Translations under genes and position numbers: made by a program
The notes under the pieces: model-generated
Seen by the model: the letters and a program-made list of their open reading frames with translations, nothing else
Databases searched by the model: none
Told to the model about the DNA's origin: nothing
DNA from: a candidate division WOR-3 bacterium
Lineage (GTDB): Bacteria > Hydrothermota > Tepidihabitantia > Tepidihabitantales > Tepidihabitantaceae
DNA: 64,000 nucleotides
Direction: 5' to 3'
Assembly (NCBI GenBank): GCA_024653355.1
Contig: JANLFQ010000001.1
Location: forward strand, 890,576-954,575
In this document: one piece after another, positions 1-64,000 of the stretch
Numbering within the stretch: position 1 is the first letter of the stretch
How the letters are laid out: each line of letters opens with the position of its first letter

Positions 1-79
1 GTTTAACATCTTGAAAATATTTAAAACCCAATTCACCTTAACAGAAATAAATGTTGCAACCGGTACAGTTCAGAAAAAA

Positions 80-3000
80 CTAAAAGCGTCTCTTTGATCT
101 TCCTGTAATGATTAATTTTTGAATCCGCATAGCCTGCGTCGGACGCTCCTTAGAAAGTATGAAATAGACGCCGGGCTCTAAATTTCCACTAAACCGCATT
201 CTGCCTGAAACATCAACAATATGCACCTCTCCTTCCCTCCCTCCAATAAGTTGCTTGGGCGAAGTGATAGTTAGTAAACCTTCCGGCTCACGGCAGGAAA
301 ATTCTTGTTCGTGTTTACCTTTCTTCGTCCCCACGATTTCTGATTTGGCACATCCTTTTACTGCTGACGGGTCGAAACTCCAGAACTCCCGGGAATTGTT
401 GCCTTTGAGCGCATAAACTTTGCCCCTCGTAAATGCCAGACCGGCACCGGTACCAACCCGTCGCAATTTTGTCCCCTTCGGTATATCTTCCATCTCCTCC
501 CATTTATCAGCCTGGATATCGTAGCGCCAGAACTCAGTTGTCCGTCCTCCTTTGAAGGCATATATGTAATTAACGCCGTCACTGGCAAGCGCCGCCCCAT
601 CCTTTGCACGCCGCAACCCGTTCCTACCCGTAAAAGGCAAGGAGGTGCACTCCCGCCAGCTGTCTCGGCTAATTAGATATTCATAAAACTCATTGGTCGA
701 ACCTTTTAAACAGAAAAGCCTTTGGCCCACCGCCACCAGCGCGCTTCCCTTCTTCACCGGCTTATTTAACGCCCCACGCGGCACCGGCCGCCGCGCATGC
801 CACTCACCCCTCTCCACCAGATAAAATAAAAAGTCATCTGTACCGCTACCTTTCAGACAGTACACCCTGCCGCTGTCCCGTTTAGGAACAAACGACAAGC
901 CAGAACCATATCTAACATTTCTTGTCCCGTCTGGCAGACCGGGTAGTTGTTGCCAGGAGTCTAAAGTTACATCATAACACCAGAACTCTCTGGTATTCCC
1001 TCCTTTCAAAAGGTAAATCTTACTCCTGCCGTTCCAGCAGACTGCCGCTCCACCCTTCGGCTTTCTCCCTTTTATTCCACCCGGCACCGGTTGTCGTTCC
1101 ACCCAGTTTCGCTCGTTCACATCATAAAAGTACCACTCATCTGTCCTACCTTTCAATGCATAAACCTTATCGGCTGTTGCTACTAAACATCCACCCGCCC
1201 GCACCGGCAGATTCTTCACTCCAGCAGGCACCGAGAGTTCTTCCTTCCATTGCCGGTAAAGAATCGATTCAACGACAACTACCTTATTTAAGGAATCGTT
1301 GCCCGGGTTTTCGTCCCCTTGTAAATCGCAACGGGCAAAAGTTAAATAAAGTCCCGGTGTTGCCTGCCACTGCCGAAAACAAACCTCCCTCTCAGCACCA
1401 GGCTCAACCGTTGCTCTGGATGAGTCAATATACTCAAAATCCGCGTCGGCTCTCATTCGACTAACCGCAAAATATACCAACATATCCGCCGATTCTTCAC
1501 CATAATTACCCACCACCGCAACCGGCTCAACTACTCCTTCGGGCACTGTGTCTTTAGGCATTTCTATTTTGATTAGTCCTCCGTCCCTTCTTATAACGCG
1601 GACCTGTTTACTAATCGAGTCGTTTTCCCTTCTCATATCTCCAATTAGCATTGCCCCAACCCAGATTGAATAACGCCCGCCTCTTGCCCGCCAGTGCCCA
1701 AGCGTAACTAGAGAAGAACACTCGGGCGCCATCATAGTTTCAATTGAATCCAGATAAACTGCCGTTCCAGCGCTGTCGTAAATTTCGCACCGCAACCAGA
1801 AACCTGCCACCTCGTTTCCAAAATTATGAATTAGTGCCTCGGGCTGAATTTCTCCGGGATTAACGACTTCACCAGGACTTGTAATCTCAACCACACCCAC
1901 ATCCCTTACCCGAACAAAAAACGTATCCTTAACCGCATCGTTGTCATTGCGACGATCGGGGGCAAGTTGCGTTGTACAGCAAACCAAACTCCAACCCCTT
2001 TCTCTTGCTTCCCATCGGGAAAATGTCGCCTCCGTACTGTCACCCGGTGTTAGCCCTCGTATCATTAAGGAGTCACAATAGCTGGTGCCGATTCGCAACA
2101 ACACCTGAAAACTTTCTGTTTCGCTTCCATAGTTTTTTATCACCGCCCGTGGTGAACCACAAAACCCGGAATCCACAACATTAACTGGGAAGAGAAGCCG
2201 GGATACACCGACATCGTGTCTTATTACGGTAAACTCTGAACTAATCGTATCATTCTCGGGATGCATATCATTAGGCAAAACCGCCCGGACCCTTACCACA
2301 TAATCACCAACCTCTGCATTCCATCCTCTAAAACCGGTATCTTGGGTAACATTAGAACCAAGGGTAATCGTAATGCTGTCATTGTAAACGAGGGAGCCTG
2401 TTCGGGTTAAAATCGAGCAAACCAGACCGAACCTTGCACTATCATTACCCCGATTGAACACCTTGACTCTTGGTCGACTTACACCCTCAGGCACCCTCCC
2501 GCAGGGTGTTAATATCTCTTCTGCCACGACATCTTGTACCCGGGAAAATACACTGTCACGCACTGAGTCATTTCTTCTATTTATGTCTCCCTCAACATAA
2601 ACTGAACAGACCACTACCACCCAGTCCCGGTGATGAACCGGAATTGAATCAAACACCACCTCTACCGAATCACCTACTGCAATACTATCCGAAAAACAAG
2701 TTCGCACCGAATCGCCCACTGCAAACCATACTGGAACTGGCGGTTCGTTAAAGTCTCCAAAGTTACCAATCAAGGCAACAGGAACAAAAACCGAACCGGA
2801 ATCAATTACACCTTGAGGCGACTCAATCCTTATCACTCCGACATCATGTGCCTGGGTCTTGCGCCGCGCCCGAACCGCCCAATTAAAAGTACCCACCTGT
2901 TCACTCCACACCACCTGAACCGTTCCCATCCTTGCCGCGATTGAAACCCGGTCCCTTGAATTTCTCCCTTCTGTCAATGCCCTGAATTCTTCCCAGACTC

Positions 3001-3982
3001 CTGTGTTCGTCCGTTTCTGATAACAGACCTGCCTGTGGCGCTGAGAAGTAGAGTCGTCATTCACCCAGACAAAATGAAGATTGCCAATATTATCCGCAGC
3101 AAGGCTGGGCGAGGATTTTTGTCCTGCCCAGCCCCCGAATCTCATAGTATCGCCCCAACCTTCTACTGTTCGTGAGCGCCATAAGATATTATTAGTAGTA
3201 GTCCAGACAACATTAAAAGTTGAATCGTACAAGTTGTAAGTCACACATGGAGAATGTGCGTTCGTTCGGTTGTACACAGTTTCGGTCTCGGTCCAGACAC
3301 CGTTAACCTTCAATTTTGCCAGAATTGCGGGATAATCTCCGACCGTCTGATGCCAAACCAGCATCAAATCACCATCCGGCGAACAGGCAATTGATGGGTA
3401 GGTACTTGGTGAACTACTTCCCAAACGGGCAATCGTATCGCACTCTGCCCATCCGCTGTCATAAAGAACATAGTACACACATCGCTCATTCCCCGAACCT
3501 AATCTTACCCAGGTCAGGTGAACCACGCCATCTTTATCGATCGCCATCGACACCGCACTATCTCTATCGTTACCGGTTCTAAATGTGTCTTCTACCTGCC
3601 ATTCCCCAGTAGAAAAATCACGGCACTTGAGTTTGAGAACACCAGCGGTTATCCAGGCAACATAAAGATTACCAAGAGAGTCACAGGCGATTGTTGGGTC
3701 ACCGGCGCTGGACTGCTCATTGGAAAGAACCGTATCCTCTGACCATTCTCCAGTTGAACTGTCCCAGTAAGAGCACCAAACCTGATAAACGCCACCAACA
3801 TTTCCCCGCCAAGTTATATAGATGTTCCCGTCTCGACCAATCACCACACCCCGCGCATTACTGCGACAGGTTAAATCCGTAGCATTCGCACGATTGGTGA
3901 TCGACTCCACCGGCAACCAAATCCCGTACGACAGATTAATTGCAAAGAGAAATGTTAAGAGTGCCGCTTTTTTAAAAGCCAC
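80..3982 (-). CDS. Giant secreted protein: beta-propeller, five CARDB-like repeats, Kelch-like repeats, C-terminal sorting tail
   Basis: About 1300 residues. A signal peptide (VAFKKAALLTFLFAINLSYG) is followed by a ~380-residue propeller-like region rich in W-x-x-x motifs. Five ~95-residue repeats follow, each opening with a DVGV-I-x-SP type motif, an adhesion (CARDB/Ig-like) pattern. Six Kelch-like repeats carry a recurrent (Y/F)-x-LKG core. The protein ends with a short tail containing GVYFILS, like type IX or FlgD-type sorting domains. I chose the GTG at 3982 rather than the ATG at 4045 because a TTGACT-N16-TGTAAT promoter ends 7 nt before it and the signal peptide starts there. It is probably a surface or exported adhesin-like protein. 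No enzymatic motif is visible and its substrate is unknown. Confidence 0.75.
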   Translation of the reverse strand: MAFKKAALLTFLFAINLSYGIWLPVESITNRANATDLTCRSNARGVVIGRDGNIYITWRGNVGGVYQVWCSYWDSSTGEWSEDTVLSNEQSSAGDPTIACDSLGNLYVAWITAGVLKLKCRDFSTGEWQVEDTFRTGNDRDSAVSMAIDKDGVVHLTWVRLGSGNERCVYYVLYDSGWAECDTIARLGSSSPSTYPSIACSPDGDLMLVWHQTVGDYPAILAKLKVNGVWTETETVYNRTNAHSPCVTYNLYDSTFNVVWTTTNNILWRSRTVEGWGDTMRFGGWAGQKSSPSLAADNIGNLHFVWVNDDSTSQRHRQVCYQKRTNTGVWEEFRALTEGRNSRDRVSIAARMGTVQVVWSEQVGTFNWAVRARRKTQAHDVGVIRIESPQGVIDSGSVFVPVALIGNFGDFNEPPVPVWFAVGDSVRTCFSDSIAVGDSVEVVFDSIPVHHRDWVVVVCSVYVEGDINRRNDSVRDSVFSRVQDVVAEEILTPCGRVPEGVSRPRVKVFNRGNDSARFGLVCSILTRTGSLVYNDSITITLGSNVTQDTGFRGWNAEVGDYVVRVRAVLPNDMHPENDTISSEFTVIRHDVGVSRLLFPVNVVDSGFCGSPRAVIKNYGSETESFQVLLRIGTSYCDSLMIRGLTPGDSTEATFSRWEARERGWSLVCCTTQLAPDRRNDNDAVKDTFFVRVRDVGVVEITSPGEVVNPGEIQPEALIHNFGNEVAGFWLRCEIYDSAGTAVYLDSIETMMAPECSSLVTLGHWRARGGRYSIWVGAMLIGDMRRENDSISKQVRVIRRDGGLIKIEMPKDTVPEGVVEPVAVVGNYGEESADMLVYFAVSRMRADADFEYIDSSRATVEPGAEREVCFRQWQATPGLYLTFARCDLQGDENPGNDSLNKVVVVESILYRQWKEELSVPAGVKNLPVRAGGCLVATADKVYALKGRTDEWYFYDVNERNWVERQPVPGGIKGRKPKGGAAVCWNGRSKIYLLKGGNTREFWCYDVTLDSWQQLPGLPDGTRNVRYGSGLSFVPKRDSGRVYCLKGSGTDDFLFYLVERGEWHARRPVPRGALNKPVKKGSALVAVGQRLFCLKGSTNEFYEYLISRDSWRECTSLPFTGRNGLRRAKDGAALASDGVNYIYAFKGGRTTEFWRYDIQADKWEEMEDIPKGTKLRRVGTGAGLAFTRGKVYALKGNNSREFWSFDPSAVKGCAKSEIVGTKKGKHEQEFSCREPEGLLTITSPKQLIGGREGEVHIVDVSGRMRFSGNLEPGVYFILSKERPTQAMRIQKLIITGRSKRRF

Positions 3983-3989
3983 AAGTTTA

Positions 3990-4017
3990 ATTACAACTTG
4001 ATTCGCATAGAAGTCAA
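3990..4017 (-). promoter_or_regulatory. Promoter of the giant secreted protein (leaderless)
   Basis: TTGACT (4012-4017), a 16-bp spacer and TGTAAT (3990-3995). The GTG start at 3982 lies 7 nt beyond the -10 box, so transcription should start at or next to the start codon. Confidence 0.6.
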
Positions 4018-4038
4018 ACTGTAACCGCCCGCATAAAT

Positions 4039-4066
4039 TTGACAAATTGATAATGGCTATTACACT
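4039..4066 (+). promoter_or_regulatory. Promoter of the histidine kinase operon
   Basis: TTGACA (4039-4044), 16-bp spacer, TACACT (4061-4066). The predicted leader is about 75 nt and contains a small hairpin (TGCGG-AAAT-CCGCA near 4096-4110). It is divergent from the promoter of the neighbouring secreted protein. Confidence 0.5.
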
Positions 4067-4146
4067 TCTAAACGGGCGATATGGACCTAATTAATTGCGG
4101 AAATCCGCACTGAATTCATTGTGGTCTTCTGCCCGAGTGGTATGTT

Positions 4147-5631
4147 ATGAAGAAAATAAAACCCTATGAAGATTTCCTCAAAGATCCGGACTTTCTGAAC
4201 AACCTTCAGGAAGGGGTCTGGGTCGCAGACAATGAAGGGCGCATCGTATTTGCCAATAGCAGATTTGCCCGGATTTTGGGCTATGAAATTCCCGAAAGGG
4301 TCATCGGCAGAATCTGGCGCGAATTCTTCCCGCCGTCGGAAGCGGCGCGCATCGGTAAAATTCGCCCCGACTTCGATACCGCTACTGCCCCACACACTGA
4401 ACGACGCATCATCACCCAGACAAGAGTTATCGGCAGAGACAGCCGCCAGATTCCGGTCTCCGCCACCCTCATCCGCAAAACGGTTGACGGTTCGGACTGG
4501 TACATCGGTACTGTAATTGAGTCCACCCCTCTCTCTGGCGTTACGGGCATAACCGAAAGTATGGCCCGCTGGGTAATGGAAAATTCGGTTGATGGCATCT
4601 GTGTAATTGAAGAAGGACAACTCATATACGCCAATCGACGGCTCGAAGAGTTAACTGGCTACAGCGCCCCCCAGTTAGGCAGAATGAACCTCGAGCATCT
4701 GTTAAGCCCGGATTACCGGTCAACCATTGCCCCAATTTTCACCGACCCCCACCGCCTATTAGGTCCGGTTCATCACGAAGTCAAACTGCAGAATCGAACC
4801 GGCCGCGAGATTGAATGTCAGTTACGGGTTGTACCGGTTGAAGAGGGCACGCGCCGCGCTCTTGTTTGCTACCTCCGGGACATCTCGGAATTAAAGCAAG
4901 CAGAACGCATCCGCACCGAGTTCGTCGCAATGGTTTCCCATGACCTCCGCACTCCACTTGCCGCGATAAAAGAGGCAATCTCCTTGCTCGCTGACACCGC
5001 GGCTTGCCGGTTGGAGGAAAAACAACTTCGTTATCTCTCAATCGCTCGCGAAGAGATGGACCGGCTCAACCGAATGATTGACAATCTGATCGAAGTCGCA
5101 CGGATGGAAACCGGTAAGGTTATCCTCAACCTCGAAGCGGTTGATTTGCACGAGGTTCTCAACATTGCGCTCGAGAGTCTCAGCCTCTTAACCACCAAAA
5201 AAAATCTAAAGATTGAACGCCGTGCCCCAGCAAAACTGCCACTCGTGCTCGGCGATCGCGACCGGTTAATACGGGTATTTAACAATCTCCTTGACAACGC
5301 CATAAAATATTCACCCGAAGGTGGTACGATTTGGATTGAAATCGACTTCGTTGACCCTGAGGCACCGGTGCTTTCTGAAACGGGTATCCTTGCCAACACC
5401 GGCTATATTGAAGTTACCATCACCGACCAGGGACCAGGTATTCCTGCTGAGTTCCTTGACCGGATATTTGGCAAATTTGAGCGGGTTGACCCATACGGTC
5501 CAGGTATCGGTTTGGGGTTGGCAATCGTTCGCTCAATCGTCGAACTTCACCACGGCAAAGTCTGGGCACGTTCCACCCTTGGTGAAGGAACAAGTTTTAG
5601 CGTTATTTTACCTATTAAAGAGGAAGGCTAA
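4147..5631 (+). CDS. Cytosolic PAS-PAS sensor histidine kinase
   Basis: This 494-residue protein has two PAS domains (about 15-125 and 135-250), a HisKA dimerisation domain with the phosphoacceptor H265 in SHDLRTPL, and a HATPase domain with N, G1 (DQGPGIP) and G2 (GIGLGLAI) boxes at 385-490. No transmembrane segment or signal peptide is visible, so it should sense a cytoplasmic signal. It is followed with no gap by a response regulator (stop TAA, then ATG) and then by nadC. The pair is almost certainly a cognate two-component system. The ligand of the PAS domains cannot be read from sequence. Confidence 0.93.
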   Translation: MKKIKPYEDFLKDPDFLNNLQEGVWVADNEGRIVFANSRFARILGYEIPERVIGRIWREFFPPSEAARIGKIRPDFDTATAPHTERRIITQTRVIGRDSRQIPVSATLIRKTVDGSDWYIGTVIESTPLSGVTGITESMARWVMENSVDGICVIEEGQLIYANRRLEELTGYSAPQLGRMNLEHLLSPDYRSTIAPIFTDPHRLLGPVHHEVKLQNRTGREIECQLRVVPVEEGTRRALVCYLRDISELKQAERIRTEFVAMVSHDLRTPLAAIKEAISLLADTAACRLEEKQLRYLSIAREEMDRLNRMIDNLIEVARMETGKVILNLEAVDLHEVLNIALESLSLLTTKKNLKIERRAPAKLPLVLGDRDRLIRVFNNLLDNAIKYSPEGGTIWIEIDFVDPEAPVLSETGILANTGYIEVTITDQGPGIPAEFLDRIFGKFERVDPYGPGIGLGLAIVRSIVELHHGKVWARSTLGEGTSFSVILPIKEEG

Positions 5632-6084
5632 ATGGCATCGAATCCAAAGAAAATTCTCCTTGTCGAAGATGAGGTCAATCTCCGGGAACTGGTCAAAGCA
5701 AGACTGGAGCAAAATGGCTATGAGGTGACCGTTGCGGGTGATGGTTATCAGGCGATATTTCAGGCTCGCCGGGTAAAACCCGACCTGATTATCCTCGACT
5801 TGATGATACCCCGTCTTGACGGCTACACTGTCTGCCGCACCCTGAAAGCATCAAGCGACCTTGCCACTGTCCCGATAATAATGTTTACCGCTCGTTCCTC
5901 GCCCGACGATATGCGGCGCGGTATGGATATGGGTGCTGATGCCTATGTAACTAAACCGTTTGACCCGGCAACTCTTATCGCGAAAATCGAAGAGTTGCTC
6001 CAGTCCCGTACACCAGTTGAAGAACCCCCCACCTCATCCTCGGGAACACCGCCTTCGGACCAAGAAAAAGACAAACAACATTAA
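5632..6084 (+). CDS. Single-domain response regulator
   Basis: This is a 150-residue CheY-like receiver domain (about 7-122) with the acidic pocket E12/D13, phosphoacceptor D56, T86 and K108. A 25-residue Pro/Ser/Thr-rich tail follows. There is no DNA-binding or enzymatic output domain, so it must act through protein contacts or as a phosphorelay intermediate. Its ATG directly follows the kinase stop codon, indicating translational coupling. Confidence 0.92.
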   Translation: MASNPKKILLVEDEVNLRELVKARLEQNGYEVTVAGDGYQAIFQARRVKPDLIILDLMIPRLDGYTVCRTLKASSDLATVPIIMFTARSSPDDMRRGMDMGADAYVTKPFDPATLIAKIEELLQSRTPVEEPPTSSSGTPPSDQEKDKQH

Positions 6085-6095
6085 CCGGCAATATT

Positions 6096-6910
6096 ATGAC
6101 CACAAAACAACTCATCAAAGCCGCCCTTGCTGAAGACATCGGCAAAGGCGACGCCACCTCCATCTTAACCATTCCAGAGAAAACAAAAGTCACCGCGCAT
6201 ATCGTTGCCCACTCCACCGGGATTCTTGCCGGGATAAAAATCTGCGCCCAGGTATTCAAAACTGTTGACCCAAGTATACGATTTGAAGCGCTCTATCAGG
6301 ACCGGAGTCGATTTCGCGCCGGTGCGGTATTAGCAATAGTAACCGGACACGCCCGCGGAATCCTTGCGGCGGAGCGCACCGCCCTTAATTTCCTCTGCCG
6401 GCTCTGCGGTATCGCCACCCTGACTGACAAATTTGTCTCTCGGGTCAAGGGTACTAAAGCAGTAATTCTTGACACCCGTAAAACGACACCACTCTGGCGG
6501 GAACTGGAGAAGTATGCGGTGCGCTGCGGTGGTGGTAAAAATCACCGCCGGGGTTTATACGATATGATATTAATCAAAGATAACCACCTCGCCATCATTG
6601 GTTCCATTGCCGAATCGTTAGCGCGCGTCAAGACGAGCCGCCTTCCGGTTGAAATTGAAGTCAAAACCCTTGATGAGCTACGCGTTGCTCTTGCTGCAGG
6701 CGCCCGCCGCATTATGCTCGACAATATGACGGTACCGCAACTGCGCCGCGCCGTTAAGATTACTGCTGGACGCGCAATCCTCGAGGCATCAGGTGGTGTC
6801 AGTTTAAAAAATGTTCAACGAATTGCCCGCACCGGAGTCGATTTCATTTCAATTGGTTGCCTTACTCACTCGGCGCCCGCCGCCGACATCAGTCTTGAAA
6901 TTATTCGCTC

Positions 6911-6914
<4 letters not shown>
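6096..6914 (+). CDS. nadC: Nicotinate-nucleotide pyrophosphorylase (carboxylating)
   Basis: The enzyme converts quinolinate and PRPP to nicotinate mononucleotide in de novo NAD synthesis. The length (272 aa) is normal for NadC. The substrate-binding segments are present: RTALNFL, the LDTRKTTP loop, GGGKNHRRGLYD and the late EASGGV phosphate-binding strand. It lies 11 bp after the response regulator and its stop codon overlaps that of the convergent dprA by 4 bp. No nadA or nadB is in the window. Confidence 0.95.
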
Positions 6915-8964
<2,050 letters not shown>

Positions 8965-9492
8965 TCAACGATTTCTTCTTAACTTCTTCTTCAGTGCCTC
9001 AACCACCGGGGCGGGCGCAAAACAGGAAACCTCACCCCCGGCTCGTGCCAGTTCCCGCACCAGGGACGAACTTAAATAAAAATACTTTTCTGATGGGACA
9101 AAAAAAATCGTCTCCATCTCCGGCGCCAACTTCCGATTGGTCAATGCCATCTGAAACTCGTAGTCAAAATCCATCACTGCTCGCAATCCGCGCACTACTG
9201 CCCGAGCCCCAACACGCCGGACAAAATCTACTAGGAGTCCATCAAAACCTTCGACCTGCACCTGCCTCATCCCCGAAGTCACCTTTCTTACAAGTGCAAC
9301 CCGCTCCTCCCAGGTGAAAAGCGGATTTTTCTCCTCGCGCTTTGCCACCCCAATAATAACCCGGTCAAAAAGGCGGGATGCCCGCTCTATCACATCAAGA
9401 TGACCAAGTGTAATTGGGTCAAAACTCCCCGGGTAAACTGCAACCTTCTCTTTTTCCCCACGGTCTTTCATCACTACTCTACTGTTTCTCAT
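8965..9492 (-). CDS. coaD: Phosphopantetheine adenylyltransferase
   Basis: CoaD carries out the penultimate step of coenzyme A synthesis, transferring AMP from ATP to 4'-phosphopantetheine. The signatures YPGSFDPITLGH and the YLSSSLVREL segment are intact. I place the start at the ATG at 9492 because AGGAGG precedes it by 5 nt; this Shine-Dalgarno lies inside the last Arg codons of rsmD, and the ATG overlaps the rsmD TGA stop (TGATG). That gives 175 aa with a slightly long N-terminus; the Met at 9471 is an alternative start. Confidence 0.93.
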   Translation of the reverse strand: MRNSRVVMKDRGEKEKVAVYPGSFDPITLGHLDVIERASRLFDRVIIGVAKREEKNPLFTWEERVALVRKVTSGMRQVQVEGFDGLLVDFVRRVGARAVVRGLRAVMDFDYEFQMALTNRKLAPEMETIFFVPSEKYFYLSSSLVRELARAGGEVSCFAPAPVVEALKKKLRRNR

Positions 9493-10022
9493 CAACACCT
9501 CCTGAAAAACGTTACTACGCTTTCCCCGTAACGCTCCTGTCGAACCACTGCCGCCTTTTCAGGAGCAACCAACGTTTCTTCCCCGTTGTGCTCTAAAATC
9601 AAAATCCCTCCGGGTTTTAAAATTTCGCACTTAAAAACCACTTCTATTGTCTTCTGCCCCAAACCTTTCTGATAAGGCGGGTCGGCAAAAACGATATCGA
9701 AAGCTGCACCTTTAAGTCTGGGCACTATCCGCAAAACATCTCCCCTGATTATCCTGACATCGCCTATTAGGGCAACATTCTTTTTGAGATACGGCAGAAC
9801 TACCGCGCTCTTTTCAACGAAGACTGCTGCCCTTGCACCACGGGAAATCGCTTCTATACCAAGTGCACCGCCACCAGCAAACAAATCGCAAACCCGCGCT
9901 CCTGCAACCTCATTCCCCAGAATATTAAAAATCGCCTGCCGGGTTATCTCCTTTGTTGGCCTAATCCCGGAACGCGGATAAAACAACCTTTGCCCTTTTA
10001 ACCTTCCACCGGTTACACGCAT
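9492..10022 (-). CDS. rsmD: 16S rRNA (guanine(966)-N(2))-methyltransferase
   Basis: RsmD methylates G966 of 16S rRNA in the assembled 30S body. The 176-residue protein has the classical start MRVTGGRLKG, the SAM-binding VCDLFAGGGALGIEA motif and the catalytic DPPY motif. It is the first gene of a four-gene operon with coaD, obgE and dprA. A TTGACA lies about 22 bp upstream of the start, but no convincing -10 box follows it. Confidence 0.93.
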   Translation of the reverse strand: MRVTGGRLKGQRLFYPRSGIRPTKEITRQAIFNILGNEVAGARVCDLFAGGGALGIEAISRGARAAVFVEKSAVVLPYLKKNVALIGDVRIIRGDVLRIVPRLKGAAFDIVFADPPYQKGLGQKTIEVVFKCEILKPGGILILEHNGEETLVAPEKAAVVRQERYGESVVTFFRRC

Positions 10023-10121
10023 TCATCCAACCATCTGAATCTTTGTCAACCAGTCGATTTAACCACCGCCTTGTTCTCTTTAACAGTTCGTAGTATCAAC
10101 TCAGCAATTTTGGCTATTTGT

Positions 10122-13082
10122 TCACTCCAATAGTAGTAATCGCTGGCATACCATCCGCTTCCCAGTTTCCATACGAATAAAGTAAACCCCTGGACCCAAA
10201 CCTTCAGGTTGCCAGACAATTTCCCCGGCACCAGCAGACGTAAATTTATCCATCAACCGGTCAACAACTCGACCCGCAACATCAACCGCTTCAATTCGTA
10301 CCCGTCCGTATATAGGAACCTGATAGCGCACCAGCGCTCGAGTACGGCTTGGGTTGGGTACTACTTCAACCCTCAGGTCTACCAACAATTCTGAGAGTTT
10401 TTTATCGCCCTCAGCTTCTTCCTGCAACCCGATATAACGGTGATACCAGGAACGGGCACTATCCGCATTGATTAGCGCCTCATCTTCACTCGCGCCCCCG
10501 ACAAAAGCCACCGCAAAACGCCGGATGCCAAACGGGTTAATCGACATAGGACCTGCCGCGGCAACCACCGCCCAATTGTCCTGACGTACCGGATTAAGCA
10601 ATTGAATCGTCCCGCTTAAAAAACGCCATTTCTGCGCATCACGAAAAGCGGAGTCTGGCAGGTAGTAAACCTGCGGGTCAATGGCACTCAAATGAACACC
10701 TGAATCTGGCTCCAGCACCCTGATACCAACCACCGGTCCGGAATCGGCTCCGGGCAGGAGATAAATAAAACGCCTAATGGTATCGGTCCGACAAACATCA
10801 CCGGTCGTATCAATCGTAAAGTCGGCAAAAACTCCAGGATGAAAGTTGTCAACTCGCGAGGCGCCGTTATTCTGAACATCGAACACCATTATCACAAAAT
10901 CCCGATACCCGCTTCTGCCGTCAGCATACGAATTCTGGGTCGTAACAAGATAACGCTGTCGGGGATGGTTACGGTCCGAATACCAGGCGCGAAAATGCTC
11001 GTCGCCCTTCAAAGGCGGATAGATGCTTCGAACACTGTCCACCAGATAAAACTCGGTGTCCGGCGGTGCGGTAACAGGCTGAGAATAGTATCGGTCAACG
11101 ACATAACTGGTATCCGTCCCGAATGCAAACGATGCAAAACTTAACACACTCGGGCTGTTTTTCGGGTAAGAGAATCCACTTCCTTCACTGTTTGGTGCCA
11201 GATAACCAATCGCCCCCTGGCAGGTAACGCTCAACCGACAGTTATTGGTGTCGTGGTCAACAACCAGTTTTCCCGGCATGCCGATGCGAAGTTCAAAACC
11301 CAGGGTGGTCGCATAGTCGGCGCTATCCCCGCTCACATACAGACTGCAGGGAACAACCACTCCTCGAACAAGTGCGGTATCAGCCTGAACCACAAACCGG
11401 TCGCTAAAATTGGCAATACTCTCCTGCCGGACTACTATTCCCCAGGTTCCAATTGAATCAACAACCCTCAACCGATAATCAAAAGAACGCAACCGCGCTA
11501 CCGTATTGGCACAGTTGGCATTTCCTTCATTGAAAAGCCAGCCGACCAATGATGCCGTTTCACCCGGGTCGATATAACCATCGTTGTTACCGCTCGAATC
11601 TCCAACAATTACCCGCCGCAGTTTCAACACCGGACCCCGCGTAACCGCCTGCACCGCAGCAAAGGCGTCGATTCTGCCAGCACCAAAGTCGTTGTCCTTA
11701 CCCGAAGGACCAAGGTCAACCGCCGTCACCTCAAGTATTGAATCCACCACCGCCGGGGTCAAATTCGGATTCTTCGACAACATCAAGCACACCGTGCCCG
11801 CCACATGCGGCGTCGCCATCGAAGTCCCATCCATTTCGGTGTAGCCACCACCTACCCGGCACGACTTCACCTGCACACCGGGCGCACTCACATCCGGCTT
11901 GGTCAATCCCGGCGGATACACATAGTCGTTGTAGGGCGCAACCGTCTGCCAGGTCACAGGACCAGGACTGGAAAAGTACGCAATCTGGTCCGACGCATCG
12001 GTCGCACCAATCGAAATTATCCCCGACAAACTACCACTGCCCGTGTTCTGCGGATTCCACCACGGCGGCGGCACATTGCCCGGACAGCGCAACGCATTGG
12101 GCGGCGTCGCACTACCACGCTCGTTGCCCGCCGCAACAATCTGGATCACACCCGCCGCATTCACATTGTCCGCCACCTGCCGCCACGTCGCCTGATGCGG
12201 CGCCCACGCAATCATCCACCCCAACGACATCGTGTACAAATCCGCACCATTGCCCGGCGACAAAGGCGGCGACACCACAAACTGCATCGCCTGCCAACAC
12301 TGACTCTCCGCCACCGAATCCGCCACCGTCCGCACCCGACAAACCATTATCCGCGCATCCGGCGCCACACCACACTGACTGCCACTCGTCCCATCACTCG
12401 CCACCGTCCCCGCCGTGTGCGTACCATGACCCTGCACATCCATCGGGTCGTTGGTGTTTAACTCAAAGTTCCAGCCATATCGAGGATAATTGGGGTCCTC
12501 CCACATATGGTCGGCAAGGTCCGGATGGGTGTAATCACAACCGGTGTCAATGTGACCACACACCACACCCGCACCGGTAAAACCCTGCGCCCACACCTCT
12601 GGCGCCCGTATCTTCTGTACACCCCAGGCAACCTCGTCACCACCATCAACCTCAACCTGCGGCTCAAGCAAATCCGGACACTGCACCAAATCGTAGTTCA
12701 CATAGTGCACATCCGCACGCGCCGCAATCCGCCGAATCACCTCCGGCGTCGCCTCACAGTACACCGCATTCACAATCCACATCGGCCTGATGTCCGCCAC
12801 CGCACCCGACTCAACATAAGAACCAAGCTCTTTAAGCAAATCCGCCTGCTCCCGCGCCGCAAAATCACTCAATATCCGCGCCACCTCCACCCGCCGCTCA
12901 CGCCGCGGCAAACCATCAACCAGCGAATACAGCAACTCACGGTCAAACTGCCGCTTCAACACAATCTGCACCGGCAGCCGACCACCATCCGCCTCTCCCA
13001 GCCGCCGCTCAAGGTCCGGACTAATCAGCCCGAAACCTGCGCCGATGAGAAGCATTAACAGCACAATCATCGTTCTTCTCAT
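10122..13082 (-). CDS. Secreted subtilisin-like (S8) serine protease with C-terminal sorting domain
   Basis: The 986-residue preproprotein has a signal peptide (1-18), an inhibitor-like propeptide (about 20-125) and an S8 catalytic domain with triad D179 (HIDTG), H219 (GHGTH) and S421 (GTSMATPH). From about residue 480 there is a ~420-residue beta-rich module that is clearly homologous to the C-terminal half of the C25 protease at 34633-38142. It ends with a ~75-residue sorting tail (PNPSRTRALV...GPGVYFIRM). It should be exported and then secreted or anchored by a type IX-like system. AGGAGGT precedes the ATG. Codon use in the catalytic part is strikingly richer in G-ending codons than in the C-terminal part. 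Confidence 0.9.
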   Translation of the reverse strand: MRRTMIVLLMLLIGAGFGLISPDLERRLGEADGGRLPVQIVLKRQFDRELLYSLVDGLPRRERRVEVARILSDFAAREQADLLKELGSYVESGAVADIRPMWIVNAVYCEATPEVIRRIAARADVHYVNYDLVQCPDLLEPQVEVDGGDEVAWGVQKIRAPEVWAQGFTGAGVVCGHIDTGCDYTHPDLADHMWEDPNYPRYGWNFELNTNDPMDVQGHGTHTAGTVASDGTSGSQCGVAPDARIMVCRVRTVADSVAESQCWQAMQFVVSPPLSPGNGADLYTMSLGWMIAWAPHQATWRQVADNVNAAGVIQIVAAGNERGSATPPNALRCPGNVPPPWWNPQNTGSGSLSGIISIGATDASDQIAYFSSPGPVTWQTVAPYNDYVYPPGLTKPDVSAPGVQVKSCRVGGGYTEMDGTSMATPHVAGTVCLMLSKNPNLTPAVVDSILEVTAVDLGPSGKDNDFGAGRIDAFAAVQAVTRGPVLKLRRVIVGDSSGNNDGYIDPGETASLVGWLFNEGNANCANTVARLRSFDYRLRVVDSIGTWGIVVRQESIANFSDRFVVQADTALVRGVVVPCSLYVSGDSADYATTLGFELRIGMPGKLVVDHDTNNCRLSVTCQGAIGYLAPNSEGSGFSYPKNSPSVLSFASFAFGTDTSYVVDRYYSQPVTAPPDTEFYLVDSVRSIYPPLKGDEHFRAWYSDRNHPRQRYLVTTQNSYADGRSGYRDFVIMVFDVQNNGASRVDNFHPGVFADFTIDTTGDVCRTDTIRRFIYLLPGADSGPVVGIRVLEPDSGVHLSAIDPQVYYLPDSAFRDAQKWRFLSGTIQLLNPVRQDNWAVVAAAGPMSINPFGIRRFAVAFVGGASEDEALINADSARSWYHRYIGLQEEAEGDKKLSELLVDLRVEVVPNPSRTRALVRYQVPIYGRVRIEAVDVAGRVVDRLMDKFTSAGAGEIVWQPEGLGPGVYFIRMETGKRMVCQRLLLLE

Positions 13083-13109
13083 AAATTACCTCCTGAGTAA
13101 TTTCGTAAA

Positions 13110-13137
13110 ATTATATTGCTCACACCTGTCCGGTCAA
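13110..13137 (-). promoter_or_regulatory. Promoter of the S8 protease gene
   Basis: TTGACC (13132-13137), 16-bp spacer, TATAAT (13110-13115). The leader of about 20 nt carries AGGAGGT, so this gene is Shine-Dalgarno led. Confidence 0.7.
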
Positions 13138-13227
13138 ACAAAATAACCTTCATGGAATAACTTAAGCCTAGCGCTACAACGCAATTTATACCCACTTACC
13201 AAAACTTGAACGCTAATTATAAACTTC

Positions 13228-13255
13228 TTGACAATGCTGGTTTGGTGCTTAAAAT
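13228..13255 (+). promoter_or_regulatory. Promoter of the lipoprotein operon
   Basis: TTGACA (13228-13233), 16-bp spacer, TAAAAT (13250-13255). The predicted leader is about 108 nt and includes the hairpin at 13299-13331. Confidence 0.65.
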
Positions 13256-13298
13256 TATGAAAAAGAAGGCTAAGAGGTTTGTCTTGTATTAAAAGAAG

Positions 13299-13331
13299 TT
13301 AAGATGACTCTTTAGCGGCGAGTCATCTTAA
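13299..13331 (+). promoter_or_regulatory. Perfect 12-bp hairpin in the leader of the lipoprotein mRNA
   Basis: TTAAGATGACTC pairs perfectly with GAGTCATCTTAA around a 9-nt loop (TTTAGCGGC). No T-run follows, so it is not an intrinsic terminator. It lies about 38 nt before the GTG start and could stabilise the mRNA or bind a regulator. The rest of the 287-bp gap upstream shows only the two divergent promoters. Confidence 0.55.
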
Positions 13332-13369
13332 TAAGAACTAAGAAAAATAAACTAAAAAAGGAGGATACT

Positions 13370-13618
13370 GTGAAAAAACTGATAGCCGCTTGTGCAATCG
13401 TCGCATTAATCTTCGTACTCGGCTGCCCGAGCAAGCAGTCGGAAGAAAAAGCCCAGCCAACTGCTGCCGAAAGCACGATGCAGGCACCGGCACCAGAGAG
13501 TGCAACAACGCAGACGCCCGCCGAATCAACTGTGGCGCCAACACCTAAACCGACACCAGCGCCTGCGCCGACACCAGCGCCGGAGCCAACTGGTAAACCT
13601 CCAAAGACGGGCCGTTAA
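13370..13618 (+). CDS. Small Pro/Ala-rich lipoprotein
   Basis: This 82-residue lipoprotein has a type II signal peptide with lipobox VLGC (Cys20). The mature part is low-complexity: an acidic/polar stretch, then Pro-Thr-Ala repeats (TPKPTPAPAPTPAPEP), and an end of TGKPPKTGR. The next gene product ends almost identically (SGKPPKVGR). The GTG start is preceded by GGAGG. The Pro-rich stretch could be a cell-wall-spanning linker, as in Lpp- or Pal-like spacers, but I recognise no family. Confidence 0.8.
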   Translation: MKKLIAACAIVALIFVLGCPSKQSEEKAQPTAAESTMQAPAPESATTQTPAESTVAPTPKPTPAPAPTPAPEPTGKPPKTGR

Positions 13619-13633
13619 AAAGGAGGCTTTCTT

Positions 13634-13921
13634 ATGAAGAGACTCGCTGCCCTGTTTCTGATTGCTGCTATCCTGGTGGTCGTCGGCTGCCAGGAGTCAG
13701 CCCAGGTTAAGGCACAGCGAGAACAGATGGCGACGCAGATCAAAACCCTCGAGGAAAAGGTCGTTACGCTGGAAACGAAGGTTGAACAACTGACCGCGGA
13801 CTTCGCCAAACATATGGAAGATTTCCACAAGAAAGCACCGGCGAAAACTACGCCCACGCCTAAATACCAGGGTTCGCAACCATCTGGTTCTTCAGGAAAA
13901 CCACCAAAAGTTGGAAGGTAA
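13634..13921 (+). CDS. Small coiled-coil lipoprotein (Lpp-like in shape)
   Basis: This 95-residue lipoprotein has lipobox VVGC (Cys19) followed by a ~45-residue heptad-repeat helix (EKVVTLETKVEQLTADF) that should form a coiled coil. A Lys/Pro-rich linker and the terminal GKPPKVGR follow. It resembles Braun lipoprotein in layout but not clearly in sequence. It lies 15 bp after the Pro-rich lipoprotein gene and is preceded by AGGAGG. The basic C-terminal motif shared with its neighbour suggests a common partner or anchoring target, possibly peptidoglycan. Confidence 0.8.
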   Translation: MKRLAALFLIAAILVVVGCQESAQVKAQREQMATQIKTLEEKVVTLETKVEQLTADFAKHMEDFHKKAPAKTTPTPKYQGSQPSGSSGKPPKVGR

Positions 13922-13938
13922 ATTAAAAGGAGGAACCT

Positions 13939-14748
13939 ATGAAGAAACTTTTACCAATACTCACAGCCCTTTTATGGGTGTTGCTAATCGTTGTCTCACT
14001 CGGCTCCGACTGCGGGAATATCGTTGGTGGCATGCCAACAAATCTGAAGGCAACGGCTGATACCGACAGCACGGTAAAACTCACCTGGACCGCTCCCGCT
14101 GAAGGAACCCCGGACAAGTACATCGTCTACTTCAAAGCGGTTGATGCCAGTGCGTTTGAAATGGTCGCAAACAATGTCACAACAACCGAGTTTGTCCACA
14201 ATCCCGGCGGTAAAACCGGTACATACAAAGTTGCTGCCAAATTTGGGTCGGAAGAGTACGAATCCCAGACCGTGTCCACTGTTCCGGTTGCGACCCCAGC
14301 GGTAACCGTTGCCGAACTCAACGCTGCCGGCAACTCTGGTTATGGCTGGGACCGCACCTCTGGCAACGGCTCTTCTTACTCGATGACGCAAGCAGCAAAC
14401 GCGGCGCTCGTTGACTTCTACATTACCGACTTCCAGACAACAACCTACTCAATTGCCAGCCCTGACCTTGGTCCAAGTGACCCGGGCAATGTAGTACCTG
14501 CCGGTTCCTGGCGAGTCAATGCTATTGCCGGTCCTTTGGCAAGTGAACAGAACCCATTACCGGCGCACAGCTCCTCGGTCTACTTCAATTACCAGGACAT
14601 CACCCAGACCCCGTTCCTTGCCGCCATCTACACCCAGGACGGTTACTACGCCCTCGCCAAACTGGACGGCTTCAACGCCGGTGAGAAAACCTATCAGGTC
14701 ACTGGCTGGTTCCAGCTTGTCAAAGGGTTGCGTTTAATCCAGCACTAA
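13939..14748 (+). CDS. Exported FN3-domain protein, paralogue 1
   Basis: This 269-residue protein has an N-terminal hydrophobic export signal ending near LGSDCGN. It lacks a clean lipobox, unlike its paralogue at 14849. A fibronectin type III domain (about 33-120; STVKLTWTAPAEGTPDKY) is followed by a ~150-residue C-terminal domain with the conserved segments GYGWDR, VDFYITDF, SP-LGPSDP and WFQL. It is the third gene of the lipoprotein operon (AGGAGG before ATG) and is followed by a strong terminator. Its function is unknown; a surface-exposed binding role is plausible. Confidence 0.75.
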   Translation: MKKLLPILTALLWVLLIVVSLGSDCGNIVGGMPTNLKATADTDSTVKLTWTAPAEGTPDKYIVYFKAVDASAFEMVANNVTTTEFVHNPGGKTGTYKVAAKFGSEEYESQTVSTVPVATPAVTVAELNAAGNSGYGWDRTSGNGSSYSMTQAANAALVDFYITDFQTTTYSIASPDLGPSDPGNVVPAGSWRVNAIAGPLASEQNPLPAHSSSVYFNYQDITQTPFLAAIYTQDGYYALAKLDGFNAGEKTYQVTGWFQLVKGLRLIQH

Positions 14749-14763
14749 CTACCTAAAGAATCT

Positions 14764-14793
14764 AAAAGCCTCCGGATATCCGGAGGCTTTTTT
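14764..14793 (+). terminator. Intrinsic terminator of the lipoprotein/FN3 operon
   Basis: GCCTCCGG pairs with CCGGAGGC around ATAT, followed by six T residues. It separates the first FN3 gene from its paralogue. Confidence 0.85.
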
Positions 14794-14848
14794 ATTGTTG
14801 ACAAAAGCCTGTTCTATCGTTAGCCTGATTCTGTAAAAGGAGGAGTTA

Positions 14849-15688
14849 ATGAAAAGCGGTAAATATCTGGTTTTGTTTATGACCGTTTTCGGTATTGCCA
14901 GTGTCCTAATTCTGGGCTGTGGTGTAATTGGCGGCCCACCGGCGAATCCACAGATAGCTGCTGCTACCGACAGCACTGTGCAACTGGTATGGACAACACC
15001 CGCGGAAGGAATGCCCGACAGTTTTCTGATATACTTTTGCCCTGCCGGTGAAACACTTTTCACCGTAATCGGAGACACCACCGGCACCGGTTACATCCAC
15101 AATCCTCAGGGTTTAACTGGCAAATACCAAATCGGCGCCATCTTTGCCGGCAAGGAGTACAAATCATCTATAATTTTGAGCACCATCCCGGTTTACACCG
15201 GGACCAAAACCATTGCTGAACTGGATGGTGTTGGCAACGCTGGGTTCGGCTGGGACCGGGATTCTGGGACCGGTAGAGCCTACTCAATCCGGCAGCGCGA
15301 AAATGTTGAAAAGATTGACTTTTACATTACCGACTTTACCACCGGTTCCACTCTACCTTTCCACATCGCCAGCCCCCATATGGGACCATCCGACCCTTCC
15401 GGAGTTGTTCCGGCAGACTCCTGGCGCCGCAATGGTTTTACCAACCCTCTGACTGATGAAAACACCCCGCTTCCTTCGGCTGCTGTCATAACCGACACAT
15501 TTTATTTTACTTACACCACCATTCCATCAACCCTCCCGGCATTTTTCGGTTGTTATACGGTCGCGGACCGCCATTACGCCCTGATTAAAGTCAACCGGGT
15601 TAACATCGCCAACTCCACTGTTGAACTGGAAACCTGGTTTCAGTTGATTCCCAATCTAAGGTTAATCTACCACCAGAACTTACAATGA
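14849..15688 (+). CDS. FN3-domain lipoprotein, paralogue 2
   Basis: This 279-residue paralogue of the 13939-14748 product has a standard lipobox (ILGC), an FN3 domain (STVQLVWTTPAEGMPDSF) and the same C-terminal domain (GFGWDR, IDFYITDF, SPHMGPSDPS, WFQLIPNLRLI). AGGAGG precedes the ATG. Its stop codon overlaps the ATG of the zapB-like gene, so an envelope lipoprotein is translationally coupled to cell-division genes. I infer duplication followed by divergence of the signal peptide. Confidence 0.78.
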   Translation: MKSGKYLVLFMTVFGIASVLILGCGVIGGPPANPQIAAATDSTVQLVWTTPAEGMPDSFLIYFCPAGETLFTVIGDTTGTGYIHNPQGLTGKYQIGAIFAGKEYKSSIILSTIPVYTGTKTIAELDGVGNAGFGWDRDSGTGRAYSIRQRENVEKIDFYITDFTTGSTLPFHIASPHMGPSDPSGVVPADSWRRNGFTNPLTDENTPLPSAAVITDTFYFTYTTIPSTLPAFFGCYTVADRHYALIKVNRVNIANSTVELETWFQLIPNLRLIYHQNLQ

Positions 15689-15891
15689 AAACCGATTTTC
15701 AACCGGATAAACGGCTGATTGAACAGTTCAACATCTTAGAACAAAAGATTGATGCGGCAATCAAACTCATCAACACCCTGCGCAAGGAAAATGAGCAACT
15801 GCGCGCAAAGATAACTGAACTGGAAAATCTCCGCCAGTCGGCGCGCACTAAAATCAACAATATTCTTGACAAAATAGATAGCCTGCTGTAA
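15685..15891 (+). CDS. Small coiled-coil protein, ZapB-like
   Basis: This 68-residue protein is almost entirely one heptad-repeat helix (LIEQFNILEQKIDAAIKLIN through LENLRQSARTKINNILDKID), a shape typical of ZapB or DivIC-like division factors. Its ATG overlaps the upstream stop codon and zapA follows 20 bp later. The zapB-zapA order supports a role at the Z-ring. The assignment rests on shape and context, as coiled coils carry little family signal. Confidence 0.7.
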   Translation: MKTDFQPDKRLIEQFNILEQKIDAAIKLINTLRKENEQLRAKITELENLRQSARTKINNILDKIDSLL

Positions 15892-15911
15892 AGTTAATAA
15901 ACTGGGAGCCT

Positions 15912-16178
15912 ATGCAGAACTTTGTTGTTAATATCTTTGGTAGTGAATACAATATCAAAGCCGACCGAGACGGCGAATATGTTTTGAAAGTTGCCGAAGT
16001 GGTTGATAAGAAAATGCGGGAAATCAGTGCCCAGTACCGTCAGCCTACTCCGGTGCGTACCGCAGTACTGGCATGTATGAATTTGGTTGATGAGTCCTTC
16101 CGCAAAAACGAAGCGGAAATCGAATGGACGCGCCGTCAGGTAGGTTTGCTCATTGAAAAACTGGCAAAAGTGGTCTGA
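15912..16178 (+). CDS. zapA: Cell division protein ZapA
   Basis: ZapA cross-links FtsZ protofilaments. The 88-residue protein has the N-terminal beta segment VVNIFGSEYNIKAD, the DKKMREI segment and a C-terminal coiled coil. It lies directly upstream of 6S RNA and rny, an arrangement known from other bacteria (zapA next to ssrS). Confidence 0.88.
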   Translation: MQNFVVNIFGSEYNIKADRDGEYVLKVAEVVDKKMREISAQYRQPTPVRTAVLACMNLVDESFRKNEAEIEWTRRQVGLLIEKLAKVV

Positions 16179-16185
16179 ATTTATA

Positions 16186-16352
16186 GGCTCCCTGCAGTGC
16201 CCGTGATAGTGGCTGAGTCTTGAGCCAACACCTGTAGACTGGGTGCCACAATAGAAAGGCGGAGTGCCGCCTTCGGGCAGCACGAAACCTTTCTGAGGCT
16301 CCCCCCTGTCTTATGGGTTCAGAGACTGCACTACACGACACCGCAGGGTTTT
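16186..16352 (+). ncRNA. ssrS: 6S RNA
   Basis: The 195-bp gap between zapA and rny folds as a long rod. CCCTGC (16190-16195) pairs with GCAGGG (16343-16348), and the core resembles the 6S open bubble: 5' strand GAGTCTTGAGCCAAC, 3' strand GGGTTCAGAGACTGCACTAC. A T-rich stretch follows. 6S RNA mimics an open promoter and sequesters the housekeeping RNA polymerase. Location between zapA and rny matches known 6S loci. Exact ends are estimates; a covariance search should settle them. Confidence 0.82.
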
Positions 16353-16372
16353 GTTTTGTCTGAGGAGGAGAT

Positions 16373-17941
16373 ATGAATTTGAATATCGTTTGGACCATCG
16401 GTGTTTTTTTGCTCTTGGGAGCTATTGGTTTCTGGATTGGGTTTCTCATCAGTCGGGCAACGGCGCGGCGCTTTCTTGCTGCCCGGGAGAGTGATGCGGC
16501 AGCAATAATCGCACAAGCCCATCGTCAGGCAGAGGAAATCCGCCAGCGGGCAGAGGTTGAAGCCAAGGAGAGCTGGGAACGCGAGCGAGTTAGATTTGAA
16601 GCTCAGACTCAGGCAACACGCCGGGAACTGGAGCGCATGGAAAGTAAAATCACCGAACGCGACGCCTTTCTCGCCCGACGGGAAAGCATCCTCACCCAGA
16701 AAGAAGTGGACCTGATTCGCAAGGAACGGGAACTGTCTGCCCGGGAAAAACTCACCCGGGCAAAAATGGAACGTCTGGACCAGTTAATTGAACAGCAAAA
16801 CGCCCGACTGGAACGAATCGCGGGTATGTCGTCTGAAGAAGCCCGCCGCGAACTACTCCGCAACCTTGAGAACGAAGCCCGACTTGAAGCCGCCCGAATG
16901 ATGCGGGAAATAAAAGAAGAGGCTAAAGCCCGGGCTGAAGCCGAGGCACGCGAAGTCATTGCCGCGGCAATCCAGCGCTGTGCTATTTCCCATGTTGCCG
17001 AAACCACGGTATCGGTGGTAAATCTGCCCTCGGATGAACTCAAGGGCAGAATCATCGGCCGGGAAGGCAGAAACATCAGAACATTTGAGTCTATCACCGG
17101 TGTTGAGGTGATGATTGACGACACCCCGGGCGCGATTATCATCTCGGGCTTCGACCCGGTGCGACGGGAAATTGCCCGGCGGGCAATGGAACGGCTGGTA
17201 TCCGACGGCAGAATTCACCCGGCACGAATCGAAGAGGTTGTTGCCCGAACTCAGCAGGAAATGGAAGAAGTTATCAGAAATACCGGTGAAGAGGCGATTC
17301 TTGAACTGGGTATAGTTGGCCTCCATCCGGAACTGGTACAACTCCTGGGCCGGCTGCGCTATCGCACCAGTTACGGCCAGAATGTCCTTGTCCACAGCCG
17401 GGAAGTCGCCTACCTCGCCTCCTTGATGGCACAGGAACTGGACCTGGACCCGGCAATCGCAAAGCGTGCCGGACTGTTGCACGACATCGGTAAAGCCGCG
17501 GACCAGACAATGGAAGGAACCCATGCCCGTATCGGTGCCGAACTCGCCCGGCGTTACGGTGAAGAGCCGGTTGTCGTCAATGCCATTGCCGCTCACCATG
17601 AAGAAACCACCCTTGATTCACCCTACGCCTTTTTAGTGGCGGCAGCAGACTCGGTTTCCGGTTCCCGACCTGGTGCCCGACGGGAAAGTTTTGAAACCTA
17701 CATCAAACGGATTGAAGGACTCGAGGCAATTGCCGCTTCATTCCCCGGCGTGGAAAAGGCTTATGCGGTGCAAGCTGGACGTGAAATTCGGGTCCTGGTC
17801 GAGCCTGATAAGGTTAACGACCAAGATGCGGCGGAACTGGCGGCGCGCATTGCGGCGCAAATTGAAACCGAAATGAAGTACCCGGGGCAGATTAAAGTGA
17901 TGGTCATTCGGGAAACCCGGGCGGTTGACTATGCCCATTAG
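16373..17941 (+). CDS. rny: Ribonuclease Y
   Basis: RNase Y is a membrane-anchored endoribonuclease that starts mRNA decay. The 522 residues comprise an N-terminal transmembrane helix (about 5-25), a long charged coiled coil (30-200), a KH domain (LKGRIIGREGRNIR) and an HD domain (LVHSREVAYL and LLHDIGKAAD with metal ligands H and HD). AGGAGG precedes the ATG. The phosphodiesterase gene ymdB follows, the common rny-ymdB pairing. Confidence 0.95.
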   Translation: MNLNIVWTIGVFLLLGAIGFWIGFLISRATARRFLAARESDAAAIIAQAHRQAEEIRQRAEVEAKESWERERVRFEAQTQATRRELERMESKITERDAFLARRESILTQKEVDLIRKERELSAREKLTRAKMERLDQLIEQQNARLERIAGMSSEEARRELLRNLENEARLEAARMMREIKEEAKARAEAEAREVIAAAIQRCAISHVAETTVSVVNLPSDELKGRIIGREGRNIRTFESITGVEVMIDDTPGAIIISGFDPVRREIARRAMERLVSDGRIHPARIEEVVARTQQEMEEVIRNTGEEAILELGIVGLHPELVQLLGRLRYRTSYGQNVLVHSREVAYLASLMAQELDLDPAIAKRAGLLHDIGKAADQTMEGTHARIGAELARRYGEEPVVVNAIAAHHEETTLDSPYAFLVAAADSVSGSRPGARRESFETYIKRIEGLEAIAASFPGVEKAYAVQAGREIRVLVEPDKVNDQDAAELAARIAAQIETEMKYPGQIKVMVIRETRAVDYAH

Positions 17942-17959
17942 CACCGAAGTCAAATCGCC

Positions 17960-18757
17960 GTGACCCGTATCCTGTTTCTCGGTGATGTGTGCGGCGCAGC
18001 CGGACGCCGGGCAGTTTCACTCCTTATTCCTGCACTGCGCTCGGAACTAAAAATTGACTTCGTCATCGTCAATGCGGAAAATGCCGCGGGCGGTTACGGT
18101 ATCACCCGGCGCCTTGCTGAAGAAATTTTCTCGGCGGGCGCTAACTGCCTCACCACCGGTGACCACGCCTTTGACCGCAAGGAGTCCTGGGATTTCCTCT
18201 CCACCGAACCGCGTATCCTCCGGCCCTTAAATCTGCCCGCGACGGCACCCGGCAGAGGCTGGGGAATCTATCAGTTACCCAACCACAATCGTCCCCTTGT
18301 CGTTATAAACCTTCTGGGCAGGGTGTTCATGAAACCGGCGGACTGTCCTTTCCAACGGGTCAAACAGGCACTGGCAGAAATCGCGCCCCTCAATGCCGTA
18401 ACCGTCGTCGACTTCCACGCCGAAGCGACTGCGGAAAAACAGGCGCTGGGCTATTTCCTTGACGGCAAGGTGTCAGCGGTCATCGGCACCCACACCCACA
18501 TCCAGACTGCGGACGAACGCATCCTGCCCCAGGGCACCGCCTTTATTGCCGATGTTGGGATGTGCGGCGCTTTTGACTCCGTCCTCGGTATGGATAAAGA
18601 ACTGTCGCTCCGCCGCATGGTGGAACTGGTTCCGGTTCGACTTCAACCGGCAACGGGCGACATTCGCATCAACGGTGTGGTCATTGACATTGATGCCGCA
18701 ACCGGGCAGGCACAAAAAATAGTGCGGCTCAATCGTCCTTTAACCGTTTCGCCCTAA
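17960..18757 (+). CDS. ymdB: YmdB-family metallophosphoesterase
   Basis: The 265-residue protein belongs to the YmdB/TIGR00282 calcineurin-like phosphoesterases, which hydrolyse cyclic nucleotides in Bacillus. The motifs LFLGDVCGAAGRR, NAENAAGGYG, TTGDHAFD, DFHAEAT and GTHTHIQTAD supply the dinuclear metal ligands. It uses a GTG start 18 bp after rny. The 3' end overlaps the convergent uvrA gene by 18 bp. Confidence 0.92.
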   Translation: MTRILFLGDVCGAAGRRAVSLLIPALRSELKIDFVIVNAENAAGGYGITRRLAEEIFSAGANCLTTGDHAFDRKESWDFLSTEPRILRPLNLPATAPGRGWGIYQLPNHNRPLVVINLLGRVFMKPADCPFQRVKQALAEIAPLNAVTVVDFHAEATAEKQALGYFLDGKVSAVIGTHTHIQTADERILPQGTAFIADVGMCGAFDSVLGMDKELSLRRMVELVPVRLQPATGDIRINGVVIDIDAATGQAQKIVRLNRPLTVSP

Positions 18758-21583
18758 AAGTGGTTTGAGAAACTTGCCGGTCCAGGATTGGGCACATCGT
18801 GCCACCGCCTCAGGCGGACCGGCACAGACAACCCTGCCCCCCTCATCACCACCTTCAGGACCAAGGTCAATTATCCAGTCGGCACATTTAATGACCTCGA
18901 GATTGTGCTCAATTACCACTACCGTATTGCCCCGCGCCACCAGTCGGTTTAAAACCCCCAAAAGCAGGTGCACATCTTCAAAGTGCAGACCGGTGGTTGG
19001 CTCATCAAGCAGATACAAGGTCCTGCCCGTGGCAATCTTGGAAAGCTCCCGAGCCAGTTTGATACGTTGCGCCTCACCGCCGGAAAGGGTCGGCGCCGGC
19101 TGTCCTAATTTTATGTAACCCAACCCCACATCCTTCAAGAGTCGTAACTTCCTTTCAATCGGCGGGATATTGACAAAAAAGTCGTAAGCCTCGTCAACGC
19201 TCATCTCGAGCACCTCGCTGATGTTCTTTCCCTTATACTTCACATCAAGCGTCTCCCGATTGTAACGCTTCCCCTTACAAACCTCACAGGGCACATACAC
19301 ATCAGGCAAAAAATGCATCTCCACCCGGATAATGCCATCGCCGGCACACGCCTCACACCTGCCCCCCCGGACATTAAAAGAAAATCGCCCCGGTTTATAA
19401 CCCCGCATCCGCGCCTCTGTTGTGCGGGCAAAAAGCTCTCTTATCGGTGAAAACGCATTCGTGTAGGTTGCCGGGTTGGAACGCGGCGTTCGGCCAATCG
19501 GCGACTGGTCAATGTTCACCACCTTATCAATCTTATCAAGTCCAACAATTCGGCGATGAGCACCGGGCTTCTCCGGTGAACCGTAGAAGTGTCGCGCCAG
19601 CGCCCGATAAAGAATGTCTGACACCAGCGTGCTTTTACCTGAACCCGAGACTCCGGTGACACAAACAAACAAACCTAACGGAATCTCAACATCAATATCC
19701 TTCAAATTGTTTTCCCGGCAACCTTCAATTCGTAACCAACCCTGCGCCGGCTTGCGCCGTGTTTCAGGCAGCTCAATCCGGCGTCGGCCAGAAAGATAGG
19801 CACCGGTCAACGACTCCGGACAGTCTTTTATCTTTGCTGGTGGACCCTGTGCCACCACCCAGCCACCATTGGCACCCGCACCAGGACCAAGGTCAATAAC
19901 CCAGTCCGCCTCAAGAATCGTCTCCTCATCGTGCTCAACGACGATAACCGTATTCCCGAGGTCGCGCAAACTCTTCAATGTCGCCAGCAGTTTGCGGTTG
20001 TCCCGCTGATGCAACCCGATTGACGGTTCATCAAGGATGTAAACCACGCCAACCAGTCCAGAACCAATCTGGGTTGCGAGCCGCACCCGCTGGGCTTCAC
20101 CACCACCTAAACTCTCGGTTGTTCGGTCCAGAGTTAGATAACCAAGACCAACCGCCTCAAGAAACCCGAGCCGGCGCCGCAGTTCCTTCACCACCTCGTG
20201 GGCAATCGCCTCATCCTTCTTATTAAGTTTCAACTGGTTGAAAAAGTGGTTCGCCTCCTGAACCGAGAACCGGCTAACCTCGGCGATGTTCAAACCGGCA
20301 ACCTTCACCGCCAGCGCCTCAGGCTTCAATCTTGTCCCCTGACACTTGGGACAGGGCAACACCGACATAAACCGCTCCACCCAATCCCGCCGGGCATCAG
20401 ACTCGGTCTCCTGATAAACCCGCATCAGATAAGGCACCAGCCCCTCAAAACGGTCTTCCCAGGAGTACTCCCAGCGCTCATCCTCATACTTAAACTTCAA
20501 CTCCTCCTCAGTGCCAAAGAGAATCACCCGCCGTGCCGTCTCGGGCAAATCCCGCCACGGTGTATCGAGCCGAAACCGGTACTTGCGGGCAAGCGCCTCC
20601 AGTTTACTCAAAAACCAGCCGCTTCGCTCCCTTGCTTCACCCCAGGGCGCAATCGCACCATCAAGAATCGAGCGATTCTGGTCAACGATTAGCCGCTCCG
20701 GGTCCACCTCCATTTTACTCCCCAGACCGTGACATTCGGGACAGGCACCATAAGGTGAATTAAACGAAAACAACCTCGGGGAAATCTCCTCAAACGAAAA
20801 TCCGCATTCCGGACAGGCAAATGCGGTTGAAAAGATGCGCTCCTCACCCCGTTCGTTTTTCTCCTTTTGCACTAAAACCAGACACTTTCCCTGTCCCTCC
20901 TTCAACGCCAGTTCCACCGAATCGGCGATTCGCTTCCTCGCGTCCGGTCGCACCGTCAACCGGTCGATGACCAGTTCAATATTGTGCTTCTTATACTTCT
21001 CCAGCAGCGGCACCTCCTCAATTTCGTATATCGCACCGTCAACCCGCAGCCGGACATAACCCCGCCGTTTTGCCTGACTCACCAGTTCCCGATACTCGCC
21101 CTTCCGACCCCGCACCAGCGGCGCCAGAATCACCAGACCGGTCCCTGCTGGTTCAGCCAGCAGATTGTCAACAATCTGGTCTGTTGTCTGGGAACTGATT
21201 GGCTTTTCACACTTCGGGCAGAATGGCTTACCAACACGGGCAAAAAGCAGCCTTAAATAGTCGTAAATCTCGGTTGTTGTGCCTACGGTCGAACGTGGAT
21301 TCCGGGCGCTACTCCGCTGTTCAATCGCAATCGCGGGCGAAAGTCCGGTAATCCCATCGCAATCGGGCTTCTCCAGCATCCCCAGGAACTGACGGGCATA
21401 GGTCGAGAGCGACTCAATGTAGCGGCGTTGACCCTCAGCGTAAATTGTATCAAACGCCAGCGACGACTTTCCCGAACCCGAGATGCCGGTAATCACCACC
21501 AGTTTATTGCGGGGAATGTCAACATCGATACTTTTAAGGTTATGCTCGCGCGCACCCCGAACCGAAATCACATCGCCATTCAT
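18740..21583 (-). CDS. uvrA: Excinuclease ABC subunit A
   Basis: UvrA recognises DNA damage in nucleotide excision repair. The protein (about 947 aa) has two ABC ATPase modules (Walker [10 protein letters not shown] and GVSGSGKST; signature LSGGEAQRI), zinc-finger pairs CPECG/CPECH and CEAC/CEVC, and the [19 protein letters not shown] segment. I start at the ATG at 21583 ([16 protein letters not shown]), which fits the family, rather than the in-frame Met at 21622, which overlaps the -35 box. Confidence 0.95.
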
Positions 21584-21594
21584 AAGGAAATAAA

Positions 21595-21622
21595 AGTATA
21601 ACTCTTCGCCTATATCGGTCAA
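21595..21622 (-). promoter_or_regulatory. Promoter of uvrA (very short leader)
   Basis: TTGACC (21617-21622), 16-bp spacer, TATACT (21595-21600). The ATG is 11 nt beyond the -10 box, so the leader would be only about 4-5 nt with no Shine-Dalgarno. Confidence 0.6.
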
Positions 21623-21798
21623 TAAACAAACCCGCGGTAATCCCCAAATTTTTTCTCCTTGCCATTTAACACCGATTTTATGTTATCAGACAGCGTTGTA
21701 ATGGTGTTACCCTTAACCGTAAACGATAAAACGCGCTGAACCAATATCAACTCCTGCCCGAATAAGTGCCCTGTCCGTAAGAAAGATGCGGTGATTAC

Positions 21799-21826
21799 TT
21801 GCAGTCGGGCTAATTTTGGCTAAAAT
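21799..21826 (+). promoter_or_regulatory. Promoter of the TPR gene (leaderless)
   Basis: TTGCAG (21799-21804), 16-bp spacer, TAAAAT (21821-21826), then 6 nt to the ATG at 21833. Nothing else is recognisable in the gap to uvrA. Confidence 0.55.
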
Positions 21827-21832
21827 GAGTTG

Positions 21833-23074
21833 ATGAGCAACGCCCCACAGCCGCAGAGCGAACCGGTACCCCCGCCCAAAAAAGAGAACGGGTCCCCGGG
21901 TATTGCTCAGGAACTGCTCAAAGAAGCCCTTGACGCCTTCTACCGCGCCGATGACGAAACCGCCCTGGAACTGCTCCTCGGTGTTCTCGAATTGAACCCC
22001 GAAAACCTGCGTATTCACTACCTCGCTGCCCTCTGTGCCGCGATTATGACCGATGAAGAGACCCTGGATGATGTCTATCACCAGGCACGCAAAACCAAAA
22101 CCCGTCACCCCTACATCGTCGGCTGCGAAGCGGTGCGGGCGCTGTTCTTTGCCAACTTTGAACGCGCTGAACATCTTTTCAATCTCGCCCTCCGCTCCCT
22201 GCCCGATGACATCGATTTGAACCTTGGGCTCGGTATCCTCTACGAGCAAATGGGCGCCGAAGAAAAAAGTGCCGCGGTTTATCTGCGGGTCCTGGAACTC
22301 GCCCCGGACAACATCCGCGCCCGGATTTCACTCGGCATCAGTTACGCCCTGAGCGGTGAATATGTCAATGCCCTTGCCCAGTACCAGTACGCCAAACAAC
22401 TTGACCCGACCGTCGAAAACCCCCACCAGCACCTGGGCCGGGACTACTACGCTGAAGGGATGTTTGACGAAGCGGCAAATGAATTCGCCCGGGCAATCGC
22501 CGAAGAGCCCGAACAACCCGCTGCCTACTTTTACCTGATGGACTGCTACAAACGGCTCGGAATGGTTGACGACGCCATTGATGTTTACGAAACCATCCGC
22601 CGCCGCTTTCCCCAGCAACCGGAAATCATCAGCCGTTTTTACGAACACTTCCGGATGTTTGCTGAAGTCATCCCGCTGCTTGAGCAACTCTTGAAAAAAA
22701 ACCCGCGCGATGTTGAACTCCTTGTCCGCCTCACCACCGCCTATCGGGAAATTGGCAGATTAAACGACGCCATAACCACCCTGCAACGGGCGATTGCCGA
22801 AGAGCCCGAAGGCGCCGCGCTCTGGACGCTTCTTGCCGAACTGTACTACGCCCGGGGCGAATACACCCAGGCGGTGGCTGCGGCACAACGGGCGCTACAA
22901 CTGGACCGCACCGAAGAAGCGGCTTACACCGTGCTTGCCGATGCCCTGCTCTTTCTCGGCAGAATTGAAGAAGCGGAAAAAACCGAGCGTCAGATGAACA
23001 TCATTCGCGACGAAGCCTGGCGCCGGTACCAGCAAAAGTTTTCCGGTCAGGACGAGGTCGACGAAGCTGAATAA
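21833..23074 (+). CDS. Tetratricopeptide-repeat protein
   Basis: This 413-residue protein is built of about ten TPR units, for example LGLGILYEQMGAEEKSAAVY and LAELYYARGEYTQAVAAAQR, after a Pro-rich N-terminus. No signal peptide is seen, so it should be a cytoplasmic scaffold. I use the ATG at 21833 because it lies 6 nt after a -10 box; a TTG one codon earlier is the alternative. Its last 28 bp overlap the convergent DUF559-type gene. The partner proteins are unknown. Confidence 0.85.
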   Translation: MSNAPQPQSEPVPPPKKENGSPGIAQELLKEALDAFYRADDETALELLLGVLELNPENLRIHYLAALCAAIMTDEETLDDVYHQARKTKTRHPYIVGCEAVRALFFANFERAEHLFNLALRSLPDDIDLNLGLGILYEQMGAEEKSAAVYLRVLELAPDNIRARISLGISYALSGEYVNALAQYQYAKQLDPTVENPHQHLGRDYYAEGMFDEAANEFARAIAEEPEQPAAYFYLMDCYKRLGMVDDAIDVYETIRRRFPQQPEIISRFYEHFRMFAEVIPLLEQLLKKNPRDVELLVRLTTAYREIGRLNDAITTLQRAIAEEPEGAALWTLLAELYYARGEYTQAVAAAQRALQLDRTEEAAYTVLADALLFLGRIEEAEKTERQMNIIRDEAWRRYQQKFSGQDEVDEAE

Positions 23075-23850
23075 GTTCGGTCCTGCCCACCCAATTTCGC
23101 CACCATCTCTTTAATCAATCCCACACAAGCGGCGGTATTCCTCCTGATTTCTTTACCGCTGAACCGCAAAATCCGCCAGCCCGCAACCGTCAGGTAGTTG
23201 TCTCGATTCCGGTCCGACTCAGCGCGCGCCGCCCCGGAATGGTAAAATGCTCCATCACATTCCACATCAAGCGCCCCATCCCGGCAGAACAGCGCGAGGT
23301 CAAGAAAGTAGCTGGTTGTTTTCCCACCTACATAAACCTGGCGCTCCGGCTCCAGTCCGGCACGCCGCAACGCCCGATAAAGCCTTTCTTCAATCGGGCT
23401 TGTCCAGTAAAGGTCATTTATCTCTTCGGCCCGCATCAACCGCTCCCAGGTTGTTGGAATGAACACAATCCGACGCCGGCGTAGACTCGGAATCGACCGG
23501 GGCAGCCGCCGCAGTTCACCCACCATTATCTGATAATAAAACTGGTGGGCACGGGGATGACCGCTTTCCTCCGGTAAAATCGCGCACCGCAACACCCGCT
23601 TCATCCCCTTGACCGCGGCATAATAGTTCACCGCCCACTTCTCCGCTCCAAATAGTGCGGTCTGATAAAAGGCGAGAAACCGAACCCGCTTTAACCCTTC
23701 GGGCGCCTTATCTACCGGAATCCGATACCAGTGCCGCTCCCAAAGAATCTGCCAATCCTTTCGCCTTGTGACCACCGCCACCAGCGCCGGTGTCGCCATC
23801 TTACCCTGGCTTATTGCACCCCAGGGCAACCGCTTACCAGCCCGGCTCAT
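23047..23850 (-). CDS. DUF559/Vsr-like nuclease-fold protein
   Basis: The C-terminal ~110 residues of this 267-residue protein match the DUF559 (PD-(D/E)xK, Vsr-like) pattern: SPIEERLYRALRRAG, FLDLALF, DVECDGAFYH and WRILRFSGKEI, with candidate metal ligands in the L-D-L and V-E-x-D segments. The N-terminal half (about 1-150) is basic and unrecognised; it may bind nucleic acid. The ATG at 23850 lies 6 nt after a -10 box. Such proteins are often orphan nucleases of unknown role. Confidence 0.75.
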   Translation of the reverse strand: MSRAGKRLPWGAISQGKMATPALVAVVTRRKDWQILWERHWYRIPVDKAPEGLKRVRFLAFYQTALFGAEKWAVNYYAAVKGMKRVLRCAILPEESGHPRAHQFYYQIMVGELRRLPRSIPSLRRRRIVFIPTTWERLMRAEEINDLYWTSPIEERLYRALRRAGLEPERQVYVGGKTTSYFLDLALFCRDGALDVECDGAFYHSGAARAESDRNRDNYLTVAGWRILRFSGKEIRRNTAACVGLIKEMVAKLGGQDRTYSASSTSS

Positions 23851-23856
23851 CACTTC

Positions 23857-23884
23857 ACTTTATTATTCAATCTATGCCTGTCAA
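23857..23884 (-). promoter_or_regulatory. Promoter of the DUF559 gene (leaderless)
   Basis: TTGACA (23879-23884), 16-bp spacer, TAAAGT (23857-23862), then 6 nt to the ATG at 23850. Confidence 0.6.
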
Positions 23885-23901
23885 CTGTGAGCAACAACCC
23901 T

Positions 23902-23923
23902 ATCTTGCGAATCGCCGCAAGAT
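23902..23923. other. Hairpin in the 23885-24223 gap
   Basis: ATCTTGCG pairs with CGCAAGAT around a 6-nt loop. It lies just upstream of the DUF559 promoter. The remaining gap (24000-24223) shows no gene I can support, only a CCCCG...CGGGG inverted repeat near 24090-24108. Confidence 0.4.
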
Positions 23924-23947
23924 TAGAAATCGGCTCTTCGGCAACCC

Positions 23948-23988
23948 AAAAAATCTTGGTTAACCCGGGTCAAAATTTCGACCCAAGA
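23948..23988 (-). terminator. Intrinsic terminator of the ftcd-PHP-DUF4159 operon
   Basis: Read on the - strand, a stem-loop (TCTTGG(G) paired with CCAAGA, with an inner GGGTC/GACCC stem) is followed by six T residues. It lies 3' of the DUF4159 gene and before the DUF559 promoter. Confidence 0.65.
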
Positions 23989-24223
23989 AGTCTACTTTAA
24001 AGTATACAACCAGAAATCGGTAAATTCCGCTTAACTGTCTGTAATTAAATGAGTTAAACCTTCGCAACCCCATTTTCCCTACCCAACCCCGGGATAGTAT
24101 CGGGGATGGTATTGGAAATTGTGGTTTACGCGCCTTTCTGGTTGATTTTAACGGTGCCTCTTTGTCTAATCAGGTACAAATTCCCGAACAACCTTCGGGT
24201 ACGCCCCGTCCGTAAAATTTATC

Positions 24224-24844
24224 TTAGTTAGCCACGAACCAGGCGATGATGTTGATACCCATCCGCAGCGCCTGCTCCCGCTTTTCCGGTGGGTCGTTGT
24301 AACGGTCGGTCCAGCCATCAGACACATTGGAGTTGTAGGTGTAAAAGACCACCAGCCTGCCACGGACAAATATGCCGTAACCCCTGGGCGGTCCTTCGTA
24401 ATGCTCGTGGATTTTGGGCGGACCTTCAAAAAAGTCGTAAAACGAATGGTAAATCGGATGGTCAAAAGGCAACTCAACCAAATCCGAGTTGGGAAACACC
24501 TTTTTCATCTCCCGCCGGAACGACTCGTCCATTCCGTAGTCGTCGTCCGCATAAAGAAACCCACCCGTCTCAAGGTAGTGGCGCAACCGCACCACCTCAT
24601 CGTCCGTGAAACTGACATTACCGTGCCCGGTCATAAAAAGAAACGGATATTGATAAAGTTTTTCGTCTAACAGACTCACCTGCGCCTCGTCGGTGCTCAT
24701 CTTGATGCTGGTCCGGCGGTTGACCTCCTGACACAGGTTGGGAATCAGTTCCGGGTCGTTGTACCAGTCGCCGCCACCGCCGTATTTCAGCCGGGCGATT
24801 TGAAACTGACCGGAAAGGGTCAGAATCAGAAGCAAGCAGGTCAT
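24224..24844 (-). CDS. DUF4159-domain exported protein
   Basis: This 206-residue protein has a signal peptide (MTCLLLILTLSGQF) followed by a DUF4159 domain: a glutamine-amidotransferase-like fold with RLKYGGGGDWY, LFMTGHGNVSFTDDEV, YLETGGFLYADDDYG and a final helix. It lies 3 bp after the PHP gene in the operon ftcd-PHP-DUF4159. DUF4159 proteins often occur with MoxR/BatA-type genes, which are not here. The biochemical role is unknown. Confidence 0.82.
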   Translation of the reverse strand: MTCLLLILTLSGQFQIARLKYGGGGDWYNDPELIPNLCQEVNRRTSIKMSTDEAQVSLLDEKLYQYPFLFMTGHGNVSFTDDEVVRLRHYLETGGFLYADDDYGMDESFRREMKKVFPNSDLVELPFDHPIYHSFYDFFEGPPKIHEHYEGPPRGYGIFVRGRLVVFYTYNSNVSDGWTDRYNDPPEKREQALRMGINIIAWFVAN

Positions 24845-24847
24845 CGG

Positions 24848-25687
24848 TCAGGACCTTTTCAACCGTGCCTTGAGTGCCGCCAGATATCTGTAGGGCAGGC
24901 GCACATCACCGAGGTAGATTCTGCCAAACTTCCTGCCGCCGTGACAGTCACTGCCCCCGGTTACAAGGAGCCGGTTCTTCGTGGCGATTTCAAGGTAATG
25001 GGCAACCGCCCGCTCGTTGTGCTCCGGATGCCAAACCTCAATACCGTCAACCCCGGCGGCAATTACCGGATAGAGTAAATCGTCATTGCCATAGGTTGCC
25101 GGATGGGCAACCACCGCCAGCCCGCCGTTCTCATGGATAAAATTGACCACCTGCGCCGGTGTCAACCGCATCTTCGGGATGTACGCCGGTGCCTGATACC
25201 CGATGTAACGCTCAAACGCCTCACTCAGATTTGCCACGACACCGGCCTCAACCATCGCCTGCGCCAGATGGGGTCTGCCAACAGCACCGGCACCTGCCAG
25301 TTCCCTGACCCGGTTAAACGAGACCGCAACACCCATCTCCGCCAGTTTCTGCACCATCTTTTCTGCCCGCTCGAGCCGGCGCTGGCGCACGTGGGAGAAG
25401 AACTCCTGAACCGCTGCCCGCTGGTAGTCAAAGTAGTAGCCGAGGATGTGGACATCGGTACCGTTGACATTGCAACTGAATTCGGCACCGGGCACAACTT
25501 CCAGCCGCCGCGGCCTTGCCGCGGCAATCGCCCGCTCAATGCCATCAACCGAGTCGTGGTCGGTAATCGCAATTGCACTGAACCCGAGCTGATGCGCCCG
25601 GCTTACCACCTCTTCCGGTGTCAACAGCCCATCGGAAAAAATCGTATGGGTGTGCAGGTCAACAAAATCTTCCGCCCGATTTGCCAC
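24848..25687 (-). CDS. PHP-domain phosphoesterase (RNase AM/YciV-like)
   Basis: This 279-residue PHP domain has metal motifs VDLHTHTIFSDG, ITDHDSVDG, PGAEFSC, VVAHP and GGSDCHGG. The size and layout match the YciV/RNase AM group, which trims 5' ends of RNA or hydrolyses 3',5'-bisphosphate nucleotides. It lies 3 bp from ftcd, a metabolically unrelated neighbour, so the operon gives no clear clue to substrate. Confidence 0.85.
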   Translation of the reverse strand: MANRAEDFVDLHTHTIFSDGLLTPEEVVSRAHQLGFSAIAITDHDSVDGIERAIAAARPRRLEVVPGAEFSCNVNGTDVHILGYYFDYQRAAVQEFFSHVRQRRLERAEKMVQKLAEMGVAVSFNRVRELAGAGAVGRPHLAQAMVEAGVVANLSEAFERYIGYQAPAYIPKMRLTPAQVVNFIHENGGLAVVAHPATYGNDDLLYPVIAAGVDGIEVWHPEHNERAVAHYLEIATKNRLLVTGGSDCHGGRKFGRIYLGDVRLPYRYLAALKARLKRS

Positions 25688-25690
25688 CTG

Positions 25691-27205
25691 CTATCCCATT
25701 CTTCTCGTAACGATTTCCAGATACTCCTTTACCAGCCCGTCCATCTCCGCCGCCATTTCATCAACCGCTTCGCGCTTCTCCAGGACAAAATTGCTATCCT
25801 TAATTCCCCCGAGGTTTATCAGCACATTGAGCCTTGCCCCGCGAAATGCCGCATCAAGGTTCATCGTTCCCACCCCGGCATCAGTGATAGAACTCTTATT
25901 CCCGAACTCAACCACCGGCCGACACAACTTCAAAGTCTCCAGTGCCAGTTGCATCGTCCGGAATGGCACCTCAGCGGCAACCTTCAAAGCCTCGCTGATC
26001 GCCTTTTCTCTTTCCTGCCGTTCCAGTTCAGTCATCTTCGGCATCTTGTATGCCGCCATCACCTGCTTGAAACTCGCCGCATCCTCTTCAATCAAACTGA
26101 TAAACCGCTCGCGCCGGGGAATCAGTTTCTCCTTGACCGCGTTCATCTCGGTGTCAAACTCCTCGTAACCCTTTTTCCCGATTGTCAAATTCGCCACCAT
26201 CGTCATCAACGCTGTGCCCATTGCACCGTTGAGCGCGGCAGCAGAACCGCCCCCGGGCACGGGCGCTGACGAAGCCAGTTCGGCAAGAAAGTCGGGCAAA
26301 CCCTGAGCCGGCATCAGCCGATTCTCAAGAATCTGGTCGCTCTTGAAACTGTTCAACTGCAGGTAATACCGGGCACAGGCGACCAGCGCGGCCTGCGGCA
26401 CCAGCCCGACAATCTCCGACTCCAGAACCCCAACCCCCCAGCGCTGCGCCTCGCGCTTTACCGTCTCAAACACCCGGTAAAGCGGGGTCTTGGTGTAATC
26501 GGTCATATTGATTGACACCTGAACGCAGTTTTTTTCCTTGATTTCAAAACCCAATGCCTTTACATAACGGAATCCACCATCCCGGAACCGAATCGCCTTG
26601 GCAATGCGTTCGGCAATCTTCACATCGTTCGTCGCCAAGTTGATATTGTAGGCGATAAGTGGTGCCCGGACCCCGACCACTGTCGCACCCGCGGTCGGAT
26701 GCAGTTCGGGTCTGCCAAAGTCCGGTGCCCGCTCTGGGTCGGTCTTAATCGCCTCGCGCAAACCTTCAAACTCGCCCTTGCGGATATTAGCCAGGTCCTG
26801 CCGGTCCGGCCTTGTTGCCGCCAGTTCATAGAGATAGACCGGAATTCCCAACTCATCGGCAATCCGCTTACCCAGCCTTTTTGCCAGTTCAACGCACTCC
26901 GCCTGGGTGACGCCGGAAATCGGGACAAAAGGCACCACATCGGTCGCACCGATACGCGGATGCTCACCCTGATGCTTGTTCAAGTCTATCAACTCCGCCG
27001 CCGTCTTTGTCGCCCGAAATGCCGCCTCCAGAACCGCCTCCGGGTCCCCGACAAAACTGATAACCGCCCGATTGTGGTCGGCATTCATCTCCTGGTCAAG
27101 GACGCTGATGCCGGTTACCGAACGGATGGCACTGACAATCTTCTCAACAATCTCGGGCCTTCTGCCCTCAGAAAAATTGGGAACACACTCCACGATTCTT
27201 CTCAT
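25691..27205 (-). CDS. ftcD: Bifunctional glutamate formimidoyltransferase / formimidoyltetrahydrofolate cyclodeaminase
   Basis: The 504-residue protein transfers the formimino group of formiminoglutamate to tetrahydrofolate and then deaminates it to methenyl-THF, linking histidine breakdown to the one-carbon pool. Residues 1-300 are the transferase (MRRIVECVPNFSEGRRPEIV, catalytic DxNADHNR region, GAHPRIGATDVVPFVPI-like segment). Residues ~305-504 are the cyclodeaminase (VPGGGSAAALNGAMGTAL). AAAGGAG precedes the ATG. No hut genes are in the window. Confidence 0.93.
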   Translation of the reverse strand: MRRIVECVPNFSEGRRPEIVEKIVSAIRSVTGISVLDQEMNADHNRAVISFVGDPEAVLEAAFRATKTAAELIDLNKHQGEHPRIGATDVVPFVPISGVTQAECVELAKRLGKRIADELGIPVYLYELAATRPDRQDLANIRKGEFEGLREAIKTDPERAPDFGRPELHPTAGATVVGVRAPLIAYNINLATNDVKIAERIAKAIRFRDGGFRYVKALGFEIKEKNCVQVSINMTDYTKTPLYRVFETVKREAQRWGVGVLESEIVGLVPQAALVACARYYLQLNSFKSDQILENRLMPAQGLPDFLAELASSAPVPGGGSAAALNGAMGTALMTMVANLTIGKKGYEEFDTEMNAVKEKLIPRRERFISLIEEDAASFKQVMAAYKMPKMTELERQEREKAISEALKVAAEVPFRTMQLALETLKLCRPVVEFGNKSSITDAGVGTMNLDAAFRGARLNVLINLGGIKDSNFVLEKREAVDEMAAEMDGLVKEYLEIVTRRMG

Positions 27206-27235
27206 CCTTGGACTCCTTTAATTTTGATGTTTTTT

Positions 27236-27263
27236 ATCATACCCGCTGCCGATTTTCTGTCAA
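27236..27263 (-). promoter_or_regulatory. Promoter of the ftcD operon
   Basis: TTGACA (27258-27263), 16-bp spacer, TATGAT (27236-27241). The leader is about 25 nt and carries AAAGGAG. Confidence 0.7.
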
Positions 27264-27298
27264 ACCCTGCCCGCCAGATATTTAGCCGGTCGCTGATG

Positions 27299-27326
27299 TT
27301 GACAACCCGTTCTTTCGCTCTATAAT
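27299..27326 (+). promoter_or_regulatory. Promoter of tRNA-Leu
   Basis: A perfect TTGACA (27299-27304) and TATAAT (27321-27326) with 16-bp spacing, 20 bp before the tRNA. It may also serve deoB-cdd. Confidence 0.8.
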
Positions 27327-27346
27327 CAAAGAAAATAGGTGTTTAC

Positions 27347-27428
27347 GCCGGGGTGGTGGAAATGGCAGACACGCATGGTTGAGGGCCATGTGCTTTGCGG
27401 CGTGCAGGTTCAAATCCTGTCCCCGGCA
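27347..27428 (+). tRNA. tRNA-Leu (anticodon GAG)
   Basis: The acceptor stem GCCGGGG (27347-27353) pairs with CCCCGGC (27421-27427), discriminator A. The anticodon stem CATGG/CCATG encloses the loop TTGAGGG (anticodon GAG). A long variable arm typical of class II tRNA follows, and the T-arm has loop TTCAAAT. CCA is not encoded. Confidence 0.95.
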
Positions 27429-27474
27429 TTGATATTGTCCCATTCCCGCTTTAAAACAGGCGGGTAAAATTTTT

Positions 27475-28680
27475 ATGGCAAAACCGCATCCCAGAAGGCG
27501 CGCCCTGCTCATCGTTCTCGACGGTGTCGGGTGTGGCGCCCTACCTGATGCGGACCGATTTGGCGACCAGGGCTCAAACACATTAAAAAACCTCGCCTGC
27601 AAATTGGGCGGACTCGCCCTTCCCAACCTCAGCCGTCTTGGCTTGGGTAACATCGTTGACCTGCCCGGAGTTCCACCGGAAAAAAAACCGCAAGCCGCCT
27701 ATGGCAGAATGGCGGAAATGTCCGCGGGAAAAGATTCAACCACGGGCCATTGGGAAATCGCCGGCGTTATCACCACCGAACCGTTTCCCTTATTTCCCCA
27801 CGGGTTTCCCGAAGAACTGCTCCACCAGTTTGAGCGCCGAATTGGCAGACGGGTCATCGGCAACATCGCCGCATCGGGCACCGAAATCATCAATCGTTTG
27901 GGCGCAGAGCACCTCAAAACCGGTTTTCCCATCGTTTACACCTCAGCGGACAGCGTATTTCAAATCGCCTGCCACATCGATGTTGTACCATTGGCAGAGC
28001 TCTATCGCTTCTGTACCATCGCCCGCGAACTGCTCACCGGCAGATATCGCGTTGCCCGGGTCATCGCCCGCCCTTTTGCCGGCAAACCGGGCGCATTCTA
28101 CCGCACCCCGGAGCGCAAAGACTTCTCCTGTCCACCACCTCAACCCACCCTGCTCGACAATGTCAAAGAAGCCGGACTGGCGTCCATCGGCATCGGCAAA
28201 GTTGACGACCTGTTTGCCCACCAGGGTTTGACCGAAATTTACCATTCCGTCAACAATCAGGAGTGCATCGACTACACGCTAAACGCACTGCAAGGGTCTA
28301 AACCGGGACTGATTTTCGTCAATCTCGTTCAGTTTGATATGGACTGGGGCCATCGCAACGACTCTGCCGGTTTTGCCCGCGGCTTAGCCGAGTTTGACCT
28401 TCGCCTGCCCGAAATCATCGCCGCCCTCGAACACGACGACATTATGTTCTTAACCGCGGACCACGGCTGTGACCCGACAACACCTTCAACTGACCACTCC
28501 CGGGAATATGTGCCGCTTTTGGTCTACGGCGCGCCGGTTTGCGCCGGCATCAACATCGGTACCCGTGCCACCTTTGCCGACCTGGGCAAAACCATCGCCG
28601 AATACCTCGGGGTCAAACCCACCCCGGCCGGCACATCTTTCCTCAATGAAATAGTCAAACCCGAATTCAAAAATGGATAG
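27475..28680 (+). CDS. deoB: Phosphopentomutase
   Basis: DeoB interconverts (deoxy)ribose 1-phosphate and 5-phosphate in nucleoside catabolism. The 401-residue alkaline-phosphatase-fold enzyme has LIVLDGVGCGALPDA, the phosphothreonine loop AGKDSTTGHWE, and late metal motifs TADHGCDPTT and DHSREYVP. It lies 46 bp after tRNA-Leu and overlaps cdd by 8 bp, forming a nucleoside salvage pair. Confidence 0.95.
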   Translation: MAKPHPRRRALLIVLDGVGCGALPDADRFGDQGSNTLKNLACKLGGLALPNLSRLGLGNIVDLPGVPPEKKPQAAYGRMAEMSAGKDSTTGHWEIAGVITTEPFPLFPHGFPEELLHQFERRIGRRVIGNIAASGTEIINRLGAEHLKTGFPIVYTSADSVFQIACHIDVVPLAELYRFCTIARELLTGRYRVARVIARPFAGKPGAFYRTPERKDFSCPPPQPTLLDNVKEAGLASIGIGKVDDLFAHQGLTEIYHSVNNQECIDYTLNALQGSKPGLIFVNLVQFDMDWGHRNDSAGFARGLAEFDLRLPEIIAALEHDDIMFLTADHGCDPTTPSTDHSREYVPLLVYGAPVCAGINIGTRATFADLGKTIAEYLGVKPTPAGTSFLNEIVKPEFKNG

Positions 28681-29071
28681 GTTAACCCGTGCCCGTTTGA
28701 TTAAATCGGCCCGCGCTGCCGGGAAACGGGCTTATGCCCCTTATTCCCGATTTCCGGTTGGTGCCGCGGTTCTTACCCGAAGCGGTAAAATCTACGCCGG
28801 TGCCAATGTGGAAAACGCCTCCTACGGCTTGACAGTGTGTGCGGAACGCAACGCCATTTTCAAAGCGGTCTTTGCCGGCGAAAGAGAGATAACCGCCCTC
28901 GCAATCTTCACCGCTACCGAACAACCAACCCCACCCTGTGGTGCCTGTTTGCAGGTCCTCAACGAATTCAGCACCAATCCCATCGTCATCCTTGCCAGCC
29001 CCAAAAAGATTTTGACCTTCCGGCTGCGCCAGCTCCTGCCCCACGGATTCAAATTAAACGATACGCTCTAA
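28673..29071 (+). CDS. cdd: Cytidine deaminase
   Basis: This tetrameric-type enzyme deaminates (deoxy)cytidine to (deoxy)uridine. The 132-residue protein has YSRFPVGAAV, the catalytic CAERNA (zinc ligand Cys and proton-shuttle Glu) and PCGACLQVL (two zinc Cys). Its start overlaps deoB; its end overlaps the convergent serS by 18 bp. Confidence 0.95.
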   Translation: MDRLTRARLIKSARAAGKRAYAPYSRFPVGAAVLTRSGKIYAGANVENASYGLTVCAERNAIFKAVFAGEREITALAIFTATEQPTPPCGACLQVLNEFSTNPIVILASPKKILTFRLRQLLPHGFKLNDTL

Positions 29072-30304
29072 ACCGTTCATATAGGGCTTGAGGACCTCCG
29101 GGATAACTATCGAACCGTCGGCTTGTTGATAGTTCTCAACAATGGCGATAAAGGTCCGGGGCAAAGCGAGCGCAGAACCGTTCAGGGCGTGGGGATAAAA
29201 AGTCTTGCCATCTGCGCCCCGCGCCCGAATCTTCCCCCGCCGGGTCTGAAAATCTTCACAGTTGGAGATTGACGACACCTCCAGCCATCGGCCCACACCT
29301 GCTGCCCACACCTCAAGGTCATAAGTCTTTGCCGACTGAAAAGCGATGTCCCAGGCGGCGAGCCGTTTCACCCGATAAGGCAAGCCGAGCGCCTGCAGCA
29401 GACTCTCCGCTTCTGAGCGCATCTCTTCTAAATCGGTGTAGGAACGCTCGGGCGTTGTCAGCCGCACCAGTTCCACCTTGTCAAACTGGTGAATCCGAAT
29501 CATCCCCCGCACATCCCGACCATAGGAACCCGCCTCGCGCCGAAAACAGGGGGTGTAGGCGACAAACTTCTGGGGCAGTGTTCCGGCATCAATCGTCTTC
29601 TCCCGAAAATAGGCAACCAGCTGGGGTTCAGCGGTTGGAATCAGATAAAAATTGTCCTCGGGCACCGCATACATCTCACTTGCGAGATGGGGCAACTGTC
29701 CGGCAGTTTCCAGGGTTGCCGGATTGGCAAGCACTGGCGGCATAACCTCGGTGTAGCCGTAACGGTGCACCGCGGTATCAAGAAAAAAGTTGATCAGCGC
29801 CCGTTCCAGCCGTGCTCCGGCACCCTTGAACAGCACAAACCTTGAACCGGCAAGCCTTGCCGCGGCCTCAAAATCGACAATCCCCAGCGCCTCGCCCAGG
29901 TCCCAGTGCGCCAGGGGTTGAAAATCAAACACCGGGATTGTTCCGTGTGTGGAGACAATCTCCTCTTCGGCGGTCACTGAAGGGTGGACCCGATTGGGAA
30001 GCAGTTTTGCCAGTTGCTCCTGTTCCGCCTCAATACCTTTCAGCCGGTTTTCAATCTCTTTAACCTCCTCTGCCAGCCGTTTTGCCTTTTCAAGCAGTTC
30101 TGGTTCCGCCCCTTGCTCACGCTTTGCCCGGGCAATCGCCTCAGAAACCTGCCGCTGCTCATGCCGGGCTTCGTCCCGCCTTGCCACCAGTTTGCGCCGC
30201 ACCTCATCCTGTTCCAGAATCCTGTCAATAGGAACATCGCTCCGGCGCAACTGCAAAATGCGTCTTGCCTCATCCGGATTTTCCCGACAGAACTTTAAAT
30301 CCAT
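29054..30304 (-). CDS. serS: Seryl-tRNA synthetase
   Basis: This class II synthetase charges tRNA-Ser. The 416 residues comprise the N-terminal coiled-coil arm (about 30-105), motif 2 (FRREAGSYGRDVRGMIRIHQ) and motif 3 (NGSALALPRTFIAIVEN). The ATG lies 7 nt after a -10 box, so the mRNA is predicted to be leaderless. Confidence 0.96.
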   Translation of the reverse strand: MDLKFCRENPDEARRILQLRRSDVPIDRILEQDEVRRKLVARRDEARHEQRQVSEAIARAKREQGAEPELLEKAKRLAEEVKEIENRLKGIEAEQEQLAKLLPNRVHPSVTAEEEIVSTHGTIPVFDFQPLAHWDLGEALGIVDFEAAARLAGSRFVLFKGAGARLERALINFFLDTAVHRYGYTEVMPPVLANPATLETAGQLPHLASEMYAVPEDNFYLIPTAEPQLVAYFREKTIDAGTLPQKFVAYTPCFRREAGSYGRDVRGMIRIHQFDKVELVRLTTPERSYTDLEEMRSEAESLLQALGLPYRVKRLAAWDIAFQSAKTYDLEVWAAGVGRWLEVSSISNCEDFQTRRGKIRARGADGKTFYPHALNGSALALPRTFIAIVENYQQADGSIVIPEVLKPYMNGLERIV

Positions 30305-30311
30305 CGCCCTA

Positions 30312-30339
30312 ATTCTATTTCAAACCCTGCGGGCGTCAA
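30312..30339 (-). promoter_or_regulatory. Promoter of serS (leaderless)
   Basis: TTGACG (30334-30339), 16-bp spacer, TAGAAT (30312-30317), then 7 nt to the ATG at 30304. Confidence 0.7.
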
Positions 30340-30349
30340 TCAAAACCCA

Positions 30350-31192
30350 TCAGAACACCACCCCGCCTTCCAATCCTGCCTTGCACCGCGCCCGGTTAAC
30401 CACTTCTCGCAGCCGCTGGGCATACCCTTCGGGCTCACGGCAGGCTTGCTCAAACGCTTGAACTGCCTGGGGACACTCCCTTTGCAATAAAGACCTTACC
30501 ACCCCCATCTTCCCGCCTAAATAGTTGAATTTGTCAACGAGCACCCGCCGCACCCCAACCCGGGCAATGGCGCAAAAAATCTCAAAAAGCGTCTCAAAAG
30601 AGTCACTAAAAAAAGGCAAAACCGGACCGACAAATACGCTAACCGGCACGCCGGCTGCGACCAGCCGTTGCGCTGCCGTGAGCCGTCGTTGCGGCGTCAC
30701 CGCACCCGGTTCAAAGAGTTTCTGCACTTGTTCGTCAAGGGTGGTGATTGCCAGTTCCACGCTAAAACCCGGATAGCGTTGCAAGAGATTGATATCGCGC
30801 AAAATCAGGTCCGACTTGGTCAGAACCTCCACCGGAAACCCGGCACCCCCAAGAATCTCCAGCACCGCTTGACTTAACCGAAACTCGGCTTCAACCGGCT
30901 GGTATGGGTCGCACACCGTCCCGAGATAAACCTTTCCCGGTCTTTTTTTCTCCCGGCGCAAAACCGCCGGCATATTGACCTTCGCCTCAACAAACGAACC
31001 CCAGCGCTCGGGGCTCTCGTGGTAACGCAGCATAAAACTGGCGTAACAGTAAACACAGCCATGAGAACAACCAAAATAGGGATTGACCGAATAGGTAGCG
31101 CCTGGCAGTCCGCTTTTACTCAGCGCGGTCCGGCACAATCGGGTGCGGACCTTGACCCCGCTGGGCAGCCTTGACAAGGATGTCATACTCAA
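30350..31192 (-). CDS. Radical SAM protein (spore photoproduct lyase-like family)
   Basis: This 280-residue protein has the radical SAM cluster motif GCSHGCVYCYA near residue 43 and the pattern YLGTVCDPYQPVE found in the SplB-like/Rv2578c family of uncharacterised radical SAM enzymes. The reading frame overlaps ribE by 77 bp, so the true start may be later (a TTG near 31138 is possible). It is the last gene of the acylphosphatase-ribD-ribE operon. No substrate can be assigned. Confidence 0.85.
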   Translation of the reverse strand: MSMTSLSRLPSGVKVRTRLCRTALSKSGLPGATYSVNPYFGCSHGCVYCYASFMLRYHESPERWGSFVEAKVNMPAVLRREKKRPGKVYLGTVCDPYQPVEAEFRLSQAVLEILGGAGFPVEVLTKSDLILRDINLLQRYPGFSVELAITTLDEQVQKLFEPGAVTPQRRLTAAQRLVAAGVPVSVFVGPVLPFFSDSFETLFEIFCAIARVGVRRVLVDKFNYLGGKMGVVRSLLQRECPQAVQAFEQACREPEGYAQRLREVVNRARCKAGLEGGVVF

Positions 31193-31727
31193 TATTGACG
31201 AGCGACCCCGCCCGGCATCGGCTTAATGTCGTCCGCTCCCAGGTGAAGGGAATCAAATTTACCCAGAACTCCCCGCGCTTGACACCGGCGACCGTTAAAC
31301 TGACACCGTCGATTGCCACCGACCCCTTTTCCACCAACAGCGGAAAGCTCGCCTCCTTGACCGCGACAAAAAGCCGGTGCTCATTGTTGTTGTGCTCGAG
31401 CCGCCGCACCGTGCCGACCTCATCGATGTGGCCCAGAACAAAATGTCCGCCCAGTCGATCGGTGCTGCGCAACGCCCGTTCCAGATTAACCAGCATCCCG
31501 GTACGCAACTCTCTTAGATTGGTCCGCTTCAAAGTTTCCGCCACAACCTCGACCGCAAATTGGCGGCGCGCCCTGTCCACCACTGTTAAACAGCAGCCGT
31601 TAACCGCCACACTCTCACCAAGTTGTAACTCCTCGGCAAACTCCGCTTCAATCATCAGGTGTCGGTTACCCTGTTTCGGCACAACCCGCACAACCTTGCC
31701 GATGGTTTCAACTAAACCGGTAAACAT
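31116..31727 (-). CDS. ribE: Riboflavin synthase, alpha subunit
   Basis: RibE dismutates two 6,7-dimethyl-8-ribityllumazine molecules to riboflavin. The 203-residue protein has the tandem lumazine-binding domains: MFTGLVETIG opening and ESVAVNGCCLTV, then a second copy with KGSVAIDGVSLTV. It overlaps the ribD stop by 20 bp. Genes ribBA and ribH are not in the window. Confidence 0.95.
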   Translation of the reverse strand: MFTGLVETIGKVVRVVPKQGNRHLMIEAEFAEELQLGESVAVNGCCLTVVDRARRQFAVEVVAETLKRTNLRELRTGMLVNLERALRSTDRLGGHFVLGHIDEVGTVRRLEHNNNEHRLFVAVKEASFPLLVEKGSVAIDGVSLTVAGVKRGEFWVNLIPFTWERTTLSRCRAGSLVNIEYDILVKAAQRGQGPHPIVPDRAE

Positions 31728-32823
31728 AACCCTCGGTCAGGATGTCATCTCCCAGTTCAATATGCCGCACATCCTTCAAAACCAGTGCCCCTTTCAACGA
31801 CCGTGGTCTCATCCCGGCACTGAAACTCTTACCCGGTCCCAAAACCTTGGGTGCCTGAAAAAAGTACGCCTTATCAACCACGCCAGCTTCCAGTGCCGAA
31901 CTCACCACTGTTGCCCCACCCTCAATTAAAACGCTCATCACCTGCCGCCGATAAAGTTCTGCCAAAATGTCCTGCCACTGGAGTCGGCCGCGGCGTTCCA
32001 TCCGCACCCGCACCACCTCTGCCCCTTTCCGGCTAAGCCGCCGTACCTTAGCCCCATTACCGCATGCCGTGAAAACCAACACCTTGTCCGGAGCTTCAAA
32101 AAGCCGGCTCCCGAGCGGCAATCGCAAATCGGAATCAAGCACGATACGCAACAGTCGCTTCTGTTTGTTTAGCCGGCAGGTCAAAAGCGGGTTGTCAGCA
32201 ATTACGGTATTAACACCCACAATCACCGCATCGGCGATCAACCGCAACTGCTGTCCCACCTCGCGCGCCCGCTCGCTTGTAATCCACTGCGATTCGCCCT
32301 CGCCGGTTGCCATCATTCCGTCCAAACTCATCGCGACCTTCAACATCACAAATGGCCGGTGCTCTGCCATAAATGTCACATACGCCTCATTCAAACGCTG
32401 CGCCTCTTCTCTCAAAAGCCCGGTCTCAACCTCAATCCCCTGGCGCCGGAGACATTTCACCCCCTTACCTTTAACCCGCGGATTCGGGTCAATCATCGCC
32501 GCAACCACCCGTTTAATCCCCGCTTGCATCAACGCTGCGGTGCAGGCGGGCGTCTTGCCTTCAAAACAGCATGGTTCCATCGTCACATAAAGCGTCGCAC
32601 CCTGCGCCGCTTTACCCGCCGCTTTGAGCGCTTCAATCTCGGCATGGGGACCGCCAAAACGACGATGAAACCCTTCACCAACAACCCGGCCATTTTTTAC
32701 CAGTACCGCGCCGACCATCGGATTGGGCGACACCAGACCGCAACCCCTTGCCGCCAGTTCCAGTGCCCGGCGCATAAACCGCTCATCCTGTGCGGTCCAT
32801 CTCCTTTGCTTCGCACTAACCAT
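31708..32823 (-). CDS. ribD: Bifunctional riboflavin deaminase-reductase
   Basis: RibD deaminates and then reduces the pyrimidine intermediate of riboflavin synthesis. In the 371-residue protein, the N-terminal deaminase has zinc motifs GGPHAEIEAL and EPCCFEGKTPACTAAL. The C-terminal reductase (about 150-371) has RPFVMLKVAMSLDG and VLIEGG. It is downstream of the acylphosphatase gene and overlaps ribE. Confidence 0.95.
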   Translation of the reverse strand: MVSAKQRRWTAQDERFMRRALELAARGCGLVSPNPMVGAVLVKNGRVVGEGFHRRFGGPHAEIEALKAAGKAAQGATLYVTMEPCCFEGKTPACTAALMQAGIKRVVAAMIDPNPRVKGKGVKCLRRQGIEVETGLLREEAQRLNEAYVTFMAEHRPFVMLKVAMSLDGMMATGEGESQWITSERAREVGQQLRLIADAVIVGVNTVIADNPLLTCRLNKQKRLLRIVLDSDLRLPLGSRLFEAPDKVLVFTACGNGAKVRRLSRKGAEVVRVRMERRGRLQWQDILAELYRRQVMSVLIEGGATVVSSALEAGVVDKAYFFQAPKVLGPGKSFSAGMRPRSLKGALVLKDVRHIELGDDILTEGYVYRFS

Positions 32824-32827
32824 CGCC

Positions 32828-33121
32828 TTACCGGTAATCTATCTGAAAGTCATCAAACTCGTGCTGGTACTCGCCCCAGTCAACCTGAATATTCTCAACT
32901 ACCGCGCCCGGTGGACCAACCTTCAACCGCTCAATCAGTTTCTCCAGTTGTTCCCGTTCCCCTTCGGCAAAAACCTCCACCCTGCCATCGGGCAGATTCC
33001 GCACCCGGCCTGTGAGCCCGAGCGCCCTTGCCTCCTTTACGGTAAACATCCGGAAAAAAACCCCTTGCACTCTGCCCGACAAAAATGCAAAGATACACGC
33101 TTTACTCCCTTTTTCACTCAT
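32828..33121 (-). CDS. acyP: Acylphosphatase
   Basis: This 97-residue enzyme hydrolyses acyl phosphates. It has the signature GRVQGVFFRMFT (active-site Arg) and GLTGRVRNLPDGRVEVFAEG (active-site Asn). It opens the operon acyP-ribD-ribE-radical SAM, and its ATG lies 6 nt after a -10 box, so the operon mRNA is predicted to be leaderless. Confidence 0.93.
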   Translation of the reverse strand: MSEKGSKACIFAFLSGRVQGVFFRMFTVKEARALGLTGRVRNLPDGRVEVFAEGEREQLEKLIERLKVGPPGAVVENIQVDWGEYQHEFDDFQIDYR

Positions 33122-33127
33122 AACTCA

Positions 33128-33155
33128 AGATAAGCCGAGAAAACTCATCTGTCAA
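33128..33155 (-). promoter_or_regulatory. Promoter of the acyP-rib operon (leaderless)
   Basis: TTGACA (33150-33155), 16-bp spacer, TTATCT (33128-33133), then 6 nt to the ATG at 33121. No FMN riboswitch is seen; the leader is too short to hold one. Confidence 0.6.
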
Positions 33156-33259
33156 GAACAATCGCCTCCCGGTCGCCTTTTTCCCCATCAAGCCCGGTGG
33201 CAAAACTTGACAGCGTTATCAGGACAGGGCACTATAACACAAACAAAAAAGGAGGTAGT

Positions 33260-34021
33260 GTGAAAAGGTTATTTCTTACCTTCATCCTCATCCCGGCACT
33301 ACTCTTTGCTCGGGGAACAAGCGGTGGTATGGGAACCTTTGGACCCGCGCTCGCTTTGATTGATTTCACTCCTGTCAACCGCTCGCTCCGCGCCGCCGGT
33401 TTTGAAGAGATTTCCTCACGGCACTGGATGTTTGGGGGCGGTGGTTATTTGATTGCCAACCGGACAATGATTGGCGGTGCCGGCTGGGGTGGCACCCAAA
33501 CATCGACCGCCGAATCTTTAAATGTCATCTGCCGGGTTGAATATGGTGGTGGTGAATTCCGTGCCGGTTATATCGTTCTTGACACCCGGTATCTCCTTAT
33601 CACCCCTGGCATCGGCATCGGTGGTGGCGGCTACACCATCCACCTTGAACCGTACAACCAGACCATCCCCAACTTTGACACTCTGCTCCGAAACCCGGGC
33701 AGGACCTCAACCATCTCCCTCTCCGGTTTCTGCCTCAACCCCCAACTTGCCATCACCATTCCCATCTCATTTATCGGCATTGACATCCGCGGCGGCTACA
33801 ACCTTGGACCCCTCACCGCAAAATGGGCATTCGCCGACCATGGTGTTTTGAGTCGTGGACCCGAGATGGCTAAAGGTACACCGTGGGTCAGCCTGAATGT
33901 GCTCTTTGGCGGCTTCAACCGGGAAAAGACAAGAACCATTAAAGGAAAGATTGAGTTCAAGGGTGATGAAGAGGAAGAAAAAGAGCCCGAAAAGGAGCAA
34001 GAACCGCAAGAAGAGGAGTAG
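33260..34021 (+). CDS. Glycine-rich exported protein with acidic tail
   Basis: This 253-residue protein has a clear signal peptide (VKRLFLTFILIPALLFARG) from the GTG at 33260, which is preceded by GGAGG. The mature part is rich in Gly and alternating beta-strand patterns (GGGGYLIANRTMIGGAGWGG), suggesting an outer-membrane or surface beta-structure. The last ~25 residues are a run of Glu, Lys and Pro. I recognise no family. Confidence 0.72.
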   Translation: MKRLFLTFILIPALLFARGTSGGMGTFGPALALIDFTPVNRSLRAAGFEEISSRHWMFGGGGYLIANRTMIGGAGWGGTQTSTAESLNVICRVEYGGGEFRAGYIVLDTRYLLITPGIGIGGGGYTIHLEPYNQTIPNFDTLLRNPGRTSTISLSGFCLNPQLAITIPISFIGIDIRGGYNLGPLTAKWAFADHGVLSRGPEMAKGTPWVSLNVLFGGFNREKTRTIKGKIEFKGDEEEEKEPEKEQEPQEEE

Positions 34022-34147
34022 AAAGATAAACATCGGTATCTGACAGAGCGTTCTCGTCGATTTTAACTATGCCCCATTTTGAAGCTTCAGTTTCTTTTTA
34101 TCATAGCCATCACCGCCCTGCCATTATGCGGCGCAGAAATTAATTCC

Positions 34148-34525
34148 GGATTAGAACAGAATGTTCCTTACCTGACTGCAGCCACGGCTCATACCAGTTC
34201 TGACCGGAAAACACCACCGGGAACAGAACCGGAAATGCAAATCAGGACAGCACCTAAAACCGGTCAGCAGATTATCCGGTTAGCTGGCAATAAAAGGGTG
34301 GATTAGACGGTTTTAGTTAGAACCCTGTTAATTATCAATAAGATAGGCGCTAAAAAAATCTCGAAAATGGTTTTCGGTAGCCTAAAAAGGATGGTAAGAA
34401 GGGTGATAGGAAAAGGGGTATATAATACTATCCCAGGGATTGCCCCCAGACTACTGGGGGAACGGTTTTTTGTCACTTTTCCCTGTTTTTTCGTATATTT
34501 AAATAGGGCATCATCGCTTTGCTTG
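34148..34525 (+). repeat. Copy 1 of a ~380-bp dispersed repeat (leader-like element)
   Basis: This stretch is about 90% identical (roughly 34 differences by hand alignment) to the reverse complement of 53896-54275. It ends with CCCCCAG-ACTA-CTGGGGG (34443-34460) and six T residues (34466-34471). It lies upstream of, and in the same orientation as, the C25 protease gene. A 52-codon frame is shared by both copies, but 7 of its 8 substitutions change the amino acid, so it does not behave like a conserved protein. The remaining 34526-34632 gap contains TATAAT at 34569 and AGGAGG before the next gene. Confidence 0.85.
34443..34471 (+). terminator. Terminator-like hairpin at the end of repeat copy 1
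   Basis: The 7-bp stem CCCCCAG/CTGGGGG with loop ACTA is followed by AACGG and six T residues. The other copy has an A-to-G change that turns an A-U pair into G-U, so pairing is kept. Confidence 0.5.
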
Positions 34526-34632
34526 TTATCTACCCAACCTATACTGATAATGACCTACGTTAGCACCGTATAATTTTGTTGCCCGAAGGGGTAATTTCCC
34601 TAAACTAATATATAACCTAATCAGGAGGACAA

Positions 34633-37600
34633 TTGAAAAGGACTGTAGTTTTGCTGTTTGCTATTTTGGCGGTGCTCTTTGCCGGTACTGTGAGCCACAC
34701 CGTTGACATCACACCGGACCAGATAGCTTTGCACCGCTCTGAAAACTATGATGCTGTTGAACTAACCAGCGGCTTTTTTATCCCCAACCCTGGCAAGCCG
34801 CTCCTGCCTTATAAATCCTTGACCCTGCTCATACCGGCTGATGCCCGTGTCATCACCGTTTCCGCGCAGCCGGTCGTCACCGAAGAACTACCCGGTAGTT
34901 TCACCATTTTTCCTGCCCAACCACCGGTTCCCATCTCCGCTCAAACTCCAGCCACATTTGTCGCACCGGACCCTGATATTTACAGTTCAAACAACCCATT
35001 TCCCGATCGGACACTTTTTTCCCACTCAACCGGCAGCGCGGCGGGATTTAAACTGGTAAATGTCATAATCTGCCCGTTTGAATACCATCCCGCGACCCGA
35101 AAACTTTCTCTTCACGCCCGAATTGAGGTTGTTGTCACCTACGAAGAACACGGTTCCATGCCCCTAACCCTGACTCAATCGCAGCGCGACCGCATCCGCC
35201 AGACTCTGCGTCCACTGATTTCAAACCCCGCTGACCTGAACCGTTTTGCCCCGCCGCTAAAAGAAATTGACCAGCCCGCGGTGGACTACTTGATAATCAC
35301 CAGCGCCGAACTGTCTTCATCCTTCACCCCCTACATCCAGTACAAAACGAGCCGCGGTTTAAAAACCGAACTGAGAACGGTGGAATGGGTTGCAAACAAC
35401 TACCCGGGCAGGGATTTGTCAGAAAAAATTCGTAACCTGATTATTGACTATTTTAACTCCCGCGGTCTATCTTATGTACTACTTGCCGGCGACAATCTCC
35501 AGGTGCCGGCGCGGCGCATTGAGGTCGCTGTGGGAAACGAACAGGGCTCAATACCAACCGACCTCTACTACGGCGACCTTGACTACTCCTGGGACTCGAA
35601 TCACAACAATCGCTTCGGCGAAATGGCTGACTCCGTTGACCTTTACGCCGATGTCTTTGTTGGTCGGGCATCGGTTGACAACCGTCAACAGGTTGAGAAC
35701 TTTATCGCCAAAGTCCGGACCTTTGAAAACAACCCCGCACCCGATTACATAATGAAAAGCCTTTTGCCCTCAGGCTGGCTCTGGCGTTCCCTTAACTACC
35801 ATGGCAAGTTCGTCAACGACTCCATCGCCGAAATCACGCCGCCGGACTGGACCGACCGTAAAATGGAAAATCCGCCCAGCGCGCTGGTTGTCGCCGACTC
35901 TTTTGACCGGGGATTTTTAATCTTTGACCCAGCAGGGCATGGCAACGAATCCGGTGTTTACGACGAAGACGGCACCGCCATCTACACCAACAGTGTTGCC
36001 AGCCGCCAGCAGAACGACCGCCGCTTTTCCATCATCACCTCACTCGCTTGCAATCCGGGCAACTTCGAAGCCGAAGACTGCCTTGCCGAAGTTGCCCTGA
36101 ACTGTCAGGCGGGCGGCGCCATCGCTGTAATGATGAACTCGCGTTATGGCTGGGGCACACCGCCGGTGATGGGCCCGTCAGAAAAACTGTGCGTCCGGTT
36201 TTACGACTTCCTTTTTAACTACGCCCAGTACCAGATTGGGCCCTGTCACGACCGTTCCCGGGAGGAGTATGCCGGCGCGGCAATTTACGACCCGCTCTGG
36301 CGCTGGTGTATGACCGAATTCAACCTGCTTGGTGACCCAACAATTGACATCTGGACCGCGCCACCGCATAACCTGATATTAATTACACCGGACACGATTC
36401 GTACCGGTTCCCAGACATTCACCGCCACGGTTCAAGAAGGAGGTAATCCGGCAGCCGGCGCCACGGTTACCGTGAGCAAAGATGGCGTGCTCCTTGCCAC
36501 CGGCACCACGAATAGCAGCGGGAGTGTAAGTTTGCCCATCCATCCAACAACTGCCGGGCAACTACTCATCACCACCTGGCGCCACAACAACCTGCCCAAC
36601 TCAAAAACTGTCCTCGTGGAACCGGGCGACCCGGAACCATACATTGTCTATCATCGTTATGAACTTGACGACCACGGCCAACCTTATGAAAATGGCGTCC
36701 TCGAACCCGGAGAAACCGCACGCCTGAAAATCGTTCTCAAAAACATCGGCTCCGCTGCCGCAACCAACGCCCATTTAACCCTTCGCACCTTAAACCCTAA
36801 CATCTCCATCCTTGACTCCATTGCAGCAATCGGCACCATTCCCGCTGGTGATTCGATACGCACCGATAATCTGACTGTCGCCGCCGAACCATCTACCCTG
36901 CCGGGTTCATCAGCCGATATGGTGGTGTTAATTCGGTACGACCAGGGTGAGTCCGAACTCTGGTTTTCTATTGAACTGGGCTATCCGGGCAGAACCGCAG
37001 CCGAAATTGACACCGGGATTTGTGCCCTAACCGTCACCGCGCGGGGAACATTCGGCTATGACCCGGAATTAAACCGCAAGGGCCGGGGGTTCCGTTATCC
37101 TGAATCGGACACCAGCCGATTGAACAGCGCCAGTTTTGCGCTCGGCAACTCCAGTGATTACCTTGTCGACCGTTTCTACAACCAGACTCAGGGTGGTTTA
37201 GACCAGGACTGGCACCTGCAAGATAGTCTGCGTCTTATGCTCCCGATATGGAGTGGCGATGAGGTACTATTCAGCAGTTTCAACGACCAGGGACACCCGA
37301 ACCGATGCGGCCTGGTTGTTGACCAGCGGGCATTGGGCTTTTCCCGACCTGAACTCAGCCGTTCAATTGCCCTCGTATTTGACATCTGGAACACCTCGGG
37401 CGACACATTATACAACCTCTATGCCGGTATCCTTGCCGATTTTGATGTCCGGGCAACAGACCGAATGCACGATGTTGCCTTCACCCTGCCCGAACAAAAT
37501 GCCGCCCTGATGTACAATGTCAACTCGCCATCCCCCTGTGTTGGAATTAAACTCCTTTATCCACGCACCCCGGCAAACCTTACCTGTATTGACCACAGCC

Positions 37601-38142
37601 GTTATGTTTACCCCGACTCCGGGCTTACCGACGGGATGAAGTTTCGTGCCCTTACCGGAAATCTCGGTGTTCAATCAAGTGACCGCCCCTACAACTGGTC
37701 ACTCGCGGTCGGTACCGGTCCATTTACTCTCCCCGGGCTCAATGGGAGACAAAGGGTTGCATTCGCCTTTATTGCGGCGGACGACTCCCTCAACTTTTTC
37801 TCTTCCTGTGCCGCAATTCAGAACTGGTTTGACACCGGCGTCGGATTTGAAGAAGATGCGAAAAACCCCATCCCGCCCTATTCTTTAAGCCTTTCACTCC
37901 AGCCGAATCCAATAACCAGTCGTGCTTTAATCTCCTACTCCCTGCCCCGTTCCACTCCTGTAAATATCTCAATCCTCGACATCGCCGGAAGAAAAGTCGC
38001 CACCCTGTTTAACCACGAAAACCATTCTGCGGGAACCTACAAAATCCTCTGGCAGCCAAGAAAATTAGTTCCTGGTGTCTACTTCTTGAAACTTCAAACC
38101 ATCGATTCCCGCATCACCCAAAGGTGCCTGATTCTTAAGTAA
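34633..38142 (+). CDS. Secreted gingipain-like (C25) cysteine protease with sorting domain
   Basis: This 1169-residue protein starts at a TTG preceded by AGGAGG and has a signal peptide (MKRTVVLLFAILAVLFAGTVS). A propeptide (about 25-205) precedes a peptidase C25 domain (about 215-575) with the catalytic dyad H436 (AGHGN) and C473 (SLACNPG). An Ig-like domain follows. From about residue 676 it has the ~420-residue module also present in the S8 protease at 10122-13082, ending in a sorting tail (QPNPITSRALISYSLP...GVYFLKL). In Porphyromonas this protease type is a type IX secretion substrate. The repeat element lies just upstream. Confidence 0.9.
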   Translation: MKRTVVLLFAILAVLFAGTVSHTVDITPDQIALHRSENYDAVELTSGFFIPNPGKPLLPYKSLTLLIPADARVITVSAQPVVTEELPGSFTIFPAQPPVPISAQTPATFVAPDPDIYSSNNPFPDRTLFSHSTGSAAGFKLVNVIICPFEYHPATRKLSLHARIEVVVTYEEHGSMPLTLTQSQRDRIRQTLRPLISNPADLNRFAPPLKEIDQPAVDYLIITSAELSSSFTPYIQYKTSRGLKTELRTVEWVANNYPGRDLSEKIRNLIIDYFNSRGLSYVLLAGDNLQVPARRIEVAVGNEQGSIPTDLYYGDLDYSWDSNHNNRFGEMADSVDLYADVFVGRASVDNRQQVENFIAKVRTFENNPAPDYIMKSLLPSGWLWRSLNYHGKFVNDSIAEITPPDWTDRKMENPPSALVVADSFDRGFLIFDPAGHGNESGVYDEDGTAIYTNSVASRQQNDRRFSIITSLACNPGNFEAEDCLAEVALNCQAGGAIAVMMNSRYGWGTPPVMGPSEKLCVRFYDFLFNYAQYQIGPCHDRSREEYAGAAIYDPLWRWCMTEFNLLGDPTIDIWTAPPHNLILITPDTIRTGSQTFTATVQEGGNPAAGATVTVSKDGVLLATGTTNSSGSVSLPIHPTTAGQLLITTWRHNNLPNSKTVLVEPGDPEPYIVYHRYELDDHGQPYENGVLEPGETARLKIVLKNIGSAAATNAHLTLRTLNPNISILDSIAAIGTIPAGDSIRTDNLTVAAEPSTLPGSSADMVVLIRYDQGESELWFSIELGYPGRTAAEIDTGICALTVTARGTFGYDPELNRKGRGFRYPESDTSRLNSASFALGNSSDYLVDRFYNQTQGGLDQDWHLQDSLRLMLPIWSGDEVLFSSFNDQGHPNRCGLVVDQRALGFSRPELSRSIALVFDIWNTSGDTLYNLYAGILADFDVRATDRMHDVAFTLPEQNAALMYNVNSPSPCVGIKLLYPRTPANLTCIDHSRYVYPDSGLTDGMKFRALTGNLGVQSSDRPYNWSLAVGTGPFTLPGLNGRQRVAFAFIAADDSLNFFSSCAAIQNWFDTGVGFEEDAKNPIPPYSLSLSLQPNPITSRALISYSLPRSTPVNISILDIAGRKVATLFNHENHSAGTYKILWQPRKLVPGVYFLKLQTIDSRITQRCLILK

Positions 38143-38169
38143 CCGCTCGGCAACTACTCTATAAAATAT

Positions 38170-38195
38170 CTGGCAGCCCTTAATCGGGCTGCCAG
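38170..38195. terminator. Bidirectional terminator-like hairpin
   Basis: CTGGCAGCCC pairs perfectly with GGGCTGCCAG around TTAATC, between the convergent C25 protease gene and the small membrane-protein gene. The T-run is weak on both sides. Confidence 0.6.
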
Positions 38196-38219
38196 TGTTG
38201 TGTGGCGCGGTCTGGCTCA

Positions 38220-38423
38220 TCAGGACTTAGCGTCCTGCCCCAAAGCGACCCCCCTTCCAATTTTCTTTAAATCCATTTCCCTACCGGTGGGCGGACCGTA
38301 AAAACAGTTCGGCATTACATTCAATCTACCGATATGGTTCACAAACAGGGCGGTAAGATACAAACCAATCCCCATTCCCAGTTCCAGCCACCAGCGCATC
38401 TTTAAGCCCTTGACCAACATCTT
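38220..38423 (-). CDS. Small single-span membrane protein B
   Basis: This 67-residue protein starts at an ATG 5 nt after GGAGG. It has a basic N-terminus (MLVKGLKMRW), one hydrophobic segment (WWLELGMGIGLYLTALFV), and a polar C-terminus with two basic patches. It lies 13 bp after the companion gene at 38437-38634 and should share its -24/-12 promoter. No family is recognised. Confidence 0.65.
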   Translation of the reverse strand, partial: KMLVKGLKMRWWLELGMGIGLYLTALFVNHIGRLNVMPNCFYGPPTGREMDLKKIGRGVALGQDAKS

Positions 38424-38436
38424 CACCTCCATTTGT

Positions 38437-38634
38437 TTACAGACGCTCCCGAACCAGCAAACGCTCTGTGGTACGGATTCTATCTTGATAGTTCTCAACC
38501 GCCTCCTTCGGACTCACCGGCATCGCAAAAATTCCCACATCGACACTCTTTAGCCGCAACACAAAAAGCCCTGCAACCAACACTACACACACCATCAAAA
38601 ACATCACCAACCTCTCTACTCTTTTACCAAACAT
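38437..38634 (-). CDS. Small single-span membrane protein A
   Basis: This 65-residue protein has a basic start (MFGKRVERL), one transmembrane helix (VMFLMVCVVLVAGLFVL) and an amphipathic charged C-terminal helix (PVSPKEAVENYQDRIRTTER). AAGGAGG precedes the ATG. It is the first gene behind the sigma-54-type promoter at 38701-38716 and downstream of the AAA+ regulator gene, so it is the likely direct target of that regulator. Size and topology resemble membrane stress or signalling peptides, but the function is unknown. Confidence 0.7.
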   Translation of the reverse strand: MFGKRVERLVMFLMVCVVLVAGLFVLRLKSVDVGIFAMPVSPKEAVENYQDRIRTTERLLVRERL

Positions 38635-38700
38635 ATTTCCTCCTTTTTCTGTCTTTTTCTTTTACTAACCTTACCTGATTCTTCATACACCCTATTAAAA

Positions 38701-38716
38701 AGCACCAACTGTGCCA
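38701..38716 (-). promoter_or_regulatory. Sigma-54 (-24/-12) promoter
   Basis: Read on the - strand the sequence is TGGCACAGTTGGTGCT, differing from the TGGCAC-N5-TTGCW consensus only at the first T of the -12 half. It is 67 bp before the ATG of small membrane protein A, within a very AT-rich tract on its upstream side. Confidence 0.75.
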
Positions 38717-38792
38717 GTAGAATAAAAATTCTTTTAAATAACGAAATATCAATATATTACAATATACTGCCGGTTAACTTTTCTAAAACTGG

Positions 38793-38811
38793 CGTCTTAA
38801 ATGATGAGACA
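38793..38811. promoter_or_regulatory. Candidate enhancer site 1 for the AAA+ regulator
   Basis: The inverted repeat CGTCT-N9-AGACA lies about 90 bp upstream of the -24/-12 promoter. A further half site CGTCT follows at 38822. It matches the arm sequence of site 2. Confidence 0.5.
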
Positions 38812-38882
38812 GCACTACCGCCGTCTTAGAGTGTAAATTAACGGGAAAATATTATAACTAATTGAAAATATGGAAGATAATA

Positions 38883-38903
38883 CTGTCTACACCTATGAGA
38901 CAG
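38883..38903. promoter_or_regulatory. Candidate enhancer site 2 for the AAA+ regulator
   Basis: The perfect inverted repeat CTGTCT-N9-AGACAG lies immediately 3' of the regulator stop codon and about 175 bp upstream of the -24/-12 promoter, a usual distance for an enhancer-binding protein. Confidence 0.55.
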
Positions 38904-38904
38904 T

Positions 38905-41592
38905 TTACCTTTGCGGCGAGATGTTATGTTTCTTTAAAAGTCGGTAAAACTGCGCCCTGCTATAGCCGGCAATTTTTGCCGCCTTGCTCACATTACCACC
39001 TGCCTGTTGCAAACAACGAACGAGTGACTCTTTTTCAACTTCTGCCACCGCCTGTTCCTGTGCCCTGCGCCGGCTGATGCGCAAATTGACGGTTGACTCC
39101 GAAGAGAACTTTTCAACCAACTTCTGAAACTGAACAGGCAGGTCGGAAAGCGTGATTTCTTCGCCGCTGGCGAGCAGCACACAGCGTTGAATTACATGCT
39201 GCAACTCCCTGATGTTACCGGGCCAGTGATAGTTAAGAAAACAACTCATAACCTCCGGGGTAACACCTTTTACCTGCCGATTTGTCTCCTGATTTGCCCA
39301 TGCGATGAAGTACTGCACCAGTGAGTCAATATCTTCTTTCCTTTCCCGGAGCGGCGGCAAAAAGATTTCAACGCCGTTAAGGCGGTAGTACAGGTCTTCC
39401 CGAAATTTCCCCTCCTTAATTAGCAATTCAAGATTTTGATTGGTCGCTGCCACAACCCGAACATCAACCTTTATCGGTTTTGCCCCCCCGACCCGTTCAT
39501 ACTCCTTCTCTTGGAGAACCCGTAACAGTTTTGCCTGCAAACCCGGGCTCATATCGCCGATCTCGTCGAGAAAAACGGTACCACCATTGGCAAGTTCAAA
39601 CTTACCCTTTCGGGCAACGACGCCGGTTGCCGCCCCCTTTTCCACACCAAAAAACTCTGCTTCTAAAAGTGTCTCGGGCACGGCGGCACAGTTAATTGTT
39701 ATAAAAGGTTCATCACACCGCGGACCGGAAAGATGCAGTGCCCGGGCGATAAGCTCCTTGCCGGTGCCGCTTTCTCCCCGAATCAAGACCGGCACCGAAG
39801 AATGGGCACTCCGGGCAACGATTTCAAGATTCTTCCGCATCACCGGCGCATTGCCAATCACACCCGAGAAACACAAACCGGGAATCTCCCGCTCTTCAGA
39901 CTCCACCTTAATACCCGCGTTCCTCAGTCGCTGAACCGCAGGCATAATCAGCGCAATAATCGTATTCAAAACTAAAGGATTACACCGTTGGACCGCGCCG
40001 GGTTCATACTCTAAATAAATGCCGCCGAAAAACGCATCCCCGGCAACAACCGGGAGCCATACTCCTCGCTCAAAGTTCACCTGTTTCCTGTCATTTGCCG
40101 TGGCAAATCGCGTTTCATCTAAGTTGACCTGACCGAAAACAAATCCGGGCTCTCCCTCGGTCAAAAAAGCCCCTCCTCGACAACCCCAGGCTTCACACAT
40201 CCTCTTGAATGCTTCGGTTAAAAAATTCGCCGGTTCCAGCCCCATCGTTGATAGCCCGGAAACGGCTGAGAGCACCGCCATATCCCTGTCTACACCCAAC
40301 TCCAGTCCAAATAGAATCTGGTTAATCTCATCCGCCTCCGCCACCACACCGAGATTTCTGAACACCTGAGCCGCACGCTTGAGTAAAGCCACCCCCTGTT
40401 CCTGTTTACCCTGTTTCAGGAGAAACCGCCCATATTGAAATTGCACCCGGGCAAACTCGTAACTGTTTTGCGCGCCGGAAAGTAATTCCAGCGCCTTTTC
40501 AAAACAGGCCGTTGCCGCCGCCTCCATCCCCATTTCAATTTCGAGTAAAGCCCGTACCCGCAACACCTCCGCTTCCTCTTTGTTCGCCTGTAACTCCCGT
40601 GCCATTTCAATCGCCCGGGCACAAAGCCCAGCACATCGTTCCGTTTGTCCCCTTGCCAGTTCCAGTTCTGCCATCCGCCAGTAGATGTCGATTATCCCGA
40701 GCCTATCCTGGGTCCGCTCACAAAGCGTTAGCGCCTCCTGATAAGCCCCGCTTGCCGCTGCCAGATTGTGTCGGCGGAACTCCGCTTCACCTAAATTGAT
40801 TAACCCCTCCTGCAATATCTCTTCTAAACCCTCCCGGCCCGCTTTTACCACCTGGCTAAACAGTTCTACCGCCCGGTCAAGCCGGTTTTTCTTTAAGGCT
40901 AACTCGCCAAGGACATTAATCGCATTCCAGCGGACAAAATCGTATCCCCGCTTTTCTGCAAGTGCGATTGCCCGGTACAGATTTTCCGCCCCCTCTTCCC
41001 AGTTTCCTAATTCTATCAAAACCCAGCCCAGATTGTAGTGATTTAGCGCTCGGACCGAGTCATCGCTCTGGTCCGAGAGCATTTCACCACAACTTTGGTA
41101 ATAGTTCAGCGCCTCTTCAAACCTTCCCTGAAAACCGGCAAGGTTTCCCATCTGGTTCAATGCCGCATAAACCCCTTCCTCATACCCATCTTTCTCCCAG
41201 ATTTCCCGCGCCTGACGGTAACAGTCCAGCGCCGCATCGTATTCACCCGTCTTCTCGTGAATTGTCCCCATAAGGTAAAACCCACTACCCTGAAGCCGCT
41301 GATGCCCCAGGTCCTTTGCCAATTTTAAGGTCTGGTGGGCATAATGCCGGCTCGCCTCAACATCTCCTAACAATCGGCACACATCCGCCAGCCGCAGAGA
41401 AATCCGTACCATCTGTTCCATCGCACCGATATCCCGGCAAATTTTCAACGCCTCTTCCAGCAGCGGCTTTGCCTCAGTCGGAGCGCTGATGCGCAGCTCG
41501 TCGCCAAGTGCAATAAAACAGTTAAGACGCTCTTTATTGTCCTGCGCTTTTTTTAATTGCTCCTTTAAACTTTGAATGTTATCCTTCGGCAT
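38905..41592 (-). CDS. TPR-GAF-AAA+-Fis transcriptional activator (sigma-54 type, variant loop)
   Basis: This 895-residue regulator has about ten TPR repeats (1-390), a GAF-like sensor region (about 410-555), an AAA+ domain (about 570-800; Walker A GESGTGKE near 604, Walker B VFLDEIGD near 673, arginine-finger segment FREDLYYRLNG) and a C-terminal Fis-type helix-turn-helix (GGNVSKAAKIAGYSRAQFY). The loop that contacts sigma-54, normally GAFTGA, reads GAATGV. The gene lies directly upstream of a near-consensus sigma-54 promoter and palindromic sites. It probably senses a ligand or protein through TPR/GAF and activates the small membrane-protein genes. Confidence 0.92.
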   Translation of the reverse strand: MPKDNIQSLKEQLKKAQDNKERLNCFIALGDELRISAPTEAKPLLEEALKICRDIGAMEQMVRISLRLADVCRLLGDVEASRHYAHQTLKLAKDLGHQRLQGSGFYLMGTIHEKTGEYDAALDCYRQAREIWEKDGYEEGVYAALNQMGNLAGFQGRFEEALNYYQSCGEMLSDQSDDSVRALNHYNLGWVLIELGNWEEGAENLYRAIALAEKRGYDFVRWNAINVLGELALKKNRLDRAVELFSQVVKAGREGLEEILQEGLINLGEAEFRRHNLAAASGAYQEALTLCERTQDRLGIIDIYWRMAELELARGQTERCAGLCARAIEMARELQANKEEAEVLRVRALLEIEMGMEAAATACFEKALELLSGAQNSYEFARVQFQYGRFLLKQGKQEQGVALLKRAAQVFRNLGVVAEADEINQILFGLELGVDRDMAVLSAVSGLSTMGLEPANFLTEAFKRMCEAWGCRGGAFLTEGEPGFVFGQVNLDETRFATANDRKQVNFERGVWLPVVAGDAFFGGIYLEYEPGAVQRCNPLVLNTIIALIMPAVQRLRNAGIKVESEEREIPGLCFSGVIGNAPVMRKNLEIVARSAHSSVPVLIRGESGTGKELIARALHLSGPRCDEPFITINCAAVPETLLEAEFFGVEKGAATGVVARKGKFELANGGTVFLDEIGDMSPGLQAKLLRVLQEKEYERVGGAKPIKVDVRVVAATNQNLELLIKEGKFREDLYYRLNGVEIFLPPLRERKEDIDSLVQYFIAWANQETNRQVKGVTPEVMSCFLNYHWPGNIRELQHVIQRCVLLASGEEITLSDLPVQFQKLVEKFSSESTVNLRISRRRAQEQAVAEVEKESLVRCLQQAGGNVSKAAKIAGYSRAQFYRLLKKHNISPQR

Positions 41593-41610
41593 CGGTTAAC
41601 TCTCTTTTTC

Positions 41611-41638
41611 AGCATAAACACCCAACAATTTGTGTCAA
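41611..41638 (-). promoter_or_regulatory. Promoter of the AAA+ regulator gene
   Basis: TTGACA (41633-41638), 16-bp spacer, TATGCT (41611-41616), 18 nt before the ATG. Confidence 0.55.
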
Positions 41639-41650
41639 GCACGGCATAGT

Positions 41651-41679
41651 TTGACTCCACCAGCAAAACCGCTTAATAT
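41651..41679 (+). promoter_or_regulatory. Probable promoter of the zinc-ribbon gene
   Basis: TTGACT (41651-41656) with TAATAT (41674-41679) after a 17-bp spacer; an overlapping TATAAT three bases later is an alternative. A small hairpin AACGGC-AGTAA-GCCGTT follows in the leader. Confidence 0.4.
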
Positions 41680-41746
41680 AATTCCGGCTAAACGGCAGTA
41701 AGCCGTTGTTAATTCGGGAGGTAAGAGTAAACGAAAGGAGTCAATA

Positions 41747-41995
41747 ATGGCACGCCCAACCTGCCCGCAATGTGGCACCGACAACACCTGGGCTCATTAT
41801 GAGCATCAGGTCAGTTCCGTTGGCCCCGGGGTCTCAAAAGCCCATGTCTGGGAGCGGGAAGCAGAACTCCTGCCCGATGGCAGACCGATATCAGTTCCCT
41901 GTCCCGGCTGCACCGACGGCATCCAATACCCGCCGACCTACTTCTATTGCCAAGCCTGCAATCACATCTGGTCACCAAACTCCGCGATTGGATAA
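41747..41995 (+). CDS. Small zinc-ribbon protein
   Basis: This 82-residue protein has three CxxC units: CPQCG near the N-terminus, CPGC in the middle and CQAC near the C-terminus. It should bind one or two zinc ions. AAAGGAG precedes the ATG. It stands alone between the divergent regulator gene and the convergent fabG. No function can be assigned from sequence. Confidence 0.8.
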   Translation: MARPTCPQCGTDNTWAHYEHQVSSVGPGVSKAHVWEREAELLPDGRPISVPCPGCTDGIQYPPTYFYCQACNHIWSPNSAIG

Positions 41996-42018
41996 TTGAT
42001 TAAGCCCGACAGGATGGA

Positions 42019-42765
42019 CTACATCAGCATCCCACCATCAACCCGGATAACCTGACCGGTGATGTAACCCGCCTCTTCAGAAGAGAGGAACAGGCACACT
42101 GCGGCAACATCTTGCGGTGTGCCTGCTCGTTTTAACGGTATCGCCTCGAGATACCGTGCCTTTGTCGCTTCATCCAGTTTTTCGGTCATTGCGGTTGCGA
42201 TAAACCCCGGCGCAATCGCATTCACCGTGATATTGCGCGGTGCCAGCTCTTTGGCAACCGACTTTGTAAACCCGATCAAACCCGCCTTTGCCGCCGCATA
42301 GTTCGCCTGACCGGCGTTGCCCATCTGTCCGATAACCGAACTGATATTGACAATTCTTCCCCAGCGCGCCTTCATCATCGCCCGGCACCCAACTTTTGTC
42401 CAGTTGAACGCGCCTTTGAGATTCACCGCTATCACCCGGTCAAAATCGTCCTCGCTCATCCGCAAAAGTAGATTGTCTCTGGTAATACCGGCGTTGTTAA
42501 CTAAAATGTCCAGGCGGTTAAACCTCTTTTCAATATCTTCACAGGTTTTAACCGCCTGATTAAAATCAGCAACATCAACCTGATAGGCTATTCCCTCTCC
42601 ACCCTGTGCTTTGAGTTCACCAACCACCCGCTCTGCCGCATCTAAAAACAGGTCACACACCGCAACCTGAGCACCTGCCTTTCCCAGTTCCAGCGCAATC
42701 GCCCGACCGATGCCCGAACCGGCACCAGTCACAACCGCCACTTTACCATTTAATTCAACCTTCAC
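42019..42765 (-). CDS. fabG: 3-oxoacyl-[acyl-carrier-protein] reductase
   Basis: This 248-residue short-chain dehydrogenase has the NADP-binding TGAGSGIGRAIALELG, NNAGI and the catalytic S-x12-YAAAK (NYAAAKAGL). The start VELNGKVAVVTG and end GQVIRVDGGMLM are typical of FabG, which reduces 3-oxoacyl-ACP in fatty acid elongation. A GTG start follows AGGAGG. It lies 9 bp after an M6 protease gene rather than in a fab cluster, so a different oxo-acyl substrate remains possible. Confidence 0.88.
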   Translation of the reverse strand: MKVELNGKVAVVTGAGSGIGRAIALELGKAGAQVAVCDLFLDAAERVVGELKAQGGEGIAYQVDVADFNQAVKTCEDIEKRFNRLDILVNNAGITRDNLLLRMSEDDFDRVIAVNLKGAFNWTKVGCRAMMKARWGRIVNISSVIGQMGNAGQANYAAAKAGLIGFTKSVAKELAPRNITVNAIAPGFIATAMTEKLDEATKARYLEAIPLKRAGTPQDVAAVCLFLSSEEAGYITGQVIRVDGGMLM

Positions 42766-42774
42766 TTAAACCTC

Positions 42775-44427
42775 CTATCTGATAACTGTTAATTTTCCAA
42801 TACCCTCTTCCTTAACCCCCTCATCTTCCAATTCCACAACATAAAAGTACATCCCGCTCGTCACCGGCTTGCCCCGGGAATTCTTTAAATCCCAGAAAGC
42901 AGCGCGATGGGTGCGGTTAATCTCGGTCTCTTTATCAAGAATCCGAACCGGCTCGCCTGCGATATTGTAAATCTTAACCTTAAATTGAGGATATTTATTT
43001 GCCAGCCGGGCGCTATCGGTTGGGGTGTAGACAATCGTTGCCTGGCGGTTGCCCTTGGGAGGGATTACCGGGTTGGGAAAAGAGTAAACGCGCCCTAAAA
43101 AAAGAGGTGCTATCCGCAAAAGTGCCGTCATATTCTCTCCGGATGGTGAAATCTTCTCAATCACTACCCCGCTCTGTACCCCATCGTAAAATGCGGTTGA
43201 AGGGGTGGTAAAGTTCCTGACCCCGGTGTCGCTCGCCTTCCACAACTGCGCATCACTACCCCGGTCATTTGGTCCCAGGGCAAAACTGGGTGAGCGGTCG
43301 GCGCGCAGAATTCCCACCAAGGGGTGCCTTTCGTTATCGTTGCTGGGCTGTGACTCGTCAATGTGCAAAATCAGTAGCCCGCTACCAGGCAAACCCCGGT
43401 CAAAACCGATGCGTTGCCGGTTTTCCACCAGAAAGTACTCGCCGCTACCGGTTCCTGCCCCACTCCAATCAACGCCCCCGGGATTACTCAAAATCCGGAA
43501 ACATACCGGCTGTCGGGCAGTGGCAGTAATCGAAGCGAACAGCGAATCAATCCCACCCTTTTCAATTGACTCCGGCCTTACCCAGCCCAGCAGATACTTC
43601 CCCCAGGAGCAGATGTGAACCGGTGAACTGCCATAAGGTTCAGACTCATTTACCCTTGCCCAGCCGCCCCCAGCCATCAAACAGAAAATCCCCAGACCCG
43701 AACTTGAATAGTCTGTGTCATAAAGGTCCGGCAACCCAAGAATGTGCCCGAACTCATGGCAGAAAACACCGATAGTTATCAGCGAACCATCCTGAAAACG
43801 CTCGGGCTGAATTGAAAAAACATCAACCTGCACGCCGTCCTGTGTCTGTACCGGACCGGGTGAACCAAACAGCGGGTCAGACAGCTGCCACTTGTGCGAC
43901 CAGATATCCTGGCGGGAACCGGTTTCCTCCGCACCAGCACCGGCGTGAATTAACATCAGACCATCAACAAACCCATCACCATCGCCATCGTATCGGGAAA
44001 AGTCAACCCGACTGTCAACCGCCAACACCACATCGCGCACCAACCCCTGACTGTTTCGGGGAAAAGTCCCATAGATGCCAAACGAGTCCCCAAGATAATA
44101 TGAATAGGGGTTGCCCAAACGGACCCAATCGACAACCTCGCCCGTCATCGTCAACCCGCCATAACTCACCTCAAGAAAGTAATCTCTCATTGAGAGATTA
44201 CCGGTACCAAACAGCAGCTGTTCAAACTCTCCTTTACTGTGTTGATGAGGTTTATCACTGAAGTCGACCAACAGCACCAGAAACCGCCGGGGCTCGTCGG
44301 TGAGCGCCCGGACCCTTTCCGGCTTTTCCAGTTGACCGGGAAATCGCAACTTAACGGTGTTTCCGGGCATTGGTGGCATCGCACCTAAGCTGCCGAACAG
44401 CAGCGTCACCAGCACCAAGAGCCGCAT
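42775..44427 (-). CDS. Secreted M6-family metalloprotease with FlgD-like C-terminal domain
   Basis: This protein of about 550 residues has a signal peptide (MRLLVLVTLLFGSLGA), an M6 (immune inhibitor A-like) catalytic domain with zinc motif FCHEFGHILGLPDLYD, and a C-terminal FlgD/type IX-like domain (KVKIYNIAGEPV...GMYFYVVELED) that probably mediates export or anchoring. I start at the ATG at 44427; an upstream in-frame Met (44472) lies inside the bactofilin gene. It is the third kind of secreted protease in this window after S8 and C25. Confidence 0.88.
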   Translation of the reverse strand: MRLLVLVTLLFGSLGAMPPMPGNTVKLRFPGQLEKPERVRALTDEPRRFLVLLVDFSDKPHQHSKGEFEQLLFGTGNLSMRDYFLEVSYGGLTMTGEVVDWVRLGNPYSYYLGDSFGIYGTFPRNSQGLVRDVVLAVDSRVDFSRYDGDGDGFVDGLMLIHAGAGAEETGSRQDIWSHKWQLSDPLFGSPGPVQTQDGVQVDVFSIQPERFQDGSLITIGVFCHEFGHILGLPDLYDTDYSSSGLGIFCLMAGGGWARVNESEPYGSSPVHICSWGKYLLGWVRPESIEKGGIDSLFASITATARQPVCFRILSNPGGVDWSGAGTGSGEYFLVENRQRIGFDRGLPGSGLLILHIDESQPSNDNERHPLVGILRADRSPSFALGPNDRGSDAQLWKASDTGVRNFTTPSTAFYDGVQSGVVIEKISPSGENMTALLRIAPLFLGRVYSFPNPVIPPKGNRQATIVYTPTDSARLANKYPQFKVKIYNIAGEPVRILDKETEINRTHRAAFWDLKNSRGKPVTSGMYFYVVELEDEGVKEEGIGKLTVIR

Positions 44428-44444
44428 CTGTGCCCGATTTAACT

Positions 44445-44792
44445 TTATGACTCGCCTTTGACCATCGAGCAACTGCCCTCAAAAACACAGCCCGGTTGAA
44501 TCACCAGTTCCCGGCAGGTGATATTGCCAAACACCTGGGCACCGCTTTGCAACTCAACCCGCTCACTGGCAAAGATATTACCTTCTACTTTGCCGGCGAT
44601 AACCGCACCCTGACAATGAACCTCGCCCTTGAAAAATGAACGGGGACCGGTAAGAAATGTGTCGGCAACATCAACCCGGCCCTCAATCTGCCCGTCAAGC
44701 CGCAGCCCCCCGGCAACCCGAAAATCACCCTTGACCGTTGTTTCGCCACCAACAATCGTGTCCAGTTTCCCTGCTGACTTCTCTTTTGACAC
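44445..44792 (-). CDS. Bactofilin
   Basis: This 115-residue bactofilin (DUF583) is a polymerising cytoskeletal beta-helix: TIVGGETTVKGDFRV, LRLDGQIEGRV, GAVIAGKVEGNI and LQSGAQVFGNI repeats. The GTG at 44792 is chosen because it lies 6 nt after a -10 box; an in-frame TTG one codon upstream is the alternative. It opens the bactofilin-M6 protease-fabG operon. Confidence 0.92.
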   Translation of the reverse strand: MSKEKSAGKLDTIVGGETTVKGDFRVAGGLRLDGQIEGRVDVADTFLTGPRSFFKGEVHCQGAVIAGKVEGNIFASERVELQSGAQVFGNITCRELVIQPGCVFEGSCSMVKGES

Positions 44793-44798
44793 CAAGTC

Positions 44799-44826
44799 AG
44801 TATAACCCCTTGAACGAATTTGTCAA
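44799..44826 (-). promoter_or_regulatory. Promoter of the bactofilin operon (leaderless)
   Basis: TTGACA (44821-44826), 16-bp spacer, TATACT (44799-44804), then 6 nt to the GTG at 44792. Confidence 0.7.
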
Positions 44827-44887
44827 AACGATGCCCTGATTAAACCGGCTACCTGTACCTAACCATGCGCCCGTAATATTTATGAGC

Positions 44888-44910
44888 CCGTTAAAATAAA
44901 AAATTAACGG
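44888..44910. other. Hairpin in the 44827-45176 gap
   Basis: CCGTTAA pairs with TTAACGG around a 9-nt A-rich loop. The gap also holds a GC-rich inverted repeat (CCCGGG near 44983 and 45000) and a 33-codon frame (45026-45127, -) that I do not trust as a gene. No other structure is recognised. Confidence 0.4.
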
Positions 44911-45176
44911 CGAATATTATCTTCACCACGCTAACAAACAGGGTTGGGGACATTTAGAAAAATTTACCCGGCGAGCCCGGGGTATACCTCAATACTGTTC
45001 CCGGGTTCGTTTCTGATAGACTACATTATGCCCCTAGCACCCGAATCAACATATTCACCACCGCCAGTCCGGCATCCCGAAAATCCGCTTCTCTAATTGC
45101 TTCCGAATTCTTGTCAAACAACCTCACCTTTTTTACTTTTGGTCTCGGTTGGTTATCAGAAATGACGCCCTGTCCT

Positions 45177-46367
45177 CTAATCCACCTGGACAATCAGACA
45201 ACGTAAATACTCCGATTCCGGCATCTGGGGCAGTACCGGATGGTCTGGACCCTGTTGCGAACGGTCAAGAATCACAAATGTCCGATTCGTCTCCTGCGCC
45301 GCCCGCGCAATCACATCCAGCAGGTCCTGCCAGAAAAGGTAATGCGAGCAGGAGGATGATACCAGAATGCCACCCGGGGTTAACAGTTTCAGCGCCAGCC
45401 GGTTTAACTTCAGGTAACCGTTAATACCGCTCTTTTTCTGCTTCTGTGCCTTGATGAACGCCGGCGGGTCCAAATTTATCAGTTCAAACCGTTCGCCTTT
45501 GCGCAGCAAATCGCGCATGTATTCAAACGCATCCGCCACGACAAATTCACATTTCTCCGCCACGCCATTGAGCCGGGCGTTGCGCTCGGCAAGCGCACAA
45601 GCCGCTGCCGAGATGTCAACCGCCTTTACCTCCTTTGCCCCACCCCAGGCAGCGTTGATGGCAAATGAGCCGGTGTAACAAAACACATCCAGCACCCGGC
45701 GGTTCTTCGCCAGTTTCCTCACCTTGAGCCGGGTAAGACGATGGTCAAAGAAGTAACCTGTTTTTTGCCCTTCCGAGATGTTGACATAAAACCGCAACCC
45801 GTTTTCCGAGATAACTAAATCGGGCTCGGGTGTGCCATAGAGCAACCGCTCGCGGCGCTCCAGCCCTTCGGGTTCCCGCAGTTTGATGTCGTCTTTTTCA
45901 AAAATAGCGGTCACATCAAACAGCTCAAGCAGCGCCCGCGTCACCAGGTCCAGGCGGTTGTCAAAACCGGCGGCATAAACCTGGATTGCATAGTGCGAAC
46001 CGTACTTGTCAATCACCAGCCCTGGTAACCAGTCACTCTCCCCGAAAACCAGCCGGAAGTCGTTCTCGCCGGGTAGTTTCTTCTTGCGCAGTTGATACGC
46101 CTGCTCAAGCCGGCGGCGCAGCAGGTGTTCATCCAGTTCCTCATCACCGGTGGAGTAAAGTCGAACCGCAATCAAAGAACGGGGATTGAACATCCCGCAA
46201 CCGATAAACCTACCCCGGTCAAAAACCTTGACTAAATCACCCATCGCCGGGTTATCCTCGGTTCTAATAATCTCGTTGGAATATATCCAGAGATGGTCGG
46301 CGCGATTACGCTTTCGTGCCGCGTAGACCGTTTTAGTGGGCACTTTCCGATTCCGAATGACAGGCAA
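45177..46367 (-). CDS. Class I rRNA methyltransferase, RlmI-like (PUA + SAM domain)
   Basis: This 396-residue protein has an N-terminal PUA-like domain (about 1-80), a SAM-binding domain with VLDVFCYTGSFAINAA and AVDIS, and the catalytic NLDPPAFIK motif. The family makes 5-methylcytosine in 23S rRNA (RlmI). It overlaps the recJ stop by 35 bp; a GTG at 46343, closer to the recJ stop, is an alternative start. It is the last gene of the PorV operon. Confidence 0.88.
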   Translation of the reverse strand: MPVIRNRKVPTKTVYAARKRNRADHLWIYSNEIIRTEDNPAMGDLVKVFDRGRFIGCGMFNPRSLIAVRLYSTGDEELDEHLLRRRLEQAYQLRKKKLPGENDFRLVFGESDWLPGLVIDKYGSHYAIQVYAAGFDNRLDLVTRALLELFDVTAIFEKDDIKLREPEGLERRERLLYGTPEPDLVISENGLRFYVNISEGQKTGYFFDHRLTRLKVRKLAKNRRVLDVFCYTGSFAINAAWGGAKEVKAVDISAAACALAERNARLNGVAEKCEFVVADAFEYMRDLLRKGERFELINLDPPAFIKAQKQKKSGINGYLKLNRLALKLLTPGGILVSSSCSHYLFWQDLLDVIARAAQETNRTFVILDRSQQGPDHPVLPQMPESEYLRCLIVQVD

Positions 46368-47976
46368 TTATTGCTATCTGCCCGAGGTCATCCACTGTGT
46401 ACAGTACCCGATACATCACTCCTGGAGTTATCTGGCAGTCACCGCGCCCGGGCAAAAGCACCAGCGCCGGATTGGTCTCAGGAACAAACCCCTTTTCGCT
46501 AAAAGTGAACGCTGTCGGTTCAGAAACAAAAATCGGTTGCGGGTTACCCTCGCCAAAAGGTGCCAGTTCTATTACATCCCGCTCAAATTTACTCAGGGGC
46601 AAAAGACCATCGGCAAACGGCATCGACTCCCGGACAATCTTCGGGGCAAAGTTGGTGTGGGCAAAGCGCTCTGCCGCCCGGATAAAATCGGCAACATTCT
46701 CCTCCTTAATTGAAAAACCTGCCGCCTTCTTGTGGCCACCGTAGTCGATAAAGTAGTTACGCAGCGCCCGCAACAACTCCATTAAATCAACGCCATCCAT
46801 CCCGCGACACTCACCAACCCAGACATCACCCCGTCGACCGATGACAATTGCCGGTACCCCGTACCTTTCCCGCAACCGCGCTGCACTGAAACCCAGCGCC
46901 CGTAATGACAGGTCCGGGTGTTGCACAAAAAGTATCCCGTCACCGAGTCTGACATTAGCGCTCGCGAGGGTAAATGTCTTCTCCGCCTCCTCACGCCACA
47001 TCTGACTGCGCACCACCAGTTCCTTAACCCACTCTTCAGCAACCGCCGGGTCCTGGTTAAGAAAATGGCGCACCCCGTCCGCACCGTTCGCCGCGGCAAA
47101 CAGAGGCAAAAGTTCGGCAAGAAATCCGTTGACCGTGAAACCCTGGGGCGGAAAGTTTATCGACTTCAGCACCGCACGCACCGCCGGTATACTGGTCTTT
47201 TCCAGCAGGCGCAATCCGTGTTTTACCAGCACCCGATTCTCGCCGATGAGTGATGCCCGGTCCGCGATTGTCCCGAGTGTCGCTAAAACAAGCGCATCCT
47301 GATACACCGAAAAAAACTCCGCGGTGGAAAATCCCAGTTTCTCCTGTACCAGTCCCAGCGCCAGTTTCAGCGCCACCCCGACCCCGGTCAGATTGGTATC
47401 CGGGTAGTCGGAATCCAGCCGCTTTGGGTCAACCGTGGCAACCGCACCGGGTAACGGGTCAATAACCTCATGATGGTCGGTAACAACCACATCGACCCCA
47501 ACCCTCTTCAATTCCGCTACATCCTGATAATTTGTGATACCACAATCAACCGTAATTATCAACCGGACCTCGTTTGCCCCATCGCCTTCGATATACCGAT
47601 AATCAAGCCCGTGTTTGTCTTTGCCTTTAACCGGAATGTAATACCTTACCTTTGCCTGAAGCCCGCTGAGCACCTGATAGAGCAAAACTGTTGCCGTTAT
47701 TCCATCCAGGTCGTCGTGCCCCCAGATAAGTACCGTCTCTTTCTTTTCTATCGCCTGAAAAATCCGGTCCCGTGCCAGTTCAAAGTCGGGCAAAAGGTCC
47801 GGAGGATGTAAATGGGTGAAATTCGGGTTGAGCCACCTTTCAGCGTCGGTTCGGTCCTCTACACCCCGCAACACCAGCAGCCGGGCAAGAGGCTCGGAAA
47901 CCCTTAACTCCTGAATTAGCGCCTTAACCCGTTCCTCATCAACCGGCTTAACAGGCCAGACCGTGCTACTCACCAC
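46333..47976 (-). CDS. recJ: Single-stranded-DNA-specific exonuclease RecJ
   Basis: RecJ degrades 5' single-stranded ends in recombination and repair. The 547-residue DHH/DHHA1 protein has GHDDLDGITATVLLY (the usual D-x-D-A-D-G reads D-D-L-D-G), ITVDCGI, VTDHHE and the late GGHKKAAGFS. It is 5 bp downstream of the 5'-nucleotidase gene. Confidence 0.92.
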   Translation of the reverse strand: MVSSTVWPVKPVDEERVKALIQELRVSEPLARLLVLRGVEDRTDAERWLNPNFTHLHPPDLLPDFELARDRIFQAIEKKETVLIWGHDDLDGITATVLLYQVLSGLQAKVRYYIPVKGKDKHGLDYRYIEGDGANEVRLIITVDCGITNYQDVAELKRVGVDVVVTDHHEVIDPLPGAVATVDPKRLDSDYPDTNLTGVGVALKLALGLVQEKLGFSTAEFFSVYQDALVLATLGTIADRASLIGENRVLVKHGLRLLEKTSIPAVRAVLKSINFPPQGFTVNGFLAELLPLFAAANGADGVRHFLNQDPAVAEEWVKELVVRSQMWREEAEKTFTLASANVRLGDGILFVQHPDLSLRALGFSAARLRERYGVPAIVIGRRGDVWVGECRGMDGVDLMELLRALRNYFIDYGGHKKAAGFSIKEENVADFIRAAERFAHTNFAPKIVRESMPFADGLLPLSKFERDVIELAPFGEGNPQPIFVSEPTAFTFSEKGFVPETNPALVLLPGRGDCQITPGVMYRVLYTVDDLGQIAIIACHSESESAH

Positions 47977-47981
47977 CTCGG

Positions 47982-49514
47982 TTAATGGTCAATTAACACG
48001 ATTCGGCCCTCAATCTGGGCATCAACCGGCGAATGGCGCCGGATATAATCGGCAATAACATCGCGCAAGGGTAGATAACTGTCTTCAATATCCTGGCCCT
48101 CGGCAAAAATCCGATAATCACCACTGCCTGCTGCAAGGTACGAATTGGTCGCCACGGTGTAAACCCGGTTACTATCCAGCGGCTCCCCATTGACAAGCAC
48201 CGAAACCACCCGTTCGCCAATCGGCTTCTTTTTTGTGTAGCGCATCTTTACACCGGAAACCTGAAATATCGCATGGTGGCCGTTAACTGAAACCTCAAGC
48301 ATCTCTTTGACCTGCTTCCCGGTCCACTTTCCGGTCACCACCGTATTACCAAAAACATCAACCTGATACACATGCCGATAAGTAACTGGACCGGCTGGAA
48401 TGTTTGCCCTGATACCCGCCGAATTGTGGATGGCGATGTCGGTGTTGAACCGCTCGCGCATCGCATCGGTAATCAAATTGCCCGCCGGTGTCTCGATAAA
48501 ACCACCCCGGGTCAGTTCCCGTTTACAATAGCCTAAAACCTCATCAAAACCCTTTTCCGCTACCGCACGCACCGAATCAAGATGTCGGGCATAAATCAAA
48601 TCCCGGGGAATCTCATCACCTAAGAGGTCGATCAGTTTCCCCTGGTATCCAACAATCTGGCGGGTCTTGAGGTCAAAACTGATGTCCAGAACCCCGACTG
48701 TACTCAACTTTGAATACGCCTGCTGGATAATCGTGTGGTTTTTCGGACTTTCATAAGGTGGTTCCACACCGGTGTGGCTGTGCGCGCCGATGATGATGTC
48801 AACACCCGGGACTGAATCGGCAAACCGCTGGTCATGGCTATACCCGATGTGGTTCAGTGCCACGACAATATCCGCGCCCTGGTCCCGCAACCGTTTCACC
48901 TCCTCCCGGGCAACCTCGTAATAAGGCAAAACCGACAGGTTACCAATCAAAGATTCGTTGACCATCCCGTAAAGGTACTTGGTCAAAACTCCCAGCAGTC
49001 CGATTTTCACCCCGCCCCGTTCAAAAATCGTGCTGGTTACCAGAAAACCGGGCGCGGTATCGGTCCCCTTAACCCGGACATTGGTCGCAACCCAGGGAAT
49101 TTGCAAGCTATCAACCAGCTCTTTAAGAACCCACCATCCCATATCAAAGTCGTGGTTTCCGGGTGCAACCGCATCGTAACCTGCCCGCCGGAAAAAGTCC
49201 ACCACCGCCTGACCCCGGGTAAAGTCGCCAACCGGAGTTCCTTTGAATATATCGCCGCCATCAAGGAGTAAAAATCCAAACCCATTACGCGTCGCCGAAT
49301 CCCGTAACTCCCGAATCACCGTCATCGCACCACTGGCATTGGCAAGTGGGGGCGGAAAATTCTTATCCAGCCAGTACGCTTCTCCGGGCAAAAGGGCACC
49401 GTGAATATCGTTCGTATGCACAATAAATATGTGCTGGACCTGACTAAAGCCCAAAGTAACCAAGATTAGGAAAAGCGCTATCCCCCGCAAAACATCGCTC
49501 CCCTTAAAACTCAT
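47982..49514 (-). CDS. Exported 5'-nucleotidase/UshA-family phosphoesterase
   Basis: This 510-residue protein has a signal peptide (LRGIALFLILVTLGFSQ), a metallophosphoesterase domain (HTNDIHG, DGGDIFKGTP, GNHDFD, GAHSHTG) and a C-terminal nucleotidase domain (NSAGIRANIPAGPVTY). It should release phosphate from nucleotides outside the cytoplasm. The start overlaps the upstream outer-membrane gene by 11 bp. Confidence 0.92.
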   Translation of the reverse strand: MSFKGSDVLRGIALFLILVTLGFSQVQHIFIVHTNDIHGALLPGEAYWLDKNFPPPLANASGAMTVIRELRDSATRNGFGFLLLDGGDIFKGTPVGDFTRGQAVVDFFRRAGYDAVAPGNHDFDMGWWVLKELVDSLQIPWVATNVRVKGTDTAPGFLVTSTIFERGGVKIGLLGVLTKYLYGMVNESLIGNLSVLPYYEVAREEVKRLRDQGADIVVALNHIGYSHDQRFADSVPGVDIIIGAHSHTGVEPPYESPKNHTIIQQAYSKLSTVGVLDISFDLKTRQIVGYQGKLIDLLGDEIPRDLIYARHLDSVRAVAEKGFDEVLGYCKRELTRGGFIETPAGNLITDAMRERFNTDIAIHNSAGIRANIPAGPVTYRHVYQVDVFGNTVVTGKWTGKQVKEMLEVSVNGHHAIFQVSGVKMRYTKKKPIGERVVSVLVNGEPLDSNRVYTVATNSYLAAGSGDYRIFAEGQDIEDSYLPLRDVIADYIRRHSPVDAQIEGRIVLIDH

Positions 49515-50628
49515 ACTCCACGCCGGTTCTCAAGTTAAATTTCGTCTCATACGCTCGAAAATCAGCATCTTCAGGCATTAAAGCAAAATCGCTTGCGTTG
49601 AGCGCCTCCCGGTTTAAATTACCGTCAAGATTAATCCGGTATCGGCCCGCATTAAAACCGAGCCCGAACAGCGCCTCAACCCGATGCACCGTTGGGTCAG
49701 TGCAGAGTGGACGCAGCCCAAACCCGTAACGCAGCCGAACCGAGTTCAGCATGATATGCTCAACCGTCGTCTGAACATAAATCACATTGTGTAAGCCCGG
49801 GTAGATTTCCGACCAGGTTTCGGCACCGACAACCAGTTTAACCTGCGATGGCAGTTGCCCCGGTGCCTGATAGTTCAACTCAATCTGTCCGCGCTCCGGA
49901 TAACCCTTAAGGTCAAAACTGTCCAAACCGTTAAACCGCAACCGGCTCTGATAACTCAATCCGGCACTGAACCGCAACAACGGCGCTACCGTTAATCCGG
50001 CGTTCCAGCCCAGACCTTTGGGACCACTCTTGACGGAAAAATCAACGGTATCCAACCCCCGAACCATTGTACTCTTGAGTTCCCGTTCACCCCAGGCGTA
50101 GCAAAATCCCGCGCCGAGCGCAATAAACTTTATCGGCTTAAACGCCGCGCCAATGTTACCCGAATAGAGAAACCCGCGCTGCTCCAGCCGGTCTTCACCA
50201 ATTTTAACATAAAACTCGTCCCGATACTCCTTCAAATAGCGGTAATGGAAGTCACGCACCGGTGCAAGCCCCGCGCCGAGCGCAAACCGCCGAAACGGAT
50301 AAACAATTGAAACTGGACCCAACACCCAGTTAAAACCGATATTGTCCGCAAACACCGCCTCACCAATTGTATTCTCAAACTGGTCGTACACATACCGCAC
50401 CCGCTGCTCTGAAACATACCGCAGCCCCCAGTTGACACTGACCCGGCGCGAGCCCGCAATTTCGCCGCGACCGGCTAAATCGGCCGGATTCAGGAAAACC
50501 CCATCAGGGGTTGGGCTTAACCATTCTCCGAGATAATCTCGCATCGGAATGGTCGGTGCGGCAGAACCGACCAACACCATTACCAGCACCCCGATCAAAC
50601 AACATCTCTGTTGATTTATCCTTATCAA
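49504..50628 (-). CDS. Predicted outer-membrane beta-barrel protein
   Basis: This 374-residue protein has a signal peptide (GVLVMVLVGSAAP) and then SPTPDGVFLNPADLAG, a phrase like the N-terminal NPAGLA motif of PorV/PorQ-type barrels. Alternating beta-strands follow, ending LRTGVEYEF with a terminal Phe, typical of outer-membrane proteins. It starts at a TTG preceded by AGGGGGTG. It lies between the helix-hairpin-helix barrel gene and the nucleotidase gene. Function unknown. Confidence 0.75.
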   Translation of the reverse strand: MIRINQQRCCLIGVLVMVLVGSAAPTIPMRDYLGEWLSPTPDGVFLNPADLAGRGEIAGSRRVSVNWGLRYVSEQRVRYVYDQFENTIGEAVFADNIGFNWVLGPVSIVYPFRRFALGAGLAPVRDFHYRYLKEYRDEFYVKIGEDRLEQRGFLYSGNIGAAFKPIKFIALGAGFCYAWGERELKSTMVRGLDTVDFSVKSGPKGLGWNAGLTVAPLLRFSAGLSYQSRLRFNGLDSFDLKGYPERGQIELNYQAPGQLPSQVKLVVGAETWSEIYPGLHNVIYVQTTVEHIMLNSVRLRYGFGLRPLCTDPTVHRVEALFGLGFNAGRYRINLDGNLNREALNASDFALMPEDADFRAYETKFNLRTGVEYEF

Positions 50629-50638
50629 TTTTCACCCC

Positions 50639-53014
50639 CTACCATAAAAAGTCCAACTGCATACTGACATTGAACCGGCTTTCCCGGCTGACAAAATCGG
50701 AAACCGGCGTGCCATCACCATAATGGACACCCTCATTGTTCGCGAGCCCGGTATGCGGAAAGTCGCTTATCTTATGCCGGAACTTCAGATAAAAGAGCAA
50801 ATGTTCGGAAATCTGGTCGGTCAGCGCCAGATACCACTTAAACCCCTGCCCATCAACAAAGTCAATGGTGTTGTCCTCAAACAGCCACTCCGACATCCCG
50901 GCACTACGCCAGGTCGCAACACCTAGTTCACCGCTGAAATGCGGCGAAAAGTTGTGTTCCCACTGCACCGCGATGAAGTCACCGTTGATACTCGCTTCAT
51001 CACCGTACTCCATCGTTGGCGTTAGCATTGTTCGCCCGGAACGCACCTCGGTTGTCAGATAGTCCCAGTTGGAAAGCGAGAGCATCGCCCGCAAGGTTGA
51101 CTCCAGGGAGAGCGAATGGGTCGGCACCGCCTGTTTCGGATTTTCCCGCAGCTGTACCTTCTGCTTAAACCTCAATCGCACACCAAAAACCGGCCGATAC
51201 TCAACCTCGCCTTGAACCCGACAGTTGTCACTTCCCCAGGCAAGGTTGCGCCACACATCCAGATAAGCCCGGGTAATGGTAACCGCCCGCGAAATCTGAT
51301 AACGCGTCTCAACCATTACACCCTCTTCCGCCTTAGGCATCGGAAACTCTGCCAGCGCGGTAAATGCCGGGTCGATGAGCCGATAGGGCTTCTCTAATGT
51401 CGTGTTCTCAAACCGCAACTCCTCGCAATAACCCCGATTGTAATGATTGACATAGTTCACATCGTAACGCCGATAAAGGACATTGACATAGAGATAGTCG
51501 TACTGGGTACGCGCCTTGACCAGATAGGCATTGCCGCCGCGCTGCTGTCGGGCAACTTCTCCCTCCAGGGAGAAGTTTTCAATCGCCGTTCGGAAATCGG
51601 CGCCATAAAACATCTTTGTTCTGCCGGTGTCCAGCCGTAGGTAATTAGGGTCGTTAAGGACCTCAGCATCGCCGGGCAGGTCAAGAAAACGTGCCTCGGG
51701 CTGAAAATTTCTACTCATCCGGCTGGACAAAACCGAGGCACCGATGCGGGTCCCAACGGGCAAAAAGCCCAATCCCGATAAATCGAACTTTAAATTACCG
51801 CCCGTGTTCGTCTCCTGCAAAACATCTTTGAAAGTAGGGTAGCGCGGCGTGGAAATAATGAACCAGTTTACGCTACTGTCCGGATTGAGAATCGCATCCC
51901 GCTTTGCCCGGGAGAAGAACCCCAGAAAACCGGCTCGGCCCAGACGAACCGTACCCGCTGCGCCCCGCATACCAAACCCTAAATTTTCATTTAAATCGCC
52001 GAAAAGCCCTTCTCTTCGATTGTAAACCCGGGGTAAAAGTTCAACATCGTTGTCGAGCAAAATCCCCTGGCCCAGTGCCAGCCGATAATCGCCAACTATC
52101 ACCCGTTTCACCGGTCCCAACTCATCTACCGCCATATAACCTTTCACATCACCTATCACTCCCGGTTCATACAACTTCTGTCCCACCCAACCGCCGAAAT
52201 GTAATTTGTCTCCCCAGCGCAATCTTAGCCGGTGACGGGCAGTTGCTTCATTTCTCATCTGGGCACGATAGGTGCTTTCAGCATTAAGTCGCTGCCGGAA
52301 AAACTCAATCTCTTCGTTGGTGAATCCCGCCTGCCGGAATTCTGCAGTATCGGTGGCAATAGTTTTAAGCGCTGCGGCAAACTCGCTTGGGTCAACAACC
52401 ACATCCCAACCCGGACTGGTCTCAAACTTAATCCGGTAGTTACCACGCCATCGGTCTTGACGCGCCTGGTCGGTAAATTTTACATAGTGACGCATCCCCC
52501 GATAACCATAGGTGGACAGCCCATCAACCCGACTGGCAAGGTCGCGCCGGCTTTCTATCTTGCCGCCCCCTTTCAGGTACTTAACCACCGCCACCGCATC
52601 CAAAAGCGAAACATTCTCCAGCATCAACAGGTCGTCAACCGTTGCCCGATTGATGTTCAACGGGTCAACTAAAAGGTCCTGCCAGTCTTCGACGACCGCT
52701 TTACTCGGACCATCTTCACTCGCCAGCCGCCGCTGAATGCGCAGCAGGTTCTCCTCCTGGTGTTCCTCCCAGTCACGCCGGCTGATGTAAATCAGCGGTT
52801 TCAACTCCTTTAGTTTTTCCGGGGTGATACCGGGTATCTGCAAAAGGTCGTAAATACTGTTCAGCCGTCCGTACAAAAGGAGATATTGATAAATCTGCTG
52901 CGCCGTAACCGAATCAACCGGCAACTGCCGGATATCTTCAAAACGGGCGTTGTTGATATCCAGTTGCCGGTCGGGCGTAAAAGTGGCAATCAGGAAAATG
53001 AACACCCAGACCAT
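50639..53014 (-). CDS. Helix-hairpin-helix protein with C-terminal barrel-like region
   Basis: This 791-residue protein has a short signal sequence (MVWVFIFLIATFTPD) followed by ComEA-like helix-hairpin-helix units: LDINNARFEDIRQLPV, LLQIPGITPEKLKELKPLI and DPLNINRATVDDLLMLENV. The remaining ~570 residues are amphipathic beta-strand-rich, ending FNVSMQLDFLW like a beta-barrel. Similar HHH-barrel proteins are common in Bacteroidota-type genomes without a proven role; periplasmic DNA handling is an inference from the HHH motifs. The gene sits 5 bp after the PorV-like gene. Confidence 0.8.
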   Translation of the reverse strand: MVWVFIFLIATFTPDRQLDINNARFEDIRQLPVDSVTAQQIYQYLLLYGRLNSIYDLLQIPGITPEKLKELKPLIYISRRDWEEHQEENLLRIQRRLASEDGPSKAVVEDWQDLLVDPLNINRATVDDLLMLENVSLLDAVAVVKYLKGGGKIESRRDLASRVDGLSTYGYRGMRHYVKFTDQARQDRWRGNYRIKFETSPGWDVVVDPSEFAAALKTIATDTAEFRQAGFTNEEIEFFRQRLNAESTYRAQMRNEATARHRLRLRWGDKLHFGGWVGQKLYEPGVIGDVKGYMAVDELGPVKRVIVGDYRLALGQGILLDNDVELLPRVYNRREGLFGDLNENLGFGMRGAAGTVRLGRAGFLGFFSRAKRDAILNPDSSVNWFIISTPRYPTFKDVLQETNTGGNLKFDLSGLGFLPVGTRIGASVLSSRMSRNFQPEARFLDLPGDAEVLNDPNYLRLDTGRTKMFYGADFRTAIENFSLEGEVARQQRGGNAYLVKARTQYDYLYVNVLYRRYDVNYVNHYNRGYCEELRFENTTLEKPYRLIDPAFTALAEFPMPKAEEGVMVETRYQISRAVTITRAYLDVWRNLAWGSDNCRVQGEVEYRPVFGVRLRFKQKVQLRENPKQAVPTHSLSLESTLRAMLSLSNWDYLTTEVRSGRTMLTPTMEYGDEASINGDFIAVQWEHNFSPHFSGELGVATWRSAGMSEWLFEDNTIDFVDGQGFKWYLALTDQISEHLLFYLKFRHKISDFPHTGLANNEGVHYGDGTPVSDFVSRESRFNVSMQLDFLW

Positions 53015-53019
53015 CAGCG

Positions 53020-53841
53020 TTAAAATTTCACCAGCACCCCGAAGTTGTGCGTCAAGGGTAAAACCGGATGGGTTTTGAGCGCATAATCAACCCGGACCCG
53101 CTCCACTCCGCTACCCAATCCAAAAGAAAATGTTACCGGCTCGGTACTGGCGCCGGCACGCAGCGTCAGATACCGGGGGATGATTTCAAACTCCTGTCCC
53201 AGGGCAATTCTGGTCCGCATCCCCGGCTCCTTGGAAAATCCCAGGGCGGAATGAATACCCGGCGCCGGCGAAAAGCCCAGCCCAAACGCCAGAACCCGGC
53301 TAATCTCCGACGCGCCAATTCGGGGCAAATTTATATTGTGGACATAAAAACCTGCGCTCCAGAAACGGTGCACCCGGGCAAACATTCCCAGGTCCAGACC
53401 AGCGGTCCAGCCCTGACCATAATCCTTTTGATAAAGGTTGTACCCATTTAGCCCATAACCAAAAAATATCCCCTCTGCCAGTTCAAACCCGTGCGCCAGT
53501 TTTATTGACCGCTGTGATTGAAGGGAAAAGCCGGTCTCCTGAACCCGCAGACCAAAAGTCCCGAACCTCTTAACAGGTATGCCAATGCCGGCGTAAACCG
53601 TATGCAAACCAACATCAACACCGCTGTAAAGCAACTTATAAAACCCAAGGAACTGCCGTTCCGGCACCTGCGCCAGCCCTGCGGGATTAAAATCAATCGC
53701 ACTGATGTCATCGGCCAGTGCCCAGAAAGCACCGCCCATACCTTCCGCGCGCACGCTGGAACCGTCGTCTTCAAAAATGGCATACCCGGAAGAAAAAAGA
53801 ACCACCCAAACACCGACCAATGTCGCAAAATTCGCCTTCAT
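53020..53841 (-). CDS. PorV/PorQ-like outer-membrane protein
   Basis: This 273-residue protein has a signal peptide (MKANFATLVGVWVVLFSSGYA) and the PorV/PorQ family opening RAEGMGGAFWALADDISAIDFNPAGLA. A beta-barrel pattern ends in VLVKF with a terminal Phe. PorV-type proteins shuttle cargo in type IX secretion, consistent with several tail-bearing proteases in this window. The ATG at 53841 is 8 nt after a -10 box and is preferred over the Met at 53877. It opens a six-gene operon ending at 45177. Confidence 0.85.
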   Translation of the reverse strand: MKANFATLVGVWVVLFSSGYAIFEDDGSSVRAEGMGGAFWALADDISAIDFNPAGLAQVPERQFLGFYKLLYSGVDVGLHTVYAGIGIPVKRFGTFGLRVQETGFSLQSQRSIKLAHGFELAEGIFFGYGLNGYNLYQKDYGQGWTAGLDLGMFARVHRFWSAGFYVHNINLPRIGASEISRVLAFGLGFSPAPGIHSALGFSKEPGMRTRIALGQEFEIIPRYLTLRAGASTEPVTFSFGLGSGVERVRVDYALKTHPVLPLTHNFGVLVKF

Positions 53842-53849
53842 TAAACTCC

Positions 53850-53877
53850 ATTCTATCCAGTATGATTTTTGAGTCAA
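53850..53877 (-). promoter_or_regulatory. Promoter of the PorV operon
   Basis: TTGACT (53872-53877), 16-bp spacer, TAGAAT (53850-53855), then 8 nt (including GGAG) to the ATG at 53841. Repeat copy 2 ends about 20 bp upstream. Confidence 0.6.
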
Positions 53878-53895
53878 GTTAATGGTCTTTATGGC

Positions 53896-54275
53896 ACAAG
53901 GAAAGCGATGCTACTCCCTATTTAATATACGATAAAACAAGGAAAAGTGACAAAAAACCGTTCCCCCAGTAGTCCGGGGGCAATCCCTGGGATAGTCTTA
54001 TATACCCCTTTTTCTATCACCCTTCTTACCATCCTTATCAGTCTGCTGAAAACCTTTTTCGAGGCCGTTTTCCCGCCTATCTTATCGATAATCAACAGGG
54101 TTCTAACTGAAACCGTCTAATCCACCCTTTTATTGCCAACTAACCTGATAATCTGCTGACCGGTTTTAAGTGCTGTCCTGATTTGCATTTCCGGTTCTGT
54201 TCCCGGTGGTGTTTTCCGGTCAGAACTGGTATGAGCCATGACTGGAGTCAGGTAAGGACCTTTCTGTTCTAATCC
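53896..54275 (-). repeat. Copy 2 of the ~380-bp dispersed repeat, inverted
   Basis: This is about 90% identical to 34148-34525 in reverse orientation. It lies directly upstream of, and in the same orientation as, the PorV-like gene. Differences cluster in a short central segment (near 54060), while the hairpin end is nearly invariant. A weaker match may extend to about 54330. The rest of the 54276-54422 gap shows nothing recognisable. Confidence 0.85.
53952..53980 (-). terminator. Terminator-like hairpin at the end of repeat copy 2
   Basis: On the - strand CCCCCGG-ACTA-CTGGGGG is followed by AACGG and six T residues, just upstream of the PorV promoter. Confidence 0.5.
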
Positions 54276-54422
54276 TGACTTAATTTATACTGACTTATCA
54301 ATCGGCTTCGGCGGCAATGACAGGGCAGAAAACCTGTACATCGCTTTGGTGGCGGATTAACAACCGATAACGAATTTATGCCCGATACAAAACAACTAAC
54401 TGTTTATCTAACCCCGAAACCG

Positions 54423-54737
54423 TTACGGTGTAGAAAACAACCGCTTGACTATCTGATGGATTCGGGAAATATTGATGACCGAATCTGCCGGTAAAATTTT
54501 GTCCCATTCACTAAACTGTTCCGCGGGCAAATTTTCCAACAACCGCTCTTCGTCGTACTCTTCCCATTCTTCGTCAAGTTCCATCGTATCACCAGTCCCG
54601 ACCTGATTCTCAACCTGGGCACGCGCTGCCGCGATAAAAGCCGGTTCCGGAAACGCCCTCTTAGACTCCTCCGCCGCCAGCAAAATTAGCAGTAAAGCGA
54701 TTCCAACCACAATCAACAACTGTAAATTCTCCCTCAC
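54423..54737 (-). CDS. Small membrane-anchored acidic protein
   Basis: This protein of about 104 residues has an N-terminal transmembrane helix (LQLLIVVGIALLLILLAA) followed by a soluble, strongly acidic region (LDEEWEEYDEE) and a C-terminal helix. I start at the GTG at 54737, 7 nt after an extended -10 box (TGCTATAAT); the ATG one codon upstream is equally possible. A longer frame to 54908 would overlap the divergent mnmG promoter and gene. No family recognised. Confidence 0.6.
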   Translation of the reverse strand: MRENLQLLIVVGIALLLILLAAEESKRAFPEPAFIAAARAQVENQVGTGDTMELDEEWEEYDEERLLENLPAEQFSEWDKILPADSVINISRIHQIVKRLFSTP

Positions 54738-54744
54738 CATTCTA

Positions 54745-54772
54745 ATTATAGCAAAATTGGCGCCTTTTGCCA
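54745..54772 (-). promoter_or_regulatory. Promoter of the small acidic protein gene
   Basis: An extended -10 TGC-TATAAT (54745-54750) with a weak -35 (TGGCAA, 54767-54772) at 16 bp. The start codon follows within 4-7 nt. Confidence 0.5.
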
Positions 54773-54781
54773 CTTCTTCTT

Positions 54782-54809
54782 TTGACATCATTGCTTGCCG
54801 ATTTACAAT
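54782..54809 (+). promoter_or_regulatory. Promoter of mnmG (leaderless)
   Basis: TTGACA (54782-54787), 16-bp spacer, TACAAT (54804-54809), then 7 nt to the ATG at 54817. It is divergent from the neighbouring acidic-protein promoter. Confidence 0.65.
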
Positions 54810-54816
54810 TTTTAAG

Positions 54817-56679
54817 ATGGTGCCCCAGCGTTTTGATGTGATTGTCGTCGGTGGTGGCCATGCCGGTTGTGAAGCCGCGCTGGCTTGCGCCCGAATGGGT
54901 TGTACCACCCTGCTTTTAACTCAGAACCTCGACACCATCGCTTTGATGTCCTGTAATCCCGCGGTCGGCGGCATTGGCAAGGGCCAGCTGGTCAGAGAAC
55001 TTGACGCCCTCGGTGGTCAGATGGCGCTCATCACCGACCAGGCAGGAATCCACTTCCGCCAGTTGAACACCAGCAAAGGCCGGGCGGTGCGTTCTTCCCG
55101 CGTCCAGGTTGACCGTCAGTTGTACCGACAGTTGATGCGCGCCCAACTGGAAAAAATCGACCATCTTACCATCCGTCAGGGCACGGCACAGCACCTCATC
55201 ACCCGGGGTAAAACCGTTTGCGGTGTTGAAACTGAAATCGGTGAAAGGTTTCACGGTAAAGCGGTCATCCTCGCACCCGGCACCTTTTTATCCGGCCTCG
55301 TCCATATCGGGTTAACTCGTTTTCCCGCCGGCAGGCTGGGTGAAGCACCGGCCAATCTTTTGAGTGAAAACCTCCGGGAACTCGGGTTTCGCCTCGGTCG
55401 ATTCAAAACCGGCACGCCCCCGCGCATTGACATCCGTACCGTTGATCTTAAAAAATTGCCCGAACAACCGGGCGATGAACCGCCCAACCCTTTTTCCTTC
55501 TGGACCAATGAACCGCTGAAAAACCGTGCCACCTGTTACATCACCTACACCACACCCAAGACCCATCGCATCGTCAAATCCGGGCTGAAACATTCTCCCC
55601 TCTACACCGGCATCATCAAAGGCAAAGGGGTCCGTTACTGCCCTTCGATTGAAGACAAAGTTGTCAAATTTCCCGAGCGGGAACGCCACCATATCTTCCT
55701 CGAACCCGAAGGCGTAAACACGGTCGAATGTTATCCCAACGGAATTTCGACCAGCCTGCCGGTCGAAATTCAGGAAAAGATGCTCCACTCCATTCCCGGG
55801 CTGGAAAACTGCCGGATGATGCGGCCGGGCTATGCAATTGAACACGACTACTCCGACCCCACCCAGTTGTATCCCACACTGGAAACCCGGCTGATTAAAA
55901 ACCTTTACTTCGCCGGCCAGATCAACGGCACCACCGGTTACGAAGAAGCCGCGGTTCAGGGACTCATCGCCGGCATCAACGCTGCCCTCCGGGTTAAAGG
56001 CAAGCCACCCTTTACCATCTCCCGCTCCGAAGGTTATATCGGTGTTCTGATTGACGACCTTGTAACCCGGGGCACCGATGAACCGTACCGGATGTTCACC
56101 GCCCGGGTTGAATATCGACTGCTTTTACGGGAAGACAACGCCGACATACGGCTTGGTCCCAGAGGTTTTGAACTCGGTTTGCTGCCCGCGGAACGCTACC
56201 GGCTCATTGAAGAAAAAACCCGTCAGTTTAACGCCACAATTGACTGGCTGAAAAAATCGCGGGTAAAACCGTCACCGGAAATTAACCGGCGCCTGAAAAA
56301 ACTGGGCACCGGTCCGCTTAACGAAACAACTGCGGCAATTGAACTGCTCCGTCGCCCAGAAATCACCTACGAACACCTGCGCACAATCGTGCCCACAGCG
56401 CCGGCAATTGCAAAATCGGTTCAAGATTTAGTTGAAGTGGAGGTAAAGTATGAAGGCTATATCAACCGCACCCGGCGTCAGGTCGCCGAATTTCAAGAAC
56501 TGGAACAGATTCGAATTCCGGCAAATATTGACTACTATGCCGTGCCCGGACTTTCCACCGAACTACGCGAAAAACTGGCACGGATTCGGCCCGAATCACT
56601 GGGGCAAGCCCGGAACATTCCGGGTATCACCCCAGCCGCAATCTTTGCCTTAACCGTATTTATAAAGGGGGCAAAATGA
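54817..56679 (+). CDS. mnmG: tRNA uridine-5-carboxymethylaminomethyl modification enzyme MnmG (GidA)
   Basis: With MnmE this FAD enzyme makes (c)mnm5U34 in tRNAs. The 620-residue protein has the dinucleotide-binding VIVVGGGHAGCEAALACARMG, SCNPAVGGIGKGQLVRE, and the C-terminal segments TSRAEYRLLL-like (TARVEYRLLLREDNAD) and IPANIDY. The ATG at 54817 is chosen over the frame start at 54757 because the protein then begins in the family's usual place and directly follows the promoter. Its stop overlaps the next gene by 4 bp. Confidence 0.96.
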   Translation: MVPQRFDVIVVGGGHAGCEAALACARMGCTTLLLTQNLDTIALMSCNPAVGGIGKGQLVRELDALGGQMALITDQAGIHFRQLNTSKGRAVRSSRVQVDRQLYRQLMRAQLEKIDHLTIRQGTAQHLITRGKTVCGVETEIGERFHGKAVILAPGTFLSGLVHIGLTRFPAGRLGEAPANLLSENLRELGFRLGRFKTGTPPRIDIRTVDLKKLPEQPGDEPPNPFSFWTNEPLKNRATCYITYTTPKTHRIVKSGLKHSPLYTGIIKGKGVRYCPSIEDKVVKFPERERHHIFLEPEGVNTVECYPNGISTSLPVEIQEKMLHSIPGLENCRMMRPGYAIEHDYSDPTQLYPTLETRLIKNLYFAGQINGTTGYEEAAVQGLIAGINAALRVKGKPPFTISRSEGYIGVLIDDLVTRGTDEPYRMFTARVEYRLLLREDNADIRLGPRGFELGLLPAERYRLIEEKTRQFNATIDWLKKSRVKPSPEINRRLKKLGTGPLNETTAAIELLRRPEITYEHLRTIVPTAPAIAKSVQDLVEVEVKYEGYINRTRRQVAEFQELEQIRIPANIDYYAVPGLSTELREKLARIRPESLGQARNIPGITPAAIFALTVFIKGAK

Positions 56680-57359
56680 GTCTAATCCAACTCCGTACCG
56701 AACTGGAGTCTTTCTGTCGCAACCGGGGCGTAGTCGCCTTCGGCGTCGCCGAAATGAAAGATATCAGCACCGCTGACGCCGCTTTGGCGCCCGAAACATT
56801 CACCCGTCTGCCTTTTGCAATATCCCTTGCCGTCCCGCTATCTTCGGAGGTCCTTGCAACCTTAACTGACCACCCCAACCATCTTTACGAACACCACTAC
56901 CGCCAGTTGAACTTTGCCCTTGACCGCATTGCGCTGGAACTGGTATGGCGCCTGCAGCAGTCCGGTTACAATGCCCTGCCGATACCCGCCTCCCAGGTTG
57001 TTGACTGGGAAAATCAGCGTGGCCATCTGTCCCACAAACGGGTCGCAATCGCCGCCGGTTTAGGCTGGCAGGGAAGAAACAACCTCTTGATTACGCCCGA
57101 ATTCGGTGCTCAGGTAAGACTGGTAACCGTTCTCACCGACCTGCCCCTTGACCCCGGTGCACCGTTAAAACAGGACTGCGGCAGTTGTTACCGCTGTATT
57201 GAAGTCTGTCCGGCACAGGCGATAAAGCAAAGTCCCGCCGATTTTGACCACCGCGCCTGCTTTGAGAAGTTAAAGGAGTTTCAGCGCCAGCGATTTGTTC
57301 ACCAGTTCATCTGTGGCCTATGTGTCCGTGCCTGCCCCGGGCAGAACACCTATCGCTGA
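56676..57359 (+). CDS. QueG-like double [4Fe-4S] protein
   Basis: This 227-residue protein resembles epoxyqueuosine reductase QueG in its middle and end: KRVAIAAGLGWQGRNNLLITP, then two cluster motifs CGSCYRCIEVCPAQAI and CGLCVRACPG. It is shorter than QueG (usually over 300 aa) and lacks the C-terminal HEAT repeats, so it is a QueG-like paralogue rather than a certain QueG. It is coupled to mnmG, another wobble-base tRNA enzyme (ATGA overlap). Its 3' end overlaps the convergent patatin gene by 10 bp. Confidence 0.8.
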   Translation: MSLIQLRTELESFCRNRGVVAFGVAEMKDISTADAALAPETFTRLPFAISLAVPLSSEVLATLTDHPNHLYEHHYRQLNFALDRIALELVWRLQQSGYNALPIPASQVVDWENQRGHLSHKRVAIAAGLGWQGRNNLLITPEFGAQVRLVTVLTDLPLDPGAPLKQDCGSCYRCIEVCPAQAIKQSPADFDHRACFEKLKEFQRQRFVHQFICGLCVRACPGQNTYR

Positions 57360-59515
57360 TAACGAAACTCCCGCCCCAGTGAGATAAAAACTCGCACGCC
57401 ACCGGGATGGGGCGGCTTTTTAAGAAAATTACCCAGCCCGACAACCGCCTTTGCCGGACCGAGCGGCGTGTTAGATAGTATCCCGACACCCACACCCCAG
57501 TGCAACATATCCAATATCTCGTTTTCCCCAAAAACAAGCGTCTCGGGCGGAGAAAATGTTGCGCCATTTGCCATAAGCTCCAGATACAAGGGGTAATTAC
57601 CCTGTTGGGAAAAGTCAAGCAATTTGAATCGTAAGCCTCCTCCCAGATACAGCCGCTGTTCGCTGGTCCACTCGTCTGGTGCAAAACCGACAAGTTCGGT
57701 GCGGTTGCGAAAATAATTAGAAAACGCCATATCACCCAGCGCCCAACCCAACCCGCCAAACAGTCGCAATCCCAGAAAAGAAAAAAGCGGCACCACCTGC
57801 TCGCCGTTTATGTCAACCCGGAGATTCTCCCGGCCACTTTTTAACCGCGGCCAACTGTAAAATAGGTCCAACTTGTACCTGAGCCCGCGCCGGGGTAAAT
57901 AAATATCATCCTGATTGTTAAATTCAAGGGTAAACATTGGACCAATTACCAGTTCTGGTTTCAAACTGTCGACAACAACACCGGCATAAGAAACCTTCTC
58001 CCCCTGAACCCCAAGGTTAAAAAACCCGTTAAGGCCCAGAATGTATCCGGCGGCGGCGACCGCACCATTGTAATTGACAAAATAGCTGGAAGAAAACACC
58101 CCATCTTGCCACCAGTTACGACTCTCGCGTCCTAAAAACCAGTCAAGCCGATATCCAAAAGGCAGATTGAACACTTTTGTGCCAGTTAATCCCAGCCGCA
58201 ACTCATTCGGATTACCCAGCACACCAGCAACACGCGCCATTGCGCCTGTTCCCCACAAATTACCCTCGCCGATTTCGGCTCCAACCACCACATTGTCGTA
58301 ACTGTCGTACCGCAAACCAAGCAAATAGAACCCGTAGGGTTTCTCGCTCAACTCAAACACCACCGCAACAGTATCAACGCCCGTAAACTCCAGCCGGTAA
58401 TTAACATCTTCAAATAGCGAACTGTTAAACAGCCGTTCCAGGTCGGAAAGGAGGATGTCGAAATCCAGCCGCGCCCCTTCCCTGGTGCGCACCTCCCGGC
58501 GCAGCAGCGACTCCCTGGTCCTGCGCGTACCCTCAAATCTAACAACCTTTACCACCGGCAACATCCTGACCTTAATTGCCCGGCGCATCACCACCGGCGT
58601 CCGTCCCTGCAACTTCTCTCTTATCAAAGGCAGTGCCGCCCGCGCCGCCGACTCACCCGCGGCAATTAACTCTTTAGCCCGGGCGAAATCTGAATGTAAA
58701 AATTTTGAAACATCAGGCTCAATCACCACATCGGCAAGTCTCTTTTCCTCCTCCACCCGACTGAAACCCATCAAATCTAAACTCCTTGACGCCACATCAA
58801 TCAGCGATGCCTCCCGGGCTTCGCCCCGGCGCATCGTTAGCACCGCAATGACAAAATCGGGTTCAAATTCGAGCACCGGCTCAACCGGCAGATACTCCAT
58901 TACGCCACCATCAACCAGTTCTACTCCGTCAATCACCTCGGGCGAAAAAACACCGGGAATCGCAATACTTGCCCTGATCGCCTGCTCGAGCCGCCCCTGC
59001 CGTAAAATCACCCTCTTTCCCGCCTTCCAATCGACCGCCACCGCCCGATAAGGAATCGGCAGACTGTCAAAATCATAGCCGGTATGAAACTCAATATCTG
59101 CCAGTAAACGATTGAGCAAAAACTCCACATTCTGGAGGGGCACCAGCCCGCTGGGCAAATAGGGCACAAAATTCCGCTGGCGCAATTGCACCACATACCG
59201 TTGTGCCTGTTGACGCTCCGGCAGGTACTGGGCACCAAAACTTGGCTGCGAAGAAAAAAGCCGGTTCCAGTCGGCATGCAAAGCGATGCTTTCAATCTGC
59301 GCGGCACTGTACCCCGCAGCATAAACGCCGCCCACCAACGAGCCCATACTATTTCCAGCAATGCCAATAAACCCTATACCTTCTTCTTCTAAGACCTTCA
59401 ATACACCGATGTGCGCAAGCCCCAGAGCCGCACCACCAGAAAGTGCCAGTCCGATACGCACCGGCTGGGCAAAAACGACGCTTGCAAGCAATAAAAACAG
59501 AAAAGCCCGCTTCAC
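57350..59515 (-). CDS. Patatin-like phospholipase fused to an outer-membrane barrel (PlpD/BamA-like)
   Basis: This protein of about 721 residues has a signal peptide (VKRAFLFLLLASVVFAQ), a patatin domain (about 20-280) with oxyanion GGAALG, nucleophile GNSMG and catalytic DGG (VDGGVMEYLP), one POTRA-like domain (about 310-390) and a 16-strand-type BamA/Omp85 barrel (SKTEFNNQDDIYLPRRGLRY-like segment, ending FRYQR). This is the layout of type Vd autotransporters. I start at the GTG at 59515 because it is 7 nt after the -10 box and begins the signal peptide. Confidence 0.88.
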   Translation of the reverse strand: MKRAFLFLLLASVVFAQPVRIGLALSGGAALGLAHIGVLKVLEEEGIGFIGIAGNSMGSLVGGVYAAGYSAAQIESIALHADWNRLFSSQPSFGAQYLPERQQAQRYVVQLRQRNFVPYLPSGLVPLQNVEFLLNRLLADIEFHTGYDFDSLPIPYRAVAVDWKAGKRVILRQGRLEQAIRASIAIPGVFSPEVIDGVELVDGGVMEYLPVEPVLEFEPDFVIAVLTMRRGEAREASLIDVASRSLDLMGFSRVEEEKRLADVVIEPDVSKFLHSDFARAKELIAAGESAARAALPLIREKLQGRTPVVMRRAIKVRMLPVVKVVRFEGTRRTRESLLRREVRTREGARLDFDILLSDLERLFNSSLFEDVNYRLEFTGVDTVAVVFELSEKPYGFYLLGLRYDSYDNVVVGAEIGEGNLWGTGAMARVAGVLGNPNELRLGLTGTKVFNLPFGYRLDWFLGRESRNWWQDGVFSSSYFVNYNGAVAAAGYILGLNGFFNLGVQGEKVSYAGVVVDSLKPELVIGPMFTLEFNNQDDIYLPRRGLRYKLDLFYSWPRLKSGRENLRVDINGEQVVPLFSFLGLRLFGGLGWALGDMAFSNYFRNRTELVGFAPDEWTSEQRLYLGGGLRFKLLDFSQQGNYPLYLELMANGATFSPPETLVFGENEILDMLHWGVGVGILSNTPLGPAKAVVGLGNFLKKPPHPGGVRVFISLGREFRYQR

Positions 59516-59522
59516 AACAACC

Positions 59523-59550
59523 ATTTTAATCTTTGAAACCTATCTGTCCA
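59523..59550 (-). promoter_or_regulatory. Promoter of the patatin gene (leaderless)
   Basis: TGGACA (59545-59550), 16-bp spacer, TAAAAT (59523-59528), then 7 nt to the GTG at 59515. Confidence 0.55.
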
Positions 59551-59576
59551 GTTGCCGCATTTTCTACCGCTACCCG

Positions 59577-59605
59577 TTGAAATTTTAGCAAACCGGTGTT
59601 ATAAT
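59577..59605 (+). promoter_or_regulatory. Promoter of RNase P RNA
   Basis: TTGAAA (59577-59582), 17-bp spacer, TATAAT (59600-59605), 11 bp before the RNA. Confidence 0.7.
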
Positions 59606-59616
59606 TAAATTAAAAT

Positions 59617-59984
59617 GAAGGCGGGTCGGACGGTCGCTCCTGATTTTCAGGAGAGGAAAGTCCGGGCACCGAAGGGCAGGACACTCGCTAACGGCGAGGC
59701 TCCGGTTGGGTAACCAACTGGGGACGGAAAGTGCCACAGAAACGACACCGCCCTGCACCTTTTGTGTAGGGTAAGGGTGAAATAGTGCGGTAAGAGCGCA
59801 CTATCCGGTGTGGTGACACATCGGATGGGTAAACCCTGTCCGGTGCAAGACCAAATTGGGAATCGGACTGGCCCGGTCCAGATGATTCCCGGGTAGGTCG
59901 CTTGAGACCGCGGGTAACCGCCGGTCCCAGAGAAATGACCGTCACCCGTAAGGGAGACAGAACCCGGCTTACAGACCCGCCTTC
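59617..59984 (+). ncRNA. rnpB: RNase P RNA, bacterial type A
   Basis: The terminal helix GAAGGCGGGTC pairs with GACCCGCCTTC. Universal core motifs are present: GAGGAAAGTCCGGGC (P4 5' strand region), CACAGAAA, GGTAAACCC and the 3' AGACAGAACCCGGCTTA. Length of about 368 nt fits type A. It processes the 5' ends of pre-tRNAs. Between 59985 and the next promoter nothing else is seen. Confidence 0.96.
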
Positions 59985-60044
59985 AAAAAATCTCCTTTTA
60001 CCTGAAATCCCCTCATCAACCCTGCTGTATTTTTTATCCTGAAT

Positions 60045-60072
60045 TTGACTTAACTGTTATTTGTTCTAATAT
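60045..60072 (+). promoter_or_regulatory. Promoter of the EIIA-permease operon
   Basis: TTGACT (60045-60050), 16-bp spacer, TAATAT (60067-60072); AAAAGGA lies before the GTG start. Confidence 0.6.
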
Positions 60073-60104
60073 TTTTTCTTTGAAAATTAAAAGGACTATC
60101 GTGC

Positions 60105-62051
60105 GTGATTAAACTAGAGCGATTTTTCTTTCACAACCTGGCGCTGGACATAGCCGGCACCACCAACCAGGAAGAGATTTTTCGCCTCGCCGCCGCACGA
60201 CTGGCGGGCGATGGTGTCATTGCCGATGCCGCCACCCTGGTTAAAGAGTTAAAAGAACGGGAAACTCTCGGCTCAACCGGTGTTGGTTCGGGTATTGCTC
60301 TTCCCCATGTGATAAGTCCCACCGTTCTAAAACCGGCAATTATCGTATTTCGGCTCGAGAAACCGCTGGAATGGCACGCCATCGACCACGAACCGGTGCA
60401 ACTGATTGTCCTGCTCGTTGCCCCGGAAAAAGACCGTAACCTCTACCTTGCCCTTCTGGCTGAGGTCGCCCGTTCCTTAAACACTCCCCACATTCGCACC
60501 GCTGCCTTGAAAGCAAAAGACGCTCATACCGCCTCCAAGATTATTTCCCAGCCACCCCATCAGGGTTTTTTCAAACGCAACCGACGCCTGATTTTTTTCT
60601 TTGGTTTAGTCCTTTCGGTCTTTATCGTCGCCCGAACTGTTTTACCGTTAATCCGGTTGCCCGAATCCGGAATTTACCAGGAACTGGGCTATCTCCATTT
60701 CAACAATCCCGAATGGCTTTTCCGGCAGGAACTGACTATCACCCTTTTCCTGGCGATGATTTTTGGTACCTTGCTCTTCTGGCGGTTCCGCGTGGCAATC
60801 GCTGCCGCGGCACTGGGTATCTTACTCCTCGCTGGCGTAATGGATTTGGAACGGACGGTAAAGTTTATGTCGATTCCAACCATTCTCTTCATAATGGCGA
60901 TGATGGTCATCGTCCGCTGGCTCCAGAATATCGGGGTCTTCCGTTTTGTCGTTGTCAAAGCGGTGGAAAAGGTCAAGGGTGTACCCTGGCTTTTACTTCT
61001 CCTTTTGATGGGCTTTTCGGTACTTCTGGGTGGTTTTGCCGATGAGGTTTCGGCAATCCTTGTCACCTTTGGTCTGGCACTGGAAATTTCCCGCCGCACC
61101 CGTGCCCCGCTCGTGCCTTTCCTCCTCTCGCTCGTTTTTGCCACCAATGTTGGCTCGGCATTGACACTGGTTGGTAACCCGATTGGGGTTTACATCGCCT
61201 TTGCCGGGGGGTTAAGTTTTGAAGACTTTTTCCGCTGGGCAACACCGGTTTCGGCAATCACCGCGGTGATTATCGCTCTCCTCTGCCTCGTGCTTTATCG
61301 GCGCCACTTCTTTGGCACCCGATATCAAATCGACCCGGCAGATCTGGAAAGGTCGACTGGCACCATCGACCGGGCAAAACTCCACACCGGTATCATCACA
61401 TTCATCATCACCGTTATTCTGATCGCCCTGCATCGTCGGTTTGAAATCTGGCTCGGCCTTGGGGAAGGTACTGCGCTGGTTGCCGTCGCGCTTGCCGTTA
61501 CCGGTTTTGTGGTTTTTTACGAACAAGAAAAGGGGAGGGTTCTCGTAGAAAGAGGGATTGACTGGTGGACTTTACTTTACTTTATGTTTCTTTTCGCCAA
61601 TGCCGCCTGCCTTGAATACACCGGCGTGACGACTAAACTGGGTTATCTGGTTTTACGTTTTTCGGAAACTATTGCCGGCACCAATGCGGTTGGTGGTAGC
61701 ATGACCACAACAAGCGTTGCTCTGCTTCTGTGGTTTTCCGGCATCGCCTCAGGTTTCGTCGACAACCTACCAATTGTTGCCGCTCTGACACCGGTAGTAA
61801 AAGACCTGACCCGATTCGGTTTGCCCCACGCCTCAATCCTGTGGTGGGCTTTGTTGTTTGGCGGTTGTTTTGGCGGCAATCTGACTGTAATTGGTTCAAC
61901 CGCCAACCTCGTGGCGGTTGGTGCGTTTGAACGGACAAGCGGTCAACACATCCGCTTTGGCGAATGGATTCGGGTTGGCGCAATCGTTACCGCCGCCGCC
62001 CTCCTCGTTGCCACAGTCGCTCTCTTTATCCAGATTCCAATGGCACCATAA
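60105..62051 (+). CDS. EIIA(Ntr)-like domain fused to ion-transporter-superfamily permease, copy 1
   Basis: This 648-residue protein has an N-terminal PTS EIIA type-2 domain (about 1-150) with the phosphorylatable H68 in GSGIALPHV. After a linker come about 12 membrane helices of the ion-transporter superfamily (CitMHS/ArsB/NhaD-like), with two conserved cores: FATNVGSALTLVGNPIG and the late GGCFGGNLTVIGSTANLVAVG. The EIIA part may regulate transport by phosphorylation from the nitrogen-PTS. The transported ion is unknown (Na+/H+, arsenite, dicarboxylate or phosphate are possible). It is followed by a UspA-like gene and a second copy. Confidence 0.88.
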   Translation: MIKLERFFFHNLALDIAGTTNQEEIFRLAAARLAGDGVIADAATLVKELKERETLGSTGVGSGIALPHVISPTVLKPAIIVFRLEKPLEWHAIDHEPVQLIVLLVAPEKDRNLYLALLAEVARSLNTPHIRTAALKAKDAHTASKIISQPPHQGFFKRNRRLIFFFGLVLSVFIVARTVLPLIRLPESGIYQELGYLHFNNPEWLFRQELTITLFLAMIFGTLLFWRFRVAIAAAALGILLLAGVMDLERTVKFMSIPTILFIMAMMVIVRWLQNIGVFRFVVVKAVEKVKGVPWLLLLLLMGFSVLLGGFADEVSAILVTFGLALEISRRTRAPLVPFLLSLVFATNVGSALTLVGNPIGVYIAFAGGLSFEDFFRWATPVSAITAVIIALLCLVLYRRHFFGTRYQIDPADLERSTGTIDRAKLHTGIITFIITVILIALHRRFEIWLGLGEGTALVAVALAVTGFVVFYEQEKGRVLVERGIDWWTLLYFMFLFANAACLEYTGVTTKLGYLVLRFSETIAGTNAVGGSMTTTSVALLLWFSGIASGFVDNLPIVAALTPVVKDLTRFGLPHASILWWALLFGGCFGGNLTVIGSTANLVAVGAFERTSGQHIRFGEWIRVGAIVTAAALLVATVALFIQIPMAP

Positions 62052-62071
62052 ATAAAAAGGAGAAAAACAAA

Positions 62072-62485
62072 ATGTTTGAGCGAATTCTCTATATCATCAG
62101 TGAAAAACAGGAAGAAAAACACGCAGTGATGGAACTCGCCCGCCACTATCAAAGCACCGTGCTCCTTTCTGCGGTCAGTCCGGTCGCAGAGTGTCCTCCC
62201 CCCCGTAACGAGGGAGGAACCCGACAGGCGGTACGGAAAGAAGAGCATGAGCGCCGTTGCTGGCAGGACATTTACCGCCTTGAAGATGAGTTTAAGAAGT
62301 CCGGTATCAAGGCATCGGTTGTTGCCCAGCTGGGCACACTTGATAATCTCCAGTTTCTCACCAACTCCACCCGCTGCGACCTTGTTATTCTACCCACCAG
62401 TATCCTCGAAAACTTTGACTACAGGTTACCGGAAGAACTTCTGCCCAATCTGCCCTGTCCTCTTCTGCTAATTGGCAAATCCTGA
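62072..62485 (+). CDS. UspA-like protein
   Basis: This 137-residue protein resembles the universal stress fold: FERILYIISEKQ start, alpha/beta alternation, and LVILPTSILENF near the end followed by PCPLLLIGKS. The ATP-binding G-x2-G-x9-G(S/T) motif is not complete, so it may not bind ATP. It lies between the two EIIA-permease genes (21 bp after the first, 1 bp before the second), suggesting a regulatory subunit. AAAAGGAG precedes the ATG. Confidence 0.75.
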   Translation: MFERILYIISEKQEEKHAVMELARHYQSTVLLSAVSPVAECPPPRNEGGTRQAVRKEEHERRCWQDIYRLEDEFKKSGIKASVVAQLGTLDNLQFLTNSTRCDLVILPTSILENFDYRLPEELLPNLPCPLLLIGKS

Positions 62486-62486
62486 A

Positions 62487-64000
62487 ATGTCCCTGATTGC
62501 CAATTACCTGAAACCGGAGCTCGTTTTTGACCTGGAACGGGTCGATACGCCGGCTGATCTTTTCATCGTTGTTGCTGAAAAACTGGCTCGTTTTGGTGTC
62601 GAACCGAAAACAGCAATTTCGGCACTTGTCCAGCGGGAAGAAGCAGGTTCAACCGGCATCGGTCACGGTGTCGCATTACCCCATGCGATAATTCCCAGTA
62701 ATATACCGGGACCGCTTCTCGCCTTCATCCGGGTGCGCAAAGGTGTAAACTGGCACGCCGTCGACTCCCAGCCGGTGAAACTCATCTGCCTCATTGTCGC
62801 CGGGGAAAATCAGCGACCCGAATATCTAAAACTCCTTGCCGAAATCAGCCGCATTGTTGCTCAACCTCACCTTCGCCAAAGGCTACTCAAAGCAAAAGAT
62901 GTCCTCGCTTTAAGAAAACTCCTTATCCAGGAACCGGCCCCGGGCTTCTTTGCCCGGTATCATAAGGCATTAATCCTTGTTGGAGCAATTGTCGGCACCT
63001 ATTTTCTCAGCCGATTTTTCTTCCCCGCATTGAAACTGCCCGCAACGGACATTTACGAAAAACTGGGGTACATCAAATTTAATTATGAACCCTGGCTCAT
63101 GCGCGAAGCGCTCGCCGCTGCCATTTTCCTCGGGATGATCCTCGGCACGATCTTCTTCTGGCGCTACCGCGTTGCCCTGGCGGCAACGAGCATCGCTTTA
63201 CTTTTGCTACTGAGAGTAATGGACATCGAAAGTGCTGTGGAATACATGTCCATTCCCACTGTCATCTTCATTATGGCGATGATGGCTTTAATTAAATGGT
63301 TAGAAAATATCGGCGTCTTCCGGACCGTTGTTGCCCGTGTTGCGCAGCAGGTAGGAAACTCACCAGCATTGATGCTTATCGTACTGATGCTTTTCTCAAT
63401 CATCCTCTCCGGATTTGCTGGAGAAGTGTCTGGTATCCTTGTAACCTTTGGGCTGGCACTGGAAATCGCACGCCGCAGCAAAAGTTCTCCTTTACCATAC
63501 CTGCTTTCCCTCGTCTTTGCCACCAATGTTGGCTCGGCATTGACACTGGTTGGTAACCCGATTGGGGTCTATATTGCATTTGCCGGCGGTCTCACATTTG
63601 AAAACTTTCTGCGCTGGGCAACGCCGGTATCACTAATCGTTGGTCTGGTAACGATATTTCTCTGCGTTTTACTCTTCCGACATCTTCTATCTAAACCAAA
63701 AGAGAGTATCTCACCGGCATTCACCGTTGAAGCAAACCCAGCAGAGGTGCGATTTGGTATTTTGGTCTTCTTAGTGCTAATTTTGCTCATTGTCCTGCAC
63801 GCCCGGATTGAAACCTGGCTGCGCCTTGGTGAAGGGACAATGCTCGTCGCCGCGCCGATTGCCGCCCTTGCCTTTGTCATATTTACTGAACAGGAACGCG
63901 GGAAAATATTGATTGAACGCGGTGTTGACTGGTGGACAATCCTTTTCTTTATGTTTCTCTTCGCCAATGCCGCCTGCCTTGAACACACCGGAGTCACCAC
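62487..64000 (+). CDS. EIIA(Ntr)-like domain fused to ion-transporter-superfamily permease, copy 2 (runs off the window)
   Basis: The frame opens at the ATG at 62487, one base after the UspA stop, and is still open at the window end (504 codons seen). It has the same layout as copy 1: an EIIA domain with H66 in GHGVALPHA, the linker, then the permease with FATNVGSALTLVGNPIG. Protein similarity to copy 1 is moderate, yet a 53-bp tract (63516-63568) is identical in DNA. The remaining C-terminal helices lie outside the window. Confidence 0.88.
   Translation, partial: MSLIANYLKPELVFDLERVDTPADLFIVVAEKLARFGVEPKTAISALVQREEAGSTGIGHGVALPHAIIPSNIPGPLLAFIRVRKGVNWHAVDSQPVKLICLIVAGENQRPEYLKLLAEISRIVAQPHLRQRLLKAKDVLALRKLLIQEPAPGFFARYHKALILVGAIVGTYFLSRFFFPALKLPATDIYEKLGYIKFNYEPWLMREALAAAIFLGMILGTIFFWRYRVALAATSIALLLLLRVMDIESAVEYMSIPTVIFIMAMMALIKWLENIGVFRTVVARVAQQVGNSPALMLIVLMLFSIILSGFAGEVSGILVTFGLALEIARRSKSSPLPYLLSLVFATNVGSALTLVGNPIGVYIAFAGGLTFENFLRWATPVSLIVGLVTIFLCVLLFRHLLSKPKESISPAFTVEANPAEVRFGILVFLVLILLIVLHARIETWLRLGEGTMLVAAPIAALAFVIFTEQERGKILIERGVDWWTILFFMFLFANAACLEHTGVT

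Follow-up and report, generated by a model that had tools for sequence, protein, structure and literature searches.

An intergenic stretch upstream of a C25 peptidase gene in a candidate division WOR-3 bacterium recurs in inverted orientation within the same window (the whole 64,000-nucleotide stretch of DNA analysed here), which raises the question of what such a repeat might do. A preliminary description, made by reading the letters, had offered a transcription-attenuating leader, a small RNA gene or a non-autonomous mobile element. BLAST and alignment established that the repeat itself is real: 34140-34530 (+) matches the reverse complement of about 53896-54283 with 91% identity over 388 bases (E 1.3e-152). 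The hairpin and T-run described there were found in both window copies, and the stem change from A-T to G-T between them was confirmed. The main feature beyond that description is an exact 12-bp internal periodicity. The parts of the two copies and the genes after them are as follows.

34148..34205, +, 5' extension, mainly common to the closest copies, with a unit signal that is weak or out of phase (alignment; unit score about 0 at -324 to -276)
34206..34445, +, copy A, 20 units of 12 bp, with example rows CGGAAATGCAAA, ATTAGACGGTTT and CAGGGATTGCCC (12-bp autocorrelation, spectral z 7.1; leave-one-out unit scores)
34443..34460, +, copy A hairpin C5AG-ACTA-CTG5, a 7-bp stem then a T-run (terminator-like scan)
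34470..34499, +, copy A promoter-like 3' module TTGTCA-N18-TATATT, which includes TTGTCAC-N15-CGTAT (10 of 12 sigma-70 consensus matches)
34633..38142, +, gene after copy A, C25 peptidase with a C-terminal sorting domain (Pfam PF01364, PF08126, PF18962)
53978..54217, -, copy B, 20 units of 12 bp (z 6.2 at period 12)
53963..53980, -, copy B counterpart of the copy A hairpin (alignment)
53924..53953, -, copy B promoter-like module TTGTCA-N18-TATATT (sequence; scan)
53020..53877, -, gene after copy B, probable outer-membrane protein whose match to UPF0164 is weak, under the curated cut-off, and whose start codon is uncertain (Pfam PF03687, E 2.6e-4)

Each copy is an array of exact 12-bp units

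BLAST of the element against its own genome (G000) returned 18 matches, far beyond chance, and a profile built from 26 copies found 23. These family copies align nearly gap-free over about 300 bp, and each of them consists of about 20 degenerate direct repeats, exactly 12 bp each and contiguous. Conservation along the family alignment peaked near period 12 and not at 3, and the profile autocorrelation was highest at lags of 12, 48, 72, 60, 24 and 36 nt. Nearly every single copy showed power at period 12.0 that lay 3-8 SD above shuffles, with little at 11.5 or 12.5; the weakest were L010 (z 0.5, an exception) and L013 (z 2.7). An untrained scan of the 64 kb placed both window copies among the three most 12-periodic places, and the third, a peak at 27661, was set aside as it lies inside a phosphopentomutase gene.

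Leave-one-out unit scores gave the arrays sharp bounds at -264 and -24, counted from TTGTCAC; a single unit, at -192, is out of phase. The purine/pyrimidine (R/Y) pattern of the unit is roughly R5-Y-R2-Y4, i.e. YRRRRRYRRYYY, and R/Y accounts for 2.13 of the 2.84 bits of unit information (three quarters). In a sub-family, about 70 bp of the middle part is swapped for a different sequence with 3-base gaps, and the total length is unchanged because these gaps compensate. A CRISPR identity was rejected, since the 12-bp units are contiguous and degenerate, not near-identical repeats with spacers. The explanation that we favour, with a probability of about 0.45, is that the array is a DNA scaffold preceding a promoter, on which protein protomers bind cooperatively, each taking up 12 bp.

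Arrays of the same unit occur outside the family

A period-12 scan of 224 intergenic gaps ranked several gaps without a family copy at the top, for example C3:164350-164524, where the 12-mers CGGTTCTGGGAA, CGGTTCTGGGAG and CGGTTCGGTGAG are visible. One of the top gaps, C2:357861, is a CRISPR array and was not counted; it belongs to a CRISPR locus at the contig end (L200, G000 C2:356900-358789) with the repeat GTTGTTATGCTACTTCCATTAAAACAAGGATTGAAAC. Cyclic 12-mer learning from three different seeds led to one motif, cGRRRAYGGTtc, for which 94-95 of 324 gaps reached 14 bits or more; among shuffled gaps, 14-20 did. With the family copies removed, 29/301 gaps still scored at least 25 bits, against none in shuffled gaps and 0/648 coding windows (p ~1e-15). 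Units inside and outside the family correlate at 0.86 and share the same phase. The non-family arrays lie in both orientations with no orientation preference, and some stand in convergent gaps, which means that they cannot in general serve to control promoters. One of them (C2:224064-224497, G000) occupies a divergent gap near an ECF sigma gene (C2:223158), and its 434 bases show no indel against the congener G001.

A broader reading than the scaffold is possible, if doubtful: an exact 12-bp purine/pyrimidine rhythm in dozens of intergenic regions might form a chromosome-wide code, read by a putative genome-wide coating protein. This would amount to a chromatin-like system of phased DNA in a bacterium, with the 23 promoter-linked copies as one specialised class. 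We consider it unlikely that the rhythm is instead an intrinsic DNA-structure or nucleoid-packaging signal that, together with general nucleoid proteins, favours wrapping or under-wound DNA and needs no dedicated sequence-specific binder, so that nearness to promoters follows from exclusion from genes. The predominance of R/Y information, the presence of arrays in all intergenic gap classes and in none of the coding windows, and the lack of orientation preference outside the family all suit such a signal. Against it, the unit is strand-polar, its period is exactly 12.0 and not the helical repeat of 10-11 bp, and the family arrays are strictly paired with one motif at fixed phase.

A promoter-like module ends the family copies

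The 3' end of the family copies carries nearly invariant TTGTCAC, 15 bases, CGTAT (CGTATA) and then an A/T-rich stretch, in fixed phase to the array, with TGTCAC and CGTAT nearly invariant. In the stretches of the genome that were read, TTGTCAC-N15-CGTAT had 16 occurrences, where 0.22 were expected, and all 16 lay in family copies. Read as a promoter, the module is TTGTCA-N18-TATAWT; in the window copy, TTGTCA-N18-TATATT has hexamers of sigma-70 type (TTGACA-like and TATAAT-like, with 16-18 bases between them as the accepted range) and matches 10/12 consensus positions. Another genus of the same family (G014) has the variants TTGGCAC and GCGTATA. In G021, from another family of the order, 25 bases at C4:57346-57370 (L020) match the module over its spacer and CGTAT; a gene that has a good ribosome site follows 70 bases further on.

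It is rather improbable that an alternative-sigma promoter (TGTCAC-N15-CGTA, ECF-like) is the functional part and defines a regulon, with the array as ancestral baggage or a secondary activator site. The module is indeed nearly invariant and confined to the family, and ECF41 promoters read TGTCACA-n16-CGTC (PMC3426412), but the spacing here is about two bases shorter: under the definition TGTCACA-n16(+/-1)-CGTC, the module departs as TGTCACT-N14-CGTA. The same letters also fit sigma-70 with an 18-bp spacer, and both species have arrays without the module (L075/L077, L082/L083). ECF sigma genes occur in array-free relatives as well and do not separate array-bearing from array-free genomes, and an alternative sigma factor was rejected as the partner of the arrays.

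Family copies stand upstream of diverse genes

A simple codon-score caller, used for gene finding in the genome stretches, called a downstream gene for 22 of the 23 family copies, co-oriented with the copy in all 22. Eleven of these lie in divergent gaps, where orientation is uninformative, and 11 in tandem gaps, where co-orientation was 11/11 (p 0.001). Convergent gaps held no family copy (p 0.07 alone), nor did the inside of confident genes. The repeat was thus borne out as a non-coding intergenic element in the same orientation as the next gene.

The preference for envelope and secretion genes that had been suggested from the window did not hold. The downstream genes are diverse and include a formyltransferase (purN), a MazG-like gene, a class II aminoacyl-tRNA synthetase, a lactamase-fold gene, POR, a pilB-type ATPase (T2SSE), ribAB, PhoH, a PAS protein, a TPR protein and several secreted proteins; at two loci the first downstream gene is a tRNA (recognised by reading). 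Family copies L009 and L013 (G000) and L080 (G001) each stand before the promoter of a tRNA-like gene that is itself followed by a protein gene. At L019, L021, L026, L027 and L028 (G001), short secreted-looking ORFs (MRNFKAA...) lie downstream of the element; they have a conserved leader with CTACT pentanucleotide runs and are possible phase-variable contingency genes.

Many downstream genes have their own TTGACA-type promoter between the element and the start codon. Because such TTGACA-N16/17-TATAAT promoters are frequent, the module need not serve as main promoter, and the simple view of it as the gene's promoter is weakened. Replication polarity was also considered and dropped: the family copies follow GC skew mostly, not always, and no more than genes might. 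The skew changes sign at about 420-490 kb of G000 C1, a likely replication origin or terminus.

Arrays keep their length and were inherited at orthologous places

Five ortholog array pairs between G000 and G001 show 62-75% identity with no gap over 240 bp. Among gaps comparable end to end, which are few, indel events per substitution were 1/301 in arrays vs 20/664 in non-array parts (p 0.007); adding the indel-free remainder of two array-bearing gaps as a stricter control gave p 0.02. Whole gaps with two non-family arrays were also free of indels. These comparisons indicate that the arrays, in this small sample, accept substitutions and almost no indels. The transition/transversion ratio of the ortholog arrays was 1.07, not above that of the flanks.

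Profile search found 18 copies in the congener G001 (11 by BLAST), nine weaker matches in G014, one remnant in G002 and no family copy in G006 or G010. The arrays examined in G014 also have period 12, and 400 kb of G010, from the same family, showed no period-12 excess; the survey for absence of arrays rests on G010, with G002 and G006 judged by profile search. BLAST against plasmid and phage collections gave no match, and the exact core motif had two scattered matches in named genomes and none in viral contigs. Copies in G000 and G001 occupy orthologous places, before or after the same genes, and were therefore inherited. In both genomes phoH is preceded by a secreted-repeat protein gene and by the element, whereas in G002 recA (recognised by reading) and phoH are divergent neighbours with only a native promoter between them; the element is thus dispensable for phoH, since the phoH of G002 does without it.

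The two window copies are 91% identical and the matching G001 pair 85%, against 67-71% for cross-species pairs, whose flanking proteins are 91-92% identical. As identity within a genome exceeds that between species, the copies must have been homogenised within each genome. The pair consists in both species of two inverted copies 20 kb apart (window 34206-34499 and 53924-54217; L019, L021), a case of concerted evolution.

An active non-autonomous mobile element is disfavoured by the many orthologous sites, and a dispersed, now mostly immobile one, whose ancestral array served as transposase binding sites, is improbable too. It would account for the many copies, their patchy occurrence (G000, G001 and G014, not G006 or G010) and the differing upstream genes beside them. 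However, copies were kept vertically, the Y1 transposase (PF01797) is absent from G000, G001 and G014, and inspection by eye of the ends of the two closest copies showed neither terminal inverted repeats nor target duplications. Moreover, orientation is fixed in tandem gaps, and the 12-bp unit recurs in dozens of arrays without family similarity.

The repeat is neither an RNA nor a gene

An RNA reading, in which a regulatory leader or a small RNA is transcribed and ends at the hairpin and T-run, is disfavoured and, in our view, very improbable. The window copy does fold better than shuffles (z -2.48) and has a terminator-like hairpin at 34443-34460, but hairpins of this kind occur in the region at chance frequency. 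The family has no consensus fold (-1.55 kcal/mol over 355 columns), and per-copy z-scores of the arrays, obtained with two kinds of shuffle, averaged -0.35. The stem held in both window copies; it was not conserved family-wide, as three of the seven pairs are each disrupted in 7-16 members of a set of 26 copies. Covariation in the proposed stem was no better than shuffled (pairing in 75.8% vs 74.1% of cells, with a double change at one pair) and not significant. In addition, invariant sequence runs 30 bp beyond the T-run, array-like gaps occur in both orientations, and Rfam at gathering and permissive thresholds yielded nothing useful; a single lncRNA match, below threshold, lay on the opposite strand. 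These data indicate that the repeat is not an RNA. The window does contain an RNase P RNA gene, class A, at 59618-59987.

A coding sequence with four-residue repeats, whether a remnant or an overlooked one, is most improbable. Stops are fewer in one forward frame than in the other two, and parts of some copies read open in it, but this frame still carries about four stops per copy. All frames contain stops, and conservation shows no 3-base rhythm; an intact gene is refuted.

Discussion

The arrays vary freely by substitution while their length is fixed, their strand-polar unit recurs in exact register, and they keep a constant phase to the promoter-like motif; together, these features suggest a linear scaffold for protomers 12 bp apart. 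In this proposal, about 20 contiguous 12-bp repeats of double-stranded DNA, joined at fixed phase to the module, would be bound cooperatively by a putative protein, one protomer per 12 bp and partly via shape (R/Y) readout, and would cover the array with a filament. In the 23-copy family, this filament would stop beside the module and set the activity of that promoter or, alternatively, insulate the gene's own promoter further downstream. We infer the binding, the coating protein and the effect on transcription from the pattern of the repeats. Several observations count against the scaffold: the search for ribbon-helix-helix proteins (PF01402) as binders gave one weak match in G000 and no match in either G001 or G014, the occurrence of ECF sigma factors does not follow that of the arrays, downstream genes often have promoters of their own, non-family arrays lack a preferred orientation, phoH in G002 has no element, and the transition/transversion ratio is not raised. 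If the proposal is right, one bacterial chromosome would carry dozens of long phase-exact 12-bp intergenic arrays, two dozen of them tied to one promoter-like motif. This would point to a DNA-coating regulator or chromatin protein, and the arrays would give a direct handle on finding it. More generally, a repeat that resembles an RNA leader can be DNA architecture.

Among known systems, REP/BIME, ERIC and MITEs are likewise multi-copy, non-coding and intergenic, but they are palindromic or transposase-linked, whereas the array here is tandem and directional, with no palindrome and no Y1 transposase. The module shares the TGTCAC and CGT boxes of ECF41-type promoters (PMC3426412), with a spacer about two bases shorter and a conserved upstream array that is not described for ECF41. 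Genome-wide A-tract periodicity of 10-11 bp in bacteria (PMC4132750, PMC3940949) is also a periodic DNA signal with a possible link to nucleoid structure. That signal is helical and A/T based, in contrast to the exactly 12-bp, R/Y-based rhythm here, which is limited to discrete intergenic arrays.

The literature searched yielded no bacterial system of comparable scale, with dozens of long phase-exact 12-bp arrays. As in tandem operators and centromere-type sites, the repeats here are contiguous, direct and constant in length (12.0 bp, about 20 units). The tubC unit of pBtoxis is 12 bp long. In TubR/tubC and ParR/parC, a small DNA-binding protein forms a filament that coats blocks of direct repeats (PMC5016525). 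The blocks of direct repeats are common to these systems and the element, for which coating is putative; unlike the element, both are plasmid centromeres with a single locus and few repeats.

The omega protein (ParB) of pSM19035, a ribbon-helix-helix protein, coats 7-10 contiguous heptads that overlap promoters (PMC9499535, PMC5016525). In pSM19035 parS as in the arrays, short, contiguous, non-palindromic direct repeats stand beside or over promoters, and the cooperative filament formed there would have its counterpart here. The two differ in scale and conservation: parS has 7-bp units in 7-10 repeats with a well conserved consensus, at few sites on one plasmid, whereas the arrays have very degenerate 12-bp units in about 20 repeats at dozens of chromosomal sites. 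Taken as an analogy, omega of pSM19035 is the closest worked example of what the scaffold may be.
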